DNA from: a virus
Length of the DNA stretch: 26,515 nt
IMG/VR virus record: IMGVR_UViG_3300047476_000887
Span: 1-26,515 of that record
Strand: one strand, 5' to 3'
Shown here: piece after piece, positions 1 through 26,515 of the stretch
How positions within the stretch are numbered: the stretch's first letter is position 1
Layout: every line of letters starts with the position of its first letter
The notes under the pieces: generated by a model
Told to the model about the DNA's origin: nothing
Databases searched by the model: none
What the model saw: only the letters and a program-made list of their open reading frames with translations
Translations under genes and position numbers: made by a program

Positions 1-42
1 ACTGATGAAGAACTCAAGACTATACTAAACGAGGTTATGTGA
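1..42 (+). CDS. 3' end of an upstream gene (partial)
   Basis: The frame starting at base 1 is open through 13 codons and ends with TGA at 40-42. The visible C-terminus reads TDEELKTILNEVM. The last base of the stop is the first base of the next gene's ATG (TGATG), an overlap seen at many junctions in this window, which supports it as a real gene end. The function cannot be judged from 13 residues. Confidence 0.5.
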   Translation, partial: TDEELKTILNEVM

Positions 43-647
43 TGTTTATTGAAAGAATCAAAGCTAATGATGAAATTAGCATTCAACTTATTAGAGCGGA
101 GAAAAAAGTGAGAAAACTTATTGCGGTCGGTGGGTCTCCAGGAACAGGTAAGACTACCCTGTTTCGTAAGTATATGGAAGGAAAAGTATTCCAGCCAGTA
201 GAACCTGCCAAGCTAGTTTCTGCCATGTATAATACCGAGCGTGATTTATACATTCTAGGAAAGTACGAACAGGATGAAGTCTTTGCTGGAACCGACCGAC
301 TGTCTATGGCAGTTCAGCCAGCGATGCAAGAGTGGATCGCCAGCCATAACTGTAATGTTCTTTTTGAAGGCGATCGAATCTTTAACCAGTCTTTTTTAGA
401 GTTTGCTATGGGGTTGCCTGACACGGATCTACAGATTGTATTCCTAAATGCACCAAAAAATATCCTAGAAGAACGATATAAACAGCGTGGTTCTGAGCAA
501 TCTGAACAGTTTCTAAGAGGTCGGGAAACTAAATATAGTAATCTATTATCCAACTTTGAATTGATGCCATACATTACCGAGTTTGCAAACACTAACTTAG
601 AGGAGCAAGCGAAAGTTCTAACCTTCTTAGAAGAACAATTAAGATAA
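42..647 (+). CDS. P-loop nucleotide kinase-like protein
   Basis: The 201-residue protein has a clear Walker A motif, GSPGTGKT, at about residues 31-38. A Walker B-like strand (NVLFEGD) lies near residues 104-110. An Arg-rich stretch (YKQRG, LRGRETKY) near residues 145-165 could form a lid. This is the layout of small P-loop kinases of the adenylate kinase/zeta-toxin type; substrate unknown. I start it at ATG 42 rather than the in-frame GTG at 39 because GAGG at 31-34 is well spaced from ATG 42 and the ATG overlaps the upstream stop. The next gene follows after a short gap. Phages encode such kinases for nucleotide or RNA-end metabolism, but nothing here picks between these. Confidence 0.75.
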   Translation: MFIERIKANDEISIQLIRAEKKVRKLIAVGGSPGTGKTTLFRKYMEGKVFQPVEPAKLVSAMYNTERDLYILGKYEQDEVFAGTDRLSMAVQPAMQEWIASHNCNVLFEGDRIFNQSFLEFAMGLPDTDLQIVFLNAPKNILEERYKQRGSEQSEQFLRGRETKYSNLLSNFELMPYITEFANTNLEEQAKVLTFLEEQLR

Positions 648-671
648 GGTTTGAACTTTCTAGGAGGTCAT

Positions 672-1367
672 ATGAATTTCCTACAGAGTTTAGACTTTAA
701 TTTTATGGACATGTTGCAGTTCAATGAGCTGCCATTCAGAGCAAAATTCAATCCTTCTAAGGTCTGGCAAGATCTAGATCGATATAAAAACGACGCCACT
801 GGCTTGAGGAATTACTTCAAGAAGTGGCGTTTCAGCATTAAGTTTCACAAAGAAAAGAAACCAACTAATCGTATTCTAGTTGGTGGTGGCTATTATACAG
901 ATGAAGCAAGATCAGAGTTAGATATTTGGACTAGTCCTGACACAGATTATAATAACTATAAATTTACAGATTCATCTTGGAGTCGTTTTAAGTTTAGAGT
1001 TATTCAGGTAACTATGCACGAGTTGATACACTGTAAACAATACTACGGTAAGCATGAAGAGTATGCAGCCAGCAAAGTTTACTATAAAAAGACTGGTAAG
1101 AAAAGAATAGATGATAACAGAGACTATCATGCTGGAAGAGATGAGATTGAAGCATATGCACATTGTGTATTCTTAGACTTTAAAACAAAGAGACCAACTA
1201 TACCGATTGCTACTCTAATTCGCCACGCTGAAACATACAAAGTTTCTAAGAACCTTGTTGGCATACAAAAAGTCTTTCAAACAGATAAACACAATGGTGT
1301 TATTCCTTTACTACTCAGAAAGATTCTAGTTTGGGATCGTAAATATAACAAACTAAATATTAAATAA
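672..1367 (+). CDS. Putative zinc metallopeptidase (HExxH)
   Basis: The 231-residue protein contains HELIH at about residues 116-120, the zinc-binding and catalytic motif of gluzincin/SprT-like peptidases. A DEIEAYAH segment about 40 residues later could give the third, glutamate zinc ligand. No signal peptide or membrane segment is visible, so it should be cytoplasmic. The start is ATG 672, directly after a very strong Shine-Dalgarno sequence (TAGGAGGT at 661-668). A longer TTG start at 651 would put the SD inside the gene and is rejected. A CTAAATA box at 1353-1359 falls inside its last codons. Peptidase activity is inferred from the motif only; the substrate is unknown. Confidence 0.65.
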   Translation: MNFLQSLDFNFMDMLQFNELPFRAKFNPSKVWQDLDRYKNDATGLRNYFKKWRFSIKFHKEKKPTNRILVGGGYYTDEARSELDIWTSPDTDYNNYKFTDSSWSRFKFRVIQVTMHELIHCKQYYGKHEEYAASKVYYKKTGKKRIDDNRDYHAGRDEIEAYAHCVFLDFKTKRPTIPIATLIRHAETYKVSKNLVGIQKVFQTDKHNGVIPLLLRKILVWDRKYNKLNIK

Positions 1368-1381
1368 ACACAAGGATATTA

Positions 1382-2707
1382 ATGGCTACATTGACCCCTA
1401 AAGATTTTAAGGGCAAGCATGGCGAGACTAGAATTATCGCATTGCTTGAAAAATTGATACAAGGAACAAAGTCTCCGTTTACTACGGCTGACGGCAAACA
1501 ACAGCCATTTAATAAGATCACATATCCAGACCCACGTTCAGGTAGACTGATGACTAAGAATGCGAACGATATCGCCGAGTCAGCAGACATTACTAGTCTT
1601 ATCAGAACAGGTTCAGTTTCGTTTAAACAGATTCAACTATCATTTGACAAGGGTGGTAAAGTTACTGCGCTTGTTCCACTAAGTGATATTATGAAGACTG
1701 AAGAGTTCGGTGGTAAAGCAAACCGTGGAGATATGGCTGAGATTATCTTTTCAGCTGCTATTGCCTGTAGATTCTTGAATAAGAATCAACCAGTTATTCC
1801 AGAAGACGTTATTGCTTTTATTGGAAGATTAAACGATACAGATACCAAGCAAATAATTGGTCCACTTAAATCTCCAAACAAAGAACCAAAAGTTATTGAT
1901 GATTTAACCTGGGAAGTTAACTCTGCCCTTATTAATATTAAGGCACTTAAAAACCCCAGACATATTAGAAACCTAAAAAGCATTATTAACCAGAGTGTTA
2001 AGTATGCTAACTCAGCTGCTGTTACTAATAATGCTAAGATGGTTTATGAGAATGGTCTATACAACACTATTGATGTTAAAGCAGTTGGTACTCTTGCACA
2101 AAACGATACCAAGGTAGACGTTTATGTTGAAATTGACAAGAAAAGAGTAGACATTAATGTATCATTAAAAGCTGCAGGTGCAAAACAGTTTGGTCAAGTC
2201 GGCGGTGGCACGATTGATAAACAAAAAGAACTTTGGATGACTCTAACTGGTCTAAGAATGACCCCAGCCTTAGAAAAGAAGTTCTTTGATACTCTAAAAG
2301 AAATGGGTATTGTTGAAGCAAACGCTATGGTATACAAAGGTATGGCTGAAGCGTTTAATAATATGATGAGAACTAATCGTGAAAAACTATATGATAGTTT
2401 GGCAGATGGTATAATGTTTTATGGCACAAGAAACGATGCAGACGTAGATATGGTCGCTCTTACAAATAAAGAAGCAGTTGTATACAAGTTTAGCAATCTA
2501 AGAGATGCCTTATATCTTAAAAATAAGACTTTAAAGGCTGTTTATATTGCTAATAAAACCAAGCCAGAAGTCCGTATTCAAGACGATAAACAAGGATCTA
2601 TCTTAATAACTATCCGTTTGAAACAAGAATCTAAGAACAATTACATAAGAAATTACATTGAAAAAGGTAAACTTATGACAGAACTTGTGGGAATGGTCGC
2701 AGCCTAA
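1382..2707 (+). CDS. Conserved-looking phage protein, possible PD-(D/E)XK-type nuclease core
   Basis: The 441-residue protein is preceded by AAGGA with 5-base spacing to ATG 1382. It is hydrophilic, without signal peptide or membrane segments. Near residues 244-263 an acidic strand (KVDVYVEI, Asp246) is followed by a second strand ending in NVSLK (Lys263). This D-x(n)-(S/E)xK arrangement resembles the core of restriction-endonuclease-like folds, although Ser stands where Asp/Glu is usual. The C-terminal part (about 390-441) has an RIQDDKQG and IRLKQES segment reminiscent of such proteins. This is suggestive only. It sits directly upstream of the ligase-like gene at 2718, so a DNA-processing role for the pair is possible but unproven. 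Confidence 0.55.
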   Translation: MATLTPKDFKGKHGETRIIALLEKLIQGTKSPFTTADGKQQPFNKITYPDPRSGRLMTKNANDIAESADITSLIRTGSVSFKQIQLSFDKGGKVTALVPLSDIMKTEEFGGKANRGDMAEIIFSAAIACRFLNKNQPVIPEDVIAFIGRLNDTDTKQIIGPLKSPNKEPKVIDDLTWEVNSALINIKALKNPRHIRNLKSIINQSVKYANSAAVTNNAKMVYENGLYNTIDVKAVGTLAQNDTKVDVYVEIDKKRVDINVSLKAAGAKQFGQVGGGTIDKQKELWMTLTGLRMTPALEKKFFDTLKEMGIVEANAMVYKGMAEAFNNMMRTNREKLYDSLADGIMFYGTRNDADVDMVALTNKEAVVYKFSNLRDALYLKNKTLKAVYIANKTKPEVRIQDDKQGSILITIRLKQESKNNYIRNYIEKGKLMTELVGMVAA

Positions 2708-2717
2708 ATATAAGAAT

Positions 2718-3893
2718 ATGTTAAACTTTAAAGATTTCCTCAAAGAAGAAGCTGAAGAAGGTGCTAAATTAAAGCACATTCATCATGCTGAAGACAGACC
2801 ATTCCTACACGGACATGAAGGTTTTGAACACGCTGAAGGTGCTCTGAAACAAGCCCATGAACATATGAAGTCTGGTCATGCTAGCAACGACCTTACTGAA
2901 AAGTTCGACGGTTCTCCTTCTATTGTGTTTGGTAAACATCCTGAAACTGGTAAGTTCTTTGTAGCTTCTAAGTCAGCCTTTAATAAGAACCCTAAGATTA
3001 ATTACACCCCAGAAGATATTGATAAGAACCACGGTCATGCTCCTGGTCTATCTTCTAAGTTAAAAGATGCGCTTGCAAACCTACATAAAGTTGCACCAAA
3101 GAATGGTGTATATCAGGGTGACTTAATGCATACTTCTGAAGATCATCAGGTACATCCTAATGGTTCAGTATCTTTTACACCAAACACTATTACATATACA
3201 GCTCATGGCGCTGAAGCTGAAAAAGTAAAACGATCTAAAGTTGGAGTTGTTGTTCATACAAAATACGAGGGTAAAAACCTTGGCGATATGAAAGCAACTC
3301 CAAACGTTTCTGATAGTGAGTTTAAATCTCATCCAGACGTTCATATTCATACAGCTAACTTTGACACAAGCAAGGTTCACTATACACCAGAACACCAACG
3401 TAAGTTTGAAGAACATATGCACGCAGCACGTGATGTTCATTTAAAGAATCCAGATATGTACAAGCATATTGATCGCCACGGTGGTGATGCTGGACACCTA
3501 GCAACCTATATCAACCAAACTGTTCGTGACGGATCAAAACCAAATACCCAAGACTTTAAAAAGCATGTTATGGATAAATACCAAAAGATGGCTGATAAAG
3601 TAAAGACTGAAAAATCTAAACAAGAAAAGATCGGTCAGGGTGAAGGGCAATTAGCTCATGTTGACGCCCACAAAGAACATTATGATGCAGCTTTTAAACT
3701 TCATAGTCATTTACAGGCTGCAAAGAATACGTTAGTTACTGCTTTAGAATCTCACAAAGGTGGTTATGATTACTCAATCAATGACAATCCTTCAAAACCA
3801 GAAGGCTTTGTTGTAAACCATAAGGGTGAACCAACCAAACTAGTAAACCGTTCAGAGTTCGCTAGACAAAACTTATTAAAGGTACGCAAATGA
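2718..3893 (+). CDS. Ligase-like covalent nucleotidyltransferase with a capsid-targeting-like N-terminus
   Basis: The 391-residue protein shows a KxDG motif (KFDG, residues 62-65), the signature with the nucleotidyl-accepting lysine of DNA/RNA ligases and capping enzymes. It also has YQGDLM near 132-137, EGFVV near 362-366 (motif IV-like) and a following TKLVNR segment (motif V-like). It is very His- and Lys-rich. The first ten residues, MLNFKDFLKE, match the T4 capsid-targeting sequence pattern (see findings). I choose ATG 2718 over the in-frame TTG at 2685 because it removes an overlap with the upstream gene and restores the N-terminal motif shared with neighbours. The gene ends in an ATGA overlap with the next. 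Ligation activity is inferred from motifs; the acceptor is unknown. Confidence 0.65.
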   Translation: MLNFKDFLKEEAEEGAKLKHIHHAEDRPFLHGHEGFEHAEGALKQAHEHMKSGHASNDLTEKFDGSPSIVFGKHPETGKFFVASKSAFNKNPKINYTPEDIDKNHGHAPGLSSKLKDALANLHKVAPKNGVYQGDLMHTSEDHQVHPNGSVSFTPNTITYTAHGAEAEKVKRSKVGVVVHTKYEGKNLGDMKATPNVSDSEFKSHPDVHIHTANFDTSKVHYTPEHQRKFEEHMHAARDVHLKNPDMYKHIDRHGGDAGHLATYINQTVRDGSKPNTQDFKKHVMDKYQKMADKVKTEKSKQEKIGQGEGQLAHVDAHKEHYDAAFKLHSHLQAAKNTLVTALESHKGGYDYSINDNPSKPEGFVVNHKGEPTKLVNRSEFARQNLLKVRK

Positions 3894-4291
3894 TTTCATT
3901 TAAAGAATATCTCTCAGAGAAGAAAAAAGACCCTTGCTGGACTGGCTATGAAATGGTCGGTATGAAAGACAAGAACGGAAAGAAAGTTCCTAACTGTGTA
4001 CCAGTTAAAGAAGAAGCTGAACTTGATGAAGCAGCAACTGCTGACGCTAAGGGTTACAAGTCTGCTACTGGCGGCTTGACTCAAAAAGGTCGAGACGCTT
4101 ATAATCGTTCACATGGTAGTAATCTAAAAGCTCCTGTAACTACACCACCATCTAAACTAAAAGCAGGTAGTAAAGCTGCTAATCGTCGCAAGTCTTTCTG
4201 TGCACGTATGAGTGGTGTTGATGGTCCAATGAAAAAGCCAAACGGAGAACCTACTCGTAAGGCATTGGCTCTTAGAAAGTGGAACTGCTAA
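3890..4291 (+). CDS. Small conserved phage protein with capsid-targeting-like N-terminus
   Basis: This 133-residue basic protein begins MISFKEYLSE, again the T4-like ten-residue pattern. Two blocks follow. An N-terminal block (residues 14-38) carries CWTGYEMVG and PNCVPV with paired cysteines. A C-terminal block has GGLTQKGRDAYN, KSFCARMSG and a tail ending TRKALALRKWNC. From memory, both blocks recur in hypothetical proteins of T4-like aquatic phages, but I know no function for them. The start overlaps the previous stop (ATGA), and its stop overlaps the next start (TAATG), so the three genes are probably translationally coupled. A packaged head protein is an inference from the N-terminus and neighbours. 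Confidence 0.7.
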   Translation: MISFKEYLSEKKKDPCWTGYEMVGMKDKNGKKVPNCVPVKEEAELDEAATADAKGYKSATGGLTQKGRDAYNRSHGSNLKAPVTTPPSKLKAGSKAANRRKSFCARMSGVDGPMKKPNGEPTRKALALRKWNC

Positions 4292-4902
4292 TGTTAGACT
4301 TTCTTGGCTTTTTAAAAGAACAAGCCAACCAACGTCACGGTGTTATGGCGTTTGGTAGAATGAACCCACCTACAATCGGTCATGAAAAGTTAGTAAACAA
4401 AGTTCACGAGATTGCTAATAAGCATGACGCTATTCACGCTGTTGTTTTATCACACAGTCAAGATGCTAAAAAGAATCCTCTTGATGTTGCATCTAAAGTA
4501 AAACATGCAAAGAATGCGTTTCCTAATACTAATGTTGTCGGTGCTTCTAAAGAGCGACCAACTATTATGCACCACGCTTCAGCTATGTATGAGGCTGGTG
4601 CCCGTCACCTTCATGTGGTTGCTGGTTCAGATCGTGAGGAAGAGTATAAGAAACTTCTAAGCACATACAATGGCAAAGAAGGTAAGCACGGATACTATAA
4701 TTTTAAAAGTATTACTATTCACTCTGCGGGGCAACGAGACCCTGATGCTGAAGGTGCTGAAGGTATGAGTGCTTCTAAGATGCGTGAACATGCAGCCTCT
4801 GGTAATGAAAAAGAGTTTCACTCAGGTTTACCAAGTCATATGTCTACTGCTCATAAAAAGTCTTTATATAACGACCTAAGAAAAGCAATGGGGCACGGAT
4901 AA
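4291..4902 (+). CDS. HIGH-superfamily nucleotidylyltransferase (first of two tandem copies)
   Basis: The 203-residue protein contains GRMNPPTIGH at residues 22-31, the (H/T)xGH nucleotide-binding motif of cytidylyl-/adenylyltransferases. SASKMR at 160-165 corresponds to the ISSTxxR motif that contacts the triphosphate. AGSDREEEY near 112-120 also fits the fold. It would transfer a nucleotidyl group from CTP or ATP to an unknown acceptor. The first ten residues (MLDFLGFLKE) match the capsid-targeting-like pattern. The start at ATG 4291 overlaps the previous stop; a GTG at 4279 in frame is rejected for that reason. A second, more divergent copy of the domain follows in the gene at 4946. Confidence 0.8.
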   Translation: MLDFLGFLKEQANQRHGVMAFGRMNPPTIGHEKLVNKVHEIANKHDAIHAVVLSHSQDAKKNPLDVASKVKHAKNAFPNTNVVGASKERPTIMHHASAMYEAGARHLHVVAGSDREEEYKKLLSTYNGKEGKHGYYNFKSITIHSAGQRDPDAEGAEGMSASKMREHAASGNEKEFHSGLPSHMSTAHKKSLYNDLRKAMGHG

Positions 4903-4908
4903 GAAACG

Positions 4909-4915
4909 CTAAATA
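4909..4915 (+). promoter_or_regulatory. Candidate T4-type late promoter box
   Basis: CTAAATA lies in the 43-base gap before the gene at 4946. A T4-type start six bases downstream (about 4921) would give a 25-base leader. Unlike most of the other boxes here, no convincing stem-loop follows it. The SD of the next gene is also weak (GATGG at 4936). Confidence 0.4.
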
Positions 4916-4945
4916 ATACTGTTACTAATTATACTGATGGATTAA

Positions 4946-6763
4946 ATGAAGAATTACAAAGAACTACTAAACGAACTACCATCCAAGACAGCTGTTTTTG
5001 CGGCTGGAAGATTCAACCCTCCAAACGTTGGGCATGAATTAGCGATTAAAGTGGTTCGTAAATTAGCAAAGCAGCGCAAGGCTGACCACTTCATTTTTGT
5101 ATCCTCGGTACAAAACGCTAAGATAGATCCCTTAGAAATTAGTAAAAAGATTCAGTATTTGGAATTGTTTTTTCCAAATACAAAGTTTGTGCAGAAAGAG
5201 ATCGCTGATGCGATGACTATGCTCAAGCGTTATAAACACATTGTTATAGTTGCCCCAGCAGAACTTGTTCAAGAGTATAAGAAAGCCTTGAGTAAGTATA
5301 AGTTTGAAAATGTAGAGGTTGTTATTGCAGGAACTACATGTCCAGACTGCGATCACCGACTAGTTAAGTCAGCAAGTAAAGGCAACTATCAATCGTTTAA
5401 AAATGGTTTACCAACTACTATCAGAGAGTTGGATGCTAAGAGATTAATGAATGATGTTCGTTCTGGTCTTGGTCTAGAGCCAATTAAAGAACAAATCAAT
5501 TTAGTTAAAGATCAACTCAGAGAAAAGTATTTCAGAGGTGAGATTTTTAATGAAGGTGATGTTGTAGAGTGTGATGAGTCTGTCTACAAGATCATAAAAA
5601 GAGGTTCAAACCATTTACTGTTGCAAAGTCAGAGCGGTGAAAAGGTTTCCAAGTGGATTCAAGACGTTAAAGAAACGGAAAGAGAATATATGCTAGAACA
5701 AAACTTACAAGAAGCTGATATGGCTCACGCTACTGGTAAAGTTGGTGGTGACGTTAAGAAAGCCCAACAAGATACCAAAATTGCTCAGCTACAAGCAAAG
5801 CATGCAACTGAAGTTCAGAATCTAAAAGCAAAACAAGAGCGTGAAGCACAAAATACAAAAGCTCAAATGAAAGAGGCTAACGATTCTCCAGTTGTTGATA
5901 CTAAGTCAAAGTATAACATTGCCAAGTCCTTAATGAGCTTACATGACTTCCGTAAGACCATGGGTATGGGACAAGCTCCTGTTAAAGTAGATAACGATAA
6001 AGAAACTGAAAGCGATATTGACGCAGCGGTCGCTAAGGTTCACGAGCCTCATACTAAAGTCGGCGCTGTTCACATGAATGGTTCAGACAATCATAACCTA
6101 AGAAGAATGCGAGTAAAGTATCACTTGGGTGAAGAGACTAAAGAACAAAAATCTAATCGTGAAGCAGAACTAAAACGTTTTAACGGTCAAAGTAAAACAG
6201 TCAACGTTGACAAAGTTCATGCTGCTGGACAAGAACCGCATGAAGAAAAGTTCGAAGACTTTAAAGAAGAAGAACTATTTAATCAGGTAGAGTTAGACTT
6301 AGAAAATCTAAACGAAGATGATTACTTTGAAGCATATGATGATGAAGAACTAGCAATCGTTGATGAAGAAACTGGCGAAGAGATTGAAGCAATTCAAGAA
6401 AGCTCTGATTCTTTAATGGAAGTTCTATCAAGAGCAGAACGTATTCGTGCTGGTGCTAGAATGCGTCGAACACAAACAAAACGTCAACGTGCTGAGAAAG
6501 TAGCATTAAGAAGATTCTCAACTCAAGAAGTTGCTAATCGCAGAGCAAGACGCCTAGCCGTATCAGCTATTAAAAAGAGACTACTAAAAGGTCGTCCTGC
6601 TTCAAAGATTTCTATCGGTGAAAAAGAACGTGTTGAACGTTTTATTGCGCAACGCAGAAAAGTAGTAGACCGTCTAGCAGCACGTATGGTTTCAAGAGTT
6701 AAGAATATTGAAAAAGCACGTATGTCTCATAAGAAATATACTAAACCTGCTGGAGCATACTAA
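4946..6763 (+). CDS. Multidomain head-associated candidate: HIGH nucleotidylyltransferase domain, acidic/coiled middle, basic tail
   Basis: The 605-residue protein opens with MKNYKELLNE (capsid-targeting-like). A second HIGH-superfamily domain follows, with GRFNPPNVGH at residues 21-30. The expected SSTxxR site appears degenerate, so catalysis is doubtful. Next comes a small beta domain (about 205-245, GEIFNEGDVVEC to KWIQDVKE), a Gln/Lys/Glu helical stretch (about 270-310), a conserved-looking block with SLHDFRKTMGMG, and a strongly acidic region (about 435-485). The final 110 residues are very Arg/Lys-rich, suited to contacting packaged DNA. Its stop overlaps the next start (TAATG). The mosaic build and neighbours suggest a virion component; enzymatic activity is uncertain. 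Confidence 0.65.
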   Translation: MKNYKELLNELPSKTAVFAAGRFNPPNVGHELAIKVVRKLAKQRKADHFIFVSSVQNAKIDPLEISKKIQYLELFFPNTKFVQKEIADAMTMLKRYKHIVIVAPAELVQEYKKALSKYKFENVEVVIAGTTCPDCDHRLVKSASKGNYQSFKNGLPTTIRELDAKRLMNDVRSGLGLEPIKEQINLVKDQLREKYFRGEIFNEGDVVECDESVYKIIKRGSNHLLLQSQSGEKVSKWIQDVKETEREYMLEQNLQEADMAHATGKVGGDVKKAQQDTKIAQLQAKHATEVQNLKAKQEREAQNTKAQMKEANDSPVVDTKSKYNIAKSLMSLHDFRKTMGMGQAPVKVDNDKETESDIDAAVAKVHEPHTKVGAVHMNGSDNHNLRRMRVKYHLGEETKEQKSNREAELKRFNGQSKTVNVDKVHAAGQEPHEEKFEDFKEEELFNQVELDLENLNEDDYFEAYDDEELAIVDEETGEEIEAIQESSDSLMEVLSRAERIRAGARMRRTQTKRQRAEKVALRRFSTQEVANRRARRLAVSAIKKRLLKGRPASKISIGEKERVERFIAQRRKVVDRLAARMVSRVKNIEKARMSHKKYTKPAGAY

Positions 6764-7248
6764 TGTCTAAAATTCACATTCTTAAAAATACAGAAACAGA
6801 AGCTATTGTTAAAGTATATACAATGGAATCTTCTGGTGAAAGTTTAGATTTAAGTCTAAGCACTTGGTTGACAACGCCAACTCAAGTGTATGTACCAGGA
6901 GCTGGTGATTCTTCTGAACTAGACGGGCACTTTGCTAATCACACAGGTTCGCATGTTTTCATAACTGGTATCTGGTGGGGTCTTAAGAAAGATAAACAAC
7001 TTGATATAGTTCGTATTGTAAACGGTGGAACTGGTTTAGTTCATAACCATTATTTTTTAATCAATTGTGGGCAATATGATTTTGATCATCATGGTATTGC
7101 TGATCGTGTCTATGCTGATAAAGATATAAGATTTACATTCGATGGTCCTGGTCATTGTATTATTAAACTTCGTAAAATGGGATGGACTCCAAAAGTTGAA
7201 ACTGCGCAGTTCTCTATTTACGATAACGTTAATGCTGTAGGAAGTTAA
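6763..7248 (+). CDS. Putative virion structural protein
   Basis: The 161-residue protein is predicted mainly beta by composition: many short hydrophobic/polar alternations, and GxxW, GTG and DG turns. It has no signal peptide or membrane helix. It starts at ATG 6763 overlapping the previous stop and lies among likely head proteins. Features include FITGIWWGLKKD in the middle and a His-rich FDHHGIAD segment. From memory it resembles small structural proteins of T4-like aquatic phages, but no diagnostic motif is present, so the call rests mostly on context and general character. It lacks the capsid-targeting-like N-terminus of its upstream neighbours. Confidence 0.5.
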   Translation: MSKIHILKNTETEAIVKVYTMESSGESLDLSLSTWLTTPTQVYVPGAGDSSELDGHFANHTGSHVFITGIWWGLKKDKQLDIVRIVNGGTGLVHNHYFLINCGQYDFDHHGIADRVYADKDIRFTFDGPGHCIIKLRKMGWTPKVETAQFSIYDNVNAVGS

Positions 7249-7250
7249 TT

Positions 7251-7700
7251 ATGAATTTCTCAAATGAACTAAAAGCCACTTTACAAATTGTAATTGCAAA
7301 TACATATCAGATGTATTTCAAGACTCATTCTTACCACTGGAATGTAGAAGGAATGTACTTTAGCCAGCTACATGATTTCTTTGGCGAATTATATGCAGAA
7401 GTTTTTGCTGCAGTAGACGCAGCTGCAGAACAGATGAGAACTCTAGACGAGTACGCACCTCTATCTCTAAGCGATATTATCAAACAGTCTACAGTCGAAG
7501 AAGATACTGCTAAACCAAAAGACTGTCATGCAATGTTATCAAATGTTTTAGAAGCTAATGAAGAAGTTATGGTTAGCCTAAATAAATTGTTCGAACAGGC
7601 TTCTGAAGAAGACGTTCAGGGTCTAGCAGACTGGGCAGCTGGTCGTATTGATACGCATGCTAAACATCGCTGGATGATCCGCTCTCACTTAAAAGGTTAA
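7251..7700 (+). CDS. Dps-like ferritin (DNA protection, iron storage)
   Basis: The 149-residue protein fits the Dps family length and carries its inter-subunit ferroxidase pattern. His29 (SYHWNVEG), His41 (QLHDFF), Asp56 and Glu60 are spaced 12, 15 and 4 residues apart, the same spacing as His51, His63, Asp78 and Glu82 of E. coli Dps. Known Dps proteins form 12-subunit shells that oxidise iron with peroxide and often bind DNA. The Lys-rich N-terminal DNA-binding tail of E. coli Dps is missing here, so DNA binding is uncertain. The start is ATG 7251 with AGGAAG six bases upstream. It lies between structural-like genes, which raises the possibility of a virion-linked or late role. Confidence 0.85.
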   Translation: MNFSNELKATLQIVIANTYQMYFKTHSYHWNVEGMYFSQLHDFFGELYAEVFAAVDAAAEQMRTLDEYAPLSLSDIIKQSTVEEDTAKPKDCHAMLSNVLEANEEVMVSLNKLFEQASEEDVQGLADWAAGRIDTHAKHRWMIRSHLKG

Positions 7701-7701
7701 T

Positions 7702-9135
7702 ATGCAAGATAAATTACAACAAGAAGATACAGTATCTGCAGATAGAAAAATTCGTATCATTATTGACCCAAAAACTGGTAAGCGTAGACAGACTTCTTCA
7801 GTTGTGTCTAGACAAAACTTTGACTCAGAAAAATTTGGTAATCGTAATAAACAAGATGACGACGATATTGATAATGTAAAAGAGTCAACTATCCAGCCTA
7901 CAGGAACTAGTCAGATTGATGTTGGTGCAACTGAGCGAGCAGTTGATGCCGCTAAAGATAGTAAAAAAAGCTCTGGTCAGATTCAGTTTGTAACTGGAAA
8001 CCAACGAGTAACATCTTCAACCGCAATTGGGAACGCACAAAATATGGGTATCAAAAAAATCTCTGAGTCTATTGTTAAAAAAGCAATGGCGCAAGTTAAG
8101 GTAGATAAAAATGTCGGAACAGAAGAAATTCCAGTCGACGGATCATGTGGTAAACCTGCTTGTGAAATGGATAGTAATTCTAATTCTTCTAATGTTCCTA
8201 ATTCACGTGCTCGCCAGATGGCTAGACAAGCCATGAAGCATGTAAGAGAAGAACTTAAAGGCGACCAACACAAGTTGGACAAAAATAAGAACGGCAAACT
8301 AGACAAGCATGATTTTAAACTGCTACGTAAAGAAGAGCAAGGTTTGGCAGAAGGCTTGCCACAGACTCTACGCAAGGTTGTTCCTGGTTATGCCAAGCGT
8401 GAGATTGATAAAAAGATGGATGCTGGTAAGTTTGGCAAGACTGACGCCGATAAGGATGCCAACTTCCAACGCTATAAAAAGATTCAAGACAAGATCAAAG
8501 AGCAAGCTGTGGCGGAAGAAAAGAAACAATTGACCGAACTTAGTAGAGATACTCTGTTGAGTTATTCAAATAAGGTTTCATTGGATAGTCAAAAGCACTC
8601 TAAAGACCCAACCAAACGCAGTGGAGAAAAAGCAAGCCGTAGCGTTGCTGGTTATGCTAAAGCAAACAACAGACTCGAGAAGCCAGTTAAAGAAGAATCT
8701 GAACTTAAAGAAAAGAATGGATTGTGGGATAATATCCATGCCAAGCAGAAACGAATCAAAGCTGGTTCTGGTGAAAAAATGCGCAAGCCAGGGAGCGAAG
8801 GTGCCCCAACAGATGCTGCACTAAAAGCATCACAGAATAAACTTAATAAAGAGGAGACAACTATGTCCAAAACTTATGCTGACTTCGTTCAGCAACTACA
8901 AGAATATAATGCAAGCAAAGATGGTGTCTATCGTCATAAAGGCACTTATGGTGGTAGCTATGATTCTAGTGATGACGAAGATGATGACAAGCCAAAGGCA
9001 AAACCAGCTGATGCACCAAAGCGTGGTCGCGGTCGTCCAGCAGGTTCTAAGTCTGGCGCAAATCAAAAAGTAACAACTGGTAAGTCTTATGGTGGCATCG
9101 CTACACATACTCTAAGCCTACCTAACTCAAAATAA
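7702..9135 (+). CDS. Mosaic phage protein with an EF-hand-like loop and AT-hook-like tail
   Basis: This 477-residue hydrophilic, Lys-rich protein looks like a string of short modules. They are an N-terminal DPKTGKRR segment; a Cys pair (DGSCGKPACEMD, about 148-160); a canonical EF-hand calcium loop DKNKNGKLDKHD (about 193-204); a VPGYAKREIDKKMDAGKFGK block; a LTELSRDTLLSYSNKVS block; a GLWDNIHAKQKRIKAGSGEK block; an acidic run; and a GRGRPAGSK AT-hook-like tail. From memory, similar blocks recur in different orders in proteins of aquatic T4-like phages. No catalytic motif is seen. An internal in-frame start with a strong SD lies at 8863 (separate entry). A structural or internal-head role is inferred from context. 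Confidence 0.65.
   Translation: MQDKLQQEDTVSADRKIRIIIDPKTGKRRQTSSVVSRQNFDSEKFGNRNKQDDDDIDNVKESTIQPTGTSQIDVGATERAVDAAKDSKKSSGQIQFVTGNQRVTSSTAIGNAQNMGIKKISESIVKKAMAQVKVDKNVGTEEIPVDGSCGKPACEMDSNSNSSNVPNSRARQMARQAMKHVREELKGDQHKLDKNKNGKLDKHDFKLLRKEEQGLAEGLPQTLRKVVPGYAKREIDKKMDAGKFGKTDADKDANFQRYKKIQDKIKEQAVAEEKKQLTELSRDTLLSYSNKVSLDSQKHSKDPTKRSGEKASRSVAGYAKANNRLEKPVKEESELKEKNGLWDNIHAKQKRIKAGSGEKMRKPGSEGAPTDAALKASQNKLNKEETTMSKTYADFVQQLQEYNASKDGVYRHKGTYGGSYDSSDDEDDDKPKAKPADAPKRGRGRPAGSKSGANQKVTTGKSYGGIATHTLSLPNSK
8863..9135 (+). CDS. Candidate internal in-frame gene product (90 aa, AT-hook-like)
   Basis: ATG 8863 sits inside the gene at 7702 in the same frame, six bases after GAGGAG (8851-8856), one of the better SD sequences in this region. 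The product starts MSKTYADFVQQLQE, reminiscent of T4 MKTYQEFIAE. An acidic run (SSDDEDDD) and the basic GRGRPAGSK follow. Separate translation would give a small DNA-binding-type protein that could be packaged. Alternatively the SD-like bases merely encode Lys-Glu-Glu-Thr, or two once-separate genes have fused. Proteomics of virions would decide. Confidence 0.4.
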   Translation: MSKTYADFVQQLQEYNASKDGVYRHKGTYGGSYDSSDDEDDDKPKAKPADAPKRGRGRPAGSKSGANQKVTTGKSYGGIATHTLSLPNSK

Positions 9136-9149
9136 TCAAGGAGATTAAT

Positions 9150-9431
9150 ATGTCACTATGGTCTAACACAGATGCTGCTAACAGCAAACCAAAATATCTA
9201 AGCGACGCTGAAAAGGCACTAACTGCTGGTGTTTCTGTTGAAGAAGCGCAAGTAGCTGCTAACAAAGCTAAAGGTGTTCAACACCCAGGTTGGGTTCGTA
9301 ATATTACTTACACTGATCAGCACGGTAATGTAAGAAACAAAACTGAAACTCTAGTTGCAATGGGCTCTATGGTTCAAGCTGGTGGCGACTTACCAGCTGA
9401 CGATACTACAATCGGTATTGATCCAGCCTAA
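9150..9431 (+). CDS. Small putative virion structural protein
   Basis: The 93-residue protein begins MSLWSNTDAANSKPKYLSD and contains HPGWVRNITYTD and ETLVAMGSM. From memory this combination is typical of small structural-type proteins in T4-like aquatic phages. AAGGAG precedes ATG 9150 at good spacing. It is the last gene of the first plus-strand block and is followed at once by a stem-loop. No membrane or export signal is seen. The exact position in the virion is unknown. Confidence 0.6.
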   Translation: MSLWSNTDAANSKPKYLSDAEKALTAGVSVEEAQVAANKAKGVQHPGWVRNITYTDQHGNVRNKTETLVAMGSMVQAGGDLPADDTTIGIDPA

Positions 9432-9448
9432 TAAATAATCATGAAGTT

Positions 9449-9475
9449 GGGAGGGATTTGTTCCCTCCCGTTTTA
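9449..9475 (+). terminator. Stem-loop, likely terminator (or leader hairpin)
   Basis: GGGAGGGA (9449-9456) pairs perfectly with TCCCTCCC (9462-9469) around a five-base loop and is followed by GTTTTATG. This looks like an intrinsic terminator ending the head-protein block, though the T-run is short. An AATAAATA box at 9430-9437 precedes it. If that box is a late promoter, the hairpin would lie near the 5' end of the transcript for the gene at 9487. Confidence 0.65.
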
Positions 9476-9486
9476 TGTGAGATAGA

Positions 9487-9888
9487 ATGATCAGTGAAAA
9501 GTTGAACGAGAATAATTTTCTTTTATTCGCAATGAATCATTACGATAACCCCCAATGCCACAGCCTTGAGGAGTTTGACGATGATCTAAAAAAGTTCTTA
9601 TATCTTAAGAAACTTATAACTCGTTATAAGAAAGATAATGATTTAAAAGAACGTTTAATTTTAAATCATATTATTGTTCTGTATAATGTTTTCGGAGTCA
9701 GTGCAACAAAGATGTTGTTTTATAAAATTGACAAAGATAACTGGGACGTTCTTGTAACCTTTTTAGTTTATCTTGGGCATATGCCTGAAGAACTACCTGA
9801 ATATAATATCATACTATCTGACATAAAACTAGATGAAAAAGTTATTGCCGTTCTAAGGAAACTTACTAATGAATCAATTATTGGATAG
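9487..9888 (+). CDS. Conserved-type T4-like phage protein of unknown function
   Basis: The 133-residue, largely helical protein (NNFLLFAMNHYDNPQCHS near the start, LNHIIVLYNVFGVSATKML in the middle) resembles a short protein I recall from many T4-like aquatic phages, with no known function. There is no membrane segment, signal peptide or catalytic motif. The SD is weak (GTGAGA at 9477). Its 3' end overlaps the next gene by 20 bases, implying coupled translation. It follows the stem-loop at 9449. Confidence 0.65.
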   Translation: MISEKLNENNFLLFAMNHYDNPQCHSLEEFDDDLKKFLYLKKLITRYKKDNDLKERLILNHIIVLYNVFGVSATKMLFYKIDKDNWDVLVTFLVYLGHMPEELPEYNIILSDIKLDEKVIAVLRKLTNESIIG

Positions 9889-10429
9889 ACAATATACCTT
9901 AAAGATTCTTAAAATGCTGGCGACAGATTTTAAGGATATGGATGCATACAAGCAGGGTATTATTGATGCAGATGGTAAAGTTCTTAAGAAGTCTTATCAA
10001 TTAAAGACTCAGAAAGAACGCCAAGCATATACTTATCTAGATCGCCTTATTGTTATTTTAAAGAAGGCAATCAAACAAAACGAAAAGCGTGGAGACTTTA
10101 CTCTTACACGTGCTCTTTCTCCAGCTCTATGGGTTGTTCGTGAACAGCTTGAAGCTGGTTCAAAAGCAACAGTTGATGTTGAATCTAAGTATAATAAGTT
10201 GTATGATTTAGATATTTGTTTAGCAGAAGAAGAAATTATTGTTGAACAATTTCTAAAAGAAGACGGTGGTGCACCAGCTGCCGCTGTTGTATCTTCTCCA
10301 ACAAATAACACTATGGGTGTTGCTGGTCTTCGCGCTGATGATGGTCCAGTTGTACATCAAAAAGATATTAAGAAGTTTAGAACAATGGCAAGACGTTCTA
10401 TGCCAAAGTTAAAAGAGGTTAAACCATAA
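9869..10429 (+). CDS. Conserved-type phage protein of unknown function
   Basis: The 186-residue protein has an N-terminal helical region containing FKDMDAYKQGIIDADGKVLKK, a pattern I recall from unknown T4-like proteins. An acidic segment (DLDICLAEEEIIVEQF), an Ala/Pro linker and a basic C-terminus (KKFRTMARRSMPKLKEVK) follow. No enzymatic motif is seen. AAGGA (9855-9859) lies nine bases before ATG 9869, inside the end of the previous gene. The stop overlaps the start of the i-spanin gene (TAATG). A virion or assembly role is possible from context but not shown. Confidence 0.6.
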   Translation: MNQLLDRQYTLKILKMLATDFKDMDAYKQGIIDADGKVLKKSYQLKTQKERQAYTYLDRLIVILKKAIKQNEKRGDFTLTRALSPALWVVREQLEAGSKATVDVESKYNKLYDLDICLAEEEIIVEQFLKEDGGAPAAAVVSSPTNNTMGVAGLRADDGPVVHQKDIKKFRTMARRSMPKLKEVKP

Positions 10430-10857
10430 TGTGGATTCTTGACTTCCTTCCTGGTTGGATTTTTACTCTAATCACTCTAGCTGGCGCAGGTGCTTACCTA
10501 GTCACGGAAGTATTAGGTAAAGTTCCTTTTGTTGCTCAATACCTGCGTGCTATTCGTGCTGGTGCTATCATTGCGCTAGTTTTTGGCGTTTACATGATGG
10601 GTGGATCGGCAAATCAAGAAAAGTGGGAAGCAAGAGTAAAAGAACTAGAGGCAAAGGTAGCAATCTCTGAAGAGCAAAGTAAGAATGCTAATGCTAAAAT
10701 TGATTCCAAGATAAAAGAAAAGACAAAAGTTATCAAGGAAACAGAGTACATTATACAAGAAAAGATTGTACAGATAAAAGAACAAATTGACGAGAAGTGT
10801 GAAATACCAGCTGAAGCAATTAAACTGCTAAATGAATCAGCGGAGGAAAGAAAATGA
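10429..10857 (+). CDS. Putative i-spanin (inner-membrane spanin, Rz-like)
   Basis: The 142-residue protein has two hydrophobic segments (about 8-27 and 43-60) and then a long charged coiled-coil region (about 62-130). It overlaps by four bases (ATGA) a small lipoprotein gene, the typical arrangement of two-component spanins. Spanins join inner and outer membranes during the last step of lysis in Gram-negative hosts. Two membrane segments instead of one is unusual compared with lambda Rz, but I recall this form in T4-like aquatic phages. The endolysin is about 12 kb away on the other strand. Confidence 0.75.
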   Translation: MWILDFLPGWIFTLITLAGAGAYLVTEVLGKVPFVAQYLRAIRAGAIIALVFGVYMMGGSANQEKWEARVKELEAKVAISEEQSKNANAKIDSKIKEKTKVIKETEYIIQEKIVQIKEQIDEKCEIPAEAIKLLNESAEERK

Positions 10858-11114
10858 AATACACACTATTAATTTTGCCATTCCTATTAGTTGGCTGTAT
10901 GGCCACTCCCGTTAAACGTAATTTTCCTGAGATGCCACAAGAACTAAAGGTAGCTTGCCCTGATTTGCAAAAGATTAAAAACGATGCAAAACTAAGCGAT
11001 GTTATCTCAACTGTTTCTTCTAACTACTCACAATACCATGAATGTCGTGCAAGAGTAGATGCTTGGAACCAGTGGTACAATACTCAGAAAGAAATATTCG
11101 AAAGTGTAAAATAA
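10854..11114 (+). CDS. Putative o-spanin (outer-membrane lipoprotein, Rz1-like)
   Basis: The 86-residue protein starts with a lipoprotein signal peptide. The hydrophobic stretch ends in LVGC, with Cys15 as the lipidation site. The mature part has a Cys pair and a CRARVDAWNQWYNTQ segment near residues 61-75, typical of o-spanins in this phage group. AGGAAAG precedes ATG 10854, which overlaps the end of the i-spanin gene. The two products would form the periplasm-spanning complex. Unlike lambda Rz1, it is not nested inside its partner and is not Pro-rich. Confidence 0.8.
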   Translation: MKYTLLILPFLLVGCMATPVKRNFPEMPQELKVACPDLQKIKNDAKLSDVISTVSSNYSQYHECRARVDAWNQWYNTQKEIFESVK

Positions 11115-11115
11115 A

Positions 11116-11589
11116 ATGGCAGTCGAAACTGAAGTAGAAGTTCTTAAGAGCGTTGTTACTAAATTAGATACATCAATTGAAAAGATAGCACAAGTTAGCG
11201 GTGATATCGGTAAGATTCTTGCTGTACATGAACAAAGATTAGATAGTATTGAAAAAGTGTCAGACCAAAGGAACGAAGAAATTAAAGAGATACACTCTCG
11301 TATAACTACACAAACCCGAGAAGTTGTGGACAAGATTGATCAATTACAATCTAGATTAGAACATAAGATGAACGCTGCTGCGATTGCGTCAAAAGAGCAG
11401 CACGAGTCTATCCAAAGGGCTATGCAAGAAGATATTAAAAAAGTAACTTCTACCATAGACAGTGACATGAACAAGATCTCAGAAAGAGTAGATACTCTTG
11501 AAAGATGGCGCTGGATGATTGCAGGCGGTGCTGTTGTTCTGGGTTTTGTAATTGGAAACACAGGTTTATTTACCAAGCTGTTTGGTTAA
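11116..11589 (+). CDS. Coiled-coil protein with C-terminal membrane anchor
   Basis: The 157-residue protein is almost entirely heptad-like coiled coil (about 5-130), followed by RWRWMIAGGAVVLGFVIG, a single hydrophobic anchor near the C-terminus. This topology resembles the XhlA-type accessory lysis proteins and similar proteins that follow spanin genes, but homology cannot be shown by eye. It starts one base after the o-spanin stop, so it is in the same operon. A lysis or membrane-tethering role is an inference from context. A similar topology, with the anchor at the N-terminal side, occurs in the gene at 21496. Confidence 0.6.
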   Translation: MAVETEVEVLKSVVTKLDTSIEKIAQVSGDIGKILAVHEQRLDSIEKVSDQRNEEIKEIHSRITTQTREVVDKIDQLQSRLEHKMNAAAIASKEQHESIQRAMQEDIKKVTSTIDSDMNKISERVDTLERWRWMIAGGAVVLGFVIGNTGLFTKLFG

Positions 11590-11597
11590 AATAAAAC

Positions 11598-11626
11598 TTG
11601 CTTTTTATCATCGCATAGGGTATAAT
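11598..11626 (+). promoter_or_regulatory. Sigma70-type promoter for the primase/thyX/nrd operon
   Basis: TTGCTT (11598-11603) and TATAAT (11621-11626) are separated by exactly 17 bases, with GGG directly before the -10. Start of transcription is expected near 11633, about 20 bases before the primase ATG. An inverted repeat GCATAG (11613-11618) / CTATGC (11631-11636) brackets the -10 and could be a protein-binding operator. Host-polymerase recognition suggests early expression of the downstream replication genes. Confidence 0.75.
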
Positions 11627-11652
11627 CACTCTATGCTACTTGAGATTACATC

Positions 11653-12678
11653 ATGCTATACATTGACGCCAAATATACTTCCATTCTTGGAAGTCAACTA
11701 AGAAATTTCCGAACTGTAAAGCCGTATCTCTGGAACTTTTCGTGTCCAGTTTGTGGCGACAGTTCATCCAAGAAAACCAAAGCACGTGGTTATATCTTTC
11801 AGATGAAATCTGAACTGGTATTTAAGTGTCACAACTGTGGTCTTTCTTGCAATTTTGGAAACCTTTTAAAGCGTGTAAACAGTTCGCTCTATGACGAGTA
11901 TGTCCTAGAGCGATACAAAGAAAACGCATCGAAATATACTGATCATCGAGACGTTGGTAAAATCTTACCAAAAGAAACCGCAAAGGTTGTAGAATGGGAA
12001 GACGAGATATTGTCTTCCCTTAAACGTCTTGACAAACTTGATCGTGAGCACCCTGCGGTCAAGTATGTTGCTAAAAGAAAAATCCCAGATAAGTTTTGGA
12101 ACAAATTATACTTTGCTCCAAGGTTTAAATCATTCGTCAATAGTGTGGAGCCAAAGTTTCAAGAACCTATTGTTGACGAACATCCACGCATGATCATCCC
12201 ATACTTTAACAAGCATGGTAAATGTTTTGCCTTTCAAGGCAGAGCATACGGTGACGAGCAACCTAAGTATTACACCATCAAAGTTGGTGAAGATGTCGAA
12301 AAGATTTATGGTCTTGATCGAGTAGATTATGGTAAACGTATCTATGTAGTTGAAGGACCAATTGATAGTCTTTTCTTACCGAATGCGATTGCAGTTTCAG
12401 GTGCAAGTTTTGATACACCTACTATCCGTCAGTTGCTTACTAACGCAACAATCGTAATGGATAACGAACCTCGCAACAAAGACATCGTAAAACAACTTGA
12501 TAAGTACATCAAATTAGGTTATAATGTAGTGATGTACCCAGACCACGTCCAAGAGAAAGATATTAATGATATGATTTTGGCTGGTCGCTCTCAAGGTGAA
12601 ATTCTTGAACTCATAAATACGAATACCTTTTCAGGTATGTCGGCTAAATTACGTTTTGCAGATTGGAGAAAAGATTGA
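11653..12678 (+). CDS. 61: DNA primase, T4 gp61-type
   Basis: The 341-residue protein has an N-terminal zinc-binding domain with Cys31, Cys34, Cys59 and Cys62 (CPVCG and CHNCG). A DnaG/TOPRIM-type catalytic region follows, with VVEGPIDS (Glu234) and IVMDNEP (Asp270) as the metal-binding elements. This is the layout of the T4 primase, which makes short RNA primers with the gp41 helicase on the lagging strand. A sigma70-type promoter lies just upstream. The 3' end overlaps the thyX start by four bases (TTGA). A CATAAATA box plus stem-loop lies inside the last codons at 12612-12638. Confidence 0.9.
   Translation: MLYIDAKYTSILGSQLRNFRTVKPYLWNFSCPVCGDSSSKKTKARGYIFQMKSELVFKCHNCGLSCNFGNLLKRVNSSLYDEYVLERYKENASKYTDHRDVGKILPKETAKVVEWEDEILSSLKRLDKLDREHPAVKYVAKRKIPDKFWNKLYFAPRFKSFVNSVEPKFQEPIVDEHPRMIIPYFNKHGKCFAFQGRAYGDEQPKYYTIKVGEDVEKIYGLDRVDYGKRIYVVEGPIDSLFLPNAIAVSGASFDTPTIRQLLTNATIVMDNEPRNKDIVKQLDKYIKLGYNVVMYPDHVQEKDINDMILAGRSQGEILELINTNTFSGMSAKLRFADWRKD
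12612..12638 (+). promoter_or_regulatory. Candidate late promoter box with stem-loop before thyX
   Basis: CATAAATA (12612-12619) is followed three bases later by ATACCT (12623-12628), loop TTTC, AGGTAT (12633-12638). It lies in the primase coding region, about 56 bases before the thyX TTG start. The predicted +1 falls at the base of the stem (about 12625). It could give the thyX-nrd genes a second, late transcript. Chance occurrence in coding DNA is possible. Confidence 0.4.
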
Positions 12679-13364
12679 AAGTTAAATTGATTAGTTATTC
12701 GAAGCCATCCCGTGCTATGTATGATGAGGGTCTAACAGATGCACAAGAGCTAATTGCTTTTTGCGCTCGCGTAAGCAACCCAACCAATCAGTTCAACGTA
12801 GAAACAGCGGATAAATTAATTCGTTATTTAATTAAACACAAACACTGGTCACCCTTAGAAATGGTAAGTGCCTGTCTCGAAATTGAAACAACTAGAGATA
12901 TTGCTCGCCAAATTTTACGTCATCGTTCTTTTTCATTCCAGGAGTTCAGCCAAAGATACGCTGACCCAACTAAAGAAATCGGCCAAGCATTTACATTACG
13001 TGAAGCTAGATTTCAAGATACTAAGAATCGCCAGAACAGCGTAGAGTTTGATGAGACAGATGAAGCTCAGCGTCTATTAGCAATTGAATGGGAACGTGCA
13101 CAAAAGCGTGTTCTGTATGCAGTTGAAAAAGAATACAAATGGGCTATTGAGAATGGCATTGCCAAAGAACAAGCCAGAGCAGTACTGCCAGAAGGACTGA
13201 CTGTTTCGCGCTTATATATGAATGGTACTTTGCGTAGCTGGATTCATTTTATTGATTTAAGATCTAGCAACGGCACACAAAAAGAACATATGGAAGTTGC
13301 AAGAGAATGTGCAAAGATTATTGCTGAAGCATTCCCTATGTCAACCGAATTTATCAATAACTAA
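12675..13364 (+). CDS. thyX: Flavin-dependent thymidylate synthase ThyX
   Basis: The 229-residue protein carries the ThyX signature, here RHRSFSFQEFSQRYA at residues 82-96 (family pattern RHRxxSxNxxSxRY, with Gln in place of the usual Asn). ThyX makes dTMP from dUMP using methylene-tetrahydrofolate and reduced FAD, usually as a homotetramer. I start it at TTG 12675, six bases after GGAG (12665-12668) and overlapping the primase stop as TTGA. The upstream TTG at 12663 would precede that SD. An N-terminus of MKVKLISYSKP then fits the family. It is followed directly by nrdA, forming a dNTP supply group. Confidence 0.92.
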   Translation: MKVKLISYSKPSRAMYDEGLTDAQELIAFCARVSNPTNQFNVETADKLIRYLIKHKHWSPLEMVSACLEIETTRDIARQILRHRSFSFQEFSQRYADPTKEIGQAFTLREARFQDTKNRQNSVEFDETDEAQRLLAIEWERAQKRVLYAVEKEYKWAIENGIAKEQARAVLPEGLTVSRLYMNGTLRSWIHFIDLRSSNGTQKEHMEVARECAKIIAEAFPMSTEFINN

Positions 13365-13380
13365 AATAAAAGGAAATTCT

Positions 13381-15180
13381 ATGCAAGAAGTTGTGCATGG
13401 CATAAAGGTAGACTATTCTCGAGATGAATTGTTTGACGAGCTAGGAAAGATTAGATTAAAAGAAAGTTATATGAGAGACGATGAAGTCTCTCCACAAGAA
13501 AGATTTGCATACGTTTCTAGTAAGTTTGGTAGTAATCCTGAACATGCTCAGCGTTTGTATGATTACTCAAGCAATCACTGGTTGTCTTATGCTACTCCGA
13601 TCCTGTCATTTGGTCGTAGTAAGCGTGGTCTTCCTATCTCTTGCTTTTTAAATTACATTGAAGATACAGCGGAGGGTTTAGTTGATAACCTTAGTGAAAC
13701 TAATTGGCTTAGTATGCTTGGCGGTGGTGTTGGCATCGGTTTTGGTATCCGTTCGGCGGACGATAAGTCGACTGGAGTTATGCCTCACCTCAAAATGTAC
13801 GATGCGTCTAGTCTGGCTTATCGTCAGGGACGTACTCGTCGTGGCTCTTATGCTGCTTACCTCGATATTAGTCATCCAGACATTATTAATTTCTTAGAGA
13901 TGCGCAAGCCAACGGGCGATCAAAACATGCGCTGCTTGAACCTGCACCATGGTATTAATATCCCTGATGCGTTTATGGAAATTATCGAGCGCTGTATGAT
14001 TGATGCAGAAGCTGATGACTCTTGGAATCTAGTTGATCCAGCCTCTAAAGAAGTTCGTGAAACTGTATCAGCTAAAGAATTATGGCAGCGTATCCTTGAG
14101 ATGCGTATGCAGACTGGTGAACCATACCTGCACTTTATCGATGAGTCCAACCGCAAGTTACCTCAACACTTAAAAGATCTGGGTTTAAGAGTCAATCAGT
14201 CTAACTTATGTTCAGAAATTATTTTACCAACAAACGAAGAACGTACAGCGGTTTGCTGCCTGTCTTCATTGAACTTAGAATACTATGATGAATGGAAGTC
14301 AAACACTCTTTTCCTTCGTGATATTGCAGAAATGCTTGACAATGTTCTTCAGTATTTTATTGATAATGCACCTACCGCAATCGAACGTGCAAAGTTCTCG
14401 GCCATGCGTGAGCGATCAATCGGTATCGGTGCGTTGGGTTGGCATGCCCTGCTACAAAGAAAAATGATTCCTTGGGAATCCAGCATGGCAGTTGGACTTA
14501 ATAAGACAATCTTCTCAGAAGTAAGGGTTAAATTAGATGAAGCTAATCAACAACTTGGACTGGAAAGAGGTGAAGCACCTGACGCTAAAGGCACTGGTAA
14601 TCGTTTCAGCCATCTCATGGCAATTGCTCCCAATGCTAGTTCTTCCATTCTTATGGGCAATACCTCTCCTAGTATTGAACCTTATAGGGCTAACGCTTAT
14701 CGCCAAGACACTCTATCGGGTTCTCACTTAAATAAGAACAGATACTTGGATAAGATTATTCAAGAGAAGGCTAAGAATGAGAAAGAAGATTGGGCTGAAG
14801 ACGTATGGCGTTCAATTATTGCGAATGATGGTTCGGTTCAGCACTTGGATTGGATGGACGACTGGACAAAAGATGTTTTCAAGACATCTATGGAAATTGA
14901 CCAGCGTTGGGTCGTCCAGCATGCCGCAGACAGGCAAGTATATATAGACCAGGCGCAGTCACTGAACGTGTTCTTTAGACCTGACTCGCATATCAAATAT
15001 ATCCACGCTGTACACTTTATGGCTTGGAAAGAAAAATTAAAGACTATGTACTACTGTCGTTCTGACAAGATCGCTAAAGCTGATAAAGTTTCTAAGCGAA
15101 TTGAGCGTGAAGTTATTAAAGAAATCGACTTAACAGCTATGACAGGCGATGATTCTGTCTGCTTAGCCTGCGAAGGGTAA
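13381..15180 (+). CDS. nrdA: Ribonucleotide reductase large subunit, class I, phage type
   Basis: The 599-residue protein shows the class I large-subunit active site: Cys88 (ISCF), the NLCSE motif with Asn275, Cys277 and Glu279, the second redox cysteine at CCLSSLN (about 293), the paired radical-transfer tyrosines Tyr557-Tyr558 (MYYC), and the C-terminal redox Cys pair CLAC (594/597). It reduces ribonucleoside diphosphates with the NrdB partner encoded downstream. It is shorter than E. coli NrdA (about 760) and appears to lack the N-terminal ATP-cone, so overall dATP feedback inhibition is probably absent. AAGGAA precedes ATG 13381; a start at 13297 would overlap thyX by 68 bases and is rejected. 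Confidence 0.95.
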   Translation: MQEVVHGIKVDYSRDELFDELGKIRLKESYMRDDEVSPQERFAYVSSKFGSNPEHAQRLYDYSSNHWLSYATPILSFGRSKRGLPISCFLNYIEDTAEGLVDNLSETNWLSMLGGGVGIGFGIRSADDKSTGVMPHLKMYDASSLAYRQGRTRRGSYAAYLDISHPDIINFLEMRKPTGDQNMRCLNLHHGINIPDAFMEIIERCMIDAEADDSWNLVDPASKEVRETVSAKELWQRILEMRMQTGEPYLHFIDESNRKLPQHLKDLGLRVNQSNLCSEIILPTNEERTAVCCLSSLNLEYYDEWKSNTLFLRDIAEMLDNVLQYFIDNAPTAIERAKFSAMRERSIGIGALGWHALLQRKMIPWESSMAVGLNKTIFSEVRVKLDEANQQLGLERGEAPDAKGTGNRFSHLMAIAPNASSSILMGNTSPSIEPYRANAYRQDTLSGSHLNKNRYLDKIIQEKAKNEKEDWAEDVWRSIIANDGSVQHLDWMDDWTKDVFKTSMEIDQRWVVQHAADRQVYIDQAQSLNVFFRPDSHIKYIHAVHFMAWKEKLKTMYYCRSDKIAKADKVSKRIEREVIKEIDLTAMTGDDSVCLACEG

Positions 15181-15182
15181 TC

Positions 15183-15371
15183 ATGGACGCATACGATATC
15201 TCTGAGAAAATTAAAAAATACTGGATGGACTTAGTTCCTAAGAACAGTGGTGAAATTAGTAAAAGTCATCATGAAATCAAAGTAATTGTTTTAACATCTG
15301 AGGGATATCGTGAAGTCACTGGTGTTAGAATAGACAACAATAAAATACAACTAGTATTAGACGAGGAATAA
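15183..15371 (+). CDS. Small protein between nrdA and nrdB, unknown function
   Basis: This 62-residue acidic protein begins three bases after the nrdA stop region and ends one base before the nrdB ATG, so it is cotranscribed with both. The second half (KVIVLTSEGYREVTGVRID) looks like a small beta unit. The 3' end of its coding region supplies the GAGGAA SD for nrdB. There is no Cys pair, so it is not a glutaredoxin. A role in the reductase complex is only suggested by position. Confidence 0.65.
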   Translation: MDAYDISEKIKKYWMDLVPKNSGEISKSHHEIKVIVLTSEGYREVTGVRIDNNKIQLVLDEE

Positions 15372-15372
15372 A

Positions 15373-16356
15373 ATGGTAAAGAATAAAACAAATAGAATGA
15401 CGGATGAAAGAAATTATTTCAAACCGTTCAATTATCCTTGGGCATATGAAGCATGGTTAAAGCATGAACAGGCGCATTGGTTACATACTGAAGTGCCAAT
15501 GGCAGAAGACGTAAAAGACTGGAAGAAAAAGTTAACAGCTGAAGAGAAATCTTTCTTAACAAACATCTTTCGTTTCTTTACACAGGGTGACATCGACGTT
15601 GCTGGTGGTTATGTAAAAAGCTATCTACCTCACTTTCCACAACCAGAGATTCGTATGATGCTTTCTGGTTTTGCAGCACGTGAAGCCTTACATATTGCAG
15701 CATACTCGCACTTGATTGAAACTTTAGGATTGCCTGAGTCTACATATAATCAGTTCTTGGAATACCAAGAGATGAAAGACAAGCATGATTATGTTTTAGA
15801 TATCTCTTCAAGTAATGGTACTGTTGCTTCTACTGCTGAACACATTGCTGTGTTCTCTGCTTTTACTGAAGGTATGCAGTTGTTCTCATCATTCATTATG
15901 CTATTGAACTTCCCACGTCATGGTATGATGAAAGGTATGGGTCAGATTGTTACTTGGAGTATTGTTGACGAAACAATGCACGCTGAGTCTATGATCAAAC
16001 TGTTTAAAGAATATATTAAAGAGAATCCAGAAATCTGGAACGATGAATTAAAAGGTAAGATCTATACTATTGCTGAGCGCATGGTTGAACTTGAAGATAA
16101 GTTTATTGACCTATGCTATCAGGGTGGTGATATGAGAGACCTATCAGCTGAAGATGTTAAGAAGTATATCCGCTACATTGCTGATCGTCGTCTTATCTCT
16201 CTTGGTATGAAAGGTATTTTTAAAGTTAAAAAGAATCCTCTGCCTTGGGTTGAGGAAATGATTAACGCACCTGTGCATGGTAACTTCTTTGAGAACCGTG
16301 TTACTGATTATGCTAAGGGTGCATTGAGTGGAACATGGAGTGATGTATGGGCGTGA
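15373..16356 (+). CDS. nrdB: Ribonucleotide reductase small subunit, class I
   Basis: The 327-residue protein is a ferritin-like di-iron subunit. It shows Glu104-x-x-His107 (REALHIAAY), Glu166 (FTEGMQLF) and Glu200-x-x-His203 (DETMH) as metal ligands. Tyr111, four residues after His107, is at the position of the radical tyrosine of E. coli NrdB (Tyr122), so a tyrosyl-radical enzyme is expected. It partners NrdA through the C-terminus. GAGGAA lies a few bases upstream of ATG 15373. The gene appears intact, without intron or split. Its last ten bases overlap the cupin gene. Confidence 0.95.
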   Translation: MVKNKTNRMTDERNYFKPFNYPWAYEAWLKHEQAHWLHTEVPMAEDVKDWKKKLTAEEKSFLTNIFRFFTQGDIDVAGGYVKSYLPHFPQPEIRMMLSGFAAREALHIAAYSHLIETLGLPESTYNQFLEYQEMKDKHDYVLDISSSNGTVASTAEHIAVFSAFTEGMQLFSSFIMLLNFPRHGMMKGMGQIVTWSIVDETMHAESMIKLFKEYIKENPEIWNDELKGKIYTIAERMVELEDKFIDLCYQGGDMRDLSAEDVKKYIRYIADRRLISLGMKGIFKVKKNPLPWVEEMINAPVHGNFFENRVTDYAKGALSGTWSDVWA

Positions 16357-16808
16357 TTGAAGAACTAAACGACAGAATTGATAATAAAATCCCTGCTTTA
16401 ATTAACAGAGCGATTCAACCTTCGTTTACATGGGAAACTGTCGTTGGTTATCTGCAGCATTGCGCAGACAATGAAGTAGGCGAGCCAGTAAGTATCTTAA
16501 GTTATAAACTGCCAGCTGCTGATCAGATTGATTCAATTCGTCCAGTTAGAGAATACTTGAATGAACATTTAAACGTTGAAGTTCTTGGCGCTGACTTGTA
16601 TACATCTTTCACTACAAAGAGTGATAGTAAGTATGCGTCAAAGACTGATGTGCTTATTTGGAATGTAATTGGTCATAGCGAGTTTACCATTAATGATAAT
16701 CAAAGACTTGTAGAACCAGGAGACTTAATCTACATTCCTGCTGGTAGTGACTATGTTTTTAAAGCAACTCAATCAAGAGCCTATGTAGTTTTTGGGATTC
16801 AACGATAG
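16347..16808 (+). CDS. Small cupin-fold protein
   Basis: The 153-residue protein has an N-terminal helical part and a C-terminal beta domain. That domain contains DVLIWNVIGHSEFTI, LVEPGDLIYIPAG and VFGI, which match the PGDxxxxPxG motif of cupins. The usual His metal ligands are mostly missing (one His in the first motif), so an enzyme is not assured. GGAG (16337-16340) lies six bases before ATG 16347, inside the end of nrdB. It is probably coexpressed with the reductase and the following zinc-ribbon gene. Its substrate or partner is unknown. Confidence 0.65.
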   Translation: MGVIEELNDRIDNKIPALINRAIQPSFTWETVVGYLQHCADNEVGEPVSILSYKLPAADQIDSIRPVREYLNEHLNVEVLGADLYTSFTTKSDSKYASKTDVLIWNVIGHSEFTINDNQRLVEPGDLIYIPAGSDYVFKATQSRAYVVFGIQR

Positions 16809-16816
16809 GAGAAGTA

Positions 16817-16963
16817 ATGGCAACTAAACATTTCGAATGCGAACAATGTGAGGCACGTGGTAAGATTATTCTCAAGTCAGATGAAAGACTAGAGGATATT
16901 GTTTACTGCCCTGTATGTTCAGCAGATATTTACGAAGAAGAAGACTATGATGAAGAAGAATAA
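16817..16963 (+). CDS. 48-residue zinc-ribbon protein
   Basis: A short ORF follows AGGAGAAG (16807-16814) and encodes 48 residues. Two CxxC pairs (Cys8/Cys11 in CEQC, Cys31/Cys34 in CPVC) form a zinc ribbon, and the tail is acidic (EEEDYDEEE). Zinc-ribbon microproteins often bind nucleic acid or polymerase. The acidic tail could mimic DNA or mediate protein contact, but that is speculation. It is the last gene of the primase-nrd block. Its last 19 bases overlap the 3' end of the minus-strand homing endonuclease gene. Confidence 0.75.
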   Translation: MATKHFECEQCEARGKIILKSDERLEDIVYCPVCSADIYEEEDYDEEE

Positions 16964-17532
16964 ACTCTTCCTCTAAACCACCCTTCACCTGGACACTGCC
17001 TGGACATCATGGTATTACCTTTACCATCATTCCACCAGTGTCCACCTTTCTTTGCGTTTGATATGGCAGCTGAGTGTTCAGTAGACCTTATCTTACCTGT
17101 TAGAGCATTTTTAATTTTTATTTTATGTTCTTCAGATTTATTTTTAGTATTACCTTTTGCGTTTTTGTTACCAATTAACTTCTTTCGCATTGACGCACGT
17201 TTAGGTAATCCTTTTTGGGGTGTGCCAAAGAACCCATCAACCGTAGCGTAAGCCATATTGATATACAACGTAGATGTGACAACTGATAATGCCTTCTGAA
17301 AAGATAGTTCTTTATCTGTTGCTTCTTTTCTCGTATTGTGTTTCGTTAAAACTCTAGTCTTGAATAGGTGTGGGCTTTCTTTTAACTCTTTCTTCCAAAT
17401 ATCTTTATATATTTTAGATGAAACAGTTCCCCGATATCCGCTTTCTACCCTAGAAACGCTAGATGATCCAATATAAAATGGTGGTAGTTTACTGCCAGAA
17501 TAGACAGTTAGATAAGTACAATAAATAGTCAT
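16945..17532 (-). CDS. GIY-YIG homing endonuclease with NUMOD3-type DNA-binding region
   Basis: The 195-residue protein begins with a GIY-YIG-type catalytic module: YLTVYSG and FYIGSS (residues 7-24), GYRGTVSSKIY and, near 68-76, the Arg and Glu of TRKEATDKE. A basic NUMOD3-like segment follows (SEEHKIKIKNALTGK, then ISNAKKG). The C-terminal GHWWNDG and WFRGRVY pattern is also typical of phage homing enzymes. It is a free-standing gene on the strand opposite to its neighbours, next to nrdB, a frequent target neighbourhood of such elements. It has its own TATAAATA late promoter. The catalytic Tyr, Arg and Glu positions look intact, so it may be active. Confidence 0.8.
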   Translation of the reverse strand: MTIYCTYLTVYSGSKLPPFYIGSSSVSRVESGYRGTVSSKIYKDIWKKELKESPHLFKTRVLTKHNTRKEATDKELSFQKALSVVTSTLYINMAYATVDGFFGTPQKGLPKRASMRKKLIGNKNAKGNTKNKSEEHKIKIKNALTGKIRSTEHSAAISNAKKGGHWWNDGKGNTMMSRQCPGEGWFRGRVYSSSS

Positions 17533-17556
17533 GCTGACATAGATCCTTTATGTTAG
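17520..17556 (+). promoter_or_regulatory. Candidate late promoter box and stem-loop for the GIY-YIG gene at 17616
   Basis: AATAAATA (17520-17527) is followed by a stem-loop CTGACATA (17534-17541) / TATGTTAG (17549-17556) with one G-U pair and a seven-base loop, starting next to the predicted +1 (17533). The box lies inside the first codons of the minus-strand endonuclease gene. Its transcript would be antisense to that gene's leader. Confidence 0.4.
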
Positions 17557-17557
17557 A

Positions 17558-17598
17558 GTAGGTGGGAATTGCCGTTCCGCGACCTACAACTATTTATA
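17558..17598 (-). promoter_or_regulatory. T4-type late promoter TATAAATA with leader stem-loop (homing endonuclease)
   Basis: The minus strand has a perfect TATAAATA (17598 to 17591). The expected start is near 17585, about 53 bases before the endonuclease ATG. The first part of the leader folds as GTAGGT (17587-17582) / ACCTAC (17563-17558), with GGAA/TTCC pairing inside. This resembles other late boxes here that have a stem-loop at +1. Confidence 0.6.
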
Positions 17599-17615
17599 AC
17601 TTTTCGGTGCTTACT

Positions 17616-18041
17616 ATGTGGATTTATCAAGAGCAAGAGGTAAAAGAATTACCAGAAGATTGTGTGGGTTTTGTATATTTGATAGTTAATATGACCAATA
17701 ATCGCAAATACATTGGTAAGAAACTTGCTAAGTTTAGTAAGACCTCTTACAAGACCGTTACACTTAAAAACGGCACTAAAAAGAAAAAGAAAATCAAGTC
17801 AAAGATTGACTCTGATTGGCTAGAATATTATGGTTCTAGCATAGAACTAAATAAAGATGTAGAGCTCCTTGGGAAAGACAACTTTCGCAGGGAGATTTTG
17901 TTTTTATGTAAATCAAAAGCCGAATGTTCTTACATAGAGGCTCGCGAGCAATTTACTAGAAGGGTGTTGGAAACTACAGACTATTACAACGGGCAAATTT
18001 CTGTTCGAGTTCATGGTTCTCACATATTAAATAAGCTATGA
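17616..18041 (+). CDS. GIY-YIG domain nuclease, conserved phage type
   Basis: The 141-residue protein has GFVYLIVNMTNNRKYIGKK near residues 19-37, the two GIY-YIG strands. The Lys-rich stretch after it leads to DSDWLEYYGSS, then ILFLCKSKAECSYIEAREQF, which carries a conserved acidic residue of the domain. It lacks NUMOD or other homing DNA-binding motifs. From memory it resembles a protein widespread in T4-like phages and often labelled Seg-like; a resident nuclease seems as likely as a mobile one. I use ATG 17616 because the upstream GTG at 17562 lies in a predicted hairpin and adds an unrelated-looking extension. SD is poor. Its stop overlaps the next ATG (ATGATGA). Confidence 0.7.
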   Translation: MWIYQEQEVKELPEDCVGFVYLIVNMTNNRKYIGKKLAKFSKTSYKTVTLKNGTKKKKKIKSKIDSDWLEYYGSSIELNKDVELLGKDNFRREILFLCKSKAECSYIEAREQFTRRVLETTDYYNGQISVRVHGSHILNKL

Positions 18042-19096
18042 TGACATATTTACTTTTCGGAACAGCGTTAGGTTTATCTGCAGTGGCAGCATACTATTCT
18101 ATCATGGGAATGGTAGCTATCTTTGCAGCCGCAGCAATTCCGATCTTCATCATGGGTTCTCTACTAGAGGTGTCCAAGTTAGTTGTTGCTTCATGGTTAT
18201 ATCGTAACTGGAAGCAAATTCCAAAACTAATGATGGCATACTTTACTATTGCGTTAGTAGTATTGATGATGCTAACGTCAATGGGTATCTTTGGTTATCT
18301 ATCTAAGGCTCACTTAGACCAAGCAGTTCCTACTGGTGAATCTACAGCAAAGCTATCATTGATAGATGAGAAAATTAAAACAGAAAAGGAAAACTTAAAT
18401 GCAGCTCGTTCAGAACTTAATCAATTGGATCAGCAGGTTAATCAAACCCTCAGTCGAACAACCGATGCAGCAGGAGCCGATCGTTCAATTGCCATCCGTC
18501 GAGGACAACAAAAAGACCGAGCCAGAATCCTTAACGAAATCGGCAACACGCAAACCAAGATCGCATCCCTCCAAGAACAACGTGCCCCGATCGCCTCAGA
18601 AGTCCGTAAAGTCGAAGCCGAAGTCGGACCAATCAAATACATCGCAGCCCTTATCTACGAAGAAAGCGCCAGCGAGGAAATCCTCGAGAAAGCCGTCCGA
18701 ATCGTAATTATGATGATTGTTGCCGTGTTCGATCCGCTAGCAGTTCTACTACTGATAGCAGCGAACTGGCAATTACGTAAGGATAAAGATATACAACAGT
18801 TACCAAAAGAACCTGTAGAAACAGAGTCTTATAAACCAGACGCATGGGTAGCTGATGTAACTTTTCCAGACCCAGAGCCAGAGATCTCAGAAGAATCTCT
18901 GGCGTTTGAAGAAGAAAAAGAACAACCTAAAAAAGACTGGGAGCCTGAACTTTATAAAAGAGTTCAGCCTGAAGAAAAAGTTTTAGGAAGATTTGAAAGC
19001 GACCTATTAGAACAAGAAAGAAAACGCAAGTTGAACTCTTTTCTTAATAAGGTAGGAACAATTGAACAAGAAGTAGAAAACTTACAGAAAAAATGA
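18038..19096 (+). CDS. Four-segment membrane protein with cytoplasmic-type coiled coil, unknown function
   Basis: The 352-residue protein has hydrophobic segments at about 4-20, 22-44, 66-88 and 212-235. A long coiled-coil-like region (about 105-205, rich in E, Q, K, R) lies between segments three and four, and a charged acidic tail follows. A LLEVSKLVVASWLYRNWK block between segments two and three looks conserved-type; from memory similar proteins occur in aquatic T4-like phages, function unknown. Codons 136-222 (about 18443-18704) use C at the third position far more than the rest of the gene and coincide with an ORF in the +1 frame (next entry). Start overlaps the previous stop; end overlaps the next ATG. 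Confidence 0.7.
   Translation: MMTYLLFGTALGLSAVAAYYSIMGMVAIFAAAAIPIFIMGSLLEVSKLVVASWLYRNWKQIPKLMMAYFTIALVVLMMLTSMGIFGYLSKAHLDQAVPTGESTAKLSLIDEKIKTEKENLNAARSELNQLDQQVNQTLSRTTDAAGADRSIAIRRGQQKDRARILNEIGNTQTKIASLQEQRAPIASEVRKVEAEVGPIKYIAALIYEESASEEILEKAVRIVIMMIVAVFDPLAVLLLIAANWQLRKDKDIQQLPKEPVETESYKPDAWVADVTFPDPEPEISEESLAFEEEKEQPKKDWEPELYKRVQPEEKVLGRFESDLLEQERKRKLNSFLNKVGTIEQEVENLQKK
18399..18707 (+). CDS. Candidate overprinted gene in the +1 frame of the membrane protein (102 aa)
   Basis: ATG 18399 is preceded by AAAAGGA (18384-18390), eight bases away, and opens a 102-codon ORF in the +1 frame of the gene at 18038. The product has an amphipathic start (LVQNLINWISRLI) and a long Ser/Lys/Pro/Arg-rich tail resembling histone-H1 or disordered nucleic-acid-binding tails. 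Over the same span the host gene switches to C-ending codons (GCC, ATC, GTC). That switch puts Ser and Pro, rather than Leu and Phe, in the +1 frame, and it stops at this ORF's stop codon. This supports dual coding, but a GC-rich recombined segment is an alternative. Confidence 0.45.
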   Translation: MQLVQNLINWISRLIKPSVEQPMQQEPIVQLPSVEDNKKTEPESLTKSATRKPRSHPSKNNVPRSPQKSVKSKPKSDQSNTSQPLSTKKAPARKSSRKPSES

Positions 19097-19182
19097 AGTA
19101 CGAATGTAAGGTGTGTGGGGCACTAAACCCCAATAGAAACACTCCATGCAGAGAGTGTGAAAAACCAGTGCAAGCAAGTTGA
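19093..19182 (+). CDS. 29-residue zinc-ribbon micropeptide
   Basis: ATG 19093 overlaps the stop of the membrane protein (ATGA). It encodes 29 residues with Cys5/Cys8 (CKVC) and Cys19/Cys22 (CREC), a minimal zinc ribbon. Regular CxxC spacing in so short a frame is unlikely by chance. No strong SD is seen; translation would rely on coupling with the upstream gene. Function unknown. Confidence 0.5.
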   Translation: MKYECKVCGALNPNRNTPCRECEKPVQAS

Positions 19183-19246
19183 GTTGCCTAAATATAGTTA
19201 CAGGAATTTTATACTCCTGTTATAACTATAACAATAAAAGGGCAAC
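19183..19246 (+). promoter_or_regulatory. Late promoter box inside an RBS-masking RNA structure
   Basis: CTAAATA (19188-19194) is followed after five bases by a stem-loop ACAGGA (19200-19205) / TCCTGT (19215-19220). Read-through RNA could form a larger fold: GTTGCC (19183-19188) with GGCAAC (19241-19246), and TATAGTTA (19193-19200) with TAACTATA (19223-19230). The outer stem covers part of the AAAGGG SD of the gene at 19249. RNA started at the late promoter would lack the left arms and leave the SD free. Confidence 0.55.
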
Positions 19247-19248
19247 AA

Positions 19249-19767
19249 ATGAACAAGAAGATCGCCACAGCGGTGCTTTTTGTCATGACTACATCTTATG
19301 CGATGGCTCAGGCTATCGTAACTGACTCGACTAGTAGATCTACCACAGATTCTAACTCAACCAGCACTACGACTGTTAAGTCACCGCCACCAACTGCAGT
19401 GGCTCCTGCAATTACCACAATTAACAACGATGTCTGCGCAGTGGCAGCATCAGGTGCAGTACAAACTCAAATTCTTGGTATCTCCATGGGTGGTACACAA
19501 AGAGATTTAAACTGCGAAAGAATCAAACTATCCAAGAACCTGTATGACATGGGTATGAAAGTAGCTGCCGTTGCTACTCTATGTCAAGACGACCGTGTGT
19601 TTAAAGCCATGTTAGACGCAGGTACACCCTGTCCTGTTCAGGGTAAGATTGGCGAACAGGCTAAGGAAATCTGGATTGTAAAAGGACGTATCAAAGAAGA
19701 CGATATCGTTCAACTTCCTGAAAAGAAAAAAGAAGAGCCAATTAGAGAAACTGGCGAGAAAAAATGA
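19249..19767 (+). CDS. Exported protein of unknown function
   Basis: The 172-residue protein starts with a Sec signal peptide (MNKK, hydrophobic core, AMA before residue 21). A Ser/Thr-rich linker (about 25-50) is followed by a domain with four cysteines and the segments ISMGGTQRDLNCERIKLSK and YDMGMKVAAVATLCQDDRVF, then a charged Lys/Glu tail. The four cysteines could form disulphides in the periplasm. From memory the domain occurs in aquatic phages without known function. AAAGGG at 19237-19242 is the SD and is part of a predicted RNA fold. The gene overlaps the next by four bases, suggesting the two exported proteins work together. Confidence 0.7.
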   Translation: MNKKIATAVLFVMTTSYAMAQAIVTDSTSRSTTDSNSTSTTTVKSPPPTAVAPAITTINNDVCAVAASGAVQTQILGISMGGTQRDLNCERIKLSKNLYDMGMKVAAVATLCQDDRVFKAMLDAGTPCPVQGKIGEQAKEIWIVKGRIKEDDIVQLPEKKKEEPIRETGEKK

Positions 19768-21494
19768 TTAAGTTTCTAGTAGCAGTAGTTCTACTAGGCA
19801 CTTCTTTATTCTCTAATGCTGAAATAGTTACAGTGCCTATCCCTGGTGCCCCAGGTCTTTCAGTGACCGTGGGTACTGGGGTCAACGCACTTCCACTTCA
19901 GGATATTAGATCAAATCCAAATGTAGTAAATATAACATCAGGTGATGATGATTATAGAAACGTACCTCTGGGTTTTGATTTTCCTTATTGGGGAAGAACG
20001 TTTAACAACTCTTGGGCTATGACCAATGGTATGGTTACCTTTGTAGATCCAACACAATCTGGAATTTACGGTGCATGCTGTTCAGGTGTTGATCTTAGTA
20101 CCACTAGAGATACTCGTTGGAATTACTCTATCTTTGCAGTTCATACTGATCTATACAGCTGGAATGGTCAAAACCAATATTACCTAAGAGAGAATAATAC
20201 TATGACTTATGGTTGGTATAACCTAAGTCAATGCTGTTCTAGTAACGGTGGTAACAGTTTTGAAATTAAGATTAATTCATCTGGCGGTGTTGATACTCGA
20301 ATTGCAGGCGCTCTTGTAAACTGGAACGCTGTAACTTCAGGTATGTCAGGAGACTTGTCAAAAGGTGAGTATTATCAGTATTATCATGGGCAGGGTTTAA
20401 ACATAAACACAACTACAGGTGGTGTTAGTTGGAATACAATAGGTGGTTTTACTGGCACAGACATTTGTTTATCTGATCCGCTATCTTCACCATCATGCCC
20501 AGGATATTTTACAGCGCAGTGTACGGTTAGTGTTTTGTATAATCCTAGCTGCCCAGGATATGCGGCAGCATATTTTACACAACAGTGTTCATTAAACTCA
20601 TTGTATGATATAAACTGCCCAGGATATGCAGCAGCTTATCTAAATTATCAGTGTTCTGTTAGCCCACTATATTCAACTACATGCGAGGGATATGAAAATG
20701 CGTACTTCAATCAGCAATGCTCAGCAAATGCACTATACTCAACTTCTTGTCCAGGATATGCTGAAGCGTACCATGCACAACAGTGCTCTGTTAATGGACT
20801 TTACTCAACAACTTGTCCTAATTATGCTACAGCTTACGCCACCCAACAAGCGTTAAGAAGAACAAACAACCCACCTTCAACTACAAGTATAACCACAAAT
20901 GCTACCCAAGATTCTTCTAGTAACGTATCTGTTCCTGTTGTTTCTGATAGTAATGTTAACCAAGTTATAACTTCAACTGCAACATCAGCATCTCCTGCTG
21001 CCGCTGCAACGGCTACAGTTCCACTTGTAGCTGCACCTGTTACAACAGCTGCTGCGCCGACCGCAAAAGCAGAGGAGAAAAAGCCAGATGCTACTAGCCC
21101 AAGTTCACCATCGTCTACAACTGCTCAGAATACTTCGACTGAGACTAAAGCAGCTGCGCCAACTGCAAGACAAGAGTTACAAGCAAAACGCGAAGCTGTC
21201 GCCAGAGCCAAGGCTGTAGAAGAAGGAAAGAACCTTGCTTCAAATATGGGTAAGGTTGCTGATATAGAAACACAAAAACAGATTCAAAACGTTGTAATTG
21301 CTGCAATGGGCTTTACACCAGGGTTTGACGTATATTCAACAGTTGTTATAAAAGACGTTGTTGGGTATAAACCTTTTACAGTCTATAATAATCAAAATAA
21401 TGTAGACAATAGAAGATTAGGAATGGGTCTTTATGGACCATCTGATAAACTACATAACGAGATAATCGAGTCTCAATATAACAGAGGAAATTAA
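19764..21494 (+). CDS. Exported protein with nidogen-like beta domain and six Cys repeats
   Basis: The 576-residue protein has a signal peptide (cleavage after SNA, residue 19). A beta domain (about 60-230) contains PLGFDFPYWG and TNGMVTFVD, resembling nidogen-type extracellular domains. It has CC pairs at two sites. Residues 235-362 form six tandem units of about 22 residues with the pattern C-x4-LY-x3-C-P-GY-x2-AY-x2-QQ. An Ala/Thr/Ser/Pro-rich region (about 365-465) and a conserved-looking C-terminal part (about 470-576, partly helical) follow. Export, many cysteines and repeats suggest a disulphide-bonded cell-surface or periplasmic protein. Its role for the phage is unknown; envelope modification or exclusion of other phages is conceivable. 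Confidence 0.7.
   Translation: MIKFLVAVVLLGTSLFSNAEIVTVPIPGAPGLSVTVGTGVNALPLQDIRSNPNVVNITSGDDDYRNVPLGFDFPYWGRTFNNSWAMTNGMVTFVDPTQSGIYGACCSGVDLSTTRDTRWNYSIFAVHTDLYSWNGQNQYYLRENNTMTYGWYNLSQCCSSNGGNSFEIKINSSGGVDTRIAGALVNWNAVTSGMSGDLSKGEYYQYYHGQGLNINTTTGGVSWNTIGGFTGTDICLSDPLSSPSCPGYFTAQCTVSVLYNPSCPGYAAAYFTQQCSLNSLYDINCPGYAAAYLNYQCSVSPLYSTTCEGYENAYFNQQCSANALYSTSCPGYAEAYHAQQCSVNGLYSTTCPNYATAYATQQALRRTNNPPSTTSITTNATQDSSSNVSVPVVSDSNVNQVITSTATSASPAAAATATVPLVAAPVTTAAAPTAKAEEKKPDATSPSSPSSTTAQNTSTETKAAAPTARQELQAKREAVARAKAVEEGKNLASNMGKVADIETQKQIQNVVIAAMGFTPGFDVYSTVVIKDVVGYKPFTVYNNQNNVDNRRLGMGLYGPSDKLHNEIIESQYNRGN
20466..20849 (+). repeat. Six tandem Cys-rich coding repeats (54 bp then 5 x 66 bp)
   Basis: Units start at 20466, 20520, 20586, 20652, 20718 and 20784. 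The first is 18 codons and the other five are exactly 22 codons. Each has two cysteines ten residues apart, plus LY, GY and AY positions. DNA identity between units is only moderate, so they are old enough to have diverged while keeping their length. Confidence 0.85.
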
Positions 21495-21495
21495 A

Positions 21496-22059
21496 ATGAC
21501 AGAAGAAATTAAAGACGTCAATAAGAAAATTGATGACGCAGAAGCTGCTGTTAAAAAGTATGCTAGTAAAGATACTGTTATCAGTATTGGTGGTTATGAA
21601 TTTACACCTGCTAAACTTATGGTAGCATTTACGCTTGCATCTTCTATTCTTGGTGGATTGTATGGAGCATTTGAAGTCTACAAAGACTACCAAAGTATGA
21701 AAAAGCGTATTGCTGAATACGTTGCACCTGATCTATCTGAGCTGCAGGCTAAGATGAATATTGTGGTAGAAAAATCAGAGAAGTCTGTTCAATATACTCA
21801 AGATATTAAGAACGATCTAAAGAGTGATATTCGTCGCCTAGAAGGAGTTGTTGACTCAGTTGAGCGCTCAGCGAAGCAAAGCCAGCGTGACGCTGACCAA
21901 TCTGTTAAAGAAGTACGAGATGAAATTCGCAAGAATACAAAAGAGGTTGATCAATCTTTAAAGTCTATTGAGCGTAGCGTAGACAGTAAGATGAGTTCTA
22001 TTGAGCGTAGTATTGATAACAAGATACAAAAAGCACTAGATAACCCTCTGGCCAAATAA
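21496..22059 (+). CDS. Membrane-anchored coiled-coil protein
   Basis: The 187-residue protein has a charged N-terminal helix, one hydrophobic segment (about 39-60, KLMVAFTLASSILGGLYGAF) and a long coiled coil (about 75-180). The end contains an 11-residue repeat, SIERSVDSKMS then SIERSIDNKIQ, encoded by two copies of TCTATTGAGCGTAG (21964-21977 and 21997-22010), 33 bases apart. Eleven-residue periodicity is typical of right-handed coiled coils. It follows the Cys-repeat gene directly and is the last gene before a terminator. No function is known. Confidence 0.6.
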   Translation: MTEEIKDVNKKIDDAEAAVKKYASKDTVISIGGYEFTPAKLMVAFTLASSILGGLYGAFEVYKDYQSMKKRIAEYVAPDLSELQAKMNIVVEKSEKSVQYTQDIKNDLKSDIRRLEGVVDSVERSAKQSQRDADQSVKEVRDEIRKNTKEVDQSLKSIERSVDSKMSSIERSIDNKIQKALDNPLAK

Positions 22060-22087
22060 AAAGGGAGCGTTAGCTCCCTTTCTTTTT
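22060..22087. terminator. Bidirectional intrinsic terminator between convergent operons
   Basis: AAAGGGAGC (22060-22068) and GCTCCCTTT (22073-22081) form a perfect nine-pair stem around GTTA. On the plus strand it is followed by CTTTTT. On the minus strand the stem is followed by a T-rich run (TTTTTATTT including stem bases). It lies exactly between the plus-strand operon ending at 22059 and the minus-strand lysis operon ending at 22086. Confidence 0.9.
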
Positions 22088-22262
22088 ACTTCTTAGGAAC
22101 TTCGGTTCCTTCAAGTTTTTTATGCTTCTTAATTTCTTTACACTCTTGTTTAGTTTTACCAGTCTTGGCATCTTTAACATCAATGCAAACCTTTTCTTTT
22201 TCAGCAGCTACGACGCCAAAAGACATCATACCTGCTACTAGAATTGCAACTAACTTACTCAT
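22086..22262 (-). CDS. Small exported protein (58 aa)
   Basis: The ORF encodes 58 residues. A signal peptide (MSKLVAILVAGMMSFGVVAA) is followed by a short Lys-rich mature peptide with two cysteines (VCIDVKDAKTGK, QECKEIKKHKKLEGTEVP) that could form one disulphide. The SD AAAGGA lies eight bases upstream on the minus strand. It overlaps the preceding membrane-protein gene by eight bases and ends at the terminator, as last gene of the lysis operon. The LEGTEVP ending is familiar to me from small periplasmic proteins of aquatic bacteria and phages; function unknown. Confidence 0.7.
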   Translation of the reverse strand: MSKLVAILVAGMMSFGVVAAEKEKVCIDVKDAKTGKTKQECKEIKKHKKLEGTEVPKK

Positions 22263-22485
22263 TTGGTTTATCCTTTCTTGCGAATTTTTCTGAAGCAGTG
22301 AAACCCAAACCTGCTATCACTAGATATATTACTGAATCAAACAAAGTTTCGTTTGCTTTGTAAATTGTAAACTGATCAGCAATAAATGCAACAGACACTA
22401 AAATAAAAGCAAGAAACGTTATAATGCGTTTGCTGCTCCACGACTTATCGTGCCCGTCTTGTAACATGCTCTGCCAAAAATTCAT
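22255..22485 (-). CDS. Small two-segment membrane protein, holin candidate
   Basis: The 76-residue protein has two hydrophobic segments (about 20-37 and 48-64), a polar N-terminus with SSKR just before the first, and a charged C-terminus (SEKFARKDKPNE). Size, topology and location in an operon with an endolysin fit a class II holin, which would form the inner-membrane lesion that releases or triggers the endolysin. The ATG directly follows the upstream stop codon (TAA-ATG), so translation is probably coupled. The adjacent gene at 22486 also has two membrane segments and is an alternative holin. Confidence 0.55.
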   Translation of the reverse strand: MNFWQSMLQDGHDKSWSSKRIITFLAFILVSVAFIADQFTIYKANETLFDSVIYLVIAGLGFTASEKFARKDKPNE

Positions 22486-22938
22486 TTAAATCTCTGGGTG
22501 ATCAGGTTGAGCTGGCATCGGCTTACCAGTAGAACTCATTAACACTTGCGGAACAAAGTTAGCAGGTGGTGCTTGAAATACTGGTTGAACAACTGGAGCT
22601 GGTGGTGGTGGTGCCGTCATCATCTTTTTAGTTGCTTCAAAGTTATCAGCTGCCATCTTTTGAGCTTCTAACATTGCCTTTTGGTCTTCTGGTTTATTTC
22701 CAGCAAGCATAATACCTGACAGAGTACCAGTTAAGAATGTAGCGATTGGAACAATAAGCTCAAAGAACTTTTGATCAATCGGACTAATAGCGTTCAATGG
22801 TTGAGTAACAAAGATCAAAGAATACAAAACAACAAACACAATACCAAATAGTGTAAGCGATAAGCAAATACCAATGAAGAACTTCAAGCGAGCCATTAGT
22901 TGCTCATCAGTATAGACAAATGTATCTTTATTTTGCAC
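22486..22938 (-). CDS. Two-segment membrane protein with Pro-rich tail, alternative holin candidate
   Basis: From GTG 22938 the protein has 150 residues. GTG is preceded at six bases by AAGGAG (22950-22945), while the longer ATG start at 23010 would overlap the lipoprotein-like gene by 83 bases and place the SD inside the ORF. Features in order: a charged N-terminus (FVYTDEQLMARLKFF), segment one (IGICLSLTLFGIVFVVLYSL), segment two (about 62-82, LIVPIATFLTGTLSGIMLAG), and a Gln/Lys then Pro/Ala-rich tail (APPPPAPVV). Its position in the lysis operon allows a holin or lysis-timing role, but nothing proves it. Confidence 0.6.
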   Translation of the reverse strand: MQNKDTFVYTDEQLMARLKFFIGICLSLTLFGIVFVVLYSLIFVTQPLNAISPIDQKFFELIVPIATFLTGTLSGIMLAGNKPEDQKAMLEAQKMAADNFEATKKMMTAPPPPAPVVQPVFQAPPANFVPQVLMSSTGKPMPAQPDHPEI

Positions 22939-23224
22939 AGTTGGCTCCTTGATTTCCTGAATTAGATCCTGCAGGAGATTGCGCAGGTACAACAGTATTT
23001 TTGATATCATCTTTTGGTGGTCCTAATCTTGGGTCACGTTGACCTTTAAAGATGTGTTCTGGACAAGTGCGGGTCACATCACATAAAGGCATTTTACAGT
23101 AATCTTTATCCCAGTTGTTGGGGTCTTGACATGGATAACGGAATTGCTCTTTACTACACATTGCTAAACCAAGCGGTAACAATAAAAGTAAGAGTAACCA
23201 TCTTACCATCTTACGATCGTTCAT
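22928..23224 (-). CDS. Small exported, possibly lipidated, Cys-rich protein
   Basis: The 98-residue protein has a positively charged start and a Leu-rich core ending LAMC (Cys23), like a lipobox except for Met at the -1 position. The mature part is Cys-rich (YPCQD, YCKMPLCD, RTCPEH), suggesting disulphides in the periplasm, and ends in a disordered Pro/Gly/Asn tail. GGAG precedes ATG 23224 by about nine bases. It follows the endolysin by three bases and its end overlaps the next gene's GTG start. A role as a lysis accessory or envelope protein is inferred from its operon. Confidence 0.6.
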   Translation of the reverse strand: MNDRKMVRWLLLLLLLPLGLAMCSKEQFRYPCQDPNNWDKDYCKMPLCDVTRTCPEHIFKGQRDPRLGPPKDDIKNTVVPAQSPAGSNSGNQGANCAK

Positions 23225-23227
23225 CTC

Positions 23228-23851
23228 TTATGCTCCCATCACGTGTAGGGCATGTTCATAATGTTTAATTCTATCTTCAAGTCCGATGAAACCACCGTTA
23301 ATAGCCTTTGTTAATCCTTTGATGTCACCCGCATCAGCAAAACGGTTTAGGTTATTAGTTTCCCAGAACCAGCAAGCCGATTGAGCAGCACCCTCGAATG
23401 TTTGTAGATATTCTGCAGCCTCTTCAACTGGAATATCTAGGGAAGCAGCAAACCATGAATAGTTTGACTTTCCTGTTAGTTGGATCAATCCACGACCACA
23501 GTAACGGTATCCGTCACCAGTCTCAGGACCGCCATTTCCCATACGATTAGCATAAACAAGGTTAGCGATTGCTTCTTGTTTATTTGGCTTTGCAGCATAC
23601 TCTGCAGCCATAGCATCTGTTGGGAAATACTTGGGGAAAATCTTGCGAAGAGTCGCAGCTTTGTAGTTTAAGTTTTCCTTAAGAACCATAAATCCACCCG
23701 ATTCATGTGCACACTGTGCAACAAACGCAGCTATACGTTGCGGGGTGTTAATTTCATATTCTGGCAACAACTGTTCTAGAGCATGGTGCCATTGTTTTAC
23801 ATAAGGGTTCTTTGGAAGCAACTGTTTTAATTGTTGTAATGTCAGTTCCAT
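23228..23851 (-). CDS. GH19-family endolysin
   Basis: The 207-residue protein is a single GH19 lysozyme/chitinase-like domain. The catalytic Glu50 lies in AHESGGF, a second conserved Glu59 in KENLNY, and YRYCGRGLIQLTGKSNY (about 115-131) is the family's substrate-cleft motif. GH19 endolysins cut the glycan strands of peptidoglycan. No signal peptide or signal-anchor is visible, so it needs a holin for access. AGGAAGG precedes ATG 23851. It is the first gene of a minus-strand operon behind a CTAAATA late promoter with a +1 stem-loop. Confidence 0.9.
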   Translation of the reverse strand: MELTLQQLKQLLPKNPYVKQWHHALEQLLPEYEINTPQRIAAFVAQCAHESGGFMVLKENLNYKAATLRKIFPKYFPTDAMAAEYAAKPNKQEAIANLVYANRMGNGGPETGDGYRYCGRGLIQLTGKSNYSWFAASLDIPVEEAAEYLQTFEGAAQSACWFWETNNLNRFADAGDIKGLTKAINGGFIGLEDRIKHYEHALHVMGA

Positions 23852-23868
23852 CTCACCTTCCTTTTAGA

Positions 23869-23898
23869 ATGCACAAAAGCGTGCATAGCTGTATTTAG
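23869..23898 (-). promoter_or_regulatory. Late promoter with +1 stem-loop for the lysis operon
   Basis: On the minus strand CTAAATA (23898-23892) is followed after exactly five bases by ATGCAC (23886-23881), a six-base loop, and GTGCAT (23874-23869). The predicted +1 (23886) is the first base of the stem. The leader to the endolysin ATG is 35 bases and leaves the SD unpaired. Confidence 0.6.
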
Positions 23899-23905
23899 TA
23901 ATTAT

Positions 23906-23934
23906 TTGACTTTTGTTTGACTATGGGGCATAAT
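23906..23934 (+). promoter_or_regulatory. Sigma70-type promoter P1 of the NAD-salvage operon
   Basis: TTGACT (23906-23911) and CATAAT (23929-23934) are separated by 17 bases. TTTGACT is repeated 11 bases later (23916-23922), one helical turn, which could be a binding site for a regulator. GGGG precedes the -10, as GGG does at the primase promoter. Confidence 0.65.
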
Positions 23935-23971
23935 ACCTATGTCGGGTTTGATGAATAGAACAAGAAAGTGC

Positions 23972-24000
23972 TTGACTTAAATTAGGTTCTGAGTTATAAT
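23972..24000 (+). promoter_or_regulatory. Sigma70-type promoter P2 of the NAD-salvage operon
   Basis: TTGACT (23972-23977) and a perfect TATAAT (23995-24000) are separated by 17 bases. The start is expected near 24007, so the SD AAAGGGG (24010-24016) of the next gene begins almost at once and the 5' leader is very short (about 17 bases). Confidence 0.75.
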
Positions 24001-24023
24001 TAAGGTATGGAAAGGGGAATAGT

Positions 24024-24218
24024 ATGGCAGAAGTTAAGCTAAACGGTCTCTATAAAGTAGAAGTCACTGAGTATGAACGTGGTTGGGGTCAGCGTGTAGA
24101 CCCTAATGATACCAAGTTCTTTACAACTCTGGAAGAAGCTGAAAAGTATAAAACCCACTGGGAACAAGGTGGCAGTCCTGACTACTTTTGGAGAGCAACT
24201 ATCTCGAAAGTTGACTAA
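24024..24218 (+). CDS. Small early protein, unknown function
   Basis: The 64-residue charged protein (LYKVEVTEYERGWGQRVDP, then FFTTLEEAEKYKTHWE) probably forms a small alpha/beta fold. The pattern of a beta start followed by an xxEEAEKY helix is familiar from small early proteins of aquatic phages, without known function. It is the first gene behind two tandem sigma70-type promoters and has a good SD (AAAGGGG), so strong early expression is expected, which suggests a host-takeover or regulatory role. Confidence 0.7.
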   Translation: MAEVKLNGLYKVEVTEYERGWGQRVDPNDTKFFTTLEEAEKYKTHWEQGGSPDYFWRATISKVD

Positions 24219-24243
24219 ATAGAAATGAACAGGCAGTCTGTTC
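24215..24243 (+). promoter_or_regulatory. Candidate late promoter with +1 stem-loop before the NMN adenylyltransferase gene
   Basis: CTAAATA (24215-24221) is followed after exactly five bases by GAACAG (24227-24232), loop GCAGT, CTGTTC (24238-24243). The first stem base is the predicted +1. It may allow late expression of the NAD genes. The box overlaps the upstream stop codon, so it could partly be coincidence. Confidence 0.5.
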
Positions 24244-24268
24244 GTATGAATTCTTAGGAGTTAAGAAA

Positions 24269-25243
24269 ATGAAAACTGGTATTTTTATTGGGCGATTCCA
24301 GCCCATACATCAAGGTCATATCCACGCTCTGGGCGTGGCTGCTTCCCAAGTACAGAAACTGTACATCCTCGTTGGTTCGGCTAATCAATGCCGTTCAATT
24401 CGCAATCCCTGGACATTTACAGAACGTAAGCAAATGCTTCAACTGCAGTTGCATGCCCAGCGCATTAGCAACTATGAAATCATCCCACTAAACGATTATC
24501 GCTACTCAGACACACAATGGATGTCTGATGTTCGTGCAACTATTGAACATTATGCCATGGGTTCTCCAACCTTGTTTGGTCATATGAAAGAAGGCAACGA
24601 TTATCTTAAGTGGTTTCCTGAATTAAAATTTAAATCTATCGAGGCGCAGCATTCGGTAGACGCAACAGAGATTCGTACTCGAATGTTTGTTGAGAACGAT
24701 CCTTTGATGCCTGAAACTGTCCGTGGAGACTATGCATTCTATCAAAAAGAAAAACAAACCTTTGCTAACTATCCATTCCCCGAAACACTCAACTTCAACT
24801 GTTCCGATGCAATCCTTGAATGTCAAGGTCACATCTTGCTTATCCAACGCAAGTTTAGCCCAGGAAAAGGTGCTTGGGCACTTCCAGGTGGTTTTCGCAA
24901 TCAGCGAGAAACATTTCTTGACTGTGCCATCCGCGAGTTGATTGAAGAAACAAACGTGCGAGTTCCAGAGAAAGTTCTGCGTGGCTCAATCGTAAAGACC
25001 GAACTGTTTGATAATCCATATCGATCGTTTGGTATTCCCCGAAACACCATGGCTGTGTACATGCGTATTAGTCCAAACCCTGACTACTCGCTGCCACGTG
25101 CCAACGGTGCCGATGATGCTGCTCTGTGCAAGTGGGTGCCACTTACTGATGCACTGAACAACATCGAAATGTACGATGATCACAAAGACATCGTAACAAA
25201 AGTAACAGGTGTCATGCCGATGCCTGCATTTGCAAAACTGTAA
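24269..25243 (+). CDS. natV: Bifunctional NMN adenylyltransferase / Nudix hydrolase
   Basis: The 324-residue protein combines two domains. The N-terminal NMN adenylyltransferase has GRFQPIHQGH at residues 8-17 and an ATEIRTRM segment near 131 that replaces the SxTxxR motif. The C-terminal Nudix domain has its box starting at Gly208, with Glu214, Arg222-Glu223 and Glu226-Glu227. The usual Gly near the end of the box is Asn. The first domain makes NAD from NMN and ATP; the second likely cleaves ADP-ribose or related dinucleotides. The same fusion is known as NatV in vibriophage KVP40 and in some cyanobacteria. AGGAG precedes ATG 24269 and nadV follows after ten bases. Confidence 0.9.
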   Translation: MKTGIFIGRFQPIHQGHIHALGVAASQVQKLYILVGSANQCRSIRNPWTFTERKQMLQLQLHAQRISNYEIIPLNDYRYSDTQWMSDVRATIEHYAMGSPTLFGHMKEGNDYLKWFPELKFKSIEAQHSVDATEIRTRMFVENDPLMPETVRGDYAFYQKEKQTFANYPFPETLNFNCSDAILECQGHILLIQRKFSPGKGAWALPGGFRNQRETFLDCAIRELIEETNVRVPEKVLRGSIVKTELFDNPYRSFGIPRNTMAVYMRISPNPDYSLPRANGADDAALCKWVPLTDALNNIEMYDDHKDIVTKVTGVMPMPAFAKL

Positions 25244-25253
25244 GGAGCTTACT

Positions 25254-26515
25254 ATGAAACTCGCAAAATCAATTATCTTGAATACTGACTCGTACAAAGT
25301 CTCGATGTTCAAACAATATCCTGCTGGCACTACTGGTGTTTATAGTTATATTGAATCTCGTGGTGGTCGTTATGACCAAACTGTGATGTTCGGACTGCAG
25401 GCATTTATCAAGGAGTACCTACTTGACCCAATTACTCAAGCCGACATTGATACTGCGGATGCAATACTTACTGCTCACGGAGAACCCTTCAACCGAGAAG
25501 GATGGGAATACATTCTACGTGTGCACAACGGCTACCTTCCAGTCGTTATCCGTGCTGTACCTGAAGGCACTGTGGTTCCTGTTAAAAATGTACTTGCAAC
25601 AATTGAAAATACGGATCCTCAATGTTTTTGGTTGACCACTTATCTTGAAACTGCCCTATTGCGTGCAGTATGGTATCCTACCACTGTATCTACTCAATCT
25701 TACACAATCAAGAAAGTAATTCTTGACTATTTGGAGCGAACTGGTGACCCTACAACTATTAATTTTAAGTTGCACGATTTTGGTGCTCGCGGTGTGTCTA
25801 GCATGGAGTCTGCTGGGATTGGTGGAGCCGCTCACCTCGTTAACTTTATGGGCACAGATACTATTACGGGCATTTTGTATGCTCGTGAGTATTACAACGC
25901 TGGCATTGCTGGGTTCTCCATCCCTGCTGCCGAGCATAGTACAATCACTTCTTGGGGTCGTGACAACGAGGTAAAAGCATATGCTAACATGGTTACTCAA
26001 TTCGCCAAACCTGGTTCCATTGTTGCTGTTGTCAGCGACAGCTATGATGTATATAATGCCGCTTCCAAGCTCTGGGGTGAGCAACTACGTCAACAAGTTA
26101 TTGATAGTGGTGCAACTATTGTTATTCGTCCTGACAGTGGCGATCCTGTTGATGTTAACCGTCAATTGATTGAGATTCTTGGTCAGAAGTTTGGTTACAC
26201 TGTCAACGCCAAGGGATTCAAAGTGCTGAACAATGTTCGTCTTATCCAAGGCGACGGTGTCAATGAATTGACTATTCGTAGCATTCTCGGTGCCTTCATG
26301 GCGATGGGATGGTCAGCTGACAACATCGCTTTTGGTATGGGTGGTGCTCTGCTCCAACAAGTGGATCGTGACACTCAAAAGTTCGCAATGAAGTGTTCTG
26401 CTGCATTGATTAATGGCGAGTGGATTGATGTACAGAAAGATCCTATCACTGACTCAGGTAAGAAATCTAAAGCTGGTCGAGTAACACTTTGGAAAGCTGG
26501 TGGTGAGTGGGTAAG
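25254..26515 (+). CDS. nadV: Nicotinamide phosphoribosyltransferase (3' end outside window)
   Basis: About 420 codons are visible without a stop; the family is about 460-500 long, so most is present. Motifs match the NAMPT/NadV family: KLHDFGARGVSSME, IPAAEHSTITSWGR (His228, the position of the catalytic His of human NAMPT), VSDSYDVYNA and RPDSGDP (Arg292, Asp294). It converts nicotinamide and PRPP to NMN, which the preceding enzyme turns into NAD. AAGGAG (25242-25247) is the SD. The two genes form a complete two-step salvage route, as in KVP40. This region is richer in G and C than most of the window. Confidence 0.95.
   Translation, partial: MKLAKSIILNTDSYKVSMFKQYPAGTTGVYSYIESRGGRYDQTVMFGLQAFIKEYLLDPITQADIDTADAILTAHGEPFNREGWEYILRVHNGYLPVVIRAVPEGTVVPVKNVLATIENTDPQCFWLTTYLETALLRAVWYPTTVSTQSYTIKKVILDYLERTGDPTTINFKLHDFGARGVSSMESAGIGGAAHLVNFMGTDTITGILYAREYYNAGIAGFSIPAAEHSTITSWGRDNEVKAYANMVTQFAKPGSIVAVVSDSYDVYNAASKLWGEQLRQQVIDSGATIVIRPDSGDPVDVNRQLIEILGQKFGYTVNAKGFKVLNNVRLIQGDGVNELTIRSILGAFMAMGWSADNIAFGMGGALLQQVDRDTQKFAMKCSAALINGEWIDVQKDPITDSGKKSKAGRVTLWKAGGEWV

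Follow-up and report, generated by a model that had tools for sequence, protein, structure and literature searches.

The internal proteins IPII and IPIII of bacteriophage T4 are textbook capsid-targeting proteins, and T4 Alt is an injected ADP-ribosyltransferase that is packaged in the head and processed. The initial annotation of the DNA studied here had taken MKTYQEFIAE to be the capsid targeting sequence (CTS) of the T4 internal proteins; this holds for IPII and IPIII, the only proteins it begins, whereas IPI carries a longer variant, MKTFKEFTSTTTPVSTITE. Mutants of T4 IPIII have assigned targeting to residues 4 and 7 and processing to residues 8 and 10, and an aspartate at position 10 permits targeting without cleavage (PMC9026906). 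In the giant phages SPN3US and phiKZ, the prohead protease trims the N-termini of ejection proteins at x-x-E sites (PMC5694885). For S-CREM2, 52 virion proteins are given in Table 3 of PMC10665884; its authors suggest that enzymes of this kind pass into the host, warn of contamination or carry-over, and name no targeting signal in their discussion of these proteins. Judging by titles and abstracts, the CTS literature surveyed deals with T4, P1, P22 and giant phages, and the sole paper in it that also mentions cyanophages draws no link there.

The stretch of DNA analysed here, hereafter the window, comes from an uncultured aquatic T4-like phage. This virus record spans 26.5 kb, and its gene order is of the T4-like cyanophage/pelagiphage type: a phrog_3560 protein, DUF6267, DUF6321, cytidyltransferases, head-related small genes, spanin-like genes, DNA primase, ThyX and ribonucleotide reductase. 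The interval from the gp41 helicase to the gp61 primase has the same order in HTVC008M, Melnitz, S-SM1 and S-CRM01, and in P-HM2 its gp41-side half is seen. No named phage matched the window in a megablast search. Elsewhere in the window, a NadM-like NMN adenylyltransferase-Nudix gene followed by a nicotinamide phosphoribosyltransferase (24269-26513) is an NAD+ salvage pair, as in other phages (PMC9503650), and the protein at 651-1367 contains HELIH, a possible zinc metallopeptidase motif.

All four peptides described by the initial annotation as near-identical ten-residue starts of consecutive genes were found in place (Table 1). Upstream in-frame starts exist for two of these genes (TTG 2685 and GTG 4279). 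Since in relatives a stop codon lies 0-3 codons 5' of the same ATG as in the genes at 2718 and 4291, these two positions are very probably the real starts.

Table 1. Tagged genes of the window and their predicted propeptides
Feature	Position	Strand	Basis
DUF6267 (PF19782, phrog_455) protein, ligase/nucleotidyltransferase-like, 391 aa, tag MLNFKDFLKE	2718..3893	+	motifs KFDG, EGFVV, KLV; profile match E 3.8e-95
Predicted capsid-targeting-type propeptide MLNFKDFLKE, predicted cut after E10	2718..2747	+	T4 pattern, N-terminal conservation
Small protein with C-terminal DUF6321 (PF19846) Cys module, 133 aa, tag MISFKEYLSE	3890..4291	+	profile matches
Predicted capsid-targeting-type propeptide MISFKEYLSE	3890..3919	+	T4 pattern
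HIGH-superfamily nucleotidylyltransferase (phrog_3041, PF01467), 203 aa, tag MLDFLGFLKE	4291..4902	+	profile matches, invariant residues, fold match
Predicted capsid-targeting-type propeptide MLDFLGFLKE	4291..4320	+	alignment with relatives
Long protein with N-terminal HIGH nucleotidylyltransferase domain (phrog_3041), 605 aa, tag MKNYKELLNE	4946..6763	+	profile matches
Predicted capsid-targeting-type propeptide MKNYKELLNE	4946..4975	+	MKNYKELLSE and similar in L007, L022, L063
Candidate fifth tagged product MSKTYADFVQQLQE, longer type, in-frame internal start inside ORF 7702-9135	8863..9135	+	KTYxxF as T4; LxE at residue 14; strong SD

In the rest of the window, a longer-type candidate lies at 8863, an internal ATG preceded by a strong Shine-Dalgarno sequence (AGAGGAGA) that is conserved together with the motif in locus L063. 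In the nearest near-complete relative (160 kb, DUF6267 87% identical), an ATG-first tag was found on three genes of this gene cluster and nowhere beyond them.

The tag was formalised as the strict pattern M..[FY]..[FYL][LIV].E. Across 127 loci, 206 of the 2846 ATGs lying in the first 40 codons of an ORF begin such a match, as opposed to 4 of 8113 ATGs further inside; the loci were picked via two of the tagged families, and the 206/2846 count is thus made up of non-independent events. At the internal background rate, at least four matches in about 33 genes have a probability of about 2e-9. None of the 70 CDS of lambda matched, and the only ATG-first matches in T4 were IPII and IPIII. We thus rejected chance as the source of the tag, while the agreement with the T4 pattern, in length and at the fixed positions 4, 7, 8 and 10, was borne out.

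Statistics on tags chosen by the pattern itself would be circular, and we replaced them with DUF6267 N-termini chosen by homology (28 distinct N-termini from 80 loci). Among these, F4 and L8 never change, position 7 holds F or Y, and 27 of the 28 have E at position 10, with residues 2, 3, 5, 6 and 9 variable. Identical tag peptides are encoded with differing synonymous codons. The structural model of the DUF6267 protein places a short helix at residues 4-8 and a low-confidence linker at 13-18 ahead of the folded body.

When the first 12 residues were removed before clustering, the tagged proteins fell into 21 groups, the largest group joining several families via fusions. About 20 unrelated families carry the tag. 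The bodies include DUF6267, DUF6321, HIGH, kinase and SAM hydrolase proteins, an Fe/Mn superoxide dismutase (MKNFTSFVEE, L099:14071-14943) and a protein with an ADP-ribosyltransferase domain (MKTFKTFIVE; PF03496, E 4e-12; L068:2819-3523). DUF6267 and the transferase are fused in 16 ORFs, which may stem from few events; 13 of the 16 have the tag at the front and none at the junction. Among unfused transferase ORFs, 68 of 92 have it just 5' of the HIGH motif, and several of the misses are one residue shorter (MAFKDYLRE). DUF6267 homologues without the motif, which the initial annotation had regarded as evidence against packaging, do occur in S-SM1, S-H35, P-HM2, S-CAM1 and S-CRM01, where the protein starts near the expected mature body, whereas elsewhere the tag is kept. 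Given the fusions without an inner tag and these tagless cyanophage proteins, the tag therefore comes and goes apart from the body. In our analysis, the tagless homologues fit a detachable, swappable tag, as in the T4 internal proteins, better than they fit a refutation. As a separate observation, the 3890-4291 protein with its C-terminal DUF6321 Cys module matches 13 PHROG families, so that this module recurs as an addition to many phage proteins and might serve head proteins as a second module. A small domain of the 605-aa protein (GDVVECDESVYKIIKRGSNHLLLQSQSGEKVSKWIQDV, window 5498-5683) resembles, by eye, stretches in S-SM1 SSM1_190, P-HM2 PHM2_164 and S-CAM1.

Head genes are absent from the window, which is a fragment, and the evidence on the protease and on gp23 comes from relatives. 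A gp21-type protease was looked for and found: of 16 related records, 9 encode Peptidase_S77, among them the three complete phages and the nearest relative (160 kb); the other seven are pieces of 55-105 kb. In both the 160-kb relative and S-SM1, gp23 contains an LxE close to the position of the T4 cut (FLTE/AEIGG), with predicted cuts at ALFE/TAPTN and ILTE/TLQTT, respectively. We also noted that a gene between portal and gp21 protease (L141, G001:C1:107417-107839), in the place of the T4 prohead core genes 67/68, has the tag-like start MHFKQFLERHK.

Virion data are available for S-CREM2, S-SM1 and S-CRM01, the phage of the window being known here from sequence alone. Three of the 219 annotated CDS of S-CREM2 carry the strict tag (the GTG start of ORF14 counted), namely a SAM hydrolase (MKDFDSFLEE), a kinase (MKRFDAFLTE) and a cytidylyltransferase (ORF154, MKNFSSFLTE), and all three belong to the 52-protein virion set (p 0.013). 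A looser pattern adds two more virion proteins (ORF13 and ORF136), but three undetected ones too, and our argument rests on the strict pattern only. ORF12, annotated as Cas9 (...PLRFASFMAE), was left out because its tag lies away from the annotated start and because Pfam detected no Cas9 domain in it. For S-SM1, virion content was taken from the proteins named in the text of PMC3037559, where T4-GC190 is reported in virions; this protein is SSM1_190 (MKKFSAFLNE), the only ATG-first strict-pattern match in that genome. The combined chance of the S-CREM2 and S-SM1 matches is about 0.002. The kinase reported in S-CRM01 virions starts with MISFDQFLSE. Mass spectrometry virion sets also hold many untagged proteins.

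The activities of the cargo enzymes are predicted from their sequences and models. The DUF6267 profile scores 319.9 bits on the 2718 protein against a cut-off of 27, and K62, D64 and G65 (KxDG), E362 and G363 (EGxV) and K374 (KLV) are invariant. The best fold matches of the model (pLDDT 87) are ligases, with a DNA ligase at the top, and they are weak (3rr5, probability 0.90, E 0.016, TM 0.22). On this basis, DUF6267 is probably a covalent nucleotidyltransferase with a helical insert. In the 203-aa transferase, G30-H31 of the [HT]xGH-type motif and S160/R165 of the downstream SxxxxR motif are invariant, and the fold matches are NaMN/NMN adenylyltransferase and FAD synthetase (probability 1.0); by its model, the protein is a HIGH-superfamily adenylyltransferase of predicted activity. 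Sequence searches of solved structures with these two proteins gave no match. A role of the cargo in nucleic-acid end repair is hinted at because, at two loci (L020 and L024), a tagged polynucleotide-kinase-like (PNK-like) HAD protein is encoded between DUF6267 and the transferase.

Considering all these results, we propose, with a probability of roughly 0.84, that the window encodes an operon of head-packaged, probably trimmed and probably injected enzymes. We are highly confident that these decapeptides are CTSs of the T4 type. While the head is being assembled, the tag, with F/Y4 and F/Y/L7 as its binding face, would tie each enzyme to the prohead core. A gp21-type protease would probably then cut after L-x-E10, and the propeptide would leave. 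The freed enzyme would stay in the head with the DNA and, as seems reasonably probable, enter the next host alongside it and act early, possibly on nucleic acids or defences. The tagged genes would make up a single cargo cluster located between gp41 (helicase) and gp61 (primase), which in the window would comprise a ligase-like nucleotidyltransferase, a small DUF6321 protein and two HIGH adenylyl/cytidylyltransferases. Loading into the prohead, as originally proposed, is supported by the conservation, the tagless fusion junctions, the protease of the relatives and the tagged proteins in their published virions.

Several other explanations may be considered. The tag might be a docking or localisation signal for a target other than the prohead, such as the membrane, RNA polymerase or a late assembly site, with virion presence due to carry-over. 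An amphipathic FxxFLxE start could indeed bind other partners, and the S-CREM2 paper allows for co-purification of enzymes (PMC10665884). However, the length and fixed positions match those of T4 IPII and IPIII exactly, the constant L8 and E10 are what gp21 requires for its cut, and every strict-tag protein of S-CREM2 is in the virion set, so that we consider this explanation improbable. Marginally less probable still is that the proteins are packaged and remain untrimmed, with the tag anchoring them permanently to a protein of the inner head. This idea draws on the T4 D10 variant, which is targeted without being cleaved (PMC9026906), but T4 needs E10 for cleavage and not for targeting, the near-constancy of E10 among the DUF6267 N-termini is at odds with it, and so is the gp21 homologue in relatives.

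Descent of all these proteins from one duplicated gene, with the N-terminus as a relic, we regard as negligible. The HIGH domain common to the third and fourth proteins would agree with it, and for this reason the claim that the downstream domains are unrelated stands for three bodies and not for four. Otherwise the bodies are unrelated and the losses and gains of the tag are independent of them, and for most families the lack of similarity past residue 12 refutes simple paralogy, in line with the initial annotation.

The mechanism of capsid targeting followed by trimming is already known from T4. What appear to be undescribed are the enzyme cargo, the host range of the phages involved and the tag's prediction of published virion content. 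T4-like viruses of the cyanophage and pelagiphage type are very common in water. We lean towards the view that they combine a common, swappable tag with a dedicated cargo cluster into an exchangeable arsenal of injected enzymes that could be read from sequence alone, and that would include ligase-like and PNK-like proteins, adenylyltransferases, an ADP-ribosyltransferase, a SAM hydrolase, a kinase and a superoxide dismutase. Cyanophage virion proteomics has repeatedly found cytidylyltransferases and kinases, leaving unsaid how they enter or whether they are contaminants. The ten-residue start supplies a mechanism and a test, having picked out published virion proteins from their sequences. Via the tag, candidate injected effectors can be listed for very many uncultured phages, and DUF6267 and DUF6321, both families of unknown function, are pointed to as head cargo.

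Compared with described systems, the tag differs from the propeptides of SPN3US and phiKZ, which are mostly longer than 100 residues and for which no common decapeptide is reported (PMC5694885). The tagged ADP-ribosyltransferase domain of L068 recalls T4 Alt, although Alt itself starts with MELITELFDE, unlike the tag pattern, and the tagged set of the window holds no ADP-ribosyltransferase gene. There is a close likeness to the gp21-cut CTS of T4 IPI, IPII and IPIII: a ten-residue start with aromatic residues at 4 and 7, an aliphatic residue at 8 and E10, on mutually unrelated proteins, and a gp21-type protease, here found in relatives. Unlike the T4 internal proteins, which are small, the cargo of the window type consists of predicted enzymes clustered between gp41 and gp61 in cyanophage/pelagiphage-type phages. 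The bodies show no similarity to internal proteins either, the PHROGs and Pfam matches of the four window proteins being DUF6267, DUF6321, cytidyltransferase and unnamed families, with no T4 internal-protein family among them. The cargo set of S-CREM2, S-SM1 and S-CRM01 (SAM hydrolase, kinase and Cas9-annotated protein) differs from that of the window and was published with no targeting signal named in the sections on these proteins. Like the window, these phages encode enzymes with the tag start, in their case a cytidylyltransferase or kinase that is present in virions (PMC10665884, PMC3037559).

Follow-up and report, generated by a model that had tools for sequence, protein, structure and literature searches.

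A probable phage gene overprinted in the +1 frame on the coiled-coil segment of a membrane-protein gene

A stretch of 26,515 bases from an uncultivated virus, referred to here as the window, carries a +1-frame ORF inside a phage membrane-protein gene, and comparison with related phages leaves little doubt that this ORF is a genuine gene, coding for protein and overprinted on the part of the host gene that specifies the coiled coil (Table 1). That the span is coding at all is, taken on its own, close to certain on the same comparative grounds, and internal initiation at the ATG at 18399 is very probable. Across aligned homologues, the +1 start, its Shine-Dalgarno (SD) site, the open frame, the residue classes and the stop are shown to be under purifying selection in many related phages, so far as selection can be read from sequence comparison. 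The embedded ORF represents a new overprinted phage gene family; overprinting itself is ordinary in kind.

Table 1. Features of the overprinted locus, in window coordinates
Feature	Position	Strand	Remarks
Host gene, 352-aa uncharacterised protein	18038..19096	+	ORF; no Pfam model at its cutoff
Shine-Dalgarno (SD) AAAAGGA of the embedded gene	18384..18390	+	8 nt upstream of ATG 18399
+1-frame TAA stop abutting the embedded ATG	18396..18398	+	
Probable embedded +1-frame gene	18399..18707	+	ATG, 102 aa, ~11.5 kDa, pI 10.5; sequence comparison
Predicted amphipathic helix, residues 2-15	18402..18443	+	AlphaFold2; hydrophobic moment; top synonymous conservation, host codons 121-140
Basic motif SPxKSxKSKPK, residues 65-76	18591..18626	+	K73 and K75 invariant in 55/55
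Lineage-specific C-terminal extension of the embedded protein	18626..18704	+	Host codons ~196-222; missing from short-stop relatives

The embedded frame, its host gene and its neighbourhood

The locus had been picked out by a sequence-only reading, which described a 102-codon +1 ORF opening with an ATG and preceded at eight bases by AAAAGGA. Both the coordinates and the spacing were confirmed, the stop codon lying at 18705-18707 and the frame being +1 relative to the host ORF. The G+C contents counted by hand in that reading (35/60 at 18541-18600 and 25/60 at 18301-18360) were identical on recounting. Over its whole length the embedded ORF has a G+C content of 50.2%, compared with 37.7% in the remainder of the host gene, and when a 309-nt frame was slid along the window, only 0.23% of 2621 stretches were equally G+C-rich.

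The same reading claimed that from about 18443 the host frame turns to C-ending codons and that this switch stops at the +1 stop. Within the overlap, Ile is written ATC in 10 of 11 codons, Val GTC in 4 of 5 and Ala GCC in 9 of 15. Chance was assessed by holding the host protein fixed and drawing synonymous codons from the 8206 codons of the window in 20,000 trials. Thirty-eight of the 102 host codons in the overlap end in C, against 13.9 ± 3.2 after recoding, and 18 end in T, against 37.0 ± 4.3; no trial attained either of the observed counts. Host third positions are normal again past the +1 stop. The account needs one refinement: T is not depleted in the first ~20 host codons of the overlap, because the +1 product at that point is a hydrophobic/amphipathic helix. 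Since host third positions are +1 second positions, C instead of T alters the class of the +1 residue, and the earlier argument that this choice exchanges hydrophobic residues for Ser, Pro, Thr or Ala is mechanistically correct. Recoding left the span open in +1 in 0.035% of the 20,000 trials (probability 0.00035), while any +1 ATG ORF of at least 102 codons arose somewhere in the entire recoded host gene with a probability of 0.0006 (5000 trials). The longest nested +1 ATG ORF among 27 other forward genes tested has 74 codons.

The host protein comprises N-terminal hydrophobic helices, a coiled-coil hairpin at residues ~100-207, a hydrophobic helix at ~213-254 and a variable tail. Its topology was considered under the positive-inside rule for membrane proteins, and because Lys and Arg cluster at residues 47-65 and again beyond 245, we infer that the coiled coil is periplasmic. 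Searches of Pfam placed the window protein below the gathering cutoffs of both DUF4407 (15.9 bits, cutoff 31.3) and Tetraspanin (16.7 bits, cutoff 32.1); among 44 members of the host family, these models were matched at E ≤0.01 by 22 (best 1.2e-5) and 41 (best 2.1e-6), respectively. A fold search with the host-protein model retrieved nothing from the PDB at E 0.001 or better; of its six viral matches, three bear a printed name, each being an uncharacterised protein, and the other three are unnamed. Among annotated genes, Mosig_00157 of Pelagibacter phage Mosig EXVC030M, filed under Kyanoviridae, is the nearest relative of the host gene.

Elsewhere, the window encodes genes of a tailed phage, including primase-like, ribonucleotide reductase subunit, ThyX and GH19 endolysin-like genes and a spanin-like pair. 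The latter consists of overlapping i-spanin-like and o-spanin-lipoprotein-like genes at 10429-10857 and 10854-11114, the second of which matches an Rz-like spanin family. A homing-endonuclease-like gene with a NUMOD3 motif occupies 16945-17532 on the minus strand, and a SegE-like GIY-YIG gene (17616-18041) stands immediately ahead of the host gene and overlaps its start. A protein of 576 aa that looks secreted is encoded at 19764-21494; it contains degenerate repeats, centred on CPGYAxAY and lying between paired Cys, and no PHROGs or Pfam match and no tandem repeat in its DNA were found. Adjacent cytidylyltransferase-NUDIX and nicotinamide phosphoribosyltransferase genes (24269-25243 and 25254-26513) form an NAD salvage pair; such pathways can enable phages to restore NAD+ in the face of defences that deplete it.

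Conservation of the +1 frame among relatives

Host-gene loci were collected from two scans of viral contigs (41 and at least 80 loci, these being the most window-like ones). The set held 115 distinct host sequences with phage records included, or 113 once L105 and L113 were dropped as incomplete. To call the ORF, the +1 frame was translated from the aligned position onwards, and the product was scored with an HMM of 16 sequences. Sixty-six of the 113 scored at least 67 bits, the next score being 51. Homologues with an interrupted +1 frame, or with no ATG or SD, had been named beforehand as evidence against a gene; what was found is that these 66 all retain the ORF, their shared ATG falling at the aligned position and being preceded by an SD-like site. 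Reduction to <92% nucleotide identity left 99 representatives, namely 55 that carry the ORF (OLG+, ≥60 bits), 34 that do not (OLG-) and 10 ambiguous ones at 30 to 60 bits, which stand outside the two-class counts (L124, L089, L085, L088, L026, L090, L114, L038, L112 and L021). The OLG- set consists of 26 environmental sequences and eight named or uncultured phage records, and the embedded ORF is missing from all eight of these records. In total, 13 isolate or uncultured phage records match the host gene, and none of them is known to carry the ORF. Because the two classes were set by the +1 HMM, a plain comparison of codon bias between them is partly circular, which does not apply to the ATG and SD counts or to the comparison of long and short stops given below.

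The initiation signals are nearly invariant. The embedded start is ATG in 55/55 OLG+ representatives, host codon 120 being AAT or GAT followed by G; T-ending codons make up 459 of the 705 Asn/Asp codons in the flanks of the same host genes. At the SD site, the host Lys codon is AAG in 54 representatives and AGG appears in one, compared with AAG at 439 of 1554 Lys codons (28%) in these genes overall and at the corresponding site in 14 of 26 environmental OLG- sequences. In all 55 the third frame is interrupted, by 1 to 8 stops.

Synonymous conservation in homologues, the check that the sequence-only reading had proposed, is raised only inside the overlap. At columns with the same host residue, the fraction of OLG+ pairs using the same codon is 0.76 in host codons 121-140, 0.56 in 140-160, 0.71 in 160-180 and 0.71 in 180-195, against 0.38-0.46 in the flank before codon 114 and 0.44 after 223. 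The OLG- pairs yield 0.37-0.45 in the overlap segments, like their own flanks (1274 OLG+ and 181 OLG- pairs, identical for every segment), and OLG- host genes, which show none of the C-ending bias, serve as a natural control. Similarity of the +1 protein in OLG+ reaches 2.21 BLOSUM units per site, compared with 0.58 ± 0.03 for synonymously recoded hosts. For OLG- the corresponding values are 0.62 and 0.33 ± 0.05 per site, with 1.77 stops per sequence in the +1 frame against 3.68 in the null, and some OLG- sequences may be recent losers of the ORF. The ratio dNN/dNS in the +1 frame (0.59, 0.53-0.65, in the OLG+ overlap; 0.56, 0.52-0.62, in the upstream control) does not discriminate, because differing constraint on host positions 1 and 2 confounds it; the divergence filter also acts within each region, so that overlap and flank pairs differ. 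Together with the start signals, the codon data bear out the original suggestion of selection on two frames.

A scan with the alignment of the embedded protein, using the +1 protein alone, found 261 stretches that encode a relative; all 80 loci retained from these are embedded in the same host gene. No stand-alone copy was found: a six-frame search of the collected loci (20,703 segments) gave 189 HMM matches, every one of them embedded. A tblastn search of the embedded protein against a phage collection returned no match, a weak silence since low complexity was masked, and among 25 bacterial/MAG contigs with host-gene relatives the single +1-protein match was weak (L226, E 0.094). Relatives of the host protein lacking the embedded ORF also occur on large bacterial/MAG contigs (e.g., L206, L208, L221 and L228; WOR-3, Polynucleobacter, Bdellovibrionales).

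Presence of the ORF changes at least six times on the flank tree and likewise on the central tree (same 82 rows), for which reason a single gain followed by losses, repeated gains and recombinational spread are indistinguishable. Two sequences group differently on the two trees: L041 has an N-terminus of OLG- type and an OLG+ centre, and L078 the reverse, from which it follows that the central OLG-bearing segment recombines as a block. The gene may have arisen de novo or spread by recombination, in either case where the host protein is least constrained.

The embedded protein, its moving stop and competing readings

Embedded proteins of the OLG+ set are 75-110 residues long, with a pI of 9.9-11.5 (mean 10.4), a net charge of +8 to +20 (mean +11) and a tail composed of 18.8% Ser, 17.9% Lys and 14.4% Pro. 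AlphaFold2 predicted the single N-terminal helix and nothing else structured (mean pLDDT 62.8; 84 for residues 1-10 and 70 for 11-20). Constraint is strongest on this helix and on the basic motif. The hydrophobic moment of the helix averages 0.69, compared with 0.27 after shuffling; untranslated OLG- frames reach 0.57, so that the heptads of the host coiled coil supply much of its amphipathicity. Neither Pfam nor PHROGs yielded a match to the 102-aa protein at E up to 1, and no export signal is evident in it. Judged by its predicted features, the product is an orphan made up of a short amphipathic helix and a disordered, basic, Lys/Ser/Pro-rich tail. The earlier description of this tail as H1-like is apt for its composition (Lys/Pro/Ser-rich and basic) and does not extend to kinship, no described family being matched.

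Ribosomes would load at AAAAGGA within the host mRNA and start at the AUG, yielding two proteins from one message. Less securely, the product would be cytoplasmic, strongly basic and mostly disordered. The combination of a basic disordered tail with an amphipathic helix and no export signal suggests a cytoplasmic, membrane- or partner-bound, polyanion-binding protein: the N-terminal helix may lie against the inner membrane or bind a partner, for which the membrane protein encoded by the host gene is a candidate, and the Lys/Ser/Pro-rich tail may contact a polyanion, either nucleic acid or acidic lipid. This model of a membrane-associated basic accessory protein is tentative, and rather less likely than not to be right.

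A +1 gene placed in the coiled-coil part of an inner-membrane protein gene and encoding a Pro-rich product also recalls, by analogy with the arrangement described in PMC6139136, an o-spanin-like lysis partner that would serve the host protein as Rz1 serves Rz. Such a role is very unlikely here, given that Cys is absent from 55/55 embedded proteins, leaving no lipobox, that no signal sequence is evident and that the window has its separate spanin-like pair. An Rz1-type lipoprotein in particular is ruled out by the absence of Cys.

The A-rich run shortly ahead of the +1 ORF raises the question of a programmed frameshift, by which translation would pass from the host protein's N-terminal part into the +1 frame and yield a fusion. 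However, a +1 stop directly precedes the ATG in 44/55 OLG+ representatives and lies at most 12 codons away in the other 11, which makes such a fusion unlikely, and the ATG and the SD Lys codon are kept throughout OLG+ but for one SD codon, both being needless for a fusion. We consider this origin of the +1 product scarcely credible.

The position of the +1 stop differs between lineages. Twenty-nine short-stop representatives have it at host offset 565-622 and 16 long-stop ones at 652-694, a comparison that omits ten OLG+ rows with intermediate stops. Over host codons 204-222, C/(C+T) is 0.91 (148/162) in the long-stop and 0.31 (91/294) in the short-stop group, exceeding 0.6 in 16/16 and 0/29 genomes, respectively; over codons 160-192, which fall within both ORF lengths, the value is ~0.8-0.88 in both groups. 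Base choice also follows the +1 product: T occupies 37% of host third positions in codons 121-140 of OLG+ genomes, where the product is the hydrophobic/amphipathic helix, but falls to 5-10% when codons 160-222 are counted in the long-stop group. For the long versus short bias, the Fisher p of 8e-39 is overstated, because the rows are related and only one independent pair is well supported, too few for a sign test. The stop state changes five times on the tree, that one pair lying on well-supported branches, and long stops are found in at least two distant flank-tree groups, the window's own and that of L109/L115/L122. An exception to the stop-tracking rule is L098, a genome with an intermediate stop, which has 5 C and no T past it.

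This pattern decides against a GC-rich recombinant patch, acquired from a relative with other codon usage and leaving the +1 ORF open by accident; the sequence-only reading had named such a patch, extending beyond the ORF in relatives, as evidence that would count against a gene. The local G+C, in the top 0.23% of the window, and the recombination of the central segment seen in L041 and L078 agree with such a patch. A patch would not respect +1 stops, however, whereas the bias ends at each lineage's own stop, in differing places, and the helix codons show no loss of T; the patch is in effect excluded.

Synonymous constraint alone cannot separate RNA from protein, yet a conserved mRNA structure or binding site has next to no probability as its source, since the consensus structure of 16 OLG+ sequences reaches only -1.65 kcal/mol and lacks strong covariation, a double change occurring in 1 of its 11 pairs, the window segment folds no better than shuffles (z = 0.69), no Rfam match was found, and the constraint is ~200-300 nt long, with one frame stop-free and a base preference that shifts with the +1 residue class.

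Known overlapping genes and the meaning of the locus

The closest parallel in layout to the overprinted gene is lambda Rz/Rz1. Embedded two-component spanins of this type are routinely overlooked by gene callers, and there too the second gene lies wholly inside the +1 frame of an inner-membrane coiled-coil gene and encodes a small Pro-rich product, as described in PMC6139136. Unlike Rz1, the embedded protein has no Cys or lipobox and no evident export signal, and it bears a basic Lys/Ser tail and an amphipathic N-terminus; the host protein is a different one, and the phage carries separate spanin-like genes. Overlapping genes have been reported (PMC6195259) to be enriched in C, Ser and Pro and to encode disordered products, and overprinted viral genes as treated there are alike in placing a new frame on an old gene with such enrichment and disorder. 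The present case differs in that Lys rather than Arg dominates alongside Ser and Pro, in an A/T-rich large-phage genome, and in its lineage-specific stops tracked by codon bias. The olg1/olg2 genes of Pseudomonas phage Fc02, alternate-frame genes on one message for which an exclusion function is reported in PMC9936078, are unrelated to the embedded gene in position and context. Mosig_00157 encodes a protein of the same family as the host protein, 47% identical to it across residues 1-250, but has no embedded ORF, its longest +1 run being 45 codons and located elsewhere in the gene. In the PubMed Central subset searched, no report of the embedded gene was found.

More speculatively, and with a rather small chance of proving correct, the membrane protein and the embedded basic protein could together form one phage membrane machine, each supplying half of it, with a single message setting their fixed proportion and a single recombining cassette carrying both. 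They would then be a second, unrelated invention of the Rz/Rz1 layout for a use other than outer-membrane fusion, for example an inner-membrane timing or exclusion switch or the tethering of phage nucleic acid to that membrane.

The family is kept in hundreds of environmental viral contigs and has no Pfam or PHROGs model. Because the stop changes position from lineage to lineage against a host protein that remains in alignment, the locus offers a natural experiment in which selection on one frame sets the codon choice of the other, with the OLG- relatives as built-in controls. On the comparative evidence, the stop tracking is an unusually clear sign of two-frame selection in a large-genome phage. 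Where phage genes are A/T-rich, runs of C-ending codons can give away a hidden +1 gene, and this signal is one that could be scanned for.
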